From: Chloroflexota bacterium
GTDB lineage: Bacteria > Chloroflexota > Anaerolineae > Anaerolineales > Anaerolineaceae
Length of the DNA: 64,000 nucleotides
Assembly (NCBI GenBank): GCA_016838895.1
Contig: JAEKNU010000003.1
Span: forward strand, 92,707 to 156,706
Direction of reading: 5' to 3'
This document shows positions 1 to 64,000 of this stretch, one piece after another. Every line of letters begins with the position of its first letter. The first letter of the stretch is position 1. The position numbers and the translations under genes are program-made. Under the pieces are notes generated by a model. That model saw only the letters and a program-made list of their open reading frames with translations. It was not told the origin of the DNA and did not search any database.

Positions 1-609
1 CCAAGTTATGGCATCCTGGGTGCGTTCCATATTTTACCTCCAGCATTGGCCTGGTTATGGCGATTGGTTGCACCTAGAGGATATGATAATCCCAGCATTG
101 TGGATGACGATATCATGAGCAGTGAGGGTGTCGGTTCATACTGGCCATTTGCAACTGGAAAGAAGATCAATCAGGCGAATATTTTGCTTAACCAGTTTAT
201 TGATTATCGCCGTACACGTCATATTCTGATACCAAATCAATATATCGGCGCATGGCATGTTGGCTTTATCCCTGAATGGATCACCCGCGAATATATGGCT
301 CGTAGGGGTGCTTCTCGTTTCCGTCCGGATCAAATTCGTCCTTCTCGCTGTTCGTTGCTGGGCTATGCCATGCATCAACTGCACGTTGAGGGACAACAGG
401 TTGCCCGTTGGTTCCTGCAAGTTAACACACAGCCAGAAGTCGGTGATGAAACCTATGATATTGGTGCGGGTATGTTGTATGATTTCTTCCAATCTTGTCT
501 GCATGATTTCAATAAACAAGAATTAGATCCTGTTGGACTGAAAATTATTCAATGCTGCATGGATAGAGGTTCCGTAACCGATTATGAATCAATCATTCCG
601 GTAAATTAA
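1..609 (+). CDS. C-terminal part of a DUF4914-like protein (5' end outside window)
   Basis: The reading frame is open to base 1 (first residues PSYGILGAF), so the TTG at 46 in the ORF track is not the real start. Only the last 202 residues are present. The segment NPSIVDDDIMSSEGVGSYWPF followed by GKKINQANILL resembles, from memory, the C-terminal end of the DUF4914 family, roughly 600-residue cytosolic proteins of unknown function. No membrane segment or catalytic motif can be named here. A strong hairpin terminator follows 22 bp after the stop, so this is the last gene of its transcript. I am sure it is a real coding end and only moderately sure of the family. Confidence 0.6.
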   Translation, partial: PSYGILGAFHILPPALAWLWRLVAPRGYDNPSIVDDDIMSSEGVGSYWPFATGKKINQANILLNQFIDYRRTRHILIPNQYIGAWHVGFIPEWITREYMARRGASRFRPDQIRPSRCSLLGYAMHQLHVEGQQVARWFLQVNTQPEVGDETYDIGAGMLYDFFQSCLHDFNKQELDPVGLKIIQCCMDRGSVTDYESIIPVN

Positions 610-630
610 TCAGTAGTATTTGAAGATATA

Positions 631-659
631 AGCGCTCAGAATTACCTGAGCGCTTTTTG
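631..659 (+). terminator. Rho-independent terminator after the DUF4914-like gene
   Basis: Perfect 9-bp stem AGCGCTCAG / CTGAGCGCT with a 6-nt loop, followed by TTTTTG. Confidence 0.85.
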
Positions 660-725
660 TTTACGTACTGACATAACCTTTCACCAGATCAGCATGCCAT
701 CTTCACAGGTTCTACATATCTGACA

Positions 726-748
726 TTTATGATTGGATCAATCATAAA
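726..748. promoter_or_regulatory. Perfect palindrome upstream of the Fe-S protein gene, candidate operator
   Basis: Arms TTTATGATTG and CAATCATAAA are perfect inverted repeats separated by GAT. They lie just upstream of the ribosome site of the NapH-like gene. Size and symmetry fit a dimeric helix-turn-helix repressor site. The arms differ from the operator in front of the nearby ArsR gene, so the regulator is unknown. Confidence 0.45.
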
Positions 749-765
749 AACCTGGAGTGGTGAGT

Positions 766-1596
766 ATGGATAAAAACAAAACGAATCGGAAAATAAAAAT
801 CCGCCCATGGATTCAGATTTTCTTCTTTAGTCTGATCGCCTTGATATCAATCAATCATATCCTCGCAGAGGGTGGTGGAGGTATATCCTTTTTGTCCAAC
901 GCCTCATTACATGCTTTATGTCCCTTTGGTGGTGTGGTTAGTTTGTATCAATACCTGACTGTTGGCACAATGGTACAAAAAATTCATGAATCTTCTTTTG
1001 TATTAATGGTACTGGTATTATTTCTCTCAATCCTGTTTGGACCAGTCTTTTGCGGTTGGGTATGTCCATTGGGCAGCATTCAGGAATGGGTTGGAAAATT
1101 GGGGAAACGACTTTTCAAGAGACGCTACAATCATTTCATTCCGCACCGTATTGATCGTTGGCTGCGCTATTTGCGCTATCTCGTACTGGGTTGGGTGGTA
1201 TATATGACTGCTTACAGCGGCGTTTTGATGTTTGCTAATATTGACCCTTACTACGCACTTTTCAATTTCTGGACTGGAGATGTTGCCATCGCTGGCTTGA
1301 TCATTTTGGGCGTTACCCTGACATCTTCTCTGATCGTAGAGCGTCCATGGTGTAAATATGCCTGTCCTTATGGTGCATTGCTTGGCCTGACAAATTTGTT
1401 TCGGGTGTTTGCCATCAAGCGACAGGAAAGCTCCTGCATTCAATGCAATGCCTGTACACGAAATTGCCCAATGAATATTCCCGTAGATACTGTAAAAACG
1501 GTTAGAAATCATCAATGTATCAGTTGCCTTGAATGTACATCTGAAGCAAGTTGCCCTATCCCGGCAACAGTGGATTTGAAAGTAGGAGGAAAATAA
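766..1596 (+). CDS. NapH/CcoG-type polyferredoxin membrane protein
   Basis: Integral membrane iron-sulfur protein of 276 residues. Hydrophobic segments start at about residue 15 (PWIQIFFFSLIALIS). The membrane-linked motifs CGWVCPLG and CKYACPYG are typical of the NapH/NosR/CcoG group. The C-terminus carries ferredoxin-like clusters: CIQCNACTRNCP, and a second group CISCLECTSEASC whose last cysteine is spaced further out than usual. Such proteins pass electrons between a membrane quinol or flavin donor and a periplasmic or cytosolic partner; the partner cannot be told here. I prefer ATG 766 over the GTG at 757 because GGAG at 754-757 sits 8 nt before it. The stop is one base before the next start, so the two genes are cotranscribed. 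Confidence 0.85.
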   Translation: MDKNKTNRKIKIRPWIQIFFFSLIALISINHILAEGGGGISFLSNASLHALCPFGGVVSLYQYLTVGTMVQKIHESSFVLMVLVLFLSILFGPVFCGWVCPLGSIQEWVGKLGKRLFKRRYNHFIPHRIDRWLRYLRYLVLGWVVYMTAYSGVLMFANIDPYYALFNFWTGDVAIAGLIILGVTLTSSLIVERPWCKYACPYGALLGLTNLFRVFAIKRQESSCIQCNACTRNCPMNIPVDTVKTVRNHQCISCLECTSEASCPIPATVDLKVGGK

Positions 1597-1597
1597 G

Positions 1598-2389
1598 ATG
1601 CGTATTCCATCAAAATGGTTAGCTGGCATTACTATATTTTTCATCTTTGGCGGTATCATGGCCAGCACCTGGTTAGGCTGGTGGCAAACAAAGTCAACAA
1701 AAGTACCGGCAAGATTTTCATCTGAAAATTATATCGAGCAATACAATCCGGCTGATATCCGTGGATCATATACCTTTGGTGAAGTAAGTTCACTGTTCAA
1801 TATACCTTTATCAGATTTAAAAATCGCCTTTGCTTTATCTTACGATGACATTTCAATAATACAGTTGAATCAATTAGAAGAAATATTTACGGAGGCAGCA
1901 GATAACGGTAAAGAAATTGGCACCTCATCCGTTCAACTTTTTACCGCATATTACAACAATCTACCCTTTGATGCAATGGATGAATATCTTCCTCAATCTG
2001 CAGTATCCATTTTGCTGGAAAAAGCTCAGCTCAGCGTGGAAAGAATAACTTATCTGGAATCTCATACTGTCAACCTGGATGACTTTGGAATCAATGAGGA
2101 AATTCCAGCGCCAATTCCGGCCAACGAACAAGAAAAACAGGATGAAGGAGCTTCTGTTGAACCAATCCTTACTGAACAAGAACACAGTGAAACAGAAGAC
2201 TATATCATTAAAGGAAATACTACCTTTCGTGAAGTATTGGATTGGGGCGTTTCTGAGGAAACCATCAAAAGTATTTTAGGAAACCCCATGCCAAATCCCC
2301 TCTTTACGGTTAAAGATTATTGTATGCAGGAAGGACTATCATTTGGCAGCATTAAAGCCAGTTTACAACTTGAAGTGCCAGCGAATTAG
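1598..2389 (+). CDS. Membrane-anchored protein with two copies of a TF-x-EV helical motif, function unknown
   Basis: 263 residues. One N-terminal membrane anchor (ITIFFIFGGIMASTWLGWW) precedes a soluble, probably extracytoplasmic domain. Two related stretches are visible: SYTFGEVSSLFNIPLSDLK near residue 57 and NTTFREVLDWGVSEETIKS near residue 207, the second followed by NPLFTVKDYCMQEGLSF. An acidic Pro/Glu-rich linker joins them. From memory, similar stretches occur beside or fused to NapH-like ferredoxins in Anaerolineae and Clostridia, but I know of no function. GGAGG lies inside the last codons of the preceding Fe-S gene, so translation is coupled. A role as accessory or redox partner of that protein is inference. 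Confidence 0.7.
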   Translation: MRIPSKWLAGITIFFIFGGIMASTWLGWWQTKSTKVPARFSSENYIEQYNPADIRGSYTFGEVSSLFNIPLSDLKIAFALSYDDISIIQLNQLEEIFTEAADNGKEIGTSSVQLFTAYYNNLPFDAMDEYLPQSAVSILLEKAQLSVERITYLESHTVNLDDFGINEEIPAPIPANEQEKQDEGASVEPILTEQEHSETEDYIIKGNTTFREVLDWGVSEETIKSILGNPMPNPLFTVKDYCMQEGLSFGSIKASLQLEVPAN

Positions 2390-2403
2390 TAATTTGAATG
2401 CAT

Positions 2404-2438
2404 AAAAAACCACTGCCTTGTATCAGGCAGTGGTTTTC
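2404..2438. terminator. Bidirectional terminator between convergent genes
   Basis: Stem AAAACCACTGCC / GGCAGTGGTTTT, 8-nt loop, with A-run on the left and T-run on the right, so it can serve both the plus-strand membrane gene and the minus-strand arsR gene. Confidence 0.85.
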
Positions 2439-2439
2439 T

Positions 2440-3021
2440 TTATACAGCATCAGCCATTACCCAATATTGTGTGCCATCCTTTGAGCGATCCATCAAGCGA
2501 TACTCGATCAATGCCCGCCGTAAACTGGCAGTATCATCACTGTAGCCTAACAAAATTTCATCCACTTCCTGCCCGGAATAAATTTTCCCTTTCTCAAATG
2601 CCTTAAATACATGATGAACAATGATTGAAAATTTCTTTTCAGCTTTTGGAAAAGCCGTTATCTGTCCCTGGTCATTTAGGAAGGTTTTCAATACTTTTTC
2701 TTCGTATGATAATGGAGATAATTGTTGATGCAACTTTGGCAATACCTCACTACTCAAAATGCGCTGAGACATTTCCTGCAATGTGTCTGTATGCAAGGAA
2801 TAACGATAATAATGGCCTTCAGGAATAGCAGATACCAGCCCTGCTTTTGCCAATCGTGATAGATGATGTGATGTCGTGGAAACACTAACTTCTAACATAT
2901 TGGCGATCTCCTCCACTGTATGAGCTTCTTGTGCAAGAATACCAATAATGCGCAAACGGTTTTGGTCCGCAAGCGCCTTGAAAAAAGTTAATAATGCTTC
3001 GGAATGATCTTGATCGCTCAT
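2440..3021 (-). CDS. ArsR-family regulator with C-terminal DUF2087 domain
   Basis: 193-residue transcription factor. Residues about 5-85 form an ArsR-type winged helix (LLTFFKALADQNRLRIIGIL, then VEEIANMLEVSVSTTSHHLSR as recognition helix region). The second half (KTFLNDQGQITAFPKAEKK, then YSGQEVDEILLGYSDDTASLRR) matches DUF2087 as I remember it, a domain often joined to ArsR heads. No metal-binding cysteine pair is visible in the HTH, so it probably does not sense arsenic-like metals. I chose ATG 3021 rather than the track's 3117: GGAGGT lies 4-5 nt upstream, and the extra residues would be coded by promoter and operator DNA. It has its own consensus promoter with a palindrome at +1, so autorepression is likely. 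Confidence 0.88.
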   Translation of the reverse strand: MSDQDHSEALLTFFKALADQNRLRIIGILAQEAHTVEEIANMLEVSVSTTSHHLSRLAKAGLVSAIPEGHYYRYSLHTDTLQEMSQRILSSEVLPKLHQQLSPLSYEEKVLKTFLNDQGQITAFPKAEKKFSIIVHHVFKAFEKGKIYSGQEVDEILLGYSDDTASLRRALIEYRLMDRSKDGTQYWVMADAV

Positions 3022-3044
3022 TTTACCTCCTATATACATCGTTA

Positions 3045-3066
3045 TATTTCGATAGTTATCGAAATA
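3045..3066. promoter_or_regulatory. Palindromic operator at the arsR transcription start
   Basis: Perfect arms TATTTCGATA and TATCGAAATA with a 2-bp centre. The site begins directly next to the -10 box on the minus strand, so it covers the expected +1. A bound dimer would block RNA polymerase. It also lies 122 bp upstream of the divergent sensor gene at 3188. Confidence 0.75.
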
Positions 3067-3095
3067 ATTATATGGTGGTTTTTTTTGCCTGTCAA
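3067..3095 (-). promoter_or_regulatory. Consensus sigma-A type promoter of arsR
   Basis: On the minus strand: TTGACA (3095-3090), 17-bp spacer, TATAAT (3072-3067). Both hexamers are exact consensus. The start of transcription should fall near 3060, inside the palindrome. Confidence 0.8.
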
Positions 3096-3187
3096 TATAG
3101 TTAACATGAACGCGCAACTTCTACTCCTTGCCAGCGTATATCAGTTGTAAAGAAATAAAATATATATATAAAAAAGAGGAGTTCACT

Positions 3188-3883
3188 ATGGAATGGTTAA
3201 ATAAATATTTCAAGGTGATCACAGAAAAACAAACTTATTTAAACATCGTCTACCTTGCGTTCGCATTTCCTTTGGGGCTGGCATACTTCATCTTCCTGGT
3301 GACAGGATTATCGTTAGGGATCGGTTTAGTAATTATTTGGGTGGGCCTCCTGGTACTACTACTTGTTTATGCCATATGGTACGGTTTGCTGGTGGTTGAA
3401 CGGTACTTGGCCAATCTACTGCTGAATGCTGATATTCCGCCTATGTTAAAACAGGATTTGTCCGGAAAAACCATCTGGCAGAAGTTTACAACCACAATGC
3501 AAAGTCCTGTTACCTGGAAAGGCTTGTTTTTTCTGTTTATGAAATTCCCAATAGGATTATTCTCATTTGTTGTTCTTGTTACATTAGGCAGCATTGCATT
3601 CAGCTTGATATCAGCGCCGATTTATTACAACTGGTTTCCAGCACATGTAAACGTTACCTTCGATCGCCATGCGTTTAATTCTTTCTGGCTGATAGACACC
3701 CTACCAGAAGCGATTGTAATTTGCATTCTCGGATTGTTAATCACACCCTTATTTTTGACGATATTCAATTTTATAGCCACTTTGTCTGCAAAATTTGCAC
3801 AGGCAATGCTATCTGATTCGACACAACCGGTAGATACTATCACAGATGGTGAAGTTCCTGTTGAGATAAATCAAGACAGTTAA
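3188..3883 (+). CDS. Membrane protein with 'putative sensor' domain
   Basis: 231-residue integral membrane protein. It has four or more hydrophobic segments in two pairs: LNIVYLAFAFPLGLAYFIFL, then GLVIIWVGLLVLLLVYAIWY, and a repeat of the pattern from about residue 125 (WKGLFFLFMKFPIGLFSF). The 'FPLGL-YF' / 'FP-GLFSF' repeats are typical of the uncharacterised putative-sensor family found with PadR and ArsR regulators and histidine kinases. A close structural relative is encoded at 49720-50598. I take ATG 3188 (AGAGGAG 7-8 nt upstream); the track's 3128 start has no ribosome site. Divergent from arsR, whose operator lies between them, so it is a probable target of that regulator. Confidence 0.75.
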   Translation: MEWLNKYFKVITEKQTYLNIVYLAFAFPLGLAYFIFLVTGLSLGIGLVIIWVGLLVLLLVYAIWYGLLVVERYLANLLLNADIPPMLKQDLSGKTIWQKFTTTMQSPVTWKGLFFLFMKFPIGLFSFVVLVTLGSIAFSLISAPIYYNWFPAHVNVTFDRHAFNSFWLIDTLPEAIVICILGLLITPLFLTIFNFIATLSAKFAQAMLSDSTQPVDTITDGEVPVEINQDS

Positions 3884-3913
3884 TCATAGATAATTATTCC
3901 CCTCCCTCATGCA

Positions 3914-3949
3914 GAGCTCCCCAGCACCTATGAAATCTGGGGAGTTCTC
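3914..3949 (+). terminator. Hairpin after the sensor gene, weak terminator
   Basis: AGCTCCCCAG pairs with CTGGGGAGTT (one G-U), 12-nt loop. There is no clean T-run, so termination is uncertain. Confidence 0.4.
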
Positions 3950-4075
3950 AACTTTAACACATCAATTTTCAGAAAAGATCAAGCAATTTGGTTAATCCCT
4001 ACCCACAGAAACGAGTACAATGAAGGAACGAAATAATCAAATGAGATGAAGCAAATTAAGCAGAGGAACACAAAT

Positions 4076-4510
4076 ATGAAAAAAGAATTATCCATCATCA
4101 AGGTATTGTTAACAGATTACATCTGCTTCACGGCCTGGCTGGCTCCGTTGGTTTTTCTTATAGCATATATTTTTACACAAGGGAAAATTGAGTCAACATC
4201 GGGTAATTTGTTATATCTCACCATTGGATGTACAGGTGTTGGTTTTATGTTGATTCTCTGGCGTATCTGGCTATTTCGTGATGTATTTGAGAATGGGCAA
4301 ATCGTAGAAGGTCAAATTGCCAAAATTTTCTTTTACCGCTCCAGAGGAACGGTAAAGTTCACATATATTTTCCACGACCAACAATATACCAAGAGCTGTG
4401 TGATCCAGAAATTTGCTCGTAATTTTAGCTATCAGATTGGAGATCGTATCTCAGTTGTGCTAGATCCACAAAACCCCAAACGTGCATTTGTTGTTGAATT
4501 TTACACATAA
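4076..4510 (+). CDS. Small membrane protein with DUF3592-like domain
   Basis: 144 residues. Two hydrophobic segments (about 15-37, TAWLAPLVFLIAYIF; and 50-70, LYLTIGCTGVGFMLILWRIW) are followed by a beta-rich soluble part: VEGQIAKIFFYRSRGTVKFTY, then YQIGDRISVVLDPQNPKRA. The G-x-V-x-Y and D-P-x-x-P-x-x-A pattern resembles DUF3592, whose function is not established. ATG 4076 is preferred over 4046 because AGAGGAA sits 7 nt upstream. It stands alone between the sensor gene and the convergent cbiO. Nothing shows its role. Confidence 0.6.
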   Translation: MKKELSIIKVLLTDYICFTAWLAPLVFLIAYIFTQGKIESTSGNLLYLTIGCTGVGFMLILWRIWLFRDVFENGQIVEGQIAKIFFYRSRGTVKFTYIFHDQQYTKSCVIQKFARNFSYQIGDRISVVLDPQNPKRAFVVEFYT

Positions 4511-4536
4511 CAGTCCTCCCTGAATTCAGTAAAATC

Positions 4537-5244
4537 CTACAATCCATTTTCTGCTAATAATTGATTATTTTCAATCAACTCCGAAGGATCACCATCAGCC
4601 ATGATTTGTCCATGATTCATTAAAACCACCCTGGTGAAACTCTTTTGCGCAAATGCAAGATCATGTGTGGCAACAATCAGTGTTTGAGGCAATGTCTCAA
4701 TCAGGCTGATTAACTTACGACGAGCACGAGGATCTAATCCTGCCGTAGGCTCATCAAAGACTAAAATTTCTGGCTGCATTGCTAATACTGTTGCAATTGC
4801 TATGCGTTTCTTCTCCCCCATACTGAGATGATAAGTGACTCGCTCAGAAAATCCCAGCATCTCCACATCCTTCAGCGCCTGATCCACTCGTTTTTCAATC
4901 TCCATTGGAGATAATCCCATGTAAATGGGTCCGTAAGCAATATCATCAAATACGGTAGGTGAAAATAATTGATCATCCGGCGATTGAAAAACCAGTCCAA
5001 CTTTTGCACGAATCTTTTTTAAATTCGATTTCACCAGTGCATAGCCATTGATATTGATCTCACCCTGCCCTGCATATATCCCATTCAAATGCAGTAATAA
5101 TGTTGACTTACCGGCACCGTTCTGCCCGATTAAGGCGATTTTTTCACCAGCATTAATCGTCAGGGAAATATCCCGTAAAGCCTGATATCCATTCGGATAA
5201 TGATAATTCAAATGATTGATATGAATGATTGCTTCAGGTTTCAT
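4537..5244 (-). CDS. cbiO: Energy-coupling factor transporter ATPase (CbiO/EcfA type)
   Basis: ATP-hydrolysing subunit of an ECF-type vitamin or cobalt/nickel importer, about 235 residues. All ABC motifs are present in order: Walker A GQNGAGKST, Q-loop FQSPDDQLFS (the D-D-Q-L-F is typical of CbiO/EcfA), signature LSMGEKKR, Walker B ILVFDEP, H-loop ATHD. The signature has Met where most have Gly. ATG 5244 lies 4 nt after the cbiQ stop, so coupled translation fits; the track's start at 5268 is a TTG inside cbiQ. No substrate-binding S subunit, CbiM or CbiN is encoded beside it, so the substrate is unknown and the pair may serve S subunits elsewhere. Confidence 0.88.
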   Translation of the reverse strand: MKPEAIIHINHLNYHYPNGYQALRDISLTINAGEKIALIGQNGAGKSTLLLHLNGIYAGQGEININGYALVKSNLKKIRAKVGLVFQSPDDQLFSPTVFDDIAYGPIYMGLSPMEIEKRVDQALKDVEMLGFSERVTYHLSMGEKKRIAIATVLAMQPEILVFDEPTAGLDPRARRKLISLIETLPQTLIVATHDLAFAQKSFTRVVLMNHGQIMADGDPSELIENNQLLAENGL

Positions 5245-5248
5245 TTTT

Positions 5249-6061
5249 TTATCCAAAAAGGTATCCAATCATCAACAGGAACAAACAAAATAATATCCAA
5301 AAGACAATAATCACCTTTTGACGTACTTCCAGTTCTGGTTGAGGCATTAGTCGAATTTCACCATCAAATCCTCGGGAGAGCATCGCAAAATATACCCTTT
5401 CGCTTTGTTCCAATGATTGCACAAATAAACTGCCTGCCATTGATCCAGTGACTTTGGCCTGCCACACCGTATGATTTATCCTGGATTTGTGATGACCGTT
5501 GATATTCACACTGCGTGCTGCCCGGGCACGCATCATGCGCTGTGCTTTATTGACCATTATGGATAAATAACGCCACATCAAGCGGAAAATCATCACAATC
5601 ATTTTAGGTGCCCGGTATACACGCATTGCGTTCAATAAATCCATCATCTGGGTTGTCGCAGCTAATAATATGGCAATATGTACGGAAAACCATGATTTTA
5701 GAAGTATATGAACAAAGCGTTCAATACCGGCAATTGAGATTGTCATTGGCATTTTTAAGAATTCAAATTCAGCAAATACGATTCCATCTGTTGTAAATAA
5801 TATTGGCAATGCCGCCAACAAGAAAGGAATCGCAATTAGTGAACGACTATATAATACCGTAAAAGGAATTTCCGAAGCAATTTGTAATCCTAGAATAGTC
5901 ATAAATAGAAAAAGGAGTACAGGCCAGGCTCCTTGTGGCAACGCTCCAATAAGCACGATTAAAGCAAATGCGGCTGGCAACTTGATACGTGCATCAAGTT
6001 CATGTAAATTGCTTTCAATATCAACATATAAACCAAATGCTGTTCTTGCCGGATTGTTCAT
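5249..6061 (-). CDS. cbiQ: Energy-coupling factor transporter transmembrane protein (CbiQ/EcfT type)
   Basis: 270-residue membrane subunit that links the ATPase to the substrate-capture protein. Hydrophobic segments lie at about residues 28-60, 70-90, 110-130 and 245-268. The cytoplasmic coupling helices carry Arg-rich motifs MMRARAARS and YFAMLSRGFDGE, which match the two Ala-Arg-Gly-type signatures of CbiQ that grip the ATPase dimer. The first has Ser in place of Gly. Start ATG 6061 has TGAGG 6 nt upstream and a promoter (TTGCAA-16-TATAAT) just before. cbiO follows directly. Confidence 0.87.
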   Translation of the reverse strand: MNNPARTAFGLYVDIESNLHELDARIKLPAAFALIVLIGALPQGAWPVLLFLFMTILGLQIASEIPFTVLYSRSLIAIPFLLAALPILFTTDGIVFAEFEFLKMPMTISIAGIERFVHILLKSWFSVHIAILLAATTQMMDLLNAMRVYRAPKMIVMIFRLMWRYLSIMVNKAQRMMRARAARSVNINGHHKSRINHTVWQAKVTGSMAGSLFVQSLEQSERVYFAMLSRGFDGEIRLMPQPELEVRQKVIIVFWILFCLFLLMIGYLFG

Positions 6062-6079
6062 CGTATGCCTCAGGCGCTA

Positions 6080-6107
6080 ATTATACTGCAACTGATTGCA
6101 ATTGCAA
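6080..6107 (-). promoter_or_regulatory. Promoter of cbiQ-cbiO
   Basis: Minus strand: TTGCAA (6107-6102), 16-bp spacer, TATAAT (6085-6080), 19 bp before the cbiQ ATG. A second TTGCAA copy lies directly inside, at 6096-6101. Confidence 0.65.
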
Positions 6108-6249
6108 ATTCGGGCTGCAAACCCAATCTACTTAACACGCCATATGCCTACACGCTGCCCATTAGCTTTTACAATATTTTCTTTATACCTATTTCTTCAA
6201 TAGTACGTTCTTTGGTACAATACCTGAAACAAAGAGTAGAGGAGCATCT

Positions 6250-6885
6250 ATGGCAAAGAGAATTGTTCTGGTTGCTGGTAATATCGGATCAGGAAAGACA
6301 TCTTTAACAGAACGGATTGGTGAACGCATGGGCTGGCGAACTGCTTTTGAATCCGTAGTTGATAATCCGTATTTATCTGATTTCTATGCAGATATGAAAA
6401 CCTGGTCATTCCATCTACAGGTCTTCTTTCTTGGACATCGTGCAAAACAATATCTTGAGTTATGGGAAGATCCCCGATCCGCCATATTGGATCGCAGTAT
6501 TTACGAAGACGCCTATATTTTCGCGCGTGCTTTACATCATATGGGAAATCTTAGTGAAACGGATTATCAATCTTATCGTCAATTATTTGATCTGGTAATT
6601 AATCGTCTTCCTGCACCCGCCTTGTTGGTTTACCTACAAGCCCCTGTACCGATCTTATTGAAAAGAATTCAGCAGCGCGCGCGTTCAATGGAGACCGGAA
6701 TATCAGCAGATTATCTCGAATTACTTGATACCTACTACGCAGATTGGATGCAAAATTTTGATTTGTGTCCGGTACTTACGATCCAAAGTGCTGATCTTGA
6801 TTTCGTTCACAAACCTCAACATTTAGATGTTGTGGTAGAAAAAATCCAGGATAAGTTGTCAGGAAAGGAAAAAATCGTATTTTAA
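6250..6885 (+). CDS. Deoxynucleoside kinase (dGK/dCK family)
   Basis: 211-residue cytosolic enzyme that phosphorylates a deoxynucleoside with ATP for nucleotide salvage. P-loop GNIGSGKT at residues 10-17. The ILDRSIYED segment near residue 79 holds the DRS motif of this family. The lid-like Arg-rich region is LLKRIQQRARSMETG. The length is normal for bacterial dGK/dAK/dCK enzymes; which base is used cannot be read. AGAGGAG precedes the start. It is divergent from cbiQ and closed by a strong terminator, so a single-gene transcript is likely. Confidence 0.85.
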   Translation: MAKRIVLVAGNIGSGKTSLTERIGERMGWRTAFESVVDNPYLSDFYADMKTWSFHLQVFFLGHRAKQYLELWEDPRSAILDRSIYEDAYIFARALHHMGNLSETDYQSYRQLFDLVINRLPAPALLVYLQAPVPILLKRIQQRARSMETGISADYLELLDTYYADWMQNFDLCPVLTIQSADLDFVHKPQHLDVVVEKIQDKLSGKEKIVF

Positions 6886-6919
6886 TGTGTTTTTTACCAA
6901 ACGAATCTGTTAAATACAC

Positions 6920-6951
6920 GAATCGGCTCTTTACAAGCCGATTCTTTTTTC
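6920..6951 (+). terminator. Terminator after the deoxynucleoside kinase gene
   Basis: GAATCGGCT / AGCCGATTC stem, 7-nt loop, then TTTTTT. Confidence 0.9.
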
Positions 6952-6995
6952 TCATAATAGATATATGATAAATGCACACATACGAAGGAAGCGAT

Positions 6996-7877
6996 ATGTT
7001 CAGTGACGACACACAGGTTCTACGAGAAATCTCAAAGAAAATAGAAAAAATACCCCCGTTGCCCAAGATACCCCAACAAGCGATGCAATTGATGATGAAA
7101 TCAGAGTTCAACATGAAAGAGCTATCTGATATCATTTCACAAGATCAAGCATTAACCATCAAGATCCTTCGCTGGGCAAATTCAGCTTACTATGGCATTG
7201 GCAATCCGGTTAATTCCATTCATCAGGCTGTAACTTATTTGGGAGAACATATTATCTGGAGTTTATTATTAACCTCTTCCATATCCTCTGTATTAATGCA
7301 ACCTCTTCCGGGATATGATATGGAAGTCGGCTCTCTCTGGAAACATTCATTACACACGGCTATTATTGCCAGGGAATTAATGATCAAACGCGATGAAAAA
7401 ATGGCCGAAGAAGCATATACTGGTGGTTTGCTTTGTGATATCGGGAAGATCGCCATGGATGTCGCCTGGCAAGAACACAAGGCAGAAAATGTAGATACAG
7501 TCAAAGAAGAGGATTCACCGCTGGACTTCATTTTTGTGGAACAATCCTTATTTGGCATCAACCATACCATCATTGGTTCAAAAATTGCTGAAATATGGGG
7601 GTTTCCAACCACATTTCAGGAAACCATTCGGTATCACCATACGCCTTCCCGATCTGAAAAAAACCCGATCATTACTTCTGCAGTACATATATCTGACGTA
7701 ATTGTAAATTGCCTGGGCATTGGCATTGGCATTGATGGCTTGCAATATTATTTTGAACCTTTTGCTATGCAGCAATTAGGTTTGGATTATAAAGATATTG
7801 TTGATTTCATGGATAATGTGGTGGATTTACTCAAGGAAATTGAAGATTTAATGGGTTTCCCGTTGACATCATCATGA
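6996..7877 (+). CDS. HDOD-domain signalling protein
   Basis: 293 residues, almost all one HDOD domain. Typical opening I-PPLPKIPQQAMQL at residue 21, then LSDIISQDQALTIKILRWANSAYYG (the D-P/Q-A-L...N-S-A-Y signature), and LWKHSLHTAIIARELM with GGLLCDIGKIA in the HD-like part. HDOD proteins act in signal transduction but usually lack the catalytic HD metal site. Here a partial HDxGK-like motif (CDIGK) remains, with Cys in place of His. ATG 6996 is preferred (GAAGGAAG 7 nt upstream) over 6972. It stands alone, with hairpins on both sides. Confidence 0.85.
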   Translation: MFSDDTQVLREISKKIEKIPPLPKIPQQAMQLMMKSEFNMKELSDIISQDQALTIKILRWANSAYYGIGNPVNSIHQAVTYLGEHIIWSLLLTSSISSVLMQPLPGYDMEVGSLWKHSLHTAIIARELMIKRDEKMAEEAYTGGLLCDIGKIAMDVAWQEHKAENVDTVKEEDSPLDFIFVEQSLFGINHTIIGSKIAEIWGFPTTFQETIRYHHTPSRSEKNPIITSAVHISDVIVNCLGIGIGIDGLQYYFEPFAMQQLGLDYKDIVDFMDNVVDLLKEIEDLMGFPLTSS

Positions 7878-7932
7878 TTGCCCAACAAAACATCTCTTTA
7901 TTTGGCAACTCTGATTTATAATTCAGTTATGT

Positions 7933-7972
7933 TATCCAACCAATTCAAATTTTTTCGGTTGGATATTATTTT
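7933..7972 (+). terminator. Probable terminator after the HDOD gene
   Basis: TATCCAACC / GGTTGGATA stem, 15-nt loop, followed by TTATTTTG. The T-run is interrupted. Confidence 0.6.
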
Positions 7973-8015
7973 GAAATTCAGAATTAGCAAACTCGAAAAG
8001 TCATTATTACAACCT

Positions 8016-8040
8016 GCAACCTTCTGCTTTTCTTATCGTA
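8016..8040 (+). promoter_or_regulatory. Candidate ECF-type autoregulated promoter
   Basis: GCAACC (8016-8021), 15-bp spacer, CGTA (8037-8040), 33 bp before the sigma start. This has the AAC / CGT shape common to ECF sigma promoters and would let the sigma factor drive its own operon. Inference from pattern only. Confidence 0.35.
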
Positions 8041-8073
8041 TATATAAATGAAAAAGAAACTCAGGAGAACTTT

Positions 8074-8670
8074 GTGATTAACCTTGAAGCAGAACAGCTC
8101 ACTTTAGCCCTGCAAGGGGATGAAGAAGCTTTCGGTGAAGTAGTTGAAACCTTTCAGAACCCTGTGTATAACCTGTGTTACCGTATGTTAGGAAACGCAC
8201 AGGAGGCTGAAGACGCAGCTCAAGAAACATTCTGGAGAGCTTATCAAGCACTTAACCGATACGACCAAAACCGTTCTTTCGCAACCTGGCTGCTTTCCAT
8301 TGCAGCCCATTATTGCATTGATCAACAACGAAAGCGGAAATTGCCCAGCTTTTCCATCGAATTATTACCTGAAGGGAATGTGGCGGGCAAAATCGACACA
8401 CCGGAGAAAACATATTTTCTGACTGAAGAGGAACGTCACTTGCATCTGATGCTGAATGAACTTAATCCTGAGGATAAAGCAGCCATCGTATTACGTTATT
8501 GGTACGATTTTTCAGAAAAGGAGATAAGTCAAACCTTAAAATTATCTATTAGTGCAGTAAAAAGTAGGTTACATCGCTCTAGGAAAAAACTAGCACAAAT
8601 CATTTCCGAAAACGAGCAAAGCCACTCCTATCAGAAAAGGAGGAAAAATAATGAGTCACCAGCCTTTTGA
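8074..8670 (+). CDS. ECF-subfamily RNA polymerase sigma factor
   Basis: 198 residues. Region 2 spans about 25-95: NPVYNLCYRMLGNAQEAEDAAQ, then RSFATWLLSIAAHYCID. Region 4 spans about 125-175: LNPEDKAAIVLRYWYDFS followed by the HTH EISQTLKLSISAVKSRLHR. There is no region 1 or 3, as in ECF sigma-70 proteins. GTG start with AGGAG 7 nt upstream. Its end overlaps the anti-sigma gene by 20 nt, a usual sign of coupled synthesis of a sigma factor and its inhibitor. The third gene of the operon suggests an envelope stimulus. Confidence 0.93.
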   Translation: MINLEAEQLTLALQGDEEAFGEVVETFQNPVYNLCYRMLGNAQEAEDAAQETFWRAYQALNRYDQNRSFATWLLSIAAHYCIDQQRKRKLPSFSIELLPEGNVAGKIDTPEKTYFLTEEERHLHLMLNELNPEDKAAIVLRYWYDFSEKEISQTLKLSISAVKSRLHRSRKKLAQIISENEQSHSYQKRRKNNESPAF

Positions 8671-9202
8671 ACAATGGATCCTTGATGATAGCCAACCTCT
8701 TTCAACAGAGGAGAATTCTTTGCTTAATAATCATATTGGGCAATGCTCTGATTGTTCCCAACTCCAAGAACAATGGAATCATGTTGAAGAGATGCTTATC
8801 CAGGCCCCCGTCAAACATGCGCCGGAAGGCTTCACTGCCCGTTGGCAACAAACCTTCCTTGCCAAAAAAGCTACTCAGCAAAAATTGAATGGAAAAAGAT
8901 TCATTCACTTCCTAATCTTTGGTTCATTTACTTCATTACTGATGTATTTGAGCCTTTCCATTCTCAGCGGTTCACCCGCAAGATTTATTATGAGTTTCCT
9001 GCGTAGCAGCTCTGTTTTGGCATTGCGCATATCAAAATTAAATATGCTTTACCATTCGATCCAGTCCTATCTCCCGCCCGCTATTCCAATTATTCTGTTG
9101 ATACTCCTTTCTTGCAGTTTGATCCTAATGTTATCCATTTGGGGAATAACATTCTGGAAATATTCAATTAAAGGAGTTATCCTAAATGAAGATTATCAAT
9201 AA
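8651..9202 (+). CDS. Zinc-finger anti-sigma factor, membrane-anchored
   Basis: 183 residues. The N-terminal cytoplasmic part holds the H-x3-C-x2-C motif (HIGQCSDC) of zinc-containing anti-sigma domains. This part would hold the ECF sigma factor encoded just upstream. Two hydrophobic segments follow: FIHFLIFGSFTSLLMYLSLSI near 85-105 and AIPIILLILLSCSLILMLSIW near 140-165. AAAGGAGG precedes the ATG. The stop overlaps the next gene by 17 nt, so the three genes form one unit. Confidence 0.85.
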   Translation: MSHQPFEQWILDDSQPLSTEENSLLNNHIGQCSDCSQLQEQWNHVEEMLIQAPVKHAPEGFTARWQQTFLAKKATQQKLNGKRFIHFLIFGSFTSLLMYLSLSILSGSPARFIMSFLRSSSVLALRISKLNMLYHSIQSYLPPAIPIILLILLSCSLILMLSIWGITFWKYSIKGVILNEDYQ

Positions 9203-10409
9203 AATTTTTCTATTTATTAGCGTACTTTGCATATTAAGTTTGGGTTTCTCATCAACGGTATATGCCTCAGTTCAACAAAATACAACGCAACCAGACGGCA
9301 TTATTGTTGGTGACTATACCCTAAGAAGCGGAGATACTAATCAGGGAGACATCATCATCATTGGCGGAAAAATCATCATTGAAGATGGTGCTGTAATATA
9401 TGGCAGCCTTGCAACAATTGGAGGCGATGCATTTGTTGATGGGGATATCACTGGCGATGTGGTTTGTGTTTGTGGATCTTGTGAAATAGGCGATACAGCG
9501 ACAATTAATGGTGATCTGGTCGTCGTTGGCTCATTGTTAGAATTATCTAATAATGCCACAATTATTGGTGAGCATATTTTTGTGCTCAATGATTCTGTAA
9601 ATATCCCTGCAATCGTGATTACAGATAATTTCAATGGTATTCCGGACATACCCGATGTACCTGATATGCCCGATATGCCTGACATGCCTGACATGCCCGA
9701 TATGCCCGACATGCCTGACATGCCTGACATGCCTGACATGCCGATTATGCCTGATGTACCCGACATGCCCGACGTTCTTGTTAGGCCTGATATACCATTT
9801 TCAACAACACCCGGTATTCAATTCCTTAAGGATTTATTCTCAACAGTCTTTATGGTACTTGCTGTTGCAGCAATGGGCTTACTCATAGGTGTGCTCTTTC
9901 CAAAACACCTAAAGAAAACCGCCAATACCATTGTAAATGAGCCTGTAAAATCTGGTGTACTGGGATTGTTAACGGTTAGTGTTGCTCCAATTGCACTTGG
10001 TATTCTGGCCATAACAATAATATTGGCACCTATCAGCTTAATATTATTATTTGCACTGGGTGCACTCATGTTCTATGGCTGGGTGGCAGTTGGTTATGAA
10101 ATTGGTGTACGCATTGCCAATGCAATGAATGGTAAATGGGAACCCTCAATCTTAGCAGGTATCGGTACATTAGCACTTTCTACAATCGCAGCTATGATCT
10201 GTATGATTCCATGCATTGGTTTCCTCTTTTACCCCATCGTTATTTTTATTGGCTTAGGTGGTGTGTTTATCAGTCAATTTGGTAACAGGGAAGTAAAAAC
10301 AGTACAAACAGATATTGCCCCTGTTGAACTACCCGAAAACATCAACGATGCGGAAAATACTGAGGAAACTTCTCAGTCTGACAAACCCGAGAAGGAAGAT
10401 GAGGAATAA
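9186..10409 (+). CDS. Bactofilin-like polymer-forming protein with PDM repeat and C-terminal membrane domain
   Basis: 407 residues in four parts. A signal peptide (KIFLFISVLCILSLGFSSTVYA) comes first. Then follows a right-handed beta-helix-like repeat (GDIIIIGGKIIIEDGAVIYG, GDITGDVVCVCGSCEIGD), as in bactofilins and other polymer-forming domains. Next is a run of 15 Pro-Asp-x triplets, mostly PDM. Last is a C-terminal region with about four membrane segments (VFMVLAVAAMGLLIGVLF and onward) and a short acidic tail. It is probably secreted, with the helix outside and the PDM stalk next to the membrane. As last gene of the ECF operon it is likely an envelope-stress structural target; that is inference. 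Confidence 0.8.
   Translation: MKIINKIFLFISVLCILSLGFSSTVYASVQQNTTQPDGIIVGDYTLRSGDTNQGDIIIIGGKIIIEDGAVIYGSLATIGGDAFVDGDITGDVVCVCGSCEIGDTATINGDLVVVGSLLELSNNATIIGEHIFVLNDSVNIPAIVITDNFNGIPDIPDVPDMPDMPDMPDMPDMPDMPDMPDMPDMPIMPDVPDMPDVLVRPDIPFSTTPGIQFLKDLFSTVFMVLAVAAMGLLIGVLFPKHLKKTANTIVNEPVKSGVLGLLTVSVAPIALGILAITIILAPISLILLFALGALMFYGWVAVGYEIGVRIANAMNGKWEPSILAGIGTLALSTIAAMICMIPCIGFLFYPIVIFIGLGGVFISQFGNREVKTVQTDIAPVELPENINDAENTEETSQSDKPEKEDEE
9642..9776 (+). repeat. Tandem 9-bp repeat, 15 units, encoding Pro-Asp-x
   Basis: Units of the type CCTGACATG or CCCGATATG translate as PDI-PDV-(PDM)x9-PIM-PDV-PDM-PDV. Gain or loss of units keeps frame. The unit sequences vary mainly at third positions. Confidence 0.9.
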
Positions 10410-10424
10410 AAACGAATAAAAATT

Positions 10425-10464
10425 AAAAAAAAGATGGCTATTGATATCAGCCATCTTTTTTTTT
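10425..10464. terminator. Bidirectional terminator between the bactofilin-like gene and nadD
   Basis: AAAAAAAAGATGGCT / AGCCATCTTTTTTTTT around a 9-nt loop; A and T runs on both sides. Confidence 0.9.
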
Positions 10465-11059
10465 ATTGATAATATTTTTTTTCTTCGATCAGGTCAAATT
10501 CAGCATCCGGCAGAAAAAAACGATACGTTCTTCCTTCCTGTATTCGCTCCCGGATATCACTCGATGAAATATCCACTAAAGGTGTTTTAAACCAATGTAT
10601 CTTTTTTTCAATATCCTGATATTGCTCAAAAAGCGAAGTGACAATCGTTTCAATACCTGGTCGTCGCATGACCCCCAAGCCATCACACAATTCAAGAAAC
10701 AATTCAGATTTATACCATAAAGGTAAATCTCGCAATGAATCCTGCCCCATCAAAAAAAAGATTTCAGCATCAGGGTACATTTCTTTTACAATATCCACCG
10801 TATCTACTGAATAATGTGGGCCTGGTCGATCAATCTCAAGTGTTGACAGTTCAAATTGCGGTACATCCCGAATCGCCATCTTCGTTAGTGATAATCGCTG
10901 TTCAAGATTATGCACTTCGTTGATGGCTTTATGTGGCGGGATAGCGGTTACCATCCATAAAAGTTTATCTAACTGTAATTGTTCTAGTGCCTCACTGGCC
11001 AAAATCAAGTGTCCGAGATGAGGTGGATCAAAGGTACCGCCAAATATGCCAATGCGCAT
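10463..11059 (-). CDS. nadD: Nicotinate-nucleotide adenylyltransferase
   Basis: Transfers AMP from ATP to nicotinate mononucleotide, the next-to-last step of NAD synthesis. 198 residues. GGTFDPPHLGH at 7-17 is the nucleotidyltransferase H-x-G-H signature, and SSSDIRERIQEG near the C-terminus is the second ATP-binding motif. I prefer ATG 11059 (MRIGIFGG) to the TTG at 11071: family members start with M-(K/R)-I-G-(I/L)-F-G-G, and a GGGAATAAAC stretch precedes it. The start lies 2 nt after the obg stop, last gene of argS-obg-nadD. Confidence 0.95.
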   Translation of the reverse strand: MRIGIFGGTFDPPHLGHLILASEALEQLQLDKLLWMVTAIPPHKAINEVHNLEQRLSLTKMAIRDVPQFELSTLEIDRPGPHYSVDTVDIVKEMYPDAEIFFLMGQDSLRDLPLWYKSELFLELCDGLGVMRRPGIETIVTSLFEQYQDIEKKIHWFKTPLVDISSSDIRERIQEGRTYRFFLPDAEFDLIEEKKYYQ

Positions 11060-11061
11060 GT

Positions 11062-12321
11062 TTATTCCCAATACTCCAACTCATATTCGCCAACAAATAC
11101 GGTTTCGCCAAATTTAGCCCCAGCAGATTCTAATGCAGTATCAACGCCGATGGTTTCCATAATACGTTGAAAACGCCGCACAGAAGCATGATGCTCCCAA
11201 TACGTCATTGCCGCCGCGCGTTCAATTGATTTTCCACGCACAAGCCACCCATCTTCTACTTTCTCAACTGTAAATTCTCGCGGATCTGATTCCGGACGGT
11301 AAACCGGTATCTCTTCGGCAATCTCTTCACCAACATATGCCTGAACCAATTCCATAATTTTCCACAATAATGGTTTAATTTCTTCATGGGTAACCGTTGA
11401 AATCGGGTGTATTTCATAACCCTTTTTTTCTATCGCAGATTTAATATCAGGCCAGCGTTCCTGCACATCCGGCAAATCCATTTTGTTAAAAGCCACTATT
11501 TGCGTCTTTGAGGCCAGCTTCTCATCAAAGAGGGCTAATTCACTGTTAATCTGTGAAAAATCGGCTAGAGGGTCTTCTGATAAGCCATCAAGCATATGAA
11601 TAATGACTTTGGTACGCTGAATATGTCGCAGGAAGGAATCTCCCAAACCGACACCCTGATGAGCACCCTCCACCAGGCCAGGGATATCAGCAGCGACCAA
11701 TTGATGATCAATATCAAGATTTGCCACACCTAAATTTGGCTCCAATGTAGTAAAAGGGTAATTCGCAATCTTTGGTTTGGCATTGGATATTGTGGCCAGA
11801 AAACTGGATTTTCCAGCATTTGGTACACCAACAATACCAACATCAGCGATTAATTTCAATTCAAGACGCAGAGATTTTTCCTCACCGGGTTCACCCTTCT
11901 CACCGACATGCGGTACCTGATTTCTGGATGTTGCAAAATGGTGATTTCCTCTGCCACCTCTGCCCCCCTTGCAGATCACAAATTGTTGACCATCTTGAGT
12001 TAGATCACCCAATATTTGATTGCTCTCTTGTTCATATACAAGAGTCCCTGGCGGAACTTTTATAATCAAAGGAGAAGCAGATTTTCCAGTGCTCTTTTGT
12101 TTACTGCCATTTTTGCCATTATCAGCGATAAACTTGGTCTTAAAATGAAATGGATTTAATGTATTTAAGTGATGCGTTACCTCAATGATCACATCACCAC
12201 CACGTCCACCATCTCCACCATCCGGACCTCCGCGTGGTACATATTTTTCACGCCGGAAATGGATAGCACCGTTTCCGCCGGTACCGGATTGCACATATAT
12301 TTCTACTTCATCAATAAACAT
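11062..12321 (-). CDS. obgE: Obg family GTPase (ribosome assembly / stress)
   Basis: 419 residues. The N-terminal Gly-rich Obg fold (EIYVQSGTGGNGAIHFRREK, GGPDGGDGGRGGDV) comes first. The GTPase domain has GVPNAGKSS near 167, DIPGLVEGA and NKMD. A C-terminal OCT domain (PVYRPE, then FTVEKVEDGWLVRGKSIERA) marks the Gram-positive/Chloroflexi long form. Obg binds the 50S subunit and helps its maturation. It sits 18 nt after argS and 2 nt before nadD, so all three are probably cotranscribed. Confidence 0.96.
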   Translation of the reverse strand: MFIDEVEIYVQSGTGGNGAIHFRREKYVPRGGPDGGDGGRGGDVIIEVTHHLNTLNPFHFKTKFIADNGKNGSKQKSTGKSASPLIIKVPPGTLVYEQESNQILGDLTQDGQQFVICKGGRGGRGNHHFATSRNQVPHVGEKGEPGEEKSLRLELKLIADVGIVGVPNAGKSSFLATISNAKPKIANYPFTTLEPNLGVANLDIDHQLVAADIPGLVEGAHQGVGLGDSFLRHIQRTKVIIHMLDGLSEDPLADFSQINSELALFDEKLASKTQIVAFNKMDLPDVQERWPDIKSAIEKKGYEIHPISTVTHEEIKPLLWKIMELVQAYVGEEIAEEIPVYRPESDPREFTVEKVEDGWLVRGKSIERAAAMTYWEHHASVRRFQRIMETIGVDTALESAGAKFGETVFVGEYELEYWE

Positions 12322-12339
12322 AAGATTCCTTTTGAACGC

Positions 12340-14097
12340 TTACATCACGTTCGGTGCTTCAATCCCTAAAACAGCAAGCGCATTCTCTATTGCCTGGCGT
12401 GTTGCGGCAACAATGCGTAACCGCAAATCACGGATTTCCGGTTCTGCTTTCAGTACCGGACAATTCCTGTAAAATGAATTAAACAAGCTGGCTAATTCAT
12501 AAGCATGGGTTGAAAGATACAATGGATGATAATCATTTGCAGCTCGCTGTACTTCCATTGGGAATCGAGTAATGCAATCAATTAATTCAACTTCTTCAGT
12601 CGTTAATTCATAGGATAACGGTATTGCCGCTGGAATTTGACCATCCGTTTTGCGTAAAATACTATTTGCCCGCACATAGGCATATTGAATATAAGGCGCT
12701 GCCTGACCATTGATATCCAGCGCGGATTTCCAATCAAAAGTAACTATTTTCGTATTATCCCGCGACAACATTGAATAACGAATACCGCCCAATGCAACAG
12801 CCTGTGCCACTTTTCTTTTCTCTTCCGCAGATAATTCAGGATTTTTTTCTTCCACAATATTCATGGCTTGCGATGTTGCCTGCTCTATCAAATCTTCCAG
12901 TAAGACAACCGTGCCATCACGTGAGGACATGGTTACATTGCCGGGTAAATTGACAATCTCATAGGCCAAATGGAACAAATTCTTTGCCCATTCATAGCCC
13001 ATTAACTCCAGCGTTTTGAAAATCTGCTGCATATATAGGGATTGCCGAACATCAATGACATAAACGGATTTATCCAGTTTGTATTCTTCAATTTTATTAA
13101 TTGCCAAAGGCAAATCTTTAGTAGCGTACAAAGACGTACCATCAGAGCGGAGAATTACGAGTACACGATATTTCTCTTTTTCGCCGAGAAGTTCGTCTAA
13201 TGGAATGATCACCGCCCCATCCGGACGTTCATCCCGGGCGATTTTTTTCTTAATCAGGGTGTCAACAATATCCTTGCCGGAATCTTCCACTTCACTTTCA
13301 TAGTAAACATGATCAAACTTGACGCCCAATAATTCATAGACTTGATCGAAGCCTTTCATGGACCAATCGCGTGTCTTTTTCCAAAGTGCCACAATTTCTT
13401 CATCCCGCTGATCCCAACGAGAAAACAACGCTCGCACTTCTTTCTCTACTTCAGGATCATGGGAATAGTATTGATCTGCTTCTGAGTAAATGCTTCCCAT
13501 CCATTGTGTGATATTTTCTGTGGGCTCTTCGCCATTATGATGTTTCAGATAATTCCACATCCATTTAATAACGTGCAGCCCAATATCCCCAATGTAATTG
13601 GATCGAATAACATCATATCCTGCGAAATCCAAAATATTGCAAACTGCGGAACCTAATATTACATTTCGCAAATGCCCAACATGGAAAGCCTTATGGGTAT
13701 TGGGTTGGGAATACTCAACCATAACGCGTTGATTTTTATCTTCACCATGTCCAAACAGCTTTCCTTCTTCAAGGACTGTATCAATAACCCGACCAACATA
13801 TTCAGTGGTTGAGAAGTAACAATTCAAATATCCGCGTACTGCTTCAAATTGTTCAAATCCGGGAAATGTTCCAATTTTTTTTGCCACTGCCTCAGCATGT
13901 TCCTGTGCTCGCTGAGGTACAATAACTTTTTTCCCGGTTTTGGCTTCAGTAGAAGCCAACTGAAAGAAGGATGTGGAAATACCCCAATGACCACTGAAAG
14001 GAATACCCTTCCATTGGAAATCAATCTCCGGCAAATCATTTTCCCGGCAGTATTCATAAATAATCGACACAATCGAATCTTGATCTTTTTTAAACAT
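12340..14097 (-). CDS. argS: Arginyl-tRNA synthetase
   Basis: Class I aminoacyl-tRNA synthetase, 585 residues. The N-terminal Arg-tRNA additional domain is followed by the HIGH motif as HVGH (HKAFHVGHLRN, about residue 135-145). A KMSKS-type loop is represented by VTMSSRDGTVV, and the C-terminal DALR anticodon-binding region ends the protein. Many bacterial ArgRS lack a canonical KMSKS lysine pattern, so this is not a defect. AGGA precedes ATG 14097 by 8 nt. Confidence 0.95.
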   Translation of the reverse strand: MFKKDQDSIVSIIYEYCRENDLPEIDFQWKGIPFSGHWGISTSFFQLASTEAKTGKKVIVPQRAQEHAEAVAKKIGTFPGFEQFEAVRGYLNCYFSTTEYVGRVIDTVLEEGKLFGHGEDKNQRVMVEYSQPNTHKAFHVGHLRNVILGSAVCNILDFAGYDVIRSNYIGDIGLHVIKWMWNYLKHHNGEEPTENITQWMGSIYSEADQYYSHDPEVEKEVRALFSRWDQRDEEIVALWKKTRDWSMKGFDQVYELLGVKFDHVYYESEVEDSGKDIVDTLIKKKIARDERPDGAVIIPLDELLGEKEKYRVLVILRSDGTSLYATKDLPLAINKIEEYKLDKSVYVIDVRQSLYMQQIFKTLELMGYEWAKNLFHLAYEIVNLPGNVTMSSRDGTVVLLEDLIEQATSQAMNIVEEKNPELSAEEKRKVAQAVALGGIRYSMLSRDNTKIVTFDWKSALDINGQAAPYIQYAYVRANSILRKTDGQIPAAIPLSYELTTEEVELIDCITRFPMEVQRAANDYHPLYLSTHAYELASLFNSFYRNCPVLKAEPEIRDLRLRIVAATRQAIENALAVLGIEAPNVM

Positions 14098-14167
14098 AGG
14101 TTGATTCCTGACAAAGAGATATTAATTTTCCGATCGGATTATAACACAGGCACATGAAGTCCCCAAA

Positions 14168-14194
14168 CGCAAAAGCGGGAGTAACCTCCCGCTC
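14168..14194 (-). terminator. Terminator after rpsT
   Basis: Minus strand: AGCGGGAG / CTCCCGCT with loop GTTA, followed by TTTGCG. It separates rpsT from argS. Confidence 0.75.
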
Positions 14195-14249
14195 AAGACA
14201 ATCTATTTGCTACGCCTTTCCGGTAAAAACTGTCCACTAATCGAAAGGA

Positions 14250-14510
14250 TTAGAGGGCAGCGATTTTCTTCATTAACCGGCTTTTTCTGCGTGCGGCGTT
14301 GTTTTTGTGCAAAATACCTTTCTGGGCTGCAGTATCGAGCGCTCTGATCGCTCGCATTGTTGATTCAACAGCAGCTTCTTTTTCACCACTTTCAATGGCG
14401 ACGCGAGCTTTTGCTACAAAAGTACGGGCTGAACCACGATATACGCGGTTACGCAGACGTTTTTTCTCATTCTGTTTATTACGCTTAATAGCAGACTTGA
14501 TGTTTGCCAA
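14250..14510 (-). CDS. rpsT: Ribosomal protein S20
   Basis: 86-residue basic helical protein of the 30S subunit. The universal start ANIKSAIKRNKQNEKKRLRN follows directly after a TTG codon at 14510, and GGAGG lies 5-6 nt upstream. The ORF track's ATG at 14570 would add 20 residues coded by promoter DNA and is rejected. The C-terminal HKNNAARRKSRL is typical. Rare TTG starts are common for S20, where initiation strength is used for autogenous control in Escherichia coli. It has its own promoter and terminator, so it is monocistronic. Confidence 0.95.
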   Translation of the reverse strand: MANIKSAIKRNKQNEKKRLRNRVYRGSARTFVAKARVAIESGEKEAAVESTMRAIRALDTAAQKGILHKNNAARRKSRLMKKIAAL

Positions 14511-14549
14511 AATTTCCTCCGTTAAAGAACACAAAAATAATTGATGTGT

Positions 14550-14578
14550 ATTGTACTTGATGGCGTGCAATTTGTCCA
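14550..14578 (-). promoter_or_regulatory. Promoter of rpsT
   Basis: Minus strand: TGGACA (14578-14573), 17-bp spacer, TACAAT (14555-14550), about 40 bp before the TTG start. Confidence 0.7.
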
Positions 14579-14624
14579 GTTAATCAACGAGTAGCCATCT
14601 TATCCAATATCACAAGCAAACCAT

Positions 14625-15800
14625 CTACTTGTCCTGTAAGGCAGCCACGCCTGGCAGCATTTTGCCTTCCAGCATTTCCAGGGAAGCACCGCCCCCCGTT
14701 GAGATATGGGTAATCTTATCCGCCAACCCGGATTGATTAACTGCCGCCACAGACTCACCGCCGCCAATAATACTGACAGCACTGCTTTCAGCGATTGCGG
14801 TTGCCACACCAAAGGTACCTTTGGCAAAGGCTGCAAATTCAAACACACCCATCGGCCCATTCCAAACCACAGTTTTTGCATCTTTCAAAAGAGCAGCGTA
14901 ACTTTTAACCGTATCTGGGCCAATATCCAGCATGCGCCACCCAGCAGGTACATTCCCGGCAGGTAAAGTCTGGCTTTTTGCTCCAGCATCAAACTGATCG
15001 GCCAGGACCATATCTACAGGTAATTTGATTTTGTCAGCATCTTGTGCCATCAGATCTTTTGCCAATGCTACAGATTCTTCCTCAACCAGTGAATCGGCCA
15101 TATCAAAACCCTGGGCTTTTAAGAATGTATTGGCCATACCGCCACCAATCAGGATCGCATCGGCTTTACTCAGTAAATTTTGAATGACACCAATTTTGTC
15201 ACTAATTTTTGCGCCGCCCAAAATAGCTATGAACGGACGTTCTGGCTCAGCAACAGCCTGACCCAGATATTGGATTTCTTTTTCCAGCAAGAAACCGGCT
15301 GCTGCAGGCAAATATTCGGTTACACCAGCATTGGAGGCATGCGCCCGATGAGCCGTACCGAAAGCATCATTGATAAATACATCAGCCAACGAAGCTAATT
15401 TTTTGGCCATATCCAAATCGTTTTTGGTTTCACCAGCATGGAAACGGGTGTTTTCCAAAACTAAAATCTCGCCTGCTTTTAAAGCAAATGCCTTTTCTGT
15501 CGCCTGAGCACCAATGCAATCATCTGCAAATTGAACATCTTTTTTCAATAAATCGCCCAAGTAGGCAGCTACAGGGCGCAAAGAATATTGTTCCTCTGGT
15601 GTACCCTTAGGACGACCAAGGTGAGAACACAAAATGACTGCAGCCTGATTTTCCAGTAGGTACTGGATGGTTGGTAAAGCTGCTTTAATACGGGTATCAT
15701 CTTTCACCTGACCGTCTTTAATTGGTACATTGAAATCGACCCGAACAAGAACTTTCTTTTGTTTTACATCAACATCGCGAACTGTTTTTTTCTGAAACAT
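14625..15800 (-). CDS. pgk: Phosphoglycerate kinase
   Basis: Converts 1,3-bisphosphoglycerate and ADP to 3-phosphoglycerate and ATP. 391 residues, normal for bacteria. Visible signatures: LVRVDFNVP, the SHLGRPKG substrate loop, [33 protein letters not shown] and the nucleotide-binding GGGESVAAV near the end. AGAGGG precedes the ATG. It follows gap by 85 bp with an inverted repeat in the gap, the usual gap-pgk order. Confidence 0.97.
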
Positions 15801-15819
15801 AATACCCTCTTATGAAATG

Positions 15820-15863
15820 AATGCGTAACCCCTCTATCTACTTGACCAGAGTGATTACGCATT
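15820..15863. repeat. Inverted repeat in the gap-pgk intercistronic region
   Basis: Perfect 9-bp arms AATGCGTAA / TTACGCATT with 26 nt between, and an inner CTCT / AGAG pairing that can extend the hairpin. No T-run follows, so an mRNA processing or stability element is more likely than a terminator. Confidence 0.6.
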
Positions 15864-15885
15864 GTAGTTCCATTTACGTCTAGGA

Positions 15886-16923
15886 TTAGAGCATTTTTGC
15901 CATTTTAGCTGCTAAATCAGCAGTACGGCAGGAATAACCCCATTCGTTATCATACCAGGTAACAATTTTGGCCATTGTACCTTCCATAACCATGGTGGAT
16001 AAACCATCAACAATGGAAGAGCGGCTGTCACCCTTGAAGTCCATGGAGACCAATGGTTCCATTGTGAAGCCAAGAATGCCTTTCAATTTACCATCGGCTG
16101 CTTCTTTGAATGCAGCATTGATAGCATCAACGGTTGCAGGCTTTTCCAATTCAACGACGAAATCCACGATGGATACAGTCGGTGTGGGAACGCGCAGTGA
16201 GAAACCGTCAAATTTACCTTTCATCTCTGGCATAACCAATGCTAATGCTTTTGCAGCACCAGTGGTCGTAGGGATGATATTCAATGCGGCAGCGCGAGCG
16301 CGGCGCATATCGGAGTGAGCAACATCCAAAATCCGCTGATCATTGGTATAAGAGTGAATTGTGGTCATCATACCATGTTTGATGGTGTACATATCATGGA
16401 TGATTTTTGCTGCAGGGGCTAAACAGTTGGTTGTGCAGGAAGCATTGGAGACAACATGATGTTTTGCATTATCATATTTATCATCATTTACGCCCAAAAC
16501 AACAGTAATATCTTCATTTTTGGCAGGAGCGGTAATAATAACTTTCTTTGCGCCACCATTTTCGATATGTGCAACTGCGCCAGCTTTGCCTGATTTTGGA
16601 TCAGGGTTTTTATCACGAAATACACCGGTTCCATCAATAACAATCTCAACACCCAGGTCTGCCCAACGTAAATTACGGGGGTCTCGCTCTGAGCTAATTT
16701 TGATATGTTTTCCATCTACAACCAGATCATTTCCGTCAACTGAGACTTCCCCCGGATAAATACCGAAGTTAGAATCATATTTAAAAAGATGTGCATTGGT
16801 GGGTGTATCAAACAAATCATTAACTGCGACAACTTCCAACTGATCGCCTACGCGTTCGTTGATTGCCTTTAATACTTGCCGGCCAATGCGGCCAAAACCA
16901 TTGATACCTACTTTGACTGTCAT
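15886..16923 (-). CDS. gap: Glyceraldehyde-3-phosphate dehydrogenase, type I
   Basis: NAD-linked oxidation of glyceraldehyde-3-phosphate. 345 residues. [13 protein letters not shown] at the start forms the dinucleotide fold; AVNDLFD keeps an acidic residue after the second strand, which favours NAD over NADP. The catalytic motif [11 protein letters not shown] lies near residue 160, and [11 protein letters not shown] near the C-terminus. ATG 16923 with AGGAGG 7 nt upstream is preferred over 16941. It lies between yvcK and pgk in one orientation. Confidence 0.97.
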
Positions 16924-16989
16924 ACAAAATCCTCCTAACAACCCTGTCTTTTACCTGAATTTCAATATTTCAGGATAGGGCTGAAAATT

Positions 16990-18321
16990 TTAAACTTCAT
17001 CCTTATTAATGAGTGGACCCGTTCTTTCATTATACAAATCAATGATCACTTGTGCCAGTCTAGATGAGTGATGTCTCCAGGGCTTTTCCTCATCAATTAA
17101 GTTGGACAAATATAACAAAAATGATGATTCATCTGCCCCTTGTGTCCTAACCCAATCGACACCCTCCGGAAGCTGGCCTTCAAAATTATTATTTGATATT
17201 ATCACATCAAATATCTCAGAATTCAAATGCTTGTAAATCGTCAATACATGGTCATCACATGAATACCCATCAGTCTCGCCTGGTTGTGTTGCCACATTAC
17301 ATACAAAGAATTTCAACCCACGGGATGAGCGAATTGCATCTGCAATATCCGGCACAAGCAAGTTGGGTAATAAGCTGGTATACAAGCTGCCCGGACCAAC
17401 GATGATCAGGTCCGCTGATAGTATTGCCTGAATGGCTGGTGGAAATGCCTGCGGATTATCCGGTTCCAAACGAACATGTCTCACTTCTCCAGCTGCTTCG
17501 GGAATATTACTTTCACCACGGATTTGGCGGATGCGTGATTTAAACGGAATCCGTACATCGGCAATCAATTTTACATCATGTAATGTTGCCGGAATAACCC
17601 GACCTTTCACCGCTAATACGCGTCCTGATTCTGTAACAGCTTTTTCAAAGCTACCTGTTAAATCAGTCAGGGCTGTAATCAGCAAATTCCCTAAAGTATG
17701 GCCATCTAAGCCTGTACCAGTTGAAAATCGATATTGGAATAGTTGGGTAAGCATCGCTTCATCATCAGATAAAGCAGCCAAACAGTTGCGGATATCACCA
17801 GGTGGCAGAATACCCATATTACGGCGTAACTCTCCGGATGACCCCCCATCATCAGCCACAGTGACAATTGCTGTTAAATTATGTGTAAAAGTTTTTAAAC
17901 CCCGCAGCATTGCCGAAAGCCCTGTGCCACCGCCCAATACGACAATTCGCGGGCCACGTTCCTTACGACGGTACGCACTGACCGCATCAAGAATCGGCCG
18001 CCCTGGCTGCACAAAAGGACGCAAAAGCGCTTTATTTAATCCCCATACACCAAATAGAACCAAACCAATGCCAATACCACCAAAAATCAACGCGCGCACC
18101 ACTCGATCCAAAAACCGTAAAGATAAATAAGCTAAAACTGCCCCCCACCAAACTTCCGGTGCTTTCCGATAGATGTCCAAAATAACAACAGCAAATCCAA
18201 ATCCAATAAAGGTCGTACCAATTAAAATCACCCCAATCCATCGTTTTATACCAATGCCTGGCATAAACCAACGTAAGTCGGGGTGAAGCATTCTGTAGAG
18301 CAAATTGTTCCGTTTTGGCAT
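16990..18321 (-). CDS. yvcK: YvcK/CofD-family protein (gluconeogenesis factor) with N-terminal membrane segments
   Basis: 443 residues. Two or three N-terminal hydrophobic segments (IGVILIGTTFIGFGFAVVIL and ALIFGGIGIGLVLFGVWGL) precede the CofD-like domain, which starts with IVVLGGGTGLSAMLRGLK near residue 128. It also has TVADDGGSSGELRR and PPGDIRNCLAALS, the YvcK signature. YvcK binds UDP-sugars and affects carbon flux and cell wall synthesis in Bacillus; many homologues are soluble, the long membrane form is frequent in Chloroflexi and Actinobacteria. ATG 18321 is chosen because a TTGACG-17-TAAGAT promoter ends 8 bp before it, so the mRNA is probably leaderless. Confidence 0.92.
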   Translation of the reverse strand: MPKRNNLLYRMLHPDLRWFMPGIGIKRWIGVILIGTTFIGFGFAVVILDIYRKAPEVWWGAVLAYLSLRFLDRVVRALIFGGIGIGLVLFGVWGLNKALLRPFVQPGRPILDAVSAYRRKERGPRIVVLGGGTGLSAMLRGLKTFTHNLTAIVTVADDGGSSGELRRNMGILPPGDIRNCLAALSDDEAMLTQLFQYRFSTGTGLDGHTLGNLLITALTDLTGSFEKAVTESGRVLAVKGRVIPATLHDVKLIADVRIPFKSRIRQIRGESNIPEAAGEVRHVRLEPDNPQAFPPAIQAILSADLIIVGPGSLYTSLLPNLLVPDIADAIRSSRGLKFFVCNVATQPGETDGYSCDDHVLTIYKHLNSEIFDVIISNNNFEGQLPEGVDWVRTQGADESSFLLYLSNLIDEEKPWRHHSSRLAQVIIDLYNERTGPLINKDEV

Positions 18322-18329
18322 ATACACAA

Positions 18330-18358
18330 ATCTTAACAGGGATTGTACATCTCGTCAA
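18330..18358 (-). promoter_or_regulatory. Promoter of yvcK, probably leaderless transcript
   Basis: Minus strand: TTGACG (18358-18353), 17-bp spacer, TAAGAT (18335-18330). Only 8 bp separate the -10 box from the ATG, and no AGGAG is present. Confidence 0.65.
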
Positions 18359-18593
18359 CGAAAAGCAACTTAACGATTCATCTACTATTAAATGGAAATA
18401 TTGACTTTCCTTCTCACAAACACGACTTCGATGGAAATTTCTAGAATCAACCATTGAATCAATAATTACTGCACAAAAACATGAAAATAAATGATTTTTG
18501 CAATATTACCATCCTATCACTCTCTGATACAATTGTGAAACACATTGTAGTCATTTCACATAATTGAAGAGATCACCATAACCAGGAGGATGT

Positions 18594-19913
18594 ATGAAGC
18601 CAGTAAAATTGCCAGGCCAGAACGCTAAAAAAATTGTAGAACAAGATGAAATATTCGTTTCACCTTCTTATCCCAGAGGATATCCATTTGTTATGGATCA
18701 TGGTAAAGGTAGTGAGGTCTGGGATGTTGATGGAAATCGATTTCTGGATTTAGCGGCTGGAATTGCAGTTACGTCTACCGGGCACAGTCACCCCAAGGTT
18801 GTAAAAGCCATTCAAGAACAAGCTGAAAAATTCATTCACATTTCGTCAGATTTCTATCATCCAATATGGGTTGAACTTGCTAAAAAATTAGATGAAATTG
18901 CACCATTCAAAGAAAGAGCCATTTCTTTCTTAACCAATTCCGGTACAGAAAGTGTAGAAGCAGCTATAAAACTTGCCCGTCATGCCACAGGCCGCAGCCA
19001 ATTTATTGGGTTTCTGGGCGGTTTCCACGGCCGCACAATGGGGGCAGTCACCTTTACAGCCAGCAAAAGCATGTATCATGAAAAATTTTTTCCGTTGATG
19101 AATGGCGTTCAACATGTACCATTTCCAAATGAATATCGCCCACTATTACACAGTCTGCCTGGGGAACCCTATGGGGAAACTGTAATACGCTATATAAAAG
19201 AACAAGTATTTGCAAAACTGGTTACTCCAAATGAAGTCGCCGGTATTCTACTCGAACCGATTCAGGGAGAAGGCGGGTATATCGTTCCCGAAGCTTCATT
19301 TTTCCCCGCCCTACGGAAATTGTGCGATCAACATGGAATCTTATTGATTGTCGATGAAGTACAGGCGGGTATGGGCCGTACCGGTAAATGGTGGTCAATT
19401 GAGAATTTCGGTGTAGAACCTGATATTGTTACTTCTGCCAAAGGTATTGCTTCTGGCGTACCACTGGGTGCTATGATTGCCCGCGAAAGTGTATTCACCC
19501 TTCCTAAGGGTTCACACGGTAATACATACGGTGGAAATCCAATCGCATGTGCCGCTGCACTGGCAACTATTGAACTGATTGAAAATGAATTCATGCAAAA
19601 CGCAACTGAGGTCGGTAGCTATGCCAAGCAATTGTTGCATCAACTTGAGGAAAAACATCCTTCCATCGGTGAAGTACGCGGAATTGGATTAATGCTTGGT
19701 ATTGAATTTGTGAAGGACCGTGACAGCAAAGAACCTCACGAAATACTACGTGATCGTATTGTCGACCTGGCTTTTGAACATGGTATACTGACCTTGGGTT
19801 GTGCTAAAAACGTTATACGTATCTCACCACCTTTGTGCATCACAAAAGCAGAGATTGATGAAGGTATAGAAATTCTTGATAAAGTCATTGGAATTGCGGA
19901 AAAAGAATGTTAG
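18594..19913 (+). CDS. Class III PLP-dependent aminotransferase (acetylornithine / 4-aminobutyrate type)
   Basis: 439 residues. Typical motifs: GNRFLDLAAGIAVTSTGHSHP, TNSGTESVEAAIKLAR, GGFHGRTMGAVTFTASK, EPIQGEGGYIVP, LLIVDEVQAGMGRTGK and the PLP lysine in TSAKGIASGVPLGA. These enzymes move an omega-amino group to 2-oxoglutarate. Length and the GEPYGE insertion look more like GabT-type than short ArgD enzymes, so the substrate stays open. AGGAGG lies 5 nt before the ATG. Its last 7 nt overlap the histidine kinase gene, so they are probably cotranscribed, which is not explained by known function. Confidence 0.88.
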   Translation: MKPVKLPGQNAKKIVEQDEIFVSPSYPRGYPFVMDHGKGSEVWDVDGNRFLDLAAGIAVTSTGHSHPKVVKAIQEQAEKFIHISSDFYHPIWVELAKKLDEIAPFKERAISFLTNSGTESVEAAIKLARHATGRSQFIGFLGGFHGRTMGAVTFTASKSMYHEKFFPLMNGVQHVPFPNEYRPLLHSLPGEPYGETVIRYIKEQVFAKLVTPNEVAGILLEPIQGEGGYIVPEASFFPALRKLCDQHGILLIVDEVQAGMGRTGKWWSIENFGVEPDIVTSAKGIASGVPLGAMIARESVFTLPKGSHGNTYGGNPIACAAALATIELIENEFMQNATEVGSYAKQLLHQLEEKHPSIGEVRGIGLMLGIEFVKDRDSKEPHEILRDRIVDLAFEHGILTLGCAKNVIRISPPLCITKAEIDEGIEILDKVIGIAEKEC

Positions 19914-21490
19914 GACCCCTATTACCTGATTATCGCGTCTGGCAGCGAGACTATTTATTAGAGATTTCACGTGCATTAACTCAGGAGTTGGATCTTGATA
20001 AACTCCTGGGTCGAATATTACGAATCTCTATCGAAGTACTCAGCGGGTTAGCAGGTTTTATTGCTTTACGTAGTGAAAGCGGCCAATGGAAAATTAGAGC
20101 CTCCCATGGCCTTGATCCTGAAGTGCTTTCAGGTATTGAATATCAATTGCATAATATCTCGAGCAATAGCGGAGATGTAATAGAAGAAGAAATTCATTCA
20201 ATTTATGCACAATTGAATGAATTCTTTAATAATTTTGATCAAAGCCAACTTGCCAGCGTGGGTTTACCATTGATCACACGCGATAAATTGGTAGGCGTTA
20301 CGTATATATTCCGTAATTATCCTAATGCCTTTTCTTTAAATGATCAGAAATTGCTCAGTAATTTTGCCAACCAGGCTGCTATTGCTGTTCAAAATGCGCA
20401 ACTATATCGACAAATCAATCGCGAAAAATTACGCATGACCGCCCTGTTGGATTCTGCCGCAGATGGCATTCTCATCCTTGCCAATGACCTGACCATCGAA
20501 CGTTGCAATGGCGCCTTCGCAAGATTATTAGATATTCCTTCCGAAAAGATTCAATTAAAATCTCATGATGAAATTATCAAATGGGCTTCCCCACCCCAAG
20601 GATTGACCCTTGAAAAAGCAGTAGCCGGTGGCTGGCCATTGACTGCACACGCTCACCTATACATTGAAGGCGATCTGATTTGTACCCAAAACAGACCCGC
20701 CCTGCCGGTTGGTATCACATACGCGCCATTGGTTGGGGATGATGGAATATTAACAAATATCATCACAACCATCCGTGATATTACCCGTTTCCGTCAGGCG
20801 GAAGAATTAAAGAGCACGTTTATCTCTGTTGTCAGCCATGAATTGAAAACCCCTGTAGCCCTGATTAAAGGCTATGTGAGCACCTTGCGCCGTGAGGATG
20901 CCTCGTGGGATCGCGAAGTCGTTGATGATGCGCTCTCCGTTATTGAGGATGAATCTGATCGATTGGCTGAGATGATTGAAAACCTATTAGACGCCTCTCG
21001 CCTGCAGGCTGGTGGTTTACGTATCAACCCTGAAGATGTCTTTTTGCCAGATCTAGTCAGGCGAACCGTAGAACGCCAACAAACACAAACCACTAAACAT
21101 CAAATAAGCATGGAATTCCCTGATGAATATCCATTAGTCTATGTCGATGAAAAAAGGATTTCACAGGTTTTATCAAATCTGGTTTCAAATGCAATTAAGT
21201 ATTCTCCTGGCGGACAAATAATTGTACGTAGTCGCGCATTACAAGATCAGGTTATTATTTGTGTTAGTGATGAAGGTCCCGGGATTGCGCCTGATGATTT
21301 GCCACACATTTTTGATCGATTTTACCGCGCCCCAGATATGGCAAAAATGACAAAAGGAGCCGGTTTGGGTTTGTTCCTATCAAAATCCATTATTGAATCC
21401 CATAATGGTAAAATGTGGGCAGATCCTGAAGCAGGAAAAGGGGCAAAGATTTGCTTTTCATTACCCCGTTCAACTGAGTTGCCTGCATAG
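19907..21490 (+). CDS. Sensor histidine kinase, GAF-PAS-HisKA-HATPase
   Basis: 527 residues without membrane segment, so probably cytosolic. Order: GAF-like domain at about 20-170 (LDLDKLLGRILRISIEVLSG, FANQAAIAVQNAQLYRQI), PAS domain at about 180-300 (MTALLDSAADGILILAND), then HisKA with the phosphorylated His in SHELKTPVALIKG, N-box LVSNAIKYSPGG, G1 DEGPGIAPDDLPHIFDRFYRA and G2 GAGLGLFLSKSII. It contains everything for autophosphorylation. No response regulator is next to it, so it is an orphan kinase in this window. Translation probably couples to the aminotransferase gene. Confidence 0.93.
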   Translation: MLGPLLPDYRVWQRDYLLEISRALTQELDLDKLLGRILRISIEVLSGLAGFIALRSESGQWKIRASHGLDPEVLSGIEYQLHNISSNSGDVIEEEIHSIYAQLNEFFNNFDQSQLASVGLPLITRDKLVGVTYIFRNYPNAFSLNDQKLLSNFANQAAIAVQNAQLYRQINREKLRMTALLDSAADGILILANDLTIERCNGAFARLLDIPSEKIQLKSHDEIIKWASPPQGLTLEKAVAGGWPLTAHAHLYIEGDLICTQNRPALPVGITYAPLVGDDGILTNIITTIRDITRFRQAEELKSTFISVVSHELKTPVALIKGYVSTLRREDASWDREVVDDALSVIEDESDRLAEMIENLLDASRLQAGGLRINPEDVFLPDLVRRTVERQQTQTTKHQISMEFPDEYPLVYVDEKRISQVLSNLVSNAIKYSPGGQIIVRSRALQDQVIICVSDEGPGIAPDDLPHIFDRFYRAPDMAKMTKGAGLGLFLSKSIIESHNGKMWADPEAGKGAKICFSLPRSTELPA

Positions 21491-21497
21491 TTTATTT

Positions 21498-21526
21498 TTG
21501 TTTCTCATCACAAGCAATGGTATAAT
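21498..21526 (+). promoter_or_regulatory. Promoter of the CpXC gene
   Basis: TTGTTT (21498-21503), 17-bp spacer, TATAAT (21521-21526) with the extended TGG before it. Confidence 0.6.
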
Positions 21527-21565
21527 TTCATTTTCTAATTAATATAAATAAAAAAAGGTAGTGAT

Positions 21566-22915
21566 ATGGCTCAAACAAGTGTAAGCTGTCCCCGCTGTAG
21601 GCAACCGATTGTTGCCGAAATCAATCAATTATTTGATGTCAGCAAACAACCGCAATTAAAACAAATTTTGCTTAGCGGTGGTGCAAATGTGGTTCAATGC
21701 CCACAATGTGGTTTTCAGGGACCATTGAACCTTCCTGTTGTCTATCATGACCAGGAAAAAGAACTTTTACTAACCTATTTCCCTGCTGAAGCAGGAGTCC
21801 CGTTGCATGAACAAGAAAAGGTATTTGGCCCATTAATTAAGCAAGTTGTGGATCATCTGCCGGCTGAACAACGGAAAGCATATCTTTTCCAGCCACAAAC
21901 CATGTTTAGTTTTCAAAGTATGGTCGATCAAATTCTGGAAGCAGATGGTATCACCAAGGAAATGCGCGAAGCTCAGGAAAAAAGGTTTGAGCTTTTGAAA
22001 AGCTTCCTTGAAATAACTGATGGAAATTATGATGAGCTGATTAAAGAAAACAATGAACTGATCAATGAGGAATTCTTTGGTATGCTCACCCAAATTATCC
22101 AGATGTCTGCTGGTCAGGGTGATGAGCAAACCACTAATAATCTAGTTAGTATTCAGAATGCACTCACAGAAAAGACAGAAATCGGAAAAGTTCTGAAACA
22201 ACAATCAGAGACCATTCAAAAAACAATTGTTGAACTGCAGGAACTAAGCAAAACAGACCTCACCCGTGAAAAATTACTCGATTTCGTCATTGCAAACTCT
22301 ACTGATATGCAATTGAATGCCATTGTCAGTTCCATTCGCCCGGCATTGGATTACTTATTCTTCCAAATTCTCAGTGAAAAAGTAGAAAATACCGAGGGTG
22401 AAGACAAAGTATCCCTTGAAAGTTTGCGCGATAGATTACTTGTCATGACTGCAGCTATTGATAAATCAATGGAACAGCAGATGCAGCACAGCAAAGAATT
22501 GCTTAACCGTATTCTCGAGGCTGCTGACCTGAAACAGGAATTGATGCAATCCTTGCAAGGAATTGACCAATTATTTGTTGAAGTACTCAAAGTTGAAATT
22601 CAGGATGCAACCGAAAACCAGCAATCAGATCGGCTTGCAAAATTGAATCAGATTGTTGAGATTTTACAAAGCCTGAATCCACCTTCAAAAGAGGTAGAGA
22701 TCATTGAACAGTTATTGGCATTGCCGACTGAAGAAGAACAATCTGCGTTTCTGGAAGAAAACATTGATGATGTAAATGAAAACATGACCAATATGCTTAG
22801 CAATGTCATCACTCAGGCAGAAAGCAGTGGACAACAATCAGAAGAATTAGAAAAAATTAAGCAACTTAATAAATTGGTATTGAAAACTTCGATGAAAAAA
22901 CAAATGGGTGGCTGA
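21566..22915 (+). CDS. CpXC-domain protein with long helical C-terminus
   Basis: 449 residues. The N-terminus has two C-x2-C knuckles, VSCPRCRQP (residue 8-11) and VQCPQCGFQG (about 51-54). They frame a beta-rich CpXC domain that ends near YFPAEAG; this is a probable zinc-binding fold of unknown role. From about residue 125 to the end the chain is rich in Glu, Gln, Leu and Ile in heptad-like runs (LKQQSETIQKTIVELQELSK), which suggests a long helical bundle or coiled coil. No catalytic motif is seen. It has its own promoter and a terminator whose loop holds the stop codon. Confidence 0.75.
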   Translation: MAQTSVSCPRCRQPIVAEINQLFDVSKQPQLKQILLSGGANVVQCPQCGFQGPLNLPVVYHDQEKELLLTYFPAEAGVPLHEQEKVFGPLIKQVVDHLPAEQRKAYLFQPQTMFSFQSMVDQILEADGITKEMREAQEKRFELLKSFLEITDGNYDELIKENNELINEEFFGMLTQIIQMSAGQGDEQTTNNLVSIQNALTEKTEIGKVLKQQSETIQKTIVELQELSKTDLTREKLLDFVIANSTDMQLNAIVSSIRPALDYLFFQILSEKVENTEGEDKVSLESLRDRLLVMTAAIDKSMEQQMQHSKELLNRILEAADLKQELMQSLQGIDQLFVEVLKVEIQDATENQQSDRLAKLNQIVEILQSLNPPSKEVEIIEQLLALPTEEEQSAFLEENIDDVNENMTNMLSNVITQAESSGQQSEELEKIKQLNKLVLKTSMKKQMGG

Positions 22916-22935
22916 TTGCCACCCTTTCTTTTTTT
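22906..22935 (+). terminator. Terminator overlapping the end of the CpXC gene
   Basis: GGGTGGC / GCCACCC with loop TGATT, then TTTCTTTTTTT. The left arm is the last coding Gly-Gly and the TGA stop is in the loop. Confidence 0.85.
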
Positions 22936-23599
22936 AAGAAAAGGGATTATCCAACCTGAGGCCGTGTCCACGCACAGTAATAATATACGGATACTCATGT
23001 TCGTTTTCGCTCAAGCGTTCTCTGAGGCGGCGTACAAGGGCATCAAAAGCCTGTTCAGATACACCATCTTCAGCCCCGCTCCCCCATATGGCCTGAATTA
23101 AATCATGTCGCGATATTACTTTACCTTGTTGATCATAAATCGTACTTAATAATCGAAATTGTGGAGCAGAAAGCGGTGGAAGAACTTCCTTCTGGCCCAT
23201 CCATACTCGTTTTGAGCGCTTATCTAAAAATATCCTGCGGGTAGCTGATCCTGATGGAATGCCTTCCCCTTCCATCGGTACCGTGGCATCAGAGCTAAGA
23301 TATACAAGACTCTGTACTAATGCAATCTGAATTGCATCTCCATCCTGCAAGTATACATTGGCATTAATCACATCACCATTTAAATAGGTTCCGTTTTTAC
23401 TGCCCATATCTTCCATCAATGTACCATCGTCAGTAAATGTAATTCGGGTATGAAAACGGGAAACCTGACGATCAGCAATTACAATATCACATGTCGGATC
23501 GCGACCGATAAGCACCTCATCTTCAATTACCCAGCGCTGTCCATTTAACGGGCCACTTTGACCAATAATAACTGGAAAATCTATCACTGAATTGTCCAA
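22934..23599 (-). CDS. FHA domain fused to an OmpR/PhoB-type winged helix
   Basis: About 221 residues. The FHA domain covers about 8-100: VLIGRDPTCDIVIADRQVSRFHTRI and GSKNGTYLNG, the phosphothreonine-binding loops. A C-terminal DNA-binding winged helix follows (LSAPQFRLLSTIYDQQGKVI, QAFDALVRRLRERL, ITVRGHGLRL). It should therefore bind DNA when its FHA domain meets a phosphothreonine partner. The protein kinase gene 134 bp away, in opposite direction, is an obvious candidate partner, by inference. I prefer TTG 23599 with GGAGG 5 nt upstream over the GTG at 23647. Confidence 0.85.
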   Translation of the reverse strand: MDNSVIDFPVIIGQSGPLNGQRWVIEDEVLIGRDPTCDIVIADRQVSRFHTRITFTDDGTLMEDMGSKNGTYLNGDVINANVYLQDGDAIQIALVQSLVYLSSDATVPMEGEGIPSGSATRRIFLDKRSKRVWMGQKEVLPPLSAPQFRLLSTIYDQQGKVISRHDLIQAIWGSGAEDGVSEQAFDALVRRLRERLSENEHEYPYIITVRGHGLRLDNPFS

Positions 23600-23732
23600 T
23601 CTGCCCTCCTGATAATGGATCTGAATAGACCTATAATTATTTCGCACTTTACAATATAATGAATAACATAATTATTATACTCCACCCGATACTGTTCATA
23701 ATAGAAATAGGGGGAGTAGCAGCAAAGGATTT

Positions 23733-24719
23733 ATGATGCCAGTACCATTGAAAGCTGGGGAAATATTACGAGGAAGATATCAAACCATACGAATTATTGG
23801 ACAAGGTGGTATGGGGAGTATTTACCTCGCTGATGATTTAAGACTTAAAGGCAGGCAATGTGCCCTTAAGGAAGTGGAATATGACCTTAAACTTTCGCCG
23901 AATCTGATTCAAGAATCGCGTGAGCAATTCTTTCGCGAAGCTACTGTGCTGGCACGCCTCGACCATCCAAATTTACCGAAAGTATCTGATTTCTTTTCCA
24001 TTGAAGCCAGAGATTATCTGGTTATGGATTTTATCCCCGGAAAAGATTTGCGAACCATCATGGTGGAAAAACGACAAGCTGAAACGTTTTTGCAGGAATC
24101 TGTCGTATTGGATTGGGCAACTCAATTATGTGATGCACTTGAATTTCTGCATGATCAGGATCCACCCATCCTTCATCGAGATGTAAAACCCAGCAACCTG
24201 AAATCCACACCAAATGGCGTTCTCAAATTGGTTGACTTTGGTTTGGTGAAAGTATTAGCGCCTGGTGAAATTACCATCACAATTTTACAAGGCCAGGGAA
24301 CCGCGCTGTATACACCGTTGGAACAATATGGTGGAGATAGCGGCCACACGGGTGTCCCCTCAGATATTTACGCTTTTGGCGCTACCTTATATCATTTATT
24401 AACCAATTACCCACCCGCTGATGCAAGGGAGCGCTTTCTTGATCCTGAATCATTAATTCCGGTTCGGGAAATTAACCCGAATATCAGTTTGAAAACTGAA
24501 AAGGCGATATTCTGGGCAATGGGTATTCATCCCTTTGATCGCCCACAAAGCATAAAGGAATTCCGACAGGCTTTATTTGGCAGCCGTCAGCCAACCAATC
24601 GCAATCGATATACGGTTGAACCAATAAAAAAATACCTTCCCGGTACGTTGGAAAAGGCACTTTTTAGTTCAGCGATCTTTGTGTCAATGTTGGGATTACT
24701 TATTCAACTTTTACAATAA
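23733..24719 (+). CDS. Serine/threonine protein kinase with C-terminal membrane anchor
   Basis: 328 residues. Kinase domain at about 15-280: GQGGMGSIYLADD (Gly loop), ALKEVEY (ATP lysine), HRDVKPSNLKS (catalytic loop), DFGLVK (metal-binding) and the activation loop GTALYTPLEQYGG. One hydrophobic segment at the end (LFSSAIFVSMLGLLIQLL) anchors it with the kinase domain inside. There is no extracellular sensor domain, unlike PknB. AAAGGA precedes the ATG. It is divergent from the FHA-winged helix gene, and its 3' end overlaps the convergent GH3 gene by 20 nt. Confidence 0.93.
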   Translation: MMPVPLKAGEILRGRYQTIRIIGQGGMGSIYLADDLRLKGRQCALKEVEYDLKLSPNLIQESREQFFREATVLARLDHPNLPKVSDFFSIEARDYLVMDFIPGKDLRTIMVEKRQAETFLQESVVLDWATQLCDALEFLHDQDPPILHRDVKPSNLKSTPNGVLKLVDFGLVKVLAPGEITITILQGQGTALYTPLEQYGGDSGHTGVPSDIYAFGATLYHLLTNYPPADARERFLDPESLIPVREINPNISLKTEKAIFWAMGIHPFDRPQSIKEFRQALFGSRQPTNRNRYTVEPIKKYLPGTLEKALFSSAIFVSMLGLLIQLLQ

Positions 24720-27534
24720 CCTCATCTGCATCTGGTGCAGTACGATGATCCAAATAATAGCGCCAGCCGAATCCGATTCCCAAACCTGCCCCCATACCAA
24801 TTAATAGAATCAACAATGCAATCCAAACTGATGGTCGCTGACCTTCCGGAAGTCTGCCTACATAGAAAACCAACCAACCAAAATAAGTGGATAATCCACC
24901 GATAAGCATGGTCAACCCAATGCGTGTACCCCAAATATAAGAAGCATTGCGCTGAAAATAAACCATAAAGAGAATAGACAATCCCCAGAGCACAAACATA
25001 TACAATACCCACTGAAAAACTTTCCGTTCCCAATTTGGTGCCGGGGGTGGGACATCCGTTGGGGGTGTTACTAAAGCGGATGTTGCTACAGGAAACAATG
25101 AGTTTGTTGGTGCAAATGTTGGCAAAATGGTTGTAATTTCTGCACCGTTTTCACCGCCAATATCTAAGACAATAATTTGTGAAGCGAGAGCAGGCTCACA
25201 AATTGCCTTGATTTCGGTTAATCCTGGAGCTTGAATCTGATATGATATTTGCGCAACACCACTTTTTGTATATGCATCGATTGCTTGTGTATTAATAGAA
25301 TCAATTCCGTTGCTGATTTGAAATTCAACTAGCGTACTATCCGGAACCGGGTTCTGATTTTGATCAACAATAACACCGGTTTTAATTGCAATAATCTCAC
25401 CTGGATTCAGGGACACAGGATCTTGTGTAACAATTTCTTCCACTCCAAATTCCTGGTCATTCTGAAGCAAGAATAATGGAATGATCTGAAGCGGATCAGG
25501 AGATGTAATTTCAATTAAATCATAACCGGTACCCGGTATGGAAATTGGCGATGACCCGGATGGAACAATTTCCTTAAACAATAGTCGTGCAGCAATTTCA
25601 ACAGCTGCATTTGATTTACCATATAGCGAGTAAAATGCCGTAATTTTTGAAAGTTCAGTAGCATCCAAAAAATATGGCGCAGTAAATGAGAATACAATAA
25701 TGTTCTTGTCACGAATTAAATCCGGCTTTTCAGCCAGGAATCGCTGTAACGCCTCACCAACAGCATGGTCCGGATCTACATTTACTACAGAAAAGACAAT
25801 CCAGTGAGCTGCTTTTATATCATCTTCAATTTCAATCGGATCTTCTTGCTCTTGATTAACCCGATCCAAATATGTGGTCAAGCTCTGAAATGAGTATGAT
25901 TTTAGTTTATGACTCAGGATTTGCCCACTAGCCGTCGGGCCATACAGACGTAGCACAGCATTCTTAAACGCATCAATTGCAAACACTTCGCTGCTTTCAC
26001 ACTGACTGCATTGAAACTGTGTGTACGTTTCACTAATAAACACAACATTTTCATAGCGGCCAGGAACTTCAGGTAACACATCATTAAGTTCAACAATATC
26101 AGGACTAATCAATGTAGCTGCTTGTTGGGTAATTTCAAAAGTAATATCATCAGAATTACCAACGATATCTAAATTGTTATTGTTTGTTAAAATAGTGCTC
26201 AGGAAAAAATTGCCATACATTTCCAGTTTTAATTTTATAATTTTTTCAACAGAAAAATCAACGCGTTCTGCAAAAGCAGAATCCTCTCTATATTTTTTTG
26301 CAAAAGAATCCAACGTTGTCGATAAGGTGGTAAATGAATCAGGATCACTAACACTCTTTATCTGGCTGACATATAACAAATCATTGCCAGCTAAAAATGC
26401 GTTCCGGATAATTTGTCGACCATCAAAGGTTTGTCCAGTTGGATCATAGAATCGCCGAATGGCGTCACTATTCAGGTTGTCGCTAACCATAATCCCCCCC
26501 GAACTGCGCCAGGTGGTGAGTGGTTCCAGACTAAATAATTGCTCTAATGCAGCCTGATCAAAACTTACCGGCTTGGTCGTTTCTCGAATATTTCCCTGAA
26601 AACCCTGGTATCGAATATTGGATACCAAAAGTCCATCAGCGATACCTACCAAAGATGAGCTGGTATCTGTCACTTTAAAAAACGGGGCCAATTCGATTTG
26701 TTTTAACTGTTCCAGTATTTTACGAACGGTTGAAACTTCATCTGACGGAGGTCGATTGGCACCACCGCTTCCCGGAAAATGCTTGGCTATGACCGCTAAT
26801 TGGTTTCCACTACCCTCATGCAATCCTTCGATATATGCCTTACCAAGTTCACCTGTCCAATACGGATCGCCACTAAAAGTGCGTGACCCTAAGTTTTTGG
26901 AAACATCCGTATGGACAATATCAAGCACATCCATTGACGGACCCAATATCAAATTGAATCCCATCGCATTTAACTCACTCCCCATAACCTGACCAACATT
27001 TCTGGCATTTTCAGCATCCCAGGTGGCCCCAATTGTCATTAGATTTGGCAATTCTGTTACGCCACTTAGCAATTGATCATTGGGAAATCCATCACCTTCT
27101 TCAGAGATGCCAATGAATAAAGGTACATATTGGGGTGAAAACATTTCTCCGCTCGAAGAATCACTCGTTGTCTCTAACGTAGCATCCCATTTAAGCTGTT
27201 GCAGTGAACGATTCATTTCATAGGCATCGTTAATTAACGTATCAGCGCTTGTAAAATTATCATTGATGCGGCTTAATACAACCCCACCAATATAATAATC
27301 CTGAATCAATTGTGCAATCTGCGTTGTATCACTTACATTTTGTCCATTAAATGAAACCATAAATAATTGACCGATTTTTTCTTCAGGAGTCATCTTCGCC
27401 AATATCGCTTTGGCTTGCTGCTGATGATCCAGTTGATATTGCTGCTGACCAGCAAAAACTGTTGCTGCTGGAGATAGCAATAGGCTGATTAATGTGATTA
27501 TTGTTGTAATGGTGAACAAACTAGTTTTCTTCAT
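24700..27534 (-). CDS. GH3-family protein with atypical active site, Ig-like domain and C-terminal membrane segments
   Basis: 944 residues. Signal peptide (LFTITTIITLISLLLSPAATVFA), then a GH3 NagZ-type barrel: MTPEEKIGQLFMVSFNG, GPSMDV, and the substrate loop AKHFPGSGG. The nucleophile position is kept (GGIMVSDNL). The usual acid/base loop with D-x-H is not seen; KHFPGSGG is followed by ANRPPSDEV. A second alpha/beta domain and an invasin-like Ig domain (VSLNPGEIIAIKTGVIVD to near residue 835) follow, then three C-terminal membrane segments. It would act on peptidoglycan or be a non-catalytic binding protein at the outer face. ATG 27534 overlaps the GDPD stop as ATGA and is preferred over 27618. 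Confidence 0.85.
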   Translation of the reverse strand: MKKTSLFTITTIITLISLLLSPAATVFAGQQQYQLDHQQQAKAILAKMTPEEKIGQLFMVSFNGQNVSDTTQIAQLIQDYYIGGVVLSRINDNFTSADTLINDAYEMNRSLQQLKWDATLETTSDSSSGEMFSPQYVPLFIGISEEGDGFPNDQLLSGVTELPNLMTIGATWDAENARNVGQVMGSELNAMGFNLILGPSMDVLDIVHTDVSKNLGSRTFSGDPYWTGELGKAYIEGLHEGSGNQLAVIAKHFPGSGGANRPPSDEVSTVRKILEQLKQIELAPFFKVTDTSSSLVGIADGLLVSNIRYQGFQGNIRETTKPVSFDQAALEQLFSLEPLTTWRSSGGIMVSDNLNSDAIRRFYDPTGQTFDGRQIIRNAFLAGNDLLYVSQIKSVSDPDSFTTLSTTLDSFAKKYREDSAFAERVDFSVEKIIKLKLEMYGNFFLSTILTNNNNLDIVGNSDDITFEITQQAATLISPDIVELNDVLPEVPGRYENVVFISETYTQFQCSQCESSEVFAIDAFKNAVLRLYGPTASGQILSHKLKSYSFQSLTTYLDRVNQEQEDPIEIEDDIKAAHWIVFSVVNVDPDHAVGEALQRFLAEKPDLIRDKNIIVFSFTAPYFLDATELSKITAFYSLYGKSNAAVEIAARLLFKEIVPSGSSPISIPGTGYDLIEITSPDPLQIIPLFLLQNDQEFGVEEIVTQDPVSLNPGEIIAIKTGVIVDQNQNPVPDSTLVEFQISNGIDSINTQAIDAYTKSGVAQISYQIQAPGLTEIKAICEPALASQIIVLDIGGENGAEITTILPTFAPTNSLFPVATSALVTPPTDVPPPAPNWERKVFQWVLYMFVLWGLSILFMVYFQRNASYIWGTRIGLTMLIGGLSTYFGWLVFYVGRLPEGQRPSVWIALLILLIGMGAGLGIGFGWRYYLDHRTAPDADEVIVKVE

Positions 27535-28298
27535 ACGTCCCCATTGTCTGCATTGTTGCCACTCAGTAGTGATATTGCCATGGCGGGATGATCTGTAAAA
27601 ATTCCATCCACACCCCATTGATATAAACGTTTCATATCTTTTTCTTTGTTCACAGTCCAGGTATGTAAACGAATACCCCGTTCATGTGCTTTTTCAATCA
27701 CATCCTGATTTACATCAGTCAGATAAGGATGTTGGATTTCTGGTGAAGTTCTCCTGGCAATCCCTGTCCACTGAGTGATTCCGTAAATGTGGGGTTCGGT
27801 TAACAATGCAATCGGTGTGCCTGGCAGATACGAATTTAATTTTCTCAGGTTTTTGGGCAAGAAAGACGAAAACATGACATGCTGCGTCATTTTCATTCGT
27901 TTTACTAATTCAGCGATTTTTTCAGGTAAACTATCCCAGGGGCTACGGTAATTTGTCACTTCAATATTTACAATAATTTTTCTACCAATCGTTTCAAGTA
28001 CTTCTTCCAATAACGGGATTCTTACATTTTCGTATTTTGAAGAAAACCAGCTCCCGGCATCTAGCGTTCTTAAAGCTGCAAAATCAATTTTGTGCACATG
28101 TCCGTTACCATTTGTTGTTCGCATAAGGGTACGATCATGTATCACCACAATTTTGCCATCCTTGGAAAGTTTTGCATCCAGCTCAATCGCATGAGCACCC
28201 TGTTGAACAGCCAGTTCAAAAGCTGGCAGGGTGTTTTCAGGAGCATCCGCAGATGCACCTCGGTGAGCGAATATGCAAGGAGTAGGAAAATGAATCAT
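27531..28298 (-). CDS. Glycerophosphodiester phosphodiesterase
   Basis: 255 residues, no signal peptide, so cytosolic. Hydrolyses glycerophosphodiesters to an alcohol and glycerol-3-phosphate. Motifs: AHRGASADAPENTLPAF (catalytic His and Arg, metal Glu), AIELDAKLSKDGKIVVIHD (metal Glu/Asp and second His), IVNIEV and LHTWTVN near the C-terminus. It overlaps the AAA ATPase stop by 4 nt (ATGA) and the GH3 start by 4 nt, so the three are translationally linked. A membrane lipid turnover role beside an envelope protein is reasonable. Confidence 0.92.
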   Translation of the reverse strand: MIHFPTPCIFAHRGASADAPENTLPAFELAVQQGAHAIELDAKLSKDGKIVVIHDRTLMRTTNGNGHVHKIDFAALRTLDAGSWFSSKYENVRIPLLEEVLETIGRKIIVNIEVTNYRSPWDSLPEKIAELVKRMKMTQHVMFSSFLPKNLRKLNSYLPGTPIALLTEPHIYGITQWTGIARRTSPEIQHPYLTDVNQDVIEKAHERGIRLHTWTVNKEKDMKRLYQWGVDGIFTDHPAMAISLLSGNNADNGDV

Positions 28299-29632
28299 AG
28301 CTCAACAAAATAGGCCAGAGCCGCTCGATCCAGAAGTTCCTTACTCATAATTGGCTCTGCAGAAAGATAACGAGAGATATCAATGATCTGATCACAAATA
28401 TCCCGTGGATGCGATGCACGTAAGCGGCGTTTCGGTTTAATATAATACTCCTGCAACAAATAGGCTAAGGCCTTGTCATCATATGGTATGCCTTTAGAAA
28501 CAGCGACTCGCTTAAATATTTCCCTATATTGATCAAAAGATGGATCACCGATTTCAATTTTATGGCGCAAGCGTCGTAAAAATGCCTCATCCACCAATTC
28601 TTTTGGTGGGAGATTTGTGGAAAAAATGATCAACACATCAAACGATACTTCAATTTTGCGTCCTGTATGCATCGCTAAATAATCAATGCGATTTTCCAAT
28701 GGCACAATCCAGCGATTCAATAAATCACGTGGGCGCACTTGTTGTCTGCCAAAGTCATCAATCAACAGAATGCCGCCATTTGCTTTAACCTGGAAAGGGG
28801 CCTCATAATATTTATGTACATCATCAAAAACCAGATCAAGACCAGCTAAAGTTAACTCACCGCCCACCATAATAAACGGTCGGTGAATTTTAACCCAACG
28901 GGGATCACGTGTCTGTCCACTGCGTAAACTGCCAGTACCGTGAGATGTGACGTTTTCTTCATGTGCCAGGGTGTGATTAACTGAATCATAAAGTTTAATA
29001 ACCTGTCCAGCCACATGTATTGCATAGGGGATATACATCGTTTGGCTCAAAATCAAATTTCCGATCGCTCTGGCAATACTGGTTTTCCCATTACCTGGAG
29101 GGCCATACAGGAATATTGAGGATCCTGAATTAATCGCCGGACCAACCTGATGATAAACCTTTTCAGTTACGACCATAGACGAAAGTACTTTACGCATGGT
29201 TCTTGGGGTAACCAACATCTTCCGTCGGCTTTGCTTGTGACAAGCCTCTGTATATGCCTGAATCGGAACTGGCACAGGACCTGAATATTGGCTGCGTTCC
29301 AAAGCCTCGCGTGCTCGTGCAATCCCTGCACCGGTGATACCATATTGATAGGAGCCTTCACCCAGCCCCATAGTGGATGAACGCACTTCTAGAAGCTTTT
29401 CCCGCTTTAGTACTTCCAACAATTGATCAACTACATTGGTAAAAGGCAGAGATATCTCTTCCGCAACACGGAATCCTGTCATATATCCTTGAAAATACAT
29501 CACCTTGAGAATATGATCCTGTAACCATAAAGCAGATAAACCTGTATCATCAATGGATTGTATAGGAGCCGGAATGAATTCGTCAGCAGCTTCTCTGGCT
29601 TGAGCCTGTGTAATTGGCGGTTTTTTGAGCAT
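28295..29632 (-). CDS. AAA+ ATPase with N-terminal winged-helix-like region
   Basis: 445 residues. The first 120 residues look like a DNA-binding-type or protein-docking winged helix (GFRVAEEISLPFTNVVDQLLEVLKREK). The AAA+ core follows: Walker A LYGPPGNGKTS near 177, Walker B GGILLIDDFGRQ near 287, sensor 1 IIFSTN and Arg finger region EAFLRRLRHK. Walker B has D-D rather than D-E. A C-terminal lid carries ASHPRDICDQIID. From memory, similar ATPases are widespread in Chloroflexi with no assigned role. It starts the operon with GDPD and GH3; GAGGG precedes the ATG and an extended -10 promoter lies 44 bp upstream. Confidence 0.82.
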   Translation of the reverse strand: MLKKPPITQAQAREAADEFIPAPIQSIDDTGLSALWLQDHILKVMYFQGYMTGFRVAEEISLPFTNVVDQLLEVLKREKLLEVRSSTMGLGEGSYQYGITGAGIARAREALERSQYSGPVPVPIQAYTEACHKQSRRKMLVTPRTMRKVLSSMVVTEKVYHQVGPAINSGSSIFLYGPPGNGKTSIARAIGNLILSQTMYIPYAIHVAGQVIKLYDSVNHTLAHEENVTSHGTGSLRSGQTRDPRWVKIHRPFIMVGGELTLAGLDLVFDDVHKYYEAPFQVKANGGILLIDDFGRQQVRPRDLLNRWIVPLENRIDYLAMHTGRKIEVSFDVLIIFSTNLPPKELVDEAFLRRLRHKIEIGDPSFDQYREIFKRVAVSKGIPYDDKALAYLLQEYYIKPKRRLRASHPRDICDQIIDISRYLSAEPIMSKELLDRAALAYFVEL

Positions 29633-29675
29633 ATCATATCCCTCAGCGATATAAATGGTATTTTGAGCTAGGTAA

Positions 29676-29684
29676 ATTATAGCA
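29676..29684 (-). promoter_or_regulatory. Extended -10 promoter of the AAA ATPase operon
   Basis: Minus strand TGCTATAAT (29684-29676). No good -35 box, which fits an extended -10 type. Confidence 0.5.
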
Positions 29685-29708
29685 TGTGATATGAATTACT
29701 GATATTCC

Positions 29709-29737
29709 TTGCAAGATTGCAAACGCTACCATATAAT
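29709..29737 (+). promoter_or_regulatory. Promoter of the GT2 gene, probably leaderless
   Basis: TTGCAA (29709-29714), 17-bp spacer, TATAAT (29732-29737). The ATG is 7 bp after the -10 box and no ribosome site is present. Confidence 0.7.
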
Positions 29738-29744
29738 CACTTGT

Positions 29745-30431
29745 ATGAAATTAACCGCTGTAATTCCAGTATTTAATGAACAAGAGACCATTGTAGAAGT
29801 TGTCGATTGGGTCAAAAAGACGAATTTAATTGACGAAATCATGATTGTTGACGATGGATCCTCAGATGGTACCCGAGAGATTTTAAAGCAATATGAATCT
29901 GATCCTCAAATTCGTGTCATTCTTCAATTGAAAAATGAAGGAAAAGGATCTGCTGTTATCACGGGTATACACAATGCAACAGGTGATCTGGTTGTTATTC
30001 AGGATGCTGATCTGGAATACGATCCAAATGATTATGCTGTCCTTTTGAAGCCATTTCAGGATGACCCGACAACTCAGGTCGTTTATGGGACTCGGTTTTC
30101 CAAACAGCGTAAAAACGATTTTCTATTCTGGAACAAATTAGCAAACCGCATTCTAACGATGATAACCAATATTCTCTACTTCTCGCGATTGACGGACATG
30201 GAAACATGCTATAAATTATTCCGCAAAGAATTGGCAGATGATATGGTACTGCATGCACGTGGTTTTGAATTTGAACCTGAATTTACTGCAAAATTAATTA
30301 AAAGAAAAATAAAGATCAAAGAAGTACCAATCTACTTTAAGCCGCGTGACTACACTCAAGGGAAAAAGATTAAAGTTTCAGATGCCTTTAAAGCCATCTG
30401 GACATTGATAAAATATCGATTTGTTGAATAA
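29745..30431 (+). CDS. Family 2 glycosyltransferase, dolichyl-phosphate-mannose synthase-like
   Basis: 228 residues, a single GT-A domain without membrane segments. VIPVFNEQETIVEVV, IVDDGSSDGT and the metal site QDADLEYDP are clear. KLKNEG-type loop is seen as LKNEGKGSAV, and the acceptor region as GFEFEPEFTAKL. The group moves a sugar from a nucleotide carrier to a polyprenyl phosphate for cell-surface glycans. ATG 29745 is preferred over 29709 because the latter would be coded by the -35 box. Its stop is directly next to the convergent recJ stop. Confidence 0.9.
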   Translation: MKLTAVIPVFNEQETIVEVVDWVKKTNLIDEIMIVDDGSSDGTREILKQYESDPQIRVILQLKNEGKGSAVITGIHNATGDLVVIQDADLEYDPNDYAVLLKPFQDDPTTQVVYGTRFSKQRKNDFLFWNKLANRILTMITNILYFSRLTDMETCYKLFRKELADDMVLHARGFEFEPEFTAKLIKRKIKIKEVPIYFKPRDYTQGKKIKVSDAFKAIWTLIKYRFVE

Positions 30432-32132
30432 TTAGCTTTCTTGTGCAGGTTTTATATCTCGCGCCTGTAATTGCAGCGATGTGCGACCATTATATGAGTT
30501 CCGCTCAAAAGCATATAACAGGTCAATTTTCTCCGGCATGCTCTGTGCCCACTCCCCTTTGCCAAAAGCAATCACATCATATGTGATCTTGCCATCAGAT
30601 ACCGTTAATTTCAGATGGCTGCGATCCCTCCCAATAATCCGATAATTTCGTACGATCAAATTTCTGGAAACAAAATACACCGGTGGATTTTGCTGACCAC
30701 AAGGTTCAAGTTTTGCAATATCATCCAGAATGGATGGATGCAACTCGGATAATTGAATCTCCATATCAGCAGAAAGTAAAGGCTTTAAGGTTTGCTCTCG
30801 TAATTCATCACTTATAATTTGGCTCATTTTTTGATAGAGTTCTGAAACCTGATCATTACGAACAGTAAAACCTGCTGCCATGGCATGACCGCCATGTTGT
30901 ACGAGTAAATCTGCAACCTGATCCAATACCCAAGTAATATGCAATTCTGGGATGCTGCGGCAAGATGCCCGCGTAAATTCCTCACCTATCGCACCAACCA
31001 CCGCCGGACGATAATGCGTATCTACCAATCGCGAGGCTGCCAGCCCAACAATCCCCATATTAAACGTTTCACTGACCGCAAACATAAAATGTTCATTTTG
31101 TTCTTCCACCGCCAGGGTTTCTGCGGTTTCCTGAATTTGCCGTGTTAAAGATTGACGTTGCCGATTTAAATCATCCAGATGCTGAGCCAATTCAGCTGCC
31201 CGATCTACTTCATCACACAAGAGCAAATCCATTGCCAGAGAGGCGCTTTCCAAACGCCCAGCGGCATTTATTCGCGGAGCGATCATAAACCCGATATCCC
31301 GCGCACTGATTGCTTGCAGATTTTGTAAACCTGCTGCACCGCATAATGCTCTTAACCCGATCCGTTTGCCTTTATGTATTTCCTGCACACCCAGGGCAAC
31401 GAATTTTCTATTCTCACCTGTCAGTGGAACGATATCTGCCACAGTTCCCAGAGCAACCAGATCCAACCATTGCGAAACTTCCACATATAAGCCAGTCTGT
31501 TGTACTAATGCTTCCGTTAATTTATAAGCAATACCCACACCTGAGAGCATTTTCTCCGGATATGGATCAGCGATACGCTTAGGACAAATATTTGCATATG
31601 CCGGCGGTAAAGTATCACCCGGGTCATGATGATCCGTGATAATCATATCCAGATTGATTTTTTTTGCATGTTCAGCTTCATGAATCGAACGAATGCCACA
31701 ATCAACGGTAATGACTAATTCGATGCCTTTTTTTGCCAGCATATCCAGAGCTTCAATGTTAAGACCATAACCTTCATCAAAACGATTTGGTATATATGGC
31801 ATGGCCTGCGCACCAATCTCTAATAATGCCTCTGTCAATAAAACAGTTGCCGTCACGCCATCAGCATCGTAATCACCATAAACTGCAATTTTTTGCTGCT
31901 CCCGAATGGCAGTTAATATGCGCTCAACAGCTTTATCCATATCAATTAGCTGAAAAGGATCAGGTGATGGAAAATCTGGATTGATAAATTTTGTTGCTTC
32001 ATCGGCAGTAAAGATATTGCGATTAAACAACAATTGTCGTAAAACAGGTGAATACGCAGATAATTCTTCGGATACAGAAGCAGGGATTGGGTTAGCAATT
32101 TGCCAGGTTTTTTCTAATAAAGCACACATCAT
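30432..32132 (-). CDS. recJ: Single-stranded-DNA exonuclease RecJ
   Basis: 566 residues. DHH-family 5'-3' exonuclease for recombination and mismatch repair. Motifs in order: VYGDYDADGVTAT (motif I), VDCGI, ITDHHDPG (the DHH motif), GVGIAYKL, GTVADIVPL, and the DHHA1-type QHGGHAMAAGFTV near 425. A C-terminal OB-type region (SDGKITYDVIAFGKG) binds ssDNA. The ATG overlaps the alr stop (ATGA), so it is translated from the alr transcript. Confidence 0.96.
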   Translation of the reverse strand: MMCALLEKTWQIANPIPASVSEELSAYSPVLRQLLFNRNIFTADEATKFINPDFPSPDPFQLIDMDKAVERILTAIREQQKIAVYGDYDADGVTATVLLTEALLEIGAQAMPYIPNRFDEGYGLNIEALDMLAKKGIELVITVDCGIRSIHEAEHAKKINLDMIITDHHDPGDTLPPAYANICPKRIADPYPEKMLSGVGIAYKLTEALVQQTGLYVEVSQWLDLVALGTVADIVPLTGENRKFVALGVQEIHKGKRIGLRALCGAAGLQNLQAISARDIGFMIAPRINAAGRLESASLAMDLLLCDEVDRAAELAQHLDDLNRQRQSLTRQIQETAETLAVEEQNEHFMFAVSETFNMGIVGLAASRLVDTHYRPAVVGAIGEEFTRASCRSIPELHITWVLDQVADLLVQHGGHAMAAGFTVRNDQVSELYQKMSQIISDELREQTLKPLLSADMEIQLSELHPSILDDIAKLEPCGQQNPPVYFVSRNLIVRNYRIIGRDRSHLKLTVSDGKITYDVIAFGKGEWAQSMPEKIDLLYAFERNSYNGRTSLQLQARDIKPAQES

Positions 32133-33274
32133 ACATCTATCTCCGGCAAACCATTTCCACCAGAATATATTCTGGGCACACGAGTTGCCAGATTTGTGAC
32201 TACCTCATAATTGATCGTACCCCAATCAGCTGCCAAATCATCAATGGTAATTTGATTTCCATTCTGTGTCCCAATCAGCGTTACCACATCCCCAACGGTT
32301 GCTTCGGGCACATCGTCTAACATCAACATGCTCTGATCCATACAAACTCGTCCTACAATGGGCACCTTTTTACCGTGCAACAAGGCATAATTTCCGGGTA
32401 AGCGTCGATAACCATCTGCATAACCGATCGGTACAACACCTATGCGTTCTGGTTTGCTGGTGTGATAAATATGTCCATAACTTATCCCATGACCACTGGG
32501 ATAATCCTTAATCGAAATTAAACGCGCTTTCATAGAGAGGGCTGGTTTAAATCCAGCGGGTAAAGGGCTTTCCATTGAAGGGTTCAACCCATAAATGGCA
32601 ATTCCTGCCCGTACAAGGTCGTACCTTGCCCGCGGATAATTGATCGCACCAGCTGAATTACAGGCATGAATCCATGGGGGACGAATATCCAGAGCTGCCA
32701 ATTGTTGAATGAGGGATTCAAAACGATCAACCTGCTGATCGGTTGTTGGTTGGTTCGGTTCATCGGCTTTGGCAAAATGAGTAAAGATACCCTCCAATTC
32801 AAGTCCGGGATGTTCATGCAGCCATTTGGCAAATGCTACCCCTTCATCAGGGAAGAAACCTAACCTTCCCATGCCGGTATCGAATTTGGCATGTACATGT
32901 AAACGGAAACCATATTTTTCTGCTTCCTGTGCGTATGCCGTTGCCAGTTCAGGCGTATATACTGTCAAACTGATATTTTCAGCTACTGCTTCTGGAACCC
33001 GCTTTGGTGGTGTATACCCTAAAATCATGATTCTGCAGGTGATACCTGCACGGCGCAAAGTTTTTGCTTCCTCAATACGTGAAACACCGCACCACATCGC
33101 ACCAGCATCCTGCGCGGTTCGAGCAACTTCCACCATGCCATGACCATAACCATTGGCTTTCACAACAGCCATCACACCTGTTTTAGTGATTTCCTGGAGA
33201 CGCTGAATATTATTCTTTATCGCATCCAGATCAATTTCCAGCCAGGTTGAATATAATTCGTTTTCTGTTTCCAT
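32129..33274 (-). CDS. alr: Alanine racemase
   Basis: 381 residues. PLP enzyme that makes D-alanine for peptidoglycan. PLP lysine in AVVKANGYGHG at about 37-47; the tyrosine base is in GISYGHIY near residue 265; HAKFDTGMGRLGF, CNSAGAI and the C-terminal GRVCMDQSML are as in the family. No ribosome site lies before ATG 33274. A TTGTAA-17-TATACT promoter ends 8 bp upstream, so the mRNA is probably leaderless. recJ follows with a 4-nt overlap. Confidence 0.96.
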   Translation of the reverse strand: METENELYSTWLEIDLDAIKNNIQRLQEITKTGVMAVVKANGYGHGMVEVARTAQDAGAMWCGVSRIEEAKTLRRAGITCRIMILGYTPPKRVPEAVAENISLTVYTPELATAYAQEAEKYGFRLHVHAKFDTGMGRLGFFPDEGVAFAKWLHEHPGLELEGIFTHFAKADEPNQPTTDQQVDRFESLIQQLAALDIRPPWIHACNSAGAINYPRARYDLVRAGIAIYGLNPSMESPLPAGFKPALSMKARLISIKDYPSGHGISYGHIYHTSKPERIGVVPIGYADGYRRLPGNYALLHGKKVPIVGRVCMDQSMLMLDDVPEATVGDVVTLIGTQNGNQITIDDLAADWGTINYEVVTNLATRVPRIYSGGNGLPEIDV

Positions 33275-33282
33275 AGAGAGTT

Positions 33283-33311
33283 AGTATATCGCCTGTGAAT
33301 TTTCTTTACAA
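33283..33311 (-). promoter_or_regulatory. Promoter of alr-recJ, probably leaderless
   Basis: Minus strand: TTGTAA (33311-33306), 17-bp spacer, TATACT (33288-33283). 8 bp separate it from the ATG. Confidence 0.7.
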
Positions 33312-33346
33312 GAGAAGATAGCGTTTTTTACATCCTCAGATGACGG

Positions 33347-33352
33347 TATAAT
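33347..33352 (+). promoter_or_regulatory. -10 box of the SLC13 permease gene, probably leaderless
   Basis: TATAAT 7 bp before ATG 33360; the ORF track's ATG at 33351 lies inside this box. A T-rich stretch is at the -35 position. Confidence 0.6.
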
Positions 33353-33359
33353 GAATTAC

Positions 33360-35159
33360 ATGACACAGAATGCTTGGATTACACTCACTATTACCGTTGT
33401 AGTTGCTATTTTACTGATTTTTGAAATCCTTCGCCCTGATATTGTGGCTATTCTTACATTATCCGCAATTGGCATTTTTCAATTACTACCAGTCAATGCA
33501 GTATTTTCTGGGTTCAGTAGTTCAGTAGTGATCACCATCATTGGTATTTATATTCTATCAGCTTCTTTACATTATACCGGTGCTGCCTACTGGGTCGGCA
33601 CTCAATTATACCGCTTTAGCGGTACATCGAATACTCGATTAATCATTGCTACTACGCTGGCTGCCGCCGCACTATCCCTGTTCATGAACAATGTTGCCGT
33701 AGTGGGTGTATTGCTACCAGCCATCATTACCCTGGCCGGGAAAGCGCAGGTTCCCATTCGCCGTTTAATGATTCCATTAGCGTACGGTACTATTTTGGGC
33801 GGTATGAGCACTTTGTTGACAACATCCAATTTGATTGTCAGCAGTGCACTAGAGCAAGCTGGATACGCACCGTTCACCATCATTGACTTCTTTCCTATTG
33901 GTATCCCTGTTATTTTCCTGGGTTTACTTTACCTTATCGTTGTAAATCAAATTAATCGCCGCCAGTTTATTGATAAGCTTCCATACAACAAAGAGAAATC
34001 ATATATTCAGCGTTTATTGTCCCATTACAATCTGACGGATCAAATATACCTGCTGGATGTTCTGCCTGCATCACCCACTATTGGGAAGTCCTTGTCAGAA
34101 ATCCGCGGTACTTTTCCCCCAGATACTCAGGTTTTAGGAATCGTGCGAAATCGGCGAGTACTCAATCTCCTCAAAGGACCAGCAGTTATTGCTGAATCCG
34201 ACCAATTAATTAGCATTGGACAAAACATACAATCCTTTTGTGATGATCAACACCTCTCCATCAAAAAGGATCGTTTTGATATTCAACCCTATCTAAATGG
34301 GATTTATTCATTCCATGAAGTGAGTGTTCCTGCACATATGCATCACGATAAGTTTCCGCTGTGCAGCGATATCCCTGTTATGCAGGAAAACGAACTCATC
34401 CCATTAGCCCTGACACGGCAGGAACAAATCTTCAATGAACAAATTCTGCAGATGGCACCACTTGAAGGGGATACTTTTCTGTGCTTCGGTGATTATGCTG
34501 GGTTAACGGCTTTTCAACAACAAACAGGCTGGCGAGTGACACAAATGGATCCCAACACCATTCAGCGTCCTGGGAAATGGTTGCAAGCTTTCCTGATAGC
34601 GATCATCACCATTGTTATCGCAGCCTTTAACATCATCCCTGTACATCTGGCAATTCTCAGTGGGGCTGGGTTACTCATATTGAATGGCTGTATTGATAAA
34701 ACAAAAATATATCAAGTGGTAGATTGGCAAACCGTTTTCCTGGTCGCCGGACTCTGGCCGCTGGGATTGGCAATTAAAGAGACTGGTTTAGCTGAAACAT
34801 TAGTAAATCAGATTCACTTAATGCGTTTCGTGGATACTCCCTGGCTATTGGCTGGGGCGGTGCTTTTACTCTCGATGTTGTTTACCCAAATTATCGGTGG
34901 TCAGGTGGCAGGTATTATCAGTATTCCGATTACAATCTCAATTGCCCAGGCGGCTAATCTGGATCCGCGCAGTTTGGGAATGGCAGCTGCTTTAGGGTGT
35001 TCATTTGTATTTTTGATGCCTTTCAGCCATCCAGTAAATCTGATTGTCACGCGAACTGGCAATATTAGCGTTAAAGAATTCCTGCGCCTGGGCACCCCAT
35101 TCTTCATTATTCTTTTTGTTGCTGTCATGCTAGGTTTGCATTTTATCTGGGGTTTATAG
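33360..35159 (+). CDS. SLC13/DASS-type anion permease with two RCK-C domains
   Basis: 599 residues. Two membrane halves (about 5-200 and 400-599) flank two cytosolic TrkA-C/RCK-C-like domains; the first is clear (LLDVLPASPTIGKSLSEIRG, PAVIAESDQLISIGQ). The helical hairpin motifs FMNNVAVVGVLLPA and TTSNLIVSSAL in the first half, and PFSHPVNLIV in the second, match the substrate sites of SLC13-type sodium or proton-coupled carriers of sulfate or dicarboxylates. The substrate cannot be read. It is divergent from alr. Confidence 0.87.
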   Translation: MTQNAWITLTITVVVAILLIFEILRPDIVAILTLSAIGIFQLLPVNAVFSGFSSSVVITIIGIYILSASLHYTGAAYWVGTQLYRFSGTSNTRLIIATTLAAAALSLFMNNVAVVGVLLPAIITLAGKAQVPIRRLMIPLAYGTILGGMSTLLTTSNLIVSSALEQAGYAPFTIIDFFPIGIPVIFLGLLYLIVVNQINRRQFIDKLPYNKEKSYIQRLLSHYNLTDQIYLLDVLPASPTIGKSLSEIRGTFPPDTQVLGIVRNRRVLNLLKGPAVIAESDQLISIGQNIQSFCDDQHLSIKKDRFDIQPYLNGIYSFHEVSVPAHMHHDKFPLCSDIPVMQENELIPLALTRQEQIFNEQILQMAPLEGDTFLCFGDYAGLTAFQQQTGWRVTQMDPNTIQRPGKWLQAFLIAIITIVIAAFNIIPVHLAILSGAGLLILNGCIDKTKIYQVVDWQTVFLVAGLWPLGLAIKETGLAETLVNQIHLMRFVDTPWLLAGAVLLLSMLFTQIIGGQVAGIISIPITISIAQAANLDPRSLGMAAALGCSFVFLMPFSHPVNLIVTRTGNISVKEFLRLGTPFFIILFVAVMLGLHFIWGL

Positions 35160-35231
35160 GCGCTGGCTGGACGAATTCTGCAATTCAGGGGATAATTAGC
35201 CGCCTGACCATATGAATAAGATTTGGAGCCT

Positions 35232-36341
35232 ATGACTGACTTTTTTAAATACACATGCACTCATCAAGAAGGAAAAGCCCGCGCCGGAACATTCACAACG
35301 CCGCATGGGAATATTGAAACACCCATGTTTATGCCGGTCGGTACCCAGGCAACCGTAAAAACACTTACGCCGCATCATCTGCACGATCTAGGTGCACAAA
35401 TAATTCTTTCCAATACCTATCACTTGTATTTACGCCCCGGCTCAGATATTGTGGCTGAGCTAGGTGGCTTGCATCAATTCATGAACTGGAATAAACCCAT
35501 CCTGACAGATTCCGGTGGATTTCAAGTGTTTTCCTTATCCGATACCCGAAAAATTTGTGAGAATGGTGTCCTCTTTAAAAGTCATATTGATGGTTCCTCA
35601 CATGAATTGACCCCGGAAAAATCTATCGCCGTGCAGGAAGATTTAGGGGCAGATATCATTATGGCATTTGATGAATGTGCCCCGCCCTATGACAAAGCTT
35701 ATAATCAAAAAGCGATGCAACGTACGCATCGTTGGGCAGAACGATGTTTGAACGCCAAAAAACGAAGTGACCAGGCATTGTTCGGCATTGTGCAAGGGGG
35801 TGTTTTTCCCGATTTACGTGAACAATCAGCAAAAACTATTGTCAATATGGACTTCCCCGGTTATGGGATTGGCGGTTTATCGGTTGGTGAAACCAAAGAA
35901 GAAATGAACGCTATGTTGGAGGTTGTCAACGAAGTCCTTCCTCAAAATAAACCTCGCTATCTGATGGGCGTTGGATCTCCCGAAGATTTAATTCATGGGG
36001 TATTACGCGGTGTAGATATGTTCGATTGTGTACTGCCTACCCGTCTGGCTCGCCATCATAATGCCATGATACCCACTGGCCGGATCAACTTAAAAAACAA
36101 CCAATTTGCACGAGATGCAAACCCTATCGATGATGTCTGCGAATGCTATACCTGTCAGAATTTTACACGTGCATACTTGCGTCACCTCATCACAGCTAAA
36201 GAATCACTCTCATCCACATTAATCTCAATCCATAATTTACAATTTTTAATAACATTAATGAAACAATCCCGACTGGCAATTCTGGATAATCGTTTTCAGC
36301 AATTTGCCAATGAATTTTTGGAAACTTATAAAGGTAAATAA
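35232..36341 (+). CDS. tgt: Queuine tRNA-ribosyltransferase
   Basis: 369 residues. Exchanges guanine 34 of GUN-anticodon tRNAs for preQ1. Signature regions: [14 protein letters not shown]-type loop, [24 protein letters not shown] (catalytic base), GGLSVGE, and the nucleophile in [12 protein letters not shown]. The zinc site is C-x-C-x2-C plus His (CECYTC ... LRHL). ATG 35232 is preferred; the track's TTG at 35223 includes the GGAG stretch, which lies unusually close to the ATG (3 nt). uppP follows after 4 nt. Confidence 0.96.
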
Positions 36342-36345
36342 CATT

Positions 36346-37167
36346 ATGACAATTATTCAAGCCATCATTCTAGGCATCGTGCAGGGCATTACTGAATTTC
36401 TGCCGATATCTAGTTCAGCTCATTTAGTGCTCTTTCCATATCTCTTCAAATGGGACGTTCAGTCTGAAACTGATTTTTTGTTCAACGTATTAATTCAATT
36501 GGGCACCTTATTGGCGGTATTTATTTTTTTCAAAAATGATGTAATTTCTATATCCAAAGCCTGGATACAATCAGTGTTCAAACCAGCTGAAAGCAACCGC
36601 GAGGATTTTCGCTTTGGGTGGTATATTATTCTGGCAACATTGCCGGCTGTTGTGGTTGGATTGACATTAAAACCCCACATACAATCAATTTTTGAATCCC
36701 CATTGATTACCGGGATTTTGTTGTTGATAACAGCGGTGTTATTATTCTTCGCTGAACACCTCAAACCCGGGAAATTTCTTATCATGCAATTGACATGGAA
36801 ACTGGTGTTGGTGATTGGTTTATTTCAGGCTTTTGCCTTATTCCCTGGTATATCGCGCTCCGGTGCCACCATTTTTGCCGGCCTACTGGTGGGTTTGAAA
36901 AGCCAGGAAGCTGGACGTTTTTCATTTCTCCTTTCCATTCCGGTTTTATTGGGTGCAGGAATTTTGAGCTTTTCCGATTTATTCGCAGTTCAGAACATAA
37001 TGTCCTTTTTACCTTTATTGGCTGCCGGTTTTATTACATCTACGATTGTGGGTTATTTCTCTATTGCGATTCTGATGAAATTTTTACAAAAATATTCCTT
37101 GCTTTACTTTAGTGCCTATTGTGCTATTGTAGGCAGTATAATCATTTTTATAGCCTATGCTGCATAA
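36346..37167 (+). CDS. uppP: Undecaprenyl-diphosphatase
   Basis: 273-residue membrane enzyme that removes a phosphate from undecaprenyl diphosphate to recycle the cell-wall lipid carrier. Both active-site motifs are present: GITEFLPISSSAHLVLFP at 17-34 and FPGISRSGATIFAGLL near 165. About eight hydrophobic segments. ATG 36346 begins MTIIQAIILGIVQG as in the BacA family; the track's 36304 start overlaps tgt. The 3' end overlaps the lipoprotein gene by 11 nt. Confidence 0.95.
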   Translation: MTIIQAIILGIVQGITEFLPISSSAHLVLFPYLFKWDVQSETDFLFNVLIQLGTLLAVFIFFKNDVISISKAWIQSVFKPAESNREDFRFGWYIILATLPAVVVGLTLKPHIQSIFESPLITGILLLITAVLLFFAEHLKPGKFLIMQLTWKLVLVIGLFQAFALFPGISRSGATIFAGLLVGLKSQEAGRFSFLLSIPVLLGAGILSFSDLFAVQNIMSFLPLLAAGFITSTIVGYFSIAILMKFLQKYSLLYFSAYCAIVGSIIIFIAYAA

Positions 37168-37894
37168 ACGTATTATTTTATTTCTTTTCATAATGATTTT
37201 TTCTTTTTCAGCCTGTTCACCAGACATTGCTGAAAATACTACAAGCACGCCTCCTCAGATCATCAAAATTGGTTTATCCCCAACATTAGCCTATTTAAAA
37301 GATCCAATTGCGGTATGTGCCAATCAGGATGCGGATTATGATATTCTGCTCTTGGAAAAAAACAGTCTGGATTGGATTCAAGAATCCGTAGATTTGATCT
37401 TTACAGTGCAGTTCGCTGTACCCAATGTAGAAAACACCTATCTAGTTGATGAACTGGAAATAAAAATCATTGCCAGCCAGGATATATCCCTGAACGGTTT
37501 ACAGATACATGAGTTGCAAGAAATTTTCAACACCGAAATGGTGAATCCCCAGGCTATTGGTATACCCGACAGTGATACACCTTTGACCATATGGGGATTT
37601 GAAAATGGTTCGGATATGGCAGGATTATTTAAAACACAATATGGCTTTGTGCCCCAATTACCTGTAGACGCCTATCTGGCCGTCAGCCCGCAATCTGTCA
37701 TTGAACAGATCAACGACACACAACATTCGGTTGGCTATACGCTGTCTTCCGTAATCAATGATCAGGTCAAAGTACTACCAGTCGCCATTGAACAAGCTGC
37801 GCCACCCATTCCGGTTATTGCTTCTTTCATGCTTCCTCCATCAGGTACACAGCAAGCATTGATCCGCTGTCTGCAAGCCTCCCCTGCTGAGTAG
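37157..37894 (+). CDS. Lipoprotein, possibly periplasmic-binding-protein-like
   Basis: 245 residues. Signal peptide with lipobox FSFSAC (Cys at about residue 20), so it is lipid-anchored at the outer face of the membrane. The rest has the alternation of a type 2 solute-binding protein: IIKIGLSPTLAY at the start, then LQEIFNTEMVNP, WGFENGSDMAGLFK and GYTLSSVINDQVKVLPV, which look like phosphate-binding PstS relatives. No ligand residues can be named. It overlaps uppP by 11 nt, so both are cotranscribed. Confidence 0.7.
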   Translation: MLHKRIILFLFIMIFSFSACSPDIAENTTSTPPQIIKIGLSPTLAYLKDPIAVCANQDADYDILLLEKNSLDWIQESVDLIFTVQFAVPNVENTYLVDELEIKIIASQDISLNGLQIHELQEIFNTEMVNPQAIGIPDSDTPLTIWGFENGSDMAGLFKTQYGFVPQLPVDAYLAVSPQSVIEQINDTQHSVGYTLSSVINDQVKVLPVAIEQAAPPIPVIASFMLPPSGTQQALIRCLQASPAE

Positions 37895-37911
37895 CATACA
37901 TTTGCTGCATT

Positions 37912-37948
37912 TTAAAATAAAAACAGGGCATACCAATGTACGCCCTGT
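37912..37948 (-). terminator. Terminator of the tatC-mtnA-tal-hydrolase operon
   Basis: Minus strand: ACAGGGCGTAC / GTATGCCCTGT (one G-U), loop ATTG, then TTTTTATTTTAAAA. Confidence 0.85.
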
Positions 37949-37974
37949 GCAATCTAAGATCCTCAATAATTTGA

Positions 37975-38805
37975 TTACATCATTGCACGGCGAATACGTT
38001 TGAGGAATGGGTCCAACACACTCAAGAAATCCCGATAACTCTCTCGATGAATACTATGGCCCGCATCCGAAAAATGCGCTGTTTCCAAATTTTTCCAATA
38101 TGCTTTCATTTCTTCAGCAGTATCGGCTTTTAATAAAGCACCTTTTTGCTGGTCTCCGGTCATCAATAGTCCTGGGCATTTAATCTTCGGTACCAATTCC
38201 TGCCAGGAACCAATTGCGGTGGTTAACCCAAGAAAGGCATTATCCTGTACCTGACGTTTTGCCTGGGCCCATTGAAAGAACTCCGATTCATCCCAGGAAG
38301 GATTGGCACGTTTTCCTAAACGGACCAGATCATCGTGCTTCACGGATTTCAGCTTGGCAGTGGATTTTCGCCATTCATCAGCCACAGCATCCAAATCAGC
38401 CTGATCCTGTGTGGCAAAATTTCCATCCCAGGGTGGATCAATCAAAACACAGGCAGAAAACAAATTCGGATAATCCGCTGCCGCAGTACCAGCGATACTG
38501 GCCCCTCTTGAATGCCCCAAAATGACCGGTTTCACTAAACCCAATTCCTTGATAATCGCCGCCATATCACCAGCTTCATCATGTAAATCAAAGGGTTCAT
38601 TACCGCATCCGGAAAACCCATGCCCACGTGTATCCATTACGACTACATTGTAATTACGCATCAAATGAATTGGAATACGATTCCAACAAAAACCATTATC
38701 CGTTAATCCATGAACCAATAATATCGGCGGTTTCTCTTCACCCGTCATATAGTACTGAATGCGTAATCCATCCGAAATAACACTTCCGTAATAGAGTTTT
38801 GTCAT
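37975..38805 (-). CDS. Alpha/beta hydrolase
   Basis: 276 residues, cytosolic. PILLVHGLTDNGFCW holds the oxyanion loop, VVMDTRGHGFS the second strand, and the nucleophile elbow is GHSRGAS (Ser near 98). The acid is probably in PGLLMTGDQ, and the base His in DAGHSIHRE. This is a complete Ser-Asp-His set of the proline iminopeptidase / lipase-like group; the substrate is unknown. It lies 15 nt after tal in the same direction, just before the operon terminator. Confidence 0.87.
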   Translation of the reverse strand: MTKLYYGSVISDGLRIQYYMTGEEKPPILLVHGLTDNGFCWNRIPIHLMRNYNVVVMDTRGHGFSGCGNEPFDLHDEAGDMAAIIKELGLVKPVILGHSRGASIAGTAAADYPNLFSACVLIDPPWDGNFATQDQADLDAVADEWRKSTAKLKSVKHDDLVRLGKRANPSWDESEFFQWAQAKRQVQDNAFLGLTTAIGSWQELVPKIKCPGLLMTGDQQKGALLKADTAEEMKAYWKNLETAHFSDAGHSIHRESYRDFLSVLDPFLKRIRRAMM

Positions 38806-38820
38806 GGTGTTCCTCGAAGA

Positions 38821-39939
38821 TTAAGCTGCTTTCATTTTTTCTTCAACAGCGTTAAGCAATTTATCGAACGCCTGAGAAAATTTTGTAACCCCTTCATCCA
38901 ATAATTGTTCAGTGACTTGCGCAATATCTACGCCGCAGGCTTTCAGATTTGCCAGGATTTGTGCATCATCGGCTGGTATAGCCAATGCATTTTTGACAAT
39001 ACCTTGGTCACGGAAAGCTTCCAGCGCAGTTGGTGGAACAGTGTTGACAGATTCGGGGGCAATTAATTCCTGAATATATTTCACATCAGAATAAGCCGGA
39101 TTCTTGGTACCAGTACTGGCCCATAAAACACGCTGTTTGCGAGCACCATAAGCTGCCAGCTTTTTGAATCGTTCGGATGAGAATACTTCCTCATAAGCCC
39201 GATATGCCAGGCGTGCATTCGCTACTGCGGCACTACCCAGACATGCCTGCATGGCTTGTTTCCTTTCAGCATTGGTTTCTACAGCGATTGTTTTTTCTAA
39301 CAACTCATCTGCTAATGTATCTACACGACTGACAAAGAAACTCGCCACTGAAACACTGCCATGCGATAAATCACCATATTGCGAACGTTTTTCCAACCCA
39401 GCTAAATATGCTTCCATCACCTGGCGGTACATTTCCACACTGAACAACAAAGTAACATTAATATTGATACCTTCAGATATTAATGTCTCTACTGCTGGGA
39501 TGCCTGCTGCTGTAGCGGGTACCTTAATCATCACGTTTTTACGATTTATAGTCTTATACAATCGACGTGCTTCTTCTATGGTGGCTTCGGTTTCATTTGC
39601 CAGGTATGGTGATACTTCCATACTGACGTAGCCATCATTACCTGCTGCGGCATCAAAAACTGGACGCATAATATCACAGGCTTTCTGAATATCAGCAATC
39701 GCCAATGATTCATATGCTTCCATCACAGATTTACCTTCCGCGGCTGATTTTTGAATATCTACCAGATACTCATCACCCCCCGTGATGGCTGCCTGAAAAA
39801 TCGATGGATTGGATGTAACACCAGATACGCCATCTACGTCTATCAAACGGGTTAATTCACCAGAATCGAGCATATTGCGTTGAATATAATCAAACCAGAT
39901 GCTTTGGCCAAAATTACTTAACTCTTTTACTGCATTCAT
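38821..39939 (-). CDS. tal: Transaldolase
   Basis: 372 residues, the long bacterial type. Moves a dihydroxyacetone unit between sugar phosphates in the non-oxidative pentose phosphate pathway. SIWFDYIQRNML and GVSGVTSNPSIFQAAI at the N-terminus are typical. The Schiff-base lysine is in NVMIKVPATAAGIPAVE near residue 138. ASTGTKNPAYSD near 275 belongs to the same subfamily. GGAG lies upstream of ATG 39939. It is 28 nt after mtnA in an operon with no plain metabolic logic. Confidence 0.95.
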   Translation of the reverse strand: MNAVKELSNFGQSIWFDYIQRNMLDSGELTRLIDVDGVSGVTSNPSIFQAAITGGDEYLVDIQKSAAEGKSVMEAYESLAIADIQKACDIMRPVFDAAAGNDGYVSMEVSPYLANETEATIEEARRLYKTINRKNVMIKVPATAAGIPAVETLISEGININVTLLFSVEMYRQVMEAYLAGLEKRSQYGDLSHGSVSVASFFVSRVDTLADELLEKTIAVETNAERKQAMQACLGSAAVANARLAYRAYEEVFSSERFKKLAAYGARKQRVLWASTGTKNPAYSDVKYIQELIAPESVNTVPPTALEAFRDQGIVKNALAIPADDAQILANLKACGVDIAQVTEQLLDEGVTKFSQAFDKLLNAVEEKMKAA

Positions 39940-39967
39940 AAAACGATAATCTCCTTGAAGTCACCGA

Positions 39968-41020
39968 TCAAATAACATCTTTTATCTGATCCGGTGTTAC
40001 TATGCCAGTTGGGGTTATAAACCCGCTGATTAAAGCCGCGGGTGTAATATCAAATGCAGGATTCCTGGCAGCAGCTTGTGCAGGTGCCAATCGAATTCTG
40101 CCTGTTATACCATCATCTGAAATACCATAACCATACAGTACTTCATCATTACTTCTTTCTTCAATGGGTATGGCTGCGCCATCAGGACAATCTTTATCAA
40201 TGGTTGATGGTGGTATGGCCACATAAAACGGGATTCTGAAATAATTCGCCAGTAAAGCCTTTTCGAAGGTACCAATTTTATTTGCCACATCCCCATTCAA
40301 AGCCACGCGATCTGCGCCAACAATCATCATATCCACTTCGCCTTTTTGCATAAAATATCCGGCGGCATTATCTGCGATGATCGCATGCGGGATTTTTTCA
40401 TTTATTAATTCCCAGGAGGTTAACCTGGCTCCCTGCAAGCGTGGACGCGTCTCATCCACCCATACAAAGAGTTTCTTTCCCTGCCGGCTGGCAGCATAGA
40501 TTGGTGACAAGGCAGACCCCCAATCCACAAAACCCAACCATCCTGCGTTACAGTGGGTCATGATTCTCATACCATCGGAAATTAATTCAGCTCCAATTTT
40601 TCCAATATTTTCTCCATCTAGCGCATCTTCTTTGGCGATTTCCTGCGCGACCTGATCTGCAACCAGGATGGCTTTTTCAGGAGGCAATTCTTCAACTGCC
40701 CGAAAAACCCGATTCACAGCATAAAACAAATTCTGAGCCGTAGGCCGGGTTTGGATAATGATCTCCCGCATTTTCAATAATTTAGATCGAAAATCAGCCG
40801 ATAGCGTAGCCTCGCGAACTGCCTGGGCCATAGCAAACCCCGCTGTGGCACCAATTGCACCTGCTCCGCGCACAACCATGGTGGTAATCGCATTGGCTGT
40901 ATCAGCACAGGTTGAATATGAAACAATCTCAAATTGATGCGGTAATAATGGTTGATTGATCATTTTTACAATGCCATTTTCCATCCATACTGTCTGAAAA
41001 TGTTTTCCATTTACTTCCAT
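39968..41020 (-). CDS. mtnA: S-methyl-5-thioribose-1-phosphate isomerase
   Basis: 350 residues, an eIF2B-alpha-like fold enzyme of methionine salvage that opens methylthioribose-1-phosphate to the ribulose form. VVRGAGAIGATAGF is the phosphate loop; IMTHCNAGWL holds the catalytic Cys; IVGADRVALNGDVANKIGT the catalytic Asp. ATG 41020 has GGAGGG 7 nt upstream and is preferred over 41179, which runs through tatC. No other mtn gene is in the window. Confidence 0.93.
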   Translation of the reverse strand: MEVNGKHFQTVWMENGIVKMINQPLLPHQFEIVSYSTCADTANAITTMVVRGAGAIGATAGFAMAQAVREATLSADFRSKLLKMREIIIQTRPTAQNLFYAVNRVFRAVEELPPEKAILVADQVAQEIAKEDALDGENIGKIGAELISDGMRIMTHCNAGWLGFVDWGSALSPIYAASRQGKKLFVWVDETRPRLQGARLTSWELINEKIPHAIIADNAAGYFMQKGEVDMMIVGADRVALNGDVANKIGTFEKALLANYFRIPFYVAIPPSTIDKDCPDGAAIPIEERSNDEVLYGYGISDDGITGRIRLAPAQAAARNPAFDITPAALISGFITPTGIVTPDQIKDVI

Positions 41021-41040
41021 ATGTTTCCCTCCGCAAAAAA

Positions 41041-41745
41041 TCAAACGAGTGCAGCAAAAAGAATACTGATCAAATATAGCAAAATCAGTGGGGCCATAAA
41101 TAACCCCATATTGATTGGATCCCCTGTAGGTGTGATTACTGCTGCAAGAATTGCGATCACTACAATAGCGATTCTCCAATTTTTTAACAACATTTTTGCA
41201 TTTACAATCTTCAATTTTGCCAATACTAATATTAGCAAAGGTGATTCAAAACTAACACCCAACCAAAAGATCAGGCTCAACGTAAAACTAAAATAATCTT
41301 CCAGATGGGGAATGGTTTGCACTGAAGATAATTGTCCAACAAGAAATGGAATCGCTGCAGGCAACATCACATAATAAGCAAACAAAACACCACCTACAAA
41401 AAAAATGATGCCAAGCGGAAAAAAAAGCAGAAACATTCGCTTTTCTTTTGTTTTTAAAGCCGGAAACATAAAACCCAATATCTGAAACAATGTATACGGA
41501 AACGAAAATATGAATCCACTGAGGAAACTAACCTTCATAATAATGGTGAAATTTTCGGTTACCCCAATCGATTGTAAATTCTGCAGACCGCCAATGGGTT
41601 TGGAAATAATTTCCAATACTGGCTCTGCAATAATAAAACTCACCATCGAAAAAGCTGCAATGCCAACAATGGCTTTAAACAGATGTTTTCGCAAATCATC
41701 CAGATGAGATAAAAAGCTCATTTTTAATTCATTTTCTCTTGCCAT
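41041..41745 (-). CDS. tatC: Twin-arginine translocase subunit TatC
   Basis: 234 residues, six hydrophobic segments. MSFLSHLDDLRKHLFKAI is the conserved N-terminal cytoplasmic motif that receives the twin-arginine signal peptide; FSFPYTLFQILGFMFPAL and the E-x-F-x-x-L-type stretch (GVSFESPLLILVLAKLK) are also as expected. It would move folded proteins across the membrane together with a TatA protein, which is not encoded nearby. First gene of the operon with mtnA, tal and the hydrolase; GGTGAG precedes the ATG. Confidence 0.94.
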   Translation of the reverse strand: MARENELKMSFLSHLDDLRKHLFKAIVGIAAFSMVSFIIAEPVLEIISKPIGGLQNLQSIGVTENFTIIMKVSFLSGFIFSFPYTLFQILGFMFPALKTKEKRMFLLFFPLGIIFFVGGVLFAYYVMLPAAIPFLVGQLSSVQTIPHLEDYFSFTLSLIFWLGVSFESPLLILVLAKLKIVNAKMLLKNWRIAIVVIAILAAVITPTGDPINMGLFMAPLILLYLISILFAALV

Positions 41746-42136
41746 TACTCACCACAAATTACAAGTAAAAATACTTTTGATCCTCATTATAGTATAGAAA
41801 AAAAGCTGCAGATTAATTCAGGCATTCAGATGAAATATTATCACCATGATTCTTCAAGGCATATCCGTCCATCAAACAGTGCAGACCAGCCTTGCTGCAA
41901 AAAAAATAATCTCAATACAGATTCCATAATATTAATGAGATTACCGTTGTCAGATTTCACAATATGCCGCTGATAATGTATATATTTTGTACTTCCAGCC
42001 AATTATACACTGGTCTAATGGCCAATACTGAAATCAGAATAACGCGTTTATAATTAGGTTGCATAAAAAGAATAGACATTCAAATGATGTTGTCATTAAA
42101 ACACACAATATTTAACCAGCAATTTGGAAGAAATGT
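41746..42136. other. 391-bp intergenic region between divergent tatC and ABC exporter genes
   Basis: No gene I can support. It holds an 8-bp inverted repeat (TAATCTCA 41907-41914 / TGAGATTA 41936-41943), a TATAAT at 42049 facing the exporter, and ATTATA/AGTATA at 41786-41796 facing tatC, all without a good -35 box. A 47-codon frame at 41830 has no convincing features. Confidence 0.5.
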
Positions 42137-43948
42137 ATGCAAGCTTTGAAAAATGCTCCCTATGATATGAAAAACGCCATCAGTAAAAACCGATTGGTTG
42201 GCTTATGGCGCTTAATAACCGGTTATCAAATGCGCTATAGCATCGCAACACTTAGTCTAGGTTTTGCCGCTTTATCCAAAACAGCCACGTATCTATTATT
42301 AAAAAACTTCGTCGATCAATATTTTATTGACAAGAATCCACTGATCTCATTACCCTTGATCGCTGGTAGTTTCGTCCTTCTGGCTGTCTTTCAGGGCGGT
42401 TTTTCCTTCCTAGCTGGTGCATTAGCTGCCAGTACCACAGAAAGCTCAATCAAACGATTGCGCGACTATTTGTTTGATCATTTACAGCGTTTACATTTTT
42501 CATACCATGACAAAACGCAAACCGGTGAACTCATTCAAAGAGTAACATCTGATGTAGATGCCTTGCGCAGATTTTACCAGAATCAGGCCATTGATTTTGG
42601 CCGTATTGTGCTCTTGTTTGTGGTCAATTTTGTTGCATTGCTGACTTTAAATGTAAAATTAGCCCTCATCTCAGTGGCAATCGTGCCAGTCATCATGTTT
42701 ATCTCAATGAAGTTTTTCAAGCGCATTTCTGATGCTTACGAATCCTATCAGGAACAAGAAGCCGTACTTTCCACTACATTGCAGGAAAACCTGAGTGGTG
42801 TAAGGGTAGTAAAGGCTTTTGCCCGGCAGGATTTTGAGATGGAGAAATTCAACCGCGACAATTGGGAAAAATTTGTGCGCGGAAAGAAATTATTGACCAT
42901 TGAATCTCTTTTCTGGCCAATCACCGATATCTTATGTGCGATTCAACTATTGACAAGCTATTATATCGGCGCGTTAATGGCCATGGACGGTACCATCAGT
43001 GTGGGCACCTATTTGGCTGTCTCTGGCATGATTGTATGGATCATTTTTCCTATGCGCAATCTTGGACGTATCATCATTCAAATCTCAACCGGCTTTGTCT
43101 CTTTCGATCGTGTGATGGAGATTGTCAAACAGAGCGAAGAAGATCTTGATGAAGGTGAAATATTACCACTTGAAAGACCAGAAGGCAAAATTGAATTCAA
43201 AGATGTCGTCTTTGAATATGAATCCGGGAAAAATGCCCTTGATCATGTAAATTTCATTTGTCAATCCGGTCAAAGCATTGCCCTTCTTGGCTTAACCGGT
43301 TCAGGGAAAACCACATTGGTGAACCTTTTGCCAAGGTTTTATGATGCGACCTCAGGTACCATCTTATTGGATGATCAGGATATCACCCTCATTCCTAGAC
43401 GCTATTTGCGCCAAAACATCGGCATTGTAGAACAAGAACCTTTTTTATTTTCCATGACGATCAGAAACAATATCACGTACGGCATCACCCGGGAAATTAC
43501 GGAAGAGGAAATTTATGATGCTGCCAAAGCCGCAGCAATTCATGATGTGATTCTAAGTTTTCCGAAGGGATATGACACCCTCGTTGGTGAACGCGGTGTA
43601 ACCCTCTCCGGTGGGCAAAAACAAAGAGTAGCAATCGCCAGAACTTTGTTAAAAAATCCAAGTATTCTCATATTGGATGACTCTACTGCATCTGTTGATC
43701 TGGACACTGAGGCCATTATTCGTGATGCGCTGCAAAATTTAATGCAAAACCGCACCACATTTATTATTGCTCACCGTATTCAAAGCATTATGAACGCAGA
43801 TCAGATTTTGATTATGGAAAATGGAAAAATCCTACATCACGGCAATCATCAAAAGTTGCTGGCTGAATCAGAAATCTATCAGGAAATTTACCAGATGCAG
43901 ACAGAACTGGAATTGCAATTATCAGAGGAAATCTCTAATGGCAGTTGA
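42137..43948 (+). CDS. ABC exporter half-transporter A (degenerate Walker B)
   Basis: 603 residues. Six membrane helices to about residue 330, then a nucleotide-binding domain: Walker A GLTGSGKTT, Q-loop VEQEPFLFS, signature LSGGQKQR, Walker B ILILDDSTASVD, H-loop AHR. Walker B ends in Asp where the catalytic Glu normally stands, so its own ATP site should be inactive or slow. The next gene codes for a partner with an intact Glu, which is the pattern of heterodimeric multidrug-type exporters. GGAAGAA lies before the ATG. Substrate unknown. Confidence 0.93.
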   Translation: MQALKNAPYDMKNAISKNRLVGLWRLITGYQMRYSIATLSLGFAALSKTATYLLLKNFVDQYFIDKNPLISLPLIAGSFVLLAVFQGGFSFLAGALAASTTESSIKRLRDYLFDHLQRLHFSYHDKTQTGELIQRVTSDVDALRRFYQNQAIDFGRIVLLFVVNFVALLTLNVKLALISVAIVPVIMFISMKFFKRISDAYESYQEQEAVLSTTLQENLSGVRVVKAFARQDFEMEKFNRDNWEKFVRGKKLLTIESLFWPITDILCAIQLLTSYYIGALMAMDGTISVGTYLAVSGMIVWIIFPMRNLGRIIIQISTGFVSFDRVMEIVKQSEEDLDEGEILPLERPEGKIEFKDVVFEYESGKNALDHVNFICQSGQSIALLGLTGSGKTTLVNLLPRFYDATSGTILLDDQDITLIPRRYLRQNIGIVEQEPFLFSMTIRNNITYGITREITEEEIYDAAKAAAIHDVILSFPKGYDTLVGERGVTLSGGQKQRVAIARTLLKNPSILILDDSTASVDLDTEAIIRDALQNLMQNRTTFIIAHRIQSIMNADQILIMENGKILHHGNHQKLLAESEIYQEIYQMQTELELQLSEEISNGS

Positions 43949-45755
43949 TACTTACTTTGAAGAAGAAGAATTCACCACTCAGGTGAACACAAACATCCTG
44001 CTTCGACTTGCCGGATTAATGAAACCGCATAAGAAATGGGTAATTGGCTTTTTACTGGCTATCACAATTGTATCCGGCCTGGAAGCTGTTTTCACTTACA
44101 TCAGTAAATTAATCGTTGATACAGCTATCCTTGTCAACGATAAACAACAATTAATTCATCTGATTACCATTTACGGATCCCTGATTATTGCACAGGCCTT
44201 GAGCATCTTTGCCTTTATCTATCTAACAGGTATTCTCGGCGAGCGTATTCGTTATGATTTGCGCAAGATGATGTTTAATCATTTGCAAGAACTCTCATTG
44301 TCATATTTCAGTAAAACGCCTGTGGGTTGGATCATCTCTCGTGTTACATCCGATTCTGACCGCGTCGCAGAATTGATGACCTGGGGCTTGCTGGATGTTA
44401 CCTGGGCCACCTTTAATATTCTATCCTCGATGGTCTTCATGATCATCATCAACTGGAAACTAGCCTTATTCATTTTCATCCTGCTGCCATTGCTTACATA
44501 TATCGGCATTCAATTTCGTATGCGTATCTTGAAAGAATTCCGTAATGTACGTAAATTGAATTCCAAAATTACCGCCTCCTACAATGAAAACATTACTGGC
44601 GTGAGAGTCATAAAAGCCCTGGTTAGAGAGGAAGAAAATACAAGTGAATTCAAATTGCTTTCCACAAGCATGTTCCGCTCCGGATATCGCGCTGCCTGGC
44701 TTAGCGCATTATTTCTCCCAACGGTTCAATTGATCACAGCCGTTGGTTTGGGGGGAATCATCTGGTATGGTGGCTATCAGGCAAGCATTGGCGGTATGAC
44801 CATTGGTGGCATTCAGGCCTTTATCACCTATATTACTTTCATGATGTGGCCGATCAGTGATCTCGCGCGGGTTTTTGCAGAAATGCAGCATGCGGTTGCA
44901 TCCGCTGAACGAATTTTCTCCCTGGTAGATTCAAAAGCTGATATTGTGGATCAGCCAAACGCAGAAAATCCACAAACCATTCAGGGTGACATTATCTTTG
45001 AGAATGTTTCTTTCTGTTATGAGGGTGATGAACACGTACTCAAAGATTTCAATCTGGAAGTGAAGCGTGGTGAAACCATCGCCCTGGTAGGCTCCACTGG
45101 CGGCGGTAAATCAACCATTGTCAATTTACTGTGCCGTTTTTATGAGCCCAAAAGTGGACGAATCGTAATCGGTGACAAGGACTATACCAGTATCAGTCAG
45201 CATGGATTGCAATCAAAAATTGGTATGGTACCGCAAACGCCACATCTTTTTTCAGGCACCATTATTGAAAATCTTCGCTATGGTAATCTGCTGGCAAGCG
45301 ATGAACAAATTATGGCAGCGGCACAACAAACCGGGGCACATGATTTCATCGTGAAATTCCCTAATGCCTATCAACAGGATGTTGGCGAAGGCGGCAATTT
45401 ACTCTCGGTAGGTCAAAAACAACTAATCAGCCTTACGCGCGCTGTGTTGGCAGACCCTGAAATCTTTGTGATGGATGAAGCCACCAGTTCAATTGATACA
45501 CTAACAGAAGCACTGATTCAAAAAGGCATTGAAAAATTGATGCATAACCGGACCAGTTTCATCATTGCTCATCGATTATCTACGATTAAACATGCCAATC
45601 GTATTCTGGTCATTGAGCAGGGCAGTATCGCTGAAAGCGGCTCGCATGAGGAATTACTCAAACAAGGCGGCAAGTATCACCAGTTATACACCCGTCAGTT
45701 CCGGCGCAATTTAGAAAGCAAAATCAGCCATTTCCAATCCCCCATTAAGGAATAA
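43938..45755 (+). CDS. ABC exporter half-transporter B (catalytic Walker B, altered signature)
   Basis: 605 residues. Membrane part to about 340, then Walker A GSTGGGKST, signature LSVGQKQL (Gly to Val), Walker B IFVMDEATSSID with the catalytic Glu, H-loop AHR. The altered signature would face the degenerate Walker sites of the partner, so the pair forms one active and one degenerate ATP site. ATG 43938 with AGAGGAA upstream is preferred; the track's 43821 start lies deep in the previous gene. 11-nt overlap with the partner gene. Confidence 0.93.
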   Translation: MAVDTYFEEEEFTTQVNTNILLRLAGLMKPHKKWVIGFLLAITIVSGLEAVFTYISKLIVDTAILVNDKQQLIHLITIYGSLIIAQALSIFAFIYLTGILGERIRYDLRKMMFNHLQELSLSYFSKTPVGWIISRVTSDSDRVAELMTWGLLDVTWATFNILSSMVFMIIINWKLALFIFILLPLLTYIGIQFRMRILKEFRNVRKLNSKITASYNENITGVRVIKALVREEENTSEFKLLSTSMFRSGYRAAWLSALFLPTVQLITAVGLGGIIWYGGYQASIGGMTIGGIQAFITYITFMMWPISDLARVFAEMQHAVASAERIFSLVDSKADIVDQPNAENPQTIQGDIIFENVSFCYEGDEHVLKDFNLEVKRGETIALVGSTGGGKSTIVNLLCRFYEPKSGRIVIGDKDYTSISQHGLQSKIGMVPQTPHLFSGTIIENLRYGNLLASDEQIMAAAQQTGAHDFIVKFPNAYQQDVGEGGNLLSVGQKQLISLTRAVLADPEIFVMDEATSSIDTLTEALIQKGIEKLMHNRTSFIIAHRLSTIKHANRILVIEQGSIAESGSHEELLKQGGKYHQLYTRQFRRNLESKISHFQSPIKE

Positions 45756-45790
45756 AAAAATCCCCGTCAGATCATTGACGGGGATTTTTA
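45754..45790. terminator. Bidirectional terminator after the ABC exporter genes
   Basis: AATCCCCGTCA / TGACGGGGATT, loop GATCAT, with A-run and T-run on the two sides; it also serves the convergent 59-aa gene. Confidence 0.9.
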
Positions 45791-45796
45791 CTAAGA

Positions 45797-45976
45797 TTAT
45801 TTGACACCACGAATCAGTTGTAAGAATTCCTGCCATTCTTCTTCGAAGAAATGCAGGGTGACATTATTCAACTCCAGATGGTAAGTTGTTTCTCCATCCG
45901 GTTCTTCTGCCAGCCAGGCAATGTAGCTGTCAGTTTCAGCAAGGGTTTTTGTTTTCGGTTCTGGAGCTTTATCCAT
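45797..45976 (-). CDS. Small acidic protein of 59 residues, function unknown (below ORF-track cutoff)
   Basis: ATG 45976 has AAGGAG 6 nt upstream on the minus strand. The frame codes MDKAPEPKTKTLAETDSY and continues to the end LQLIRGVK, stop TAA 45797. The middle, TTYHLELNNVTLHFFEEEW, looks like a short beta-hairpin followed by a helix, a compact folded design rather than random sequence. There are no cysteines, signal or membrane segment. It lies 35 nt after the AI-2E transporter gene in the same direction and just before a terminator, so it is probably the last gene of that transcript. I know of no family for it. Confidence 0.72.
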   Translation of the reverse strand: MDKAPEPKTKTLAETDSYIAWLAEEPDGETTYHLELNNVTLHFFEEEWQEFLQLIRGVK

Positions 45977-46011
45977 TTCATACTCCTTAGACTAATTTAT
46001 ATTTTCCATAC

Positions 46012-47253
46012 TTATTTTCCATTTCTCTTGCGAAAAACGTTCTTTATCCAATTGAGGATGTTAATCAATATTTTTGTAAGAATCTCTTTTGCCTTATGAA
46101 AAAATGGAGGCATAGGTTCAGGTGGTGGTATGGTTTTCATAACTTCCCATGGGTCACGATCCAACATTTTATCAACGACATAATCCAGGAACAATTTTAT
46201 CGTAGCAACCACAGGAGCGGCTAAAACGACACCAATTACACCCAAAATAGATAAACCAATTAATGCGCCTACCATGACTGCTGCAGGGTGAACCTGCAAC
46301 GCATCAGCCAATAGTCTGGGGACAACAACATTATCCATCATTAAATCAATGAACCATGCAATCCCAACAATCAGCAATACATAAAGCCAGGGATTCATGC
46401 CAAATAAATGGTTTTCCTGAAACAATGCCACCAGACCGTATGTTGTCCATGCTACTGCAGGTCCTACATAAGGAACAAAACGAGCCAGACCAGCCAGGAG
46501 AGCCAGGCCGACAAAATAATTGACCTGCATACCCCCCAAAAATATCGCATATATTACAAAGGTTATACCAATAATCACCAACTGACCACGCAAAAACGCG
46601 TTCCAGATTCGTGACAATTCACTGCCTATTCGGGCAACATCCACCTGATAGCCAGGGATATTAATACTAATGATTCGGTCTGGCACACCTTTGGTTTCAG
46701 AGACAATGAAATAAGAGATCAACAGGATGAAAAACATCCAACCAAAAAAGGCTGCTGCCCCAGAAGCTAATCCGGTAATTAGGCCACCCAGCCTACCTAA
46801 CACAGGTTGGATAATGCTGCTTAATTCAACGCCAATGTCTTGATAAATAATACTATCTAGTTTTATCGTATAAGGGCCAAAAACAATTTGCTGGGCACTC
46901 AATTCTTCCAGAAATCCGGGCAGATCAGCGACGGCTGAATTCAAGAATTTTATTAGACTGCTGGTTTGCTCGACCAATGAAAAACCACCCCAGGTCGCCA
47001 GGCCTAAAATGGCGATAATAATCAGCAAGTAAAGTATGGTTACTGCCAATCGCCAGGAGAGTTTGACCATTTGGCGAATTTTATCAACAACTGGATACAG
47101 CAAATATGAAACAATAAATGAGAGCAGAATGGGGCCCAAGAATTGTTGAAATTGAATTAACAAGCCAGCCAGTATCGCTACAAGGGTTAATCCAATCACC
47201 AATTTTGTTGTACTACTCCAAATAGGAGAGGCTTCATTATTATTGTTGTCCAT
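46012..47253 (-). CDS. AI-2E family transporter
   Basis: 413-residue membrane protein of the PF01594 group. N-terminal pair of helices (TKLVIGLTLVAILAGLLIQF, PILLSFIVSYLLYPVVD), a soluble middle part, then about five helices with FVPYVGPAVAW and VVPRLLADALQVHPAAVMVGAL, the characteristic family stretch. Members export small molecules, including AI-2 or sodium in single tested cases; the substrate here is open. ATG 47253 has GAGG 8 nt upstream and is preferred over 47271. The basic tail NWIKNVFRKRNGK is cytosolic. Confidence 0.9.
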   Translation of the reverse strand: MDNNNNEASPIWSSTTKLVIGLTLVAILAGLLIQFQQFLGPILLSFIVSYLLYPVVDKIRQMVKLSWRLAVTILYLLIIIAILGLATWGGFSLVEQTSSLIKFLNSAVADLPGFLEELSAQQIVFGPYTIKLDSIIYQDIGVELSSIIQPVLGRLGGLITGLASGAAAFFGWMFFILLISYFIVSETKGVPDRIISINIPGYQVDVARIGSELSRIWNAFLRGQLVIIGITFVIYAIFLGGMQVNYFVGLALLAGLARFVPYVGPAVAWTTYGLVALFQENHLFGMNPWLYVLLIVGIAWFIDLMMDNVVVPRLLADALQVHPAAVMVGALIGLSILGVIGVVLAAPVVATIKLFLDYVVDKMLDRDPWEVMKTIPPPEPMPPFFHKAKEILTKILINILNWIKNVFRKRNGK

Positions 47254-47282
47254 ACCGTTAACCTCAACCACACTACATCAAT

Positions 47283-47316
47283 CTGCCAGTTTGAAAAATG
47301 TCAAACTGGCAGTTTA
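47283..47316. terminator. Hairpin between the FHA and AI-2E genes
   Basis: Perfect 12-bp stem CTGCCAGTTTGA / TCAAACTGGCAG with a 6-nt loop. T-runs are poor on the minus strand, so it may be a partial terminator or processing site. Confidence 0.5.
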
Positions 47317-47347
47317 TTCATCTATTTCATATACGCAAAATAGTAAG

Positions 47348-47953
47348 TTATGGTTGCGGGCATGCCGCAGGATCGAATAACCAGGGCACCACATCACACC
47401 ATAATGAATTGGAGTCAATGTACCATAACGCCATCAAACTACAAATACACATCAGAATCAATACGATCAAAATAATGATAAGCATCGTAGGCACTTTTTT
47501 CTTTGGTTTTGCAGGAGGACTAATCGCATCGGGGATTTGTCCGGAATAAGATGGTACAGGTTGTTGTATTGGCTGCGCAACGCTTTGCTGCGGTTTAGCT
47601 GGTTCAGGAATGCCAAAAGAACCACCGGATACAACCGTTGCATCAGAATCAACTGCACCTTCAAATACCAATGATAGGGTTTCACCAAAGGTAATGATTT
47701 CGCCAGGGCGTAAAACATACGAGCCCGTCAATCGCTGTCCATTTACAAAGGTACCGTTCGTTGAACCAAGGTCTTCAATTACATAATTTGCGCCTTGCAT
47801 GAACAAACGTGAATGTCTTCTTGATACTTCAGAATCACTTATGACGATGTCATTTCCTAAATCACGTCCAAGTATCATCTCTGGCTTATCTAAAGGATAA
47901 ATTTGTCCGATAGAAGGACCAGAACGCATTACTAAGCGGTATTTTGAACTCAT
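47348..47953 (-). CDS. FHA-domain protein with C-terminal membrane anchor
   Basis: 201 residues. FHA domain at about 5-95: MILGRDLGNDIVISDSEVSRRHSRL and DLGSTNGTFVNGQRL, all phosphothreonine-binding loops intact. A Pro/Gln linker (about 110-150) precedes one membrane segment, PTMLIIILIVLILMCICSLMAL, and a short outer tail with two Cys. The FHA domain should be inside the cell and may dock on targets of the kinase at 23733. ATG 47953 with GGAGGG upstream is preferred to 47971. Confidence 0.9.
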   Translation of the reverse strand: MSSKYRLVMRSGPSIGQIYPLDKPEMILGRDLGNDIVISDSEVSRRHSRLFMQGANYVIEDLGSTNGTFVNGQRLTGSYVLRPGEIITFGETLSLVFEGAVDSDATVVSGGSFGIPEPAKPQQSVAQPIQQPVPSYSGQIPDAISPPAKPKKKVPTMLIIILIVLILMCICSLMALWYIDSNSLWCDVVPWLFDPAACPQP

Positions 47954-47986
47954 ATGATTGCCCTCCAACAAAAAAATATCACTTAT

Positions 47987-48016
47987 AGTTTAACCGATTT
48001 TCAAGAGCAGTGTCAA
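47987..48016 (-). promoter_or_regulatory. Promoter of the FHA gene
   Basis: Minus strand: TTGACA (48016-48011), 18-bp spacer, TAAACT (47992-47987). Confidence 0.7.
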
Positions 48017-48102
48017 CAAAAATCGATGATCATAATCTAAACATAAAATATGTTAAAATTATGCTCTATTCACAGTAAATTGTAATCATATATAGGACCC
48101 TT

Positions 48103-48297
48103 ATGAAAATTATACTCACCTTACGAGAGAAGGAATATCTCCTTGAAAAACGAATGTCTCTAAAAAAGGCTTATCAGGAAATTGGCATATCTCCTGAATC
48201 TCATCTGGCATTGAGGGATGGTGAACTCATGCAGGATGATGAAATCCTTAAAGATGATGACCGGATTACGATTATCCCGGTTATTTCAGGAGGATAA
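48103..48297 (+). CDS. Ubiquitin-like sulfur carrier (ThiS/MoaD/TtuB type)
   Basis: 64 residues with a beta-grasp pattern: MKIILTLREKEYLLEKRM, then SLKKAYQEIGISPES, ALRDGELMQDDEILKDDDRI and the end VISGG. The C-terminal Gly-Gly is the site for adenylation and thiocarboxylation by an E1-like enzyme. The next gene codes for a TtuA-type tRNA thiolase, so this is most likely its sulfur donor (TtuB-like) rather than a thiamine or molybdopterin carrier. The codons for the terminal Gly-Gly also form the ribosome site of the next gene. Confidence 0.82.
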   Translation: MKIILTLREKEYLLEKRMSLKKAYQEIGISPESHLALRDGELMQDDEILKDDDRITIIPVISGG

Positions 48298-48298
48298 T

Positions 48299-49231
48299 TT
48301 GCCAGTTTATAAATGCAGAAAATGTAAAGCCAGAGCGGTTATCAACATGAAACAGCATCGATTGGCTTATTGTAAAGAGCACTACATTGAATGGGTCATT
48401 GACTATACCGTTAAAACCATTGAGCGATATCATCTCTTTTCAAAAGAGGAAAAAATACTGGTGGCTGTTTCCGGTGGAAAGGACTCTTTAGCACTATGGG
48501 ATATTCTCTGGCAGGCCGGTTATCAGGCTGATGGCCTTTATATTGGTCTCGGTATTGATGACGGCATTCATTATTCGGATCGCTCCCATGAACTAAGCTT
48601 GAAGTTTGCCGAGGAACGCGGATTATTACTGCATACTGTGAATATTCCTGAACGCTATGATGAAACCATCCCCCAAATGGCTCAACGAGATCGTCGAGGT
48701 CATGGAAAACCCTGCTCCGTTTGTGGATTGGTTAAACGACATGAGATGAACCGTATCGCCGTTGAAAAAGGGTATCCAGTTTTGGCAACAGGGCATAATC
48801 TTGATGACGAAGTTGCAGTACTGCTTGGCAATACCCTGTCATGGAGCATGGATATGCTGATAAGACAGGCTCCTTTGCTGCCAGCAGAAAATGGTTTTGC
48901 ACGGAAAGTAAAACCCCTTTGTCGCTTCACCGAAAGGGAAACCGCTGCATATACAATTTTGAAGAATATTGAATATATTTTTGATGAATGTCCGTATGCT
49001 GTAGGCAGCAAATCAGCCTCATTTAAGCAAATTTTAAATCAATTAGAAGAAGAAATGCCAGGAAAGAAGCTAAAATTTTATACCGACTTCCTACGCATGA
49101 AAAAAGACGGATATCTTAATGATAAAAATGATGAAAAGCCGGGTTATTACCACACCTGCCCAATATGTAATCAACCCACCACAATTGAAGGACCATGTGC
49201 ATTCTGCCGTTTAGTTGGTAAAGCCATCTAA
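48299..49231 (+). CDS. ttuA: TtuA-type tRNA 2-thiolation enzyme
   Basis: 310 residues. N-terminal zinc finger CRKCKARAV with a following CKEH; PP-loop VAVSGGKDSLALWD near 58; central CSVCGLVKRHEMN (near 140) and later DECPYA cysteine, the set that in TtuA/TtcA-type enzymes binds a 4Fe-4S cluster; C-terminal zinc finger CPICNQPTTIEGPCAFC. TtuA of Thermus makes 2-thio-ribothymidine at tRNA position 54 and takes sulfur from TtuB. I choose TTG 48299 with AGGAGG 5 nt upstream; the track's ATG 48218 lies within the carrier gene. An E1-like activator is not in the window. Confidence 0.88.
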   Translation: MPVYKCRKCKARAVINMKQHRLAYCKEHYIEWVIDYTVKTIERYHLFSKEEKILVAVSGGKDSLALWDILWQAGYQADGLYIGLGIDDGIHYSDRSHELSLKFAEERGLLLHTVNIPERYDETIPQMAQRDRRGHGKPCSVCGLVKRHEMNRIAVEKGYPVLATGHNLDDEVAVLLGNTLSWSMDMLIRQAPLLPAENGFARKVKPLCRFTERETAAYTILKNIEYIFDECPYAVGSKSASFKQILNQLEEEMPGKKLKFYTDFLRMKKDGYLNDKNDEKPGYYHTCPICNQPTTIEGPCAFCRLVGKAI

Positions 49232-49245
49232 TCCCCTTGTAACTC

Positions 49246-49280
49246 ACCGATTAGAAATTTCTGATCGGTCTTTATTTCTT
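49246..49280 (+). terminator. Terminator after ttuA
   Basis: ACCGATTAGAAA directly followed by TTTCTGATCGGT (one G-U), then CTTTATTTCTT. Confidence 0.7.
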
Positions 49281-49307
49281 GACTTATTACTAACTTAGTA
49301 GTAGCAT
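49279..49307 (+). promoter_or_regulatory. Promoter of padR with embedded palindrome
   Basis: TTGACT (49279-49284), 17-bp spacer, TAGCAT (49302-49307). The spacer contains the perfect palindrome TACTAACTTAGTA at 49288-49300, a likely operator. Confidence 0.55.
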
Positions 49308-49358
49308 TTATTTAATTGTATTACTCATTCAATTTGTCACACGTAAAAGGAGTTTATT

Positions 49359-49727
49359 TTGAGCGATCAAGAGTCTATAAATCGTAAATATCAAAAAGAA
49401 TTGAATGCTGGCATCGCTTCTCTTGTACTACTCAGCGTACTGGATCTGGCTGTGGAACCGCTCTATGGTTATCAGATCTCCAAAATGGTTGGTGCAGGAA
49501 AAGAGAATGGCATCTCAATGAAACAGAGCGCCTTATATCCGGTATTGCGCTCTCTGGAAGGAAATGGCTTATTAAGCAGTCAGGTGGAACCTTCGGTATC
49601 CGGTCCCCCACGACGATACTACCAGGTCACTCCCTTGGGAAAGACAATACTGGTAGGTTGGAAAAATACATGGCATTCTACAAAAACATATGTCAATTCA
49701 ATCCTGGAAGGAGAATATCGTGATTAA
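49359..49727 (+). CDS. PadR-family transcriptional regulator
   Basis: 122 residues. Winged helix: LNAGIASLVLLSVLDLAVEPLYGYQI, then SALYPVLRSLEGNGLLSSQV and GPPRRYYQVTPLGK, the PadR signature. Start is TTG 49359 with AAAGGAG 6 nt upstream. The gene overlaps the following membrane gene by 8 nt. PadR repressors commonly control the membrane gene beside them and themselves; a palindrome lies in the promoter spacer. Confidence 0.93.
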   Translation: MSDQESINRKYQKELNAGIASLVLLSVLDLAVEPLYGYQISKMVGAGKENGISMKQSALYPVLRSLEGNGLLSSQVEPSVSGPPRRYYQVTPLGKTILVGWKNTWHSTKTYVNSILEGEYRD

Positions 49728-50598
49728 TTCAATTGAAGAATATCTCAGTAGTTTAAAAATTCAAATGAATGGATGTGATCCTGCTACCATACAGGACGCC
49801 ATGGCAGATGCAGAAGAACATCTGCGGGTTGCTCTGGAAAATAGTAACAGCAGTGCAGATGAGAATATATTGCAATCTATCATTGAAGACTATGGCACAC
49901 CAGAAGAAACTGCTGCAGCCTATCGTGAACTTGAAATAAGATTTCCATCTAATTTTTCAAAAAAAACATTAGAAAATAATCAAAGTCCATTGACCCGCTT
50001 CTTTAGTATCTTTGCAGATCCAGGTGCCTGGGGAGCAATGCTATACATGCTGCTTACATTAATAACCGGTACGATATATTTTAGTTGGGGTATCTCTGGA
50101 CTTTCTATTTCATTGGGTACCATTATCCTGATTATTGGATTACCCATTACGGTGCTTTTCCTGATCTCCTATCGCGGTATTGCCATCGTCGAAGGACGCA
50201 TCGTTGAGGCTTTGCTGGGTGCCCGTATGCCAAGAAGACCCGTTTTTTATCGCAAAGATCTGCCTTGGATTGAAAAATTCAAGTCTATTCTGTTTTCCAA
50301 ACATACATGGTTATCCTTGTTATATATGATTTTGCTTTTCCCATTGGGAATATTCTATTTTTGCTTATTTATAACGTTAATTGCGCTAGGGCTGTCTCTT
50401 CTGGCAATTCCAATCATTCAATATGGTTTCCAAATCCCTATCATTTGGATGGGCTCCAATACCTACTTCATAATGGATTGGGCAATTCCTTTGGTGATTA
50501 TCGGTGGCATTCTTATATTAACTTTGACAATGCATCTTGCGAAGGGTATTGGCAAACTTCATGGGAAATTTGCAAAATCAATGTTGGTTAGCGATTAA
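49720..50598 (+). CDS. HAAS/DUF1700-like plus putative-sensor membrane protein
   Basis: 292 residues. N-terminal helical cytosolic part (INSIEEYLSSLKIQMN, AMADAEEHLRVAL, IIEDYGTPEETAAAYRE) matches the HAAS/DUF1700 type found in partners of PadR regulators. The membrane part (about 105-285) has two pairs of helices and the motif LLYMILLFPLGIFYFCLFI, similar to the sensor protein at 3188. GTG 49720 has GGAG 6 nt upstream and is preferred over 49690. It overlaps padR, so the two form a regulator-membrane partner pair. Confidence 0.82.
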   Translation: MINSIEEYLSSLKIQMNGCDPATIQDAMADAEEHLRVALENSNSSADENILQSIIEDYGTPEETAAAYRELEIRFPSNFSKKTLENNQSPLTRFFSIFADPGAWGAMLYMLLTLITGTIYFSWGISGLSISLGTIILIIGLPITVLFLISYRGIAIVEGRIVEALLGARMPRRPVFYRKDLPWIEKFKSILFSKHTWLSLLYMILLFPLGIFYFCLFITLIALGLSLLAIPIIQYGFQIPIIWMGSNTYFIMDWAIPLVIIGGILILTLTMHLAKGIGKLHGKFAKSMLVSD

Positions 50599-50621
50599 TA
50601 ATTCTGATATTTTGTCTTTGT

Positions 50622-50654
50622 AAGTACAGAAGTGATTCTTCTGTACTTTTTTTT
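50622..50654 (+). terminator. Terminator after the padR operon
   Basis: AAGTACAGAAG / CTTCTGTACTT, loop TGATT, followed by a run of T. Confidence 0.92.
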
Positions 50655-50721
50655 GAATCAAAATATATACCGATGATATAATCATCTTGCGATGAAACAA
50701 ATAGGCAAAAATTTCAGCCAT

Positions 50722-50749
50722 TTGACAATTCGAACATTTGTACTATAAT
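50722..50749 (+). promoter_or_regulatory. recA promoter with a possible SOS (LexA) box in the spacer
   Basis: TTGACA (50722-50727), 16-bp spacer, TATAAT (50744-50749). The spacer holds CGAACATTTGTAC, one base off the GAAC-N4-GTTC half-site pattern of Gram-positive-type LexA boxes. Confidence 0.6.
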
Positions 50750-50796
50750 TTAATTAATCATATTTTGCATATAAAAAAATAAATTCAGCTATAATG

Positions 50797-50816
50797 ATTG
50801 CATTGTACATTGCAAT
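50797..50816. promoter_or_regulatory. Palindrome between recA promoter and ribosome site
   Basis: ATTGCA-T-TGTACA-T-TGCAAT, symmetric except for the two single T positions. It lies 10 bp before the recA ribosome site and just after a second TATAAT (50790-50795). Could be an operator or a 5' UTR hairpin. Confidence 0.4.
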
Positions 50817-50837
50817 TCAATCATACAGGAGTTCTCA

Positions 50838-51950
50838 ATGGCCCGAAAAAATACAACTCCAAAAACAATCGGTATTGATGTAGGCGTTGGAGATGCAAAG
50901 AAGGCAGTACTTGATAGAGCATTAGGAGATATCATCAAACGCTATGGCGAAGGCTCTATTATGCGATTAGGGGAAAATACGCAATTAGCTGTTGAAGTAA
51001 TCCCTACCGGTTCTATTGCTGTCGATATCGCATTAGGTGTAGGCGGTTTACCTCGCGGAAGAGTTACTGAAATTTATGGACCTGAAGGGTCAGGTAAAAC
51101 CACTCTCTGTTTACATGTTGTTGCAGAAGCTCAAAAAATGGGTTATACTGCCGCTTTTATCGATATGGAACATGCCCTGGATCCATCTTATTCCGCTAAA
51201 CTAGGTGTCAATGTTGAAGAATTACTGGTATCTCAGCCAGATACAGGTGAGCAGGCTTTGGAAATCGCTGAGACGTTGGTGCGCTCAGGCGCAGTTGAAA
51301 TTGTGGTTATTGACTCCGTTGCAGCTCTGGTACCCCGCAGCGAAATTGAAGGGGACATGGGCGATGCCTCCATGGGTATGCAAGCTCGTTTGATGTCGCA
51401 GGCGTTGCGCAAACTATCTGGTGCCATCAATCAAACCAAAACAATGGTGATCTTTACCAATCAACTTCGTCAAAAAATCGGCGTTATGTTCGGGAATCCT
51501 GAAACAACACCTGGCGGTTTGGCATTGAAGTTTTATGCATCCGTACGTTTGGATGTACGCCGTATTCAATCCATCAAGGTGGGTAATGAAGTCACCGGGA
51601 ATCGAGTACGTGTACGTGTGATTAAAAATAAAGTCGCTCCACCATTCCGTACTGCTGAATTTGATATCATGTACAATGAGGGTATCTCAAAAGTCGGTGA
51701 CATTGTTGATCTTGGAACAGAATTTGAAATCATAACCAAGCGCGGTGCATTTTACTCATTTGGCGATGTACGCCTGGGACAGGGTCGTGAAAATGCAAAA
51801 GAATTCCTGCGCCAGAATCCTGATCTTTCCAACGAAATCGAATTGTCAATTCGTCAGCGAACCATGGAAGCCGGCATTGGTATTTTAGATATGGCCGTTA
51901 GTGATGACAATGATGATGAAGACACAAATTACGAAGAGGATAACGAATAG
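50838..51950 (+). CDS. recA: Recombinase RecA
   Basis: 370 residues. Forms the ATP-dependent filament on ssDNA for strand exchange and SOS induction. Walker [10 protein letters not shown] near 81, [10 protein letters not shown] (catalytic Glu), [21 protein letters not shown], loop L2 [23 protein letters not shown]. The C-terminal tail is acidic ([15 protein letters not shown]) as in most RecA. AGGAG lies before the ATG. A long upstream region carries one strong promoter, a second -10 box and palindromes. Confidence 0.98.
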
Positions 51951-51959
51951 ATCAAACTC

Positions 51960-52493
51960 ATGATGAAGAGAAAAATCATCCTTTTGCCGATCTTTATTCT
52001 ACTGCTGGGTTTAATCATCAGCGGATGTGTTATTCGTTCTAAAGGAACGGAAGCACATGGCGTAAATCAGGGTGTATATTTGCCTCCTACAGTCGCACCC
52101 ACGCTGATTCCAACCATCACACCCACCCCAACCCCCATTATTCCAACCCAACCGGCAGATTGCTTAAATTTATTGACATTTCTCTCTGATCTGACCGTGC
52201 CAGACGGCACAATCTTTTCTCCTGGAGCAACAATCGATAAGCGCTGGTTGGTTGAAAACAGCGGCACATGTCACTGGAATGAAACGTATCAGCTTCGTCT
52301 GGTCACCGGTGCTGATCTGGGTGTTGATCCAACACAGCCCCTGCCGCAAACCTTAAGTGGCGAGCAAGCAGAAATCCAGATTCTTTTCATCGCACCCAGT
52401 AATGGCGGTAGTTTTCAGAGCGCCTGGCAGGCTTATACCGGTACAGGTATGCCCTTTGGCGATGTATTTTACATCGATGTTACTGTGGAATAA
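51960..52493 (+). CDS. Lipoprotein with Nbr1-type Ig-like domain
   Basis: 177 residues. Signal peptide with lipobox IISGC (Cys about 23), then a Pro/Thr-rich linker (TITPTPTPIIPTQP), then a domain with FSPGATIDKRWLVENSGTCHW and PSNGGSFQSAWQAYTG, the pattern of the four-tryptophan Nbr1 FW domain found in eukaryotic autophagy receptors and in some bacterial surface proteins. It should stand outside the membrane and bind protein or glycan; no ligand can be named. It lies 9 nt after recA, possibly read through from it, and ends before a terminator. Confidence 0.8.
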   Translation: MMKRKIILLPIFILLLGLIISGCVIRSKGTEAHGVNQGVYLPPTVAPTLIPTITPTPTPIIPTQPADCLNLLTFLSDLTVPDGTIFSPGATIDKRWLVENSGTCHWNETYQLRLVTGADLGVDPTQPLPQTLSGEQAEIQILFIAPSNGGSFQSAWQAYTGTGMPFGDVFYIDVTVE

Positions 52494-52535
52494 TCTCATA
52501 TAACTGACACAAATAAATCTATACGTTTACGATAT

Positions 52536-52571
52536 AAAAAAGGACTATCCAGAAATTCGGATAGTCCTTTT
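52536..52571. terminator. Bidirectional terminator between the lipoprotein gene and ahcY
   Basis: AAAAAGGACTATCC / GGATAGTCCTTTT, 8-nt loop. Confidence 0.88.
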
Positions 52572-52591
52572 GATAGTTATTAAAATAATTC

Positions 52592-54836
<2,245 letters not shown>

Positions 54837-54949
54837 CTTATTTGTTTTTAACTCCCAAGTGTGGTCTTATATTCATCTGCTCAGCAATTTCTGGTAAGAT
54901 TAGTTGAGCAGACAGGAAAAAAGCTCTCATCACAGAGAGCTGCTTTGAT
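54837..54949 (-). ncRNA. Structured 5' leader of adoK-ahcY, possible attenuator or riboswitch
   Basis: About 113 nt of RNA precede the adoK ATG. Near its 5' end is a terminator-like hairpin (AGCTCTC / GAGAGCT, 54917-54941, then TTTTTT). Next comes an 8-bp stem TCTGCTCA / TGAGCAGA (54905-54912 with 54876-54883, 21-nt loop). The middle segment CTGCT can pair either with AGCAG before the first hairpin or with AGCAG in the 3' arm, so two structures exclude each other. It lacks the SAM-I core and I do not recognise a known class. Confidence 0.5.
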
Positions 54950-54955
54950 AAGAAA

Positions 54956-54984
54956 AGTTTAGCATGCTATGGCATGTTTGTCAA
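54956..54984 (-). promoter_or_regulatory. Promoter of adoK-ahcY with spacer palindrome
   Basis: Minus strand: TTGACA (54984-54979), 17-bp spacer, TAAACT (54961-54956). The spacer holds CATGC-CATA-GCATG, an inverted repeat that might be a repressor site. Confidence 0.72.
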
Positions 54985-55009
54985 AGAATTTTAATTGGAG
55001 AACTACCGG

Positions 55010-57436
55010 ATGAACCCGAAATTGAAATCTTCCATGCATTTCCGCATGTTCCTTCTTCTACTGATTGGATTGATCATTATTCAGGGATGTAATTTATCAT
55101 CTCTCATCCCTTCAACGGATGCAGACACTCCCGGTATTCTATCCGGTGATTCACTGATCGCATCGCCAGCCCCAACGGTCACCCCCACACCATTACCAAA
55201 AATACGTATTGAAAACGCAGAATACAAAATATTCACTGGTGATTATTTGGCAGCGCTGCAAGACTACGAAACCGCACTTGCTCAAACCAACGATCCTGCT
55301 GAAGCGGCGCTGGCAAAAATGGGTATTGGTAGAGTTCATTATTTACTTAAAGATTATGCATCTGCCGTTGAAACACTTGAACAATTAATTATTAATTATT
55401 CAGATAGTTTCACGGTTGCCAATGCCTATTATTTTCTGGCGCTCTGCTACCGCGATACACAGCGCTATCTTGATGCATCCGCCGCTTTAATGATTTTCAA
55501 TTCCCTGAGACCTGGCATTATTGATCCAACCATTCAAACGATGCGCGGCGATATTCTCCAGGATGCGGATGATTATGCAACGTCAAATGAAGCTTATCAA
55601 GCCGCTATTGATGCTGCACCCAATGAAGACAACACCGCACTTCAAATTGAAATCGGACGTAACTATGCCGCGATGGGTGATCATATTAATGCGGTACGGA
55701 TTTATTCCGGTATATACGAAACAACTACAAATGATTACACCAAAGCTCAAATGAATTTGCTCAGCGGCATCTCCTACATGGCAATGGGCTACCCCGACCA
55801 GGCGTTTCGGGTTTATCAGGATTCGGTTACAAATTATCCAAAATCTTATGATACCTACACTGGTTTGGTTGAATTGGTCAACAACAATATTGATGTTGAT
55901 AATTTAAACCGCGGCATTGTTGATTATTATGCCGGTCAGTATGGTGTTGCCATTGACGTATTCAATCGTTACATGGATGAACATCCAGATCATGACGGGA
56001 CACCGTTATTCTACAAAGCTTTATGTCTTGTTGAAAGTGGACAACAAACTGCTGCTATTGAGATTTATGATGTGCTTATTGAGCAATATTTCGATACCCG
56101 CTTCTGGGAAAGCGCCTGGGATGAGAAAGCCTATACACAATGGGTGTATTTGGACCAATACAAGGCCGCTGCAGACACCTTACAAGAATTTGTTTATCGT
56201 ATGCCTGCATCAGAAAATGCTCCCCAATATCTATATGATGCTGGCCGGATTCTTGAGCGCAGTTCCCAATTACCCGAAGCTGCTCAGGTATGGGGCAGTA
56301 TGATCGATCAATACCCCTCTGCCAGCGAAAGTTTTCGGGCATTATTTTTATCTGCAATTACCCAGTATCGCCTGGGAAATTTCAGCGAGGCAAAGGTTGC
56401 TTTCCAACGTTATTTAGCATTATCAGGAAACAATGAGGATCGTTCTGCTGCTTTTTTCTGGATCGCGAAATGTGAAGAAAAATTAGGTGACGCTCAGGCT
56501 GCACAGGATACCTGGCAACAAGCAGCGCAGGTTGATCCAACTGGTTATTACAGCGAACGTGCGCTGGAAGTATTGGATCAATTGGCGCCCATGACCCCAA
56601 CGGCCGCAATGGTATTTGATGTTGATCTTGAATATGAAAAATCAATTGCCATGGATTGGATGCGGCAAACATTTTCAATTGCCCAGGAAGTTGATTTAAC
56701 CCAAATGGCAGAATTAGCCTACGATGACAATATCCGGAAAGGTGATTTGTTCTGGGATATCGGAATGTACGAAGAAGCCGTTGACCAGTACAATATTGCA
56801 TATGAGCGTTACAAGACAGATCCAATACAGAATTTCCGTTTGATGAATCATATGCTTGAATTATATATGTACCGCCCGGCAATTTTTATGAGCCGCAACA
56901 TTCTTGATCTGGCGAATTTCAGTGAACTTGACACCCTCACTGCTCCGCCCTATTTCAATCATATCCGCTTTGGCACCTATTTCTATGATATGGTGATGAC
57001 TTCATCTGTTGAGTATGAATTAGAACCAGCTTTACTGTTCAGTACGATTCGTCAGGAGAGCCTCTTTGAGGGCTTTATTCAATCTGCAGTTGGGGCTGGT
57101 GGTCTGATGCAGGTCATGCCAGCAACGGGTGATGAAATATTCTCCCAATTAAGTTGGCCTGCTCACTATTCAAGCAGTGATCTTTATCGACCGGTTATCA
57201 ACATTCCCTATGGTGCATATTATCTGCAGCGCCAGCTAACCCTTTTTGATGGGGACGTCATAGCCGCACTGGCTTCATATAATGGTGGCCCTGGTAACGC
57301 ACTGGCTTGGAATGAACTGGCCCAGAACGATCCGGACCTGATGTTGGAAATTATTCGTTTCAATGAAACACGCAATTACATTTTCAATATAGCTGAAAAT
57401 TATCATATCTATTATCGCCTCTATAGAAGCCAATAA
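55010..57436 (+). CDS. Lipoprotein with TPR array and soluble lytic transglycosylase domain
   Basis: 808 residues. Signal peptide with lipobox IIIQGC (Cys about 27) and a Thr/Pro-rich linker. About a dozen TPR-like helices run from residue 65 to 540, for instance YLAALQDYETALAQTNDPAEAAL. The C-terminal SLT domain carries the catalytic Glu in STIRQESLFEG near 683, then VGAGGLMQVMPATGDEI, ASYNGGPGNALAW and ETRNYIF. It cleaves peptidoglycan glycan strands like Slt70. ATG 55010 (GGAG upstream) is preferred to the TTG at 54995. Divergent from adoK. Confidence 0.93.
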   Translation: MNPKLKSSMHFRMFLLLLIGLIIIQGCNLSSLIPSTDADTPGILSGDSLIASPAPTVTPTPLPKIRIENAEYKIFTGDYLAALQDYETALAQTNDPAEAALAKMGIGRVHYLLKDYASAVETLEQLIINYSDSFTVANAYYFLALCYRDTQRYLDASAALMIFNSLRPGIIDPTIQTMRGDILQDADDYATSNEAYQAAIDAAPNEDNTALQIEIGRNYAAMGDHINAVRIYSGIYETTTNDYTKAQMNLLSGISYMAMGYPDQAFRVYQDSVTNYPKSYDTYTGLVELVNNNIDVDNLNRGIVDYYAGQYGVAIDVFNRYMDEHPDHDGTPLFYKALCLVESGQQTAAIEIYDVLIEQYFDTRFWESAWDEKAYTQWVYLDQYKAAADTLQEFVYRMPASENAPQYLYDAGRILERSSQLPEAAQVWGSMIDQYPSASESFRALFLSAITQYRLGNFSEAKVAFQRYLALSGNNEDRSAAFFWIAKCEEKLGDAQAAQDTWQQAAQVDPTGYYSERALEVLDQLAPMTPTAAMVFDVDLEYEKSIAMDWMRQTFSIAQEVDLTQMAELAYDDNIRKGDLFWDIGMYEEAVDQYNIAYERYKTDPIQNFRLMNHMLELYMYRPAIFMSRNILDLANFSELDTLTAPPYFNHIRFGTYFYDMVMTSSVEYELEPALLFSTIRQESLFEGFIQSAVGAGGLMQVMPATGDEIFSQLSWPAHYSSSDLYRPVINIPYGAYYLQRQLTLFDGDVIAALASYNGGPGNALAWNELAQNDPDLMLEIIRFNETRNYIFNIAENYHIYYRLYRSQ

Positions 57437-57492
57437 TCCAACTCATCAATCAAAATTTCTTGTGTTCCGCTCTCATCTCATTAGATGATCGT

Positions 57493-57530
57493 AATCCCTA
57501 AGTGTTTTGAAAATCCTTAGGGATTATATA
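57493..57530 (+). terminator. Hairpin after the transglycosylase gene
   Basis: AATCCCTAAG / CTTAGGGATT, 13-nt loop; poor T-run (ATATAA). Confidence 0.5.
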
Positions 57531-57565
57531 AAAAGACCGGCACTGTAAATATAGTTCCGGTCTTT
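57525..57565 (-). terminator. Terminator of the pdh operon
   Basis: Minus strand: AAAGACCGG / CCGGTCTTT around a 16-nt loop, followed by TTTATAT. Confidence 0.8.
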
Positions 57566-57582
57566 CGCCTTTAATTTCTGGT

Positions 57583-58812
57583 TTATACAAGCAGTAACAA
57601 TGGATTGCTCATATAATGTTCCATGCGCAGCATGAACTCTGCTGCCTCAGCTCCATCAGTCACGCGATGGTCGGCTGAGATGGTCATGTTCATCATCCAG
57701 GCTACACCAACTTCATCATCCCTAATCACAGGCACTTTTTTCGCGGCACCCACCGCCAAAATAGCTACTTCCGGTGGGTTAATGATCGCCATGAAATGAT
57801 CAATTTTGTACATCCCCAGATTGCTGATAGAGAATGTTGATCCTTCAATATCTTCAGGGCGCACCTTGCCATTTCTCGCTCGCTGAACCATTCCCTTGGT
57901 TTCAGCAGAAATACTGCGTATGGATTTCAAATTGGCATCCTTACTGACAACAGTCATCAACCCGCCTTCGATAGCAACTGCATTACCGATATTGATATTG
58001 CCATATTGCACAATTTCATTTTCATGTAATGCCGAATTCAAATTGGGGAATTCCGACAGCGTCAGTGCAACGGCTTTTACAATAAAATCATTCACCGACA
58101 ATTTATCCTCAGCAGGGAGCAGCTCATTGACATCCTTTCGCATTTTCATCAGCGAGCCAACATCATATGCCCTGGACAAATAAAAATGCGGCACATTCTG
58201 TTTTGATTCCAGCATACGACGACCAATGATCTGACGCAATTTATTCAGCGGCACTTTCTGGTCCTCGTGTGAGATAGCCGGCAGCCTGGTGATCGGGGTC
58301 ATTTGTGGTGCGGCCATACCCGGTTTTCCGATCGCACTTTCAACATCCGCTTTTATTATGCGTCCACCTGGTCCACTGCCTGATACACTGCGTAAATCAA
58401 TCTGGTGCTCTTCTGCAATCTTTCTGGCAACTGGAGAGGCTTTCAGCCGTTCACCACTATCGATTTCAGTCGTTTTTGTCACAGCAGCACTAGGTGTTGG
58501 TGTTGTCTGCTCAACTTCCTTGGCAATTTCCTTCTTTGGTTCCTCAACAGCTTCAGGTAAATCCACTTTTTCGCCAGGTTGGCCAATAATGGCGATCGCG
58601 GCACCCACTGGGACAATTGAATCGGCTTCAACCAGTTCTTTTAGCATTTGTCCTTGGAATTGGCTCTCTACTTCTACAGTAGCTTTATCTGTCTCAATCT
58701 CAGCCAACACGTCCCCTTTAGCAACCGATTCACCTTCCTGTTTGACCCATCGCACCAGGACGCCCTCGGCCATATCAAACCCCAATTTGGGCATTAGTAC
58801 TGTCTCAGCCAT
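57583..58812 (-). CDS. pdhC: Pyruvate (2-oxo acid) dehydrogenase E2, dihydrolipoyl acyltransferase
   Basis: 409 residues. One lipoyl domain (MPKLGFDMAEGVLVRW, lipoylated Lys in EIETDKATVEVES), a linker rich in Glu, Pro and Thr, a peripheral-subunit binding domain (ASPVARKIAEEHQIDL, GSGPGGRIIKADVE), and the catalytic domain with ISADHRVTDGAEAAEF (His and Asp). It moves the acyl group to CoA. The start shares one base with the E1-beta stop (TAATG). A dihydrolipoamide dehydrogenase (E3) gene is not in this window. Confidence 0.94.
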   Translation of the reverse strand: MAETVLMPKLGFDMAEGVLVRWVKQEGESVAKGDVLAEIETDKATVEVESQFQGQMLKELVEADSIVPVGAAIAIIGQPGEKVDLPEAVEEPKKEIAKEVEQTTPTPSAAVTKTTEIDSGERLKASPVARKIAEEHQIDLRSVSGSGPGGRIIKADVESAIGKPGMAAPQMTPITRLPAISHEDQKVPLNKLRQIIGRRMLESKQNVPHFYLSRAYDVGSLMKMRKDVNELLPAEDKLSVNDFIVKAVALTLSEFPNLNSALHENEIVQYGNINIGNAVAIEGGLMTVVSKDANLKSIRSISAETKGMVQRARNGKVRPEDIEGSTFSISNLGMYKIDHFMAIINPPEVAILAVGAAKKVPVIRDDEVGVAWMMNMTISADHRVTDGAEAAEFMLRMEHYMSNPLLLLV

Positions 58813-59786
58813 TACAATACCTCCTTTACCGCCCTGACAACATCATCAACCTGTGGAATAGCCATTTGTTCCAAGGCCTGATTATAAGGCAACGGAACTT
58901 CCTTCTGTGCCACACGCTTGACGGGTGCATCCATGTAATCAAATCCTTCTTCATAAATTCGTGCACTCACTTCGGCGCCTACGCCAAATGACATCCAGCC
59001 TTCTTCTACGATAACCGCACGATTTGTCTTTCGGACGGAGTCCAATACTGGCCCCATATCCAACGGACGCAGGCTGCGTAAATCAACAACCTCAACATCA
59101 ATGCCTTCTTTTTCGAGAATATCGACAGCCTTCATGGAAGTCTCAAGCATTTTGCTGTAAGTAACCAACGTTACGTCTTTTCCTTCTCGCTTAATATCCG
59201 ATTTTCCGATTGGCACAATATAGTCACCCTCCGGTACTTCGCCGCGAGTCTGGTATAACGTAGCATGCTCAATGAACAATATTGGATTATCACTTCGAAT
59301 CGCTGCTCTCAACAACCCTTTTGCATCAGCAGGCGTACCAGGAGCGACAACTTTCAAACCCGGAAAATGTGCAAAGATGGCATCCGGTGTTTGTGAATGG
59401 GTTGCGCCTAATTGGCGACCGCCACCACCTGGTGTACGGATCACCATGGGTAAGCGCATCTGCCCGCCAAACATATAATGGAATTTCGCGGCTTCATTGA
59501 CAATATGATCCATTGCGGAGAATGCAAAATTCACCGTCATAATTTCAGCAATGGGACGTAAACCAGTCAACGCAGCGCCAATAGCGGCGCCTATAATCGC
59601 TGATTCAGCAATCGGTGTATCACGAACTCTTTTCTCTCCGAAATGATCGTAGAAGCCCTTTGTGACAGCATAGGTGCCGCCCCATACCCCTATTTCTTCA
59701 CCCAACATAAACACGTTTTCATCGCGCTCCATTTCTTCCCACAGCGCATCCGTGATCGCTTGACGCATCGTTATTTTTTTCGCCAT
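58812..59786 (-). CDS. pdhB: Pyruvate dehydrogenase E1 component, beta subunit
   Basis: 324 residues. Binds the thiamine diphosphate pyrimidine half and forms the alpha2beta2 E1 with the next gene upstream. MFMLGEEIGVWGGTYAVTKG-type start, IAESAIIGAAIGAALTGLRPIAEI, the GGGRQLGATHSQ region with the histidine facing the cofactor, and VVDLRSLRPLD. It is adjacent to both partners, 4 nt after pdhA. Confidence 0.95.
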   Translation of the reverse strand: MAKKITMRQAITDALWEEMERDENVFMLGEEIGVWGGTYAVTKGFYDHFGEKRVRDTPIAESAIIGAAIGAALTGLRPIAEIMTVNFAFSAMDHIVNEAAKFHYMFGGQMRLPMVIRTPGGGGRQLGATHSQTPDAIFAHFPGLKVVAPGTPADAKGLLRAAIRSDNPILFIEHATLYQTRGEVPEGDYIVPIGKSDIKREGKDVTLVTYSKMLETSMKAVDILEKEGIDVEVVDLRSLRPLDMGPVLDSVRKTNRAVIVEEGWMSFGVGAEVSARIYEEGFDYMDAPVKRVAQKEVPLPYNQALEQMAIPQVDDVVRAVKEVL

Positions 59787-59790
59787 CTGC

Positions 59791-60762
59791 TTATTCCTCC
59801 CACGCTTCTTTCACATAAATATCACTAAATAATTCCTCAGGTGCCGGTTCTGGGCTTGATTCTGCAAATTCCACCGCTTCTTTAACCTCAACCTCAATTT
59901 TTGCATCTTCCGCATCCAATTCCTGCTCAGTAAATGATTTCTTTTCAATCAAATATTGCCTAAAAATGCCTATCGGATCATTTTCCTGCCAACGTTTTAC
60001 TTCAGCTTGTTCACGATAACGTTCAGGATCGCCCATGGAGTGTCCCTTGAATCGATAGGTGTTGACCTCCAGGAATTGCGGACCGCTGCCTGCCCGAATT
60101 TCTTTGAGTAATTTCTCGCCCATTTTGTTGACTTCAATAAGGTTCATACCATCAACATCCTGGTTTTTCATGCCGTAACCATCGGCTTTCCGGCGTATTT
60201 CAGAAACCGCAGAGGCACGCGCGACAGATGTACCCATGCCATATTGATTATTTTCACAAACCCACAATACGGGTAAATTCCAAACCTTGGATAAATTTAC
60301 TGCCTCATGGAAATAGCCGATATTTGTTGCCCCATCACCAAAGAAACAAATGGTTACACCGCTATTCCCTTTATAATGATCCCCTAAGGCCAATCCGGCC
60401 GCTACAGGTAAATGGGCGCCAACAATGGCGTGACCGCCCCAGAAATTCTTATTCACATCAGCCATATGCATTGAGCCGCCTTTGCCTTTTGAACTACCAG
60501 TTGCTTTACCCAGTAATTCTGCCAACACTTCCTTTGCGGACAATCCACAATTGATAGCAATACCATGATCGCGATAAGCTGTAATAACTCTATCTTCAGG
60601 TGTTCTGGCAGCGATTATGCCGGTGCTGACAGCTTCCTGTCCAATGTATAAATGCAAAAAACCACCAATTCTACCTTTTTGATACTGAACAGCCGCTTCT
60701 TCTTCAACGAGTCGAATCAATACCATTTGATGGTACATTTCTAATAATTGCTCTTTTCCCAT
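59791..60762 (-). CDS. pdhA: Pyruvate dehydrogenase E1 component, alpha subunit
   Basis: 323 residues. Decarboxylates the 2-oxo acid on thiamine diphosphate. RIGGFLHLYIGQEAVSTGII, TAYRDHGIAI, GKGGSMHMAD and the diphosphate/metal motif GDGATNIGYFHEA ... CENNQYG are present. RFKGHSMGDPERYR is the regulated-loop region; length and order match the pyruvate or acetoin dehydrogenase group, so acetoin is an alternative substrate. ATG 60762 with AGGAGG is preferred over 60789. Confidence 0.94.
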   Translation of the reverse strand: MGKEQLLEMYHQMVLIRLVEEEAAVQYQKGRIGGFLHLYIGQEAVSTGIIAARTPEDRVITAYRDHGIAINCGLSAKEVLAELLGKATGSSKGKGGSMHMADVNKNFWGGHAIVGAHLPVAAGLALGDHYKGNSGVTICFFGDGATNIGYFHEAVNLSKVWNLPVLWVCENNQYGMGTSVARASAVSEIRRKADGYGMKNQDVDGMNLIEVNKMGEKLLKEIRAGSGPQFLEVNTYRFKGHSMGDPERYREQAEVKRWQENDPIGIFRQYLIEKKSFTEQELDAEDAKIEVEVKEAVEFAESSPEPAPEELFSDIYVKEAWEE

Positions 60763-60832
60763 GATGTGTCCTCCTGATAAATGGAACATGCCATATTTTC
60801 AATCAATTACTTATATATACTATTCTAGTCTA

Positions 60833-60901
60833 TCTCACTTTTTTTATCAATTTCATCTATATTATCTTAATAAATCTCTAATAATTCTCACTTTTTTTAT
60901 C
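60833..60901. repeat. Two 16-bp direct repeats upstream of pdhA
   Basis: TCTCACTTTTTTTATC occurs exactly at 60833-60848 and 60886-60901, 53 bp start to start, about five helical turns. The surrounding 200 bp are very AT-rich. Candidate activator or repressor sites for the pdh operon. Confidence 0.55.
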
Positions 60902-60992
60902 TTATTTTATTGTATATCAAAACCATACCGCAGACATGATATCCAGGTACACGATCGTTTGTCTACGTTGTAAAAGAGCCAACCTTATACTA

Positions 60993-61031
60993 CATTAAAA
61001 CCAAAAGAGGTTGCTCAATGAGCAACCTCTT
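60993..61031 (-). terminator. Terminator after ppdK
   Basis: Minus strand: AAGAGGTTGCTCA / TGAGCAACCTCTT with a single-base loop, then TTGGTTTTAA. Long 13-bp perfect stem. Confidence 0.85.
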
Positions 61032-61052
61032 ATCATGGAAATTTATTGCTAC

Positions 61053-63803
61053 TTAGTTAGCAGCGTATTTCAATGCAGCATGAGCAGCGGCCAGGCGGGC
61101 TACTGGGACACGGAATGGGGAACAGCTAACATAGTTGTTGCCCAAACGGTGACAGAAATCAATTGAGTCCGGATCACCACCATGTTCACCACAAATACCA
61201 ACTTCCAAATCCTTGCGGGTTGAACGACCATCTTCGACAGCCAGTTGCATAATGCGGCCTACACCAGGTTGATCAATACTCTGGAATGGATTCACAGGTA
61301 AGATACCGTCTTCCACATATTGAACCAGGAAGTTACGTTCGGCATCATCACGGCTGTACCCAAAGGTCATTTGAGTCAGGTCATTAGTACCGAAGGAGAA
61401 AAACTCTGCTACGGTAGCAATTTCAGCAGCGGTCAAAGCTGCCCGAGGAATTTCGATCATGGTACCAAATTTGTACGAGAAATTAACTTTCTTGGCGTCC
61501 ATAATTTCTTTGGCCAATTCAACCAAACGAGGCTGGATAACTTTCAACTCATTGATATGACCAGTCAATGGGATCATAATTTCAGGTTTAACGTTGATGC
61601 CTTTCAAAGCAACATTGGATGCGGCTTCAAAGATCGCACGAACCTGCATTTCAACAATCTGAGGAATGGTAATGCTCAGGCGCACACCACGTAACCCCAT
61701 CATAGGATTGGATTCATGTAATGACTGAACATTTTCCAAAAGCTCTTCTTTCTCTGCCAGACCCTTGGTCTCGCCCTTCACACGCATGGTGATAACCTCT
61801 TCCAGAAGTTCGTCCTGGGAGGGTAGGAACTCATGCAACGGGGGATCGATCAGGCGAATAATAACGGGTAAACCGTCCATGGCAGTGAAGAGACCTTCAA
61901 AATCGGAGCGCTGGGAAGGAAGTAATTCATCTAAAGCAGCTACGCGATCTTCAACATTCTTGGCCAAAATCATGCGCTGTACAATCGGTAAACGTTCTTG
62001 CTGGAAGAACATGTGCTCAGTACGGCATAGGCCGATCCCTTTGGCGCCGTAGGAGCGGGCACGTTCGGCATCAGCAGGATAATCTGCATTGGTCCATACC
62101 TGCAAACCGGTGGTAGGCCAGCCTTCAGGAGCCTGACGGATACCAGGGCGAGCACAAATTTCATCGGCCCAATTTAAAATAGTCAGTAATTCTGTCTGCT
62201 CATCAAGGGAAGGAACAACAACTTCAACGTTTCCCAAGTAGACTTTACCTGTGGTGCCATTCATGGAAATCCATTCACCTTCTTTGACGATTTTGCCATC
62301 AACTGACATTTCTCGTTTATCAAGGTCAATACGGACAGAAGAAGCGCCCACAATACAAGGCACACCAAACTGACGGGCAACAACAGCAGCATGGGAGGTA
62401 GCACCACCCTCACTGGTCAAAATACCACGGGCAGCCAACATACCATGAACATCATCTGGTTTGGTGAAAGGACGAACCATGATGACTTCCTGATGCTCTT
62501 CAAGGGCCATTTTTTCAGCCAGGTCAGCATCAAAGTAAACCTGTCCAACAGCTGCACCCGGTGAAGCGTTCACACCGGTAGCATACATGCGACCTTCTTT
62601 GCGTGCTTTTTCCAAAGCATCCAGGTCAAATTGCGGATGAAGCATCGTATCAACATTTTCCGGGGTAATATACTGTACTGCTGCATCTTTGGTGATCAAC
62701 CCTTCATTGGCCATATCGAAAGCAATTTGGATTGCTGCGGCTGCGGTGCGTTTACCATTACGCGTCTGCAGCATCCATAAACGACCACGTTCGATGGTAA
62801 ATTCCATGTCCTGCATATCGGTATAATGATTTTCAAGCTTGTCGCAAATTTCAAGGAATTCTTTATAAGCTTCGGGGAAAATCGTACCTAGTTTTTCAAT
62901 GGGTTCAGTATTACGAATACCTGCAACCACATCTTCGCCCTGAGCATTCAACAAATATTCACCATATAATTTGCGTTCACCATTGGCTGGATTACGTGTG
63001 AACGCTACACCGGTACCGGAATCATTGCCCATATTACCAAAGACCATGGTAACGATATTGACGGCGGTTCCTAAATCATCAGCAATTTTTGCTGCTCGGC
63101 GATAGTCGATTGCACGTTTGCCATTCCAGGAGCTGAATACAGCTTCAGTGGCGTGACGAATCTGATCCATCGGGTCGTTGGGGAAATCAAATCCCTTGTG
63201 TTCACGCACAACTTTCTTGAATGCAGCTGTCAATTCTTTCAATTGATCGGCGGTCAAGTCAGTATCTGCCTTTGCACCAACTTTCTCTTTAAAAGTATCT
63301 AAAACTTTTTCAAAATGAACGTCTTCAACACCCAATACTACGGAACCAAACATTTGTACTAAACGTCGGTAAGAATCATAAACAAAACGCTCGTTATTGG
63401 TCAATTTAACCATTCCGAGCGCTGTATCATCATTCAAACCAATATTAAGGACAGTATCCATCATACCTGGCATGGAAAATTTTGCGCCAGATCGACAGGA
63501 AACCAAAAGCGGGTTGTTGGGATCCCCGAATTTTTTTCCGGATTGACGTTCTACTTCTTTAAGTGCTACCAGAACCTGGTCCCATAATTTGTCAGGAAAA
63601 TTATTTCCTGCTGCCAAGTAAGCATTACAGGCTTCAGTTGTAACTGTAAAACCGGGGGGTACCGGGACGCCGATACGGGTCATATCAGCCAAGTTTGCAC
63701 CTTTTCCACCAAGAAGGCCCCTTACGCCATCCCAATCATTACCTACGTACGCTTCAGCTTCTTTGACTTCACTGTATAAATATACCCATTTCTTGTCTGC
63801 CAT
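61053..63803 (-). CDS. ppdK: Pyruvate, phosphate dikinase
   Basis: 916 residues. Reversibly converts pyruvate, ATP and phosphate to PEP, AMP and PPi. N-terminal ATP-grasp part (GGKGANLADMTRIGVPVPPGF, SCRSGAKFSMPGMMDTVLNIG), phospho-His swivel domain GGATSHAAVVARQFGVPCIVG near 475, and the C-terminal PEP/pyruvate barrel with FSFGTNDLTQMTFGYSRDD and the proton-donor Cys in GICGEHGGDP. ATG 63803 with TAGGAG 7 nt upstream is preferred over 63863. In anaerobes it supplies PEP or works in PPi-dependent glycolysis. Confidence 0.97.
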   Translation of the reverse strand: MADKKWVYLYSEVKEAEAYVGNDWDGVRGLLGGKGANLADMTRIGVPVPPGFTVTTEACNAYLAAGNNFPDKLWDQVLVALKEVERQSGKKFGDPNNPLLVSCRSGAKFSMPGMMDTVLNIGLNDDTALGMVKLTNNERFVYDSYRRLVQMFGSVVLGVEDVHFEKVLDTFKEKVGAKADTDLTADQLKELTAAFKKVVREHKGFDFPNDPMDQIRHATEAVFSSWNGKRAIDYRRAAKIADDLGTAVNIVTMVFGNMGNDSGTGVAFTRNPANGERKLYGEYLLNAQGEDVVAGIRNTEPIEKLGTIFPEAYKEFLEICDKLENHYTDMQDMEFTIERGRLWMLQTRNGKRTAAAAIQIAFDMANEGLITKDAAVQYITPENVDTMLHPQFDLDALEKARKEGRMYATGVNASPGAAVGQVYFDADLAEKMALEEHQEVIMVRPFTKPDDVHGMLAARGILTSEGGATSHAAVVARQFGVPCIVGASSVRIDLDKREMSVDGKIVKEGEWISMNGTTGKVYLGNVEVVVPSLDEQTELLTILNWADEICARPGIRQAPEGWPTTGLQVWTNADYPADAERARSYGAKGIGLCRTEHMFFQQERLPIVQRMILAKNVEDRVAALDELLPSQRSDFEGLFTAMDGLPVIIRLIDPPLHEFLPSQDELLEEVITMRVKGETKGLAEKEELLENVQSLHESNPMMGLRGVRLSITIPQIVEMQVRAIFEAASNVALKGINVKPEIMIPLTGHINELKVIQPRLVELAKEIMDAKKVNFSYKFGTMIEIPRAALTAAEIATVAEFFSFGTNDLTQMTFGYSRDDAERNFLVQYVEDGILPVNPFQSIDQPGVGRIMQLAVEDGRSTRKDLEVGICGEHGGDPDSIDFCHRLGNNYVSCSPFRVPVARLAAAHAALKYAAN

Positions 63804-63826
63804 CGTTTCTCCTAAAATATTTTTCA

Positions 63827-63845
63827 CACTCCATTTTTTGGAGTG
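63827..63845. repeat. Small hairpin in the ppdK 5' leader
   Basis: CACTCCA / TGGAGTG with a T5 loop, 24 bp upstream of the ppdK ATG. It could be an operator or an mRNA structure. The bases from 63846 to 64000 hold only AT-rich promoter-like DNA (for example TGGTAAAAT on the minus strand). Confidence 0.4.
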
Positions 63846-64000
63846 AATTCTATTTCTGCACAATATAAGATTTTACCATAAACAACGAAATCATACTGAA
63901 ATTACCATTTTATTTATTTTATACTATGACTCTACTGAAAAAACATGCTACTTTTCAGTCTAAATTTTGCATACAAAGCGAAATTGGCCTTTTCCAACCG

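Follow-up and report, generated by a model that had tools for sequence, protein, structure and literature searches.

The adoK-ahcY operon and its leader

The minus strand of the window, the whole stretch of 64,000 nucleotides analysed here, carries an operon headed by a gene for a PfkB-family kinase of 317 aa (53886..54836; Pfam PfkB, E 2e-38) and continuing with ahcY, which encodes S-adenosylhomocysteine (SAH) hydrolase (52592..53848; TIGR00936, 653 bits against a cut-off of 497.6). The kinase is a putative adenosine kinase (AdoK), an assignment based on operon context and PfkB membership rather than on an equivalog model; the NCBIfam nucleoside kinase model scores below its cut-off on the protein. 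In most relatives, adoK neighbours ahcY and/or mtnA, and in many genomes of the family it lies immediately 3' of mtnA. Just past ahcY, a strong palindromic terminator of 13 bp with an A-run and a U-run (52538-52571) possibly serves both strands. On the upstream side, a lytic transglycosylase gene diverges on the plus strand (ATG near 55011); only ~26 nt separate its start from the adoK -35 box, so that the promoter of the transglycosylase gene must overlap with the promoter or leader of adoK (region 54837-55010). This divergent arrangement is seen again in some other genera (e.g. L024, L027 and L034).

The operon promoter consists of a -35 box TTGACA (54984-54979) and a -10 box TAAACT (54956..54961), which stand 17 nt apart with a spacer ending in the TGC of an extended -10 element. 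Transcription is predicted from sequence to start at 54949, 7 nt after the -10 box, and the adoK ATG (54836) follows 113 nt downstream; the promoter and leader length read in the earlier note are borne out on the minus strand. The leader forms a 7-bp hairpin close to its 5' end (54922..54941), in which AGCTCTC (54941-54935) pairs with GAGAGCT (54928-54922) across the loop TGTGAT, as indicated by folding and sequence and by covariation in relatives. The stem is followed by five U (TTTTT, 54917..54921) and by a UG that is kept in relatives (54913..54914), a candidate pause or termination point with a predicted RNA 3' end at 54914. In the window, this UG stands at offset 8 after the 7-bp core, and the base at -10 relative to it is a C. 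A second stem of 8 bp, formed by TCTGCTCA (54912-54905) and TGAGCAGA (54883-54876), spans 54876..54912 and lies outside the conserved element. Both structures, the terminator-like hairpin with its U-run and the 8-bp stem after it, had been noticed before and are present.

The minus-strand leader folds better than its shuffled versions (z -2.1), and its minimum-energy fold contains both hairpins together, contrary to the earlier proposal that they are mutually exclusive. The alternative pairing on which that proposal relied, AGCAG (54944-54940) with CTGCT (54911-54907), is 11 kcal/mol worse (-15.7 vs -26.7). Nor does competing pairing emerge among ~60 relatives, in which the 5' arm has no excess complementarity upstream or downstream (mean z +0.3 and -0.3, respectively) and no antiterminator was found; thus, no switch is visible in the sequence.

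Distribution of the element in Anaerolineales

AdoK is present in 125 of the 147 genomes of the window's family, and the upstream regions of the gene were collected. Inspection by hand of the relatives in which adoK comes first revealed in most leaders a promoter that is followed, after a short gap, by a GC hairpin and then by a U-run. A covariance model comprising -10 box, hairpin and tail was built from 20 sequences (R1) and run on whole genomes. The model finds a single strong match in the genome of the window, at the window site itself (E 3e-5); the next-best one (E 0.09) is located ahead of an ABC-transporter-like gene. Across the family, 78/147 genomes have matches at E<=0.1, the strong ones being mostly at the operon head, and in most genomes having a strong match the operon head is the top match. 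Where the operon begins with mtnA (mtnA-adoK-ahcY), the element is found ~1.1 kb further upstream, ahead of mtnA, and therefore tracks the operon head rather than one gene.

The same layout occurs in ~60 genomes of the window's family and at ~50 loci from other families of the Anaerolineales. When 251 genomes of the order were searched, eight of nine out-of-family matches at E<=0.001 preceded mtnA or adoK, and the element was present on the sense strand in ~24 of 39 usable out-of-family adoK loci. The sole strong out-of-family match away from the (mtnA-)adoK-ahcY operon (L207, G207:C91:6599-6638) comprises a similar hairpin, a U-run and an AUG before a nucleotidyltransferase-like gene of another family. 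Among 80 loci from named records, nearly all model matches at E<0.2 are in sense orientation before mtnA or adoK; these records include metagenome-assembled genomes that bear the labels Leptolinea sp., Anaerolineaceae and, in many cases, Anaerolineales, and the Acidobacteria and Planctomycetes outgroups in this set gave no model match. Class- and phylum-wide searches used an insensitive model (R2, with poor E-values) and carry no evidence for absence elsewhere; the single R2 match outside the order is at a place where none of the operon genes is encoded. A BLAST search of the leader against plasmids gave no match, no Rfam family matches the conserved hairpin element, and no description of it was found in the open-access literature searched.

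How specific the arrangement is can be judged from ~596 kb of three genomes, which contain 175 sites with a hairpin followed by U4; promoter and UG are added only at the window site and one other. At operon loci, promoter, hairpin, U4 and UG occur together in 14/18 and 11/15 cases. With one non-operon site in ~596 kb, the combination is not general to leaders of Anaerolineales. A generic 5' hairpin shared by many genes was ruled out by scans of these three genomes and of 196 kb of the window's own genome; it is also countered by the genome-wide model searches, in which the secondary matches are mostly ordinary gene-end terminators.

Conserved and variable features

The consensus element runs from an extended -10 promoter over 5-24 nt to the stem, the loop, U3-U6, NN and UG. 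The promoter of relatives has CTTTGACAAA or TTTACA at -35, followed by TGN and TANACT. Across most of the order the -10 box stays TANACT, with C at position 5 and TGN before it, and does not drift to TATAAT, which suggests that the promoter itself is under constraint. The stem consensus is (GR)CGCxCUC/GAGxGCG(YY) and the loop varies from 3 to 11 nt; some lineages have different stems (GCTCCC, GCGCCA, GCCACC) and some have variant tails (UAUUUG, GGUUUUGAUG). A T-run of at least 4 is found in 65/69 and 46/51 relatives, and TG occurs 8 or 9 nt beyond the 7-bp core, equivalent to 6-7 nt beyond the 9-bp stem, in 66/69 and 44/51, counts that partly reflect selection since the models favour the tail in detection. 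The same tail is present almost throughout 32 adoK-first leaders that were chosen solely for their hairpin and its position. The aligned leaders have no conserved nucleotides other than those of promoter, stem, U-run and UG; the loop, too, is unconserved. Of the two hairpins in the window only the first is conserved, the second stem being absent from most relatives. Genus g4 (L024, L030, L033) has a lineage-specific second hairpin, ACCCC...GGGG, after the U-run, which occupies the place of the window's second stem and is unrelated to it in sequence.

Counted from the predicted transcription starts, the hairpin begins between ~+1 and +14, with ~+1 in genus g4 and 5-14 unpaired nucleotides ahead of it in most members, and a short RNA would mostly end at +26 to +49. 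Between U-run and start codon, neither sequence nor length is conserved: several mtnA-first genomes have their start codon only ~6-10 nt past the U-run, without a clear Shine-Dalgarno sequence, and in other members as much as ~100 nt separate hairpin and start codon. These positions bear on a post-transcriptional role, in which a hairpin in the 5'-UTR would shield the 5' end of the mRNA or, with the U-run, shape ribosome binding. The g4 hairpins are compatible with a function at the 5' end, and the U-rich stretch could help ribosome binding where the start codon is close. However, unpaired nucleotides ahead of a hairpin make for poor 5' protection, the changing distance to the start codon amounts to no constant relation to translation, and the U-run and UG would be left unexplained, which makes such a role rather unlikely. 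No leader peptide precedes the hairpin. An upstream open reading frame starting from the RUG after the U-run was dismissed by eye, without a statistical test, as its frames and lengths differ and some are AUG-UAA.

Covariation of the stem on the sense strand

In an alignment of 69 elements, the 9-bp stem is 93% paired and seven of nine pairs show double changes; in a second, largely out-of-family alignment it is 96.7% paired and one pair appears as UG, UA, AU, CG and GC, both alignments being fitted to the model and hence leaning towards structure. The first alignment, A2, produced by MAFFT free of structure, gives 97% pairing and eight double-change cells. For the 69 elements, none of 500 shuffles reaches the observed stem pairing values, and sliding the partners abolishes the signal. 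The upstream comparison and covariation analysis that had been suggested earlier thus supports the first hairpin, which is conserved and covarying, and not the second stem.

The non-Watson-Crick cells of the core comprise 57 G-U and 8 others. Read on the operon strand, nearly all departures are G-U, which fits a function as RNA of the sense strand and not as RNA of the opposite strand or as a DNA palindrome. This has consequences for an operator reading, according to which the inverted repeat just downstream of the promoter would be bound as DNA by a repressor, e.g. a SahR-like one. A conserved inverted repeat does overlap the start region of an SAH operon, and SahR regulons are known in Proteobacteria, where the SahR motif is a 20-bp palindrome with an ATC-10 nt-GAT core common to SamR (PMC4239095). 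This core is absent from the element, however, and the arms covary as expected of paired RNA, G-U being common and C-A rare. Their spacing is not fixed but varies with the loop (3-11 bp), which disfavours a dimeric operator, and U-run and UG again find no explanation, so that an operator is very unlikely.

Lack of space for an aptamer

Genes of the SAM cycle are frequent riboswitch targets, and the same genome has a SAM-I riboswitch before metK, both of which would favour a riboswitch for SAM, SAH or adenosine, of a known or a new class. Yet Rfam gave no match at gathering score in the whole window and, at a relaxed threshold, chance-level matches only (E 0.5-6), in agreement with the earlier observation that the leader does not resemble SAM-I, SAM-II or SAH aptamers. 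Neither the stretch ahead of the hairpin nor, where mtnA is the first gene, the one ahead of the start codon can accommodate an aptamer, and the loop and the remaining leader are unconserved. Since the hairpin starts at ~+1 to +14 and the first gene can begin as little as 6-10 nt beyond the U-run, the leader retains no conserved sequence to which a ligand could bind before a termination decision. A riboswitch is therefore extremely improbable, and so is the new class that had been envisaged. From the broader idea of an attenuation device sensing SAH, adenosine or a related metabolite, attenuation stays plausible, whereas no part of the leader is capable of forming the sensor.

The metK leader itself (G000:C101:8391-8509, L195) holds a clear SAM-I (S-box) riboswitch of 77 bits, with metK downstream. 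With an S-box at metK and the hairpin at adoK-ahcY, the genome appears to rely on distinct leader elements for SAM synthesis and for SAH recycling.

A probable promoter-proximal terminator or pause

The anatomy of the element, its operon-specific conservation and its sense-strand covariation are directly supported. They are probably best explained, with a modest degree of confidence, if the (mtnA-)adoK-ahcY operon of Anaerolineales begins with a weak intrinsic terminator close to the promoter, or with a pause that the hairpin assists. The element could function in the following manner: RNA polymerase would start at the extended -10 promoter, and the nascent RNA would fold a hairpin of 7-9 bp within ~30-45 nt of the start. 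The U-tract, broken after 3-6 U, would end in UG, which corresponds to the elemental pause consensus at the downstream fork. Some polymerases may then pause and release a short RNA, and the remainder would read through into the genes for recycling of SAH and methylthioadenosine (MTA). Pausing or termination, its leakiness and its modulation by NusA/NusG, an RNA-binding protein or another factor would presumably set the expression level of the operon.

Intrinsic terminators release RNA 7-9 nt from the hairpin, and hairpin pauses occur at 11-12 nt (PMC8060035). In the element, 9 nt separate the 7-bp core from the predicted 3' end, or 7 nt if the 9-bp stem is taken as reference, and a GC-rich hairpin and a U-tract stand between promoter and first gene as in intrinsic terminators. 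Weak terminators that have distal interruptions of the U-tract and require NusA/NusG have been described (PMC8060035, PMC9226507). The elemental pause consensus is G-10, Y-1, G+1 (PMC12288461); in keeping with it, YG is found at offset 9 in 45/69 and 40/51 relatives, and the final base of the stem is nearly always G. The terminator score of d'Aubenton-Carafa exceeds 0 in half of the leaders and is clearly below that of gene-end terminators of the same genomes. This is as expected for a leaky attenuator and equally for a pause-only element, and with the short, interrupted U-tract some lineages may terminate only weakly or not at all.

The stem CGC.CTC/GAG.GCG is more conserved than a terminator requires, hinting at possible recognition by a protein. 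SAH, MTA or adenosine might act through a dedicated RNA-binding protein that favours or blocks formation of the hairpin: the arms are near-invariant across the order down to AdoK identities of ~50-60%, which exceeds structural need, and the element is strictly operon-specific. Such a protein would nevertheless have to accommodate the lineages with other stems and the unconserved loop, and no candidate protein is known; we regard this explanation as improbable. Going beyond the weak terminator or pause, the element may, as a tentative extension, constitute an order-wide early-elongation checkpoint, in which a trans factor that senses SAH, MTA or adenosine would bring its influence to bear on the hairpin at +10 to +35 and decide between release of a ~40-nt RNA and expression of the operon. 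If true, this checkpoint would give the SAM cycle a regulatory logic unlike that of any known SAM/SAH riboswitch, of SahR or of MetJ.

In well-studied bacteria, recycling of SAH and MTA is under the control of riboswitches or of repressors such as SahR and MetJ. For Anaerolineales, no regulator of this recycling was found in the open-access literature searched, and a conserved element devoted to one operon provides a concrete, testable handle on its control. With promoter and stop or pause signal within ~50 bp, it is also a compact natural case of possible first-step elongation control. Even if it only set a constant leak, its retention by selection on one operon across a mostly uncultured order would need explaining.

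Comparison with known systems

S-box and SAH riboswitches (RF00162, RF01057) precede the same metabolic genes elsewhere; unlike them, the element has no aptamer and is Rfam-negative. The pyrG attenuator of Bacillus subtilis, in which a terminator near the start is controlled by reiterative G addition, resembles it in the short leader and in a terminator with a C/U-rich 5' arm. Reiterative attenuation of this type was rejected, as the predicted starts, apparently A or a single G, have no conserved G-run. NusG-dependent hairpin-stabilised pauses (trp leader, vmlR) are alike in the hairpin, the T-rich stretch of the non-template strand and the pause-type UG. In B. subtilis, such pauses have TTNTTT at -11 to -6 and a hairpin 11-12 nt from the 3' end (PMC12288461); the element departs from this register, its T-run lying at ~-7 to -4 with a predicted spacing of 7-9 nt. 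Compared with leader attenuators built on an intrinsic terminator, the element lacks an antiterminator, a leader peptide and an aptamer; its hairpin is only ~10 nt from the predicted start, and its stem sequence is kept over an order and dedicated to one operon. The likeness to NusA/NusG-dependent weak terminators of B. subtilis extends from the GC hairpin and U-run between promoter and first gene to the interrupted distal U-tract and the predicted 7-9 nt geometry (PMC8060035, PMC9226507).
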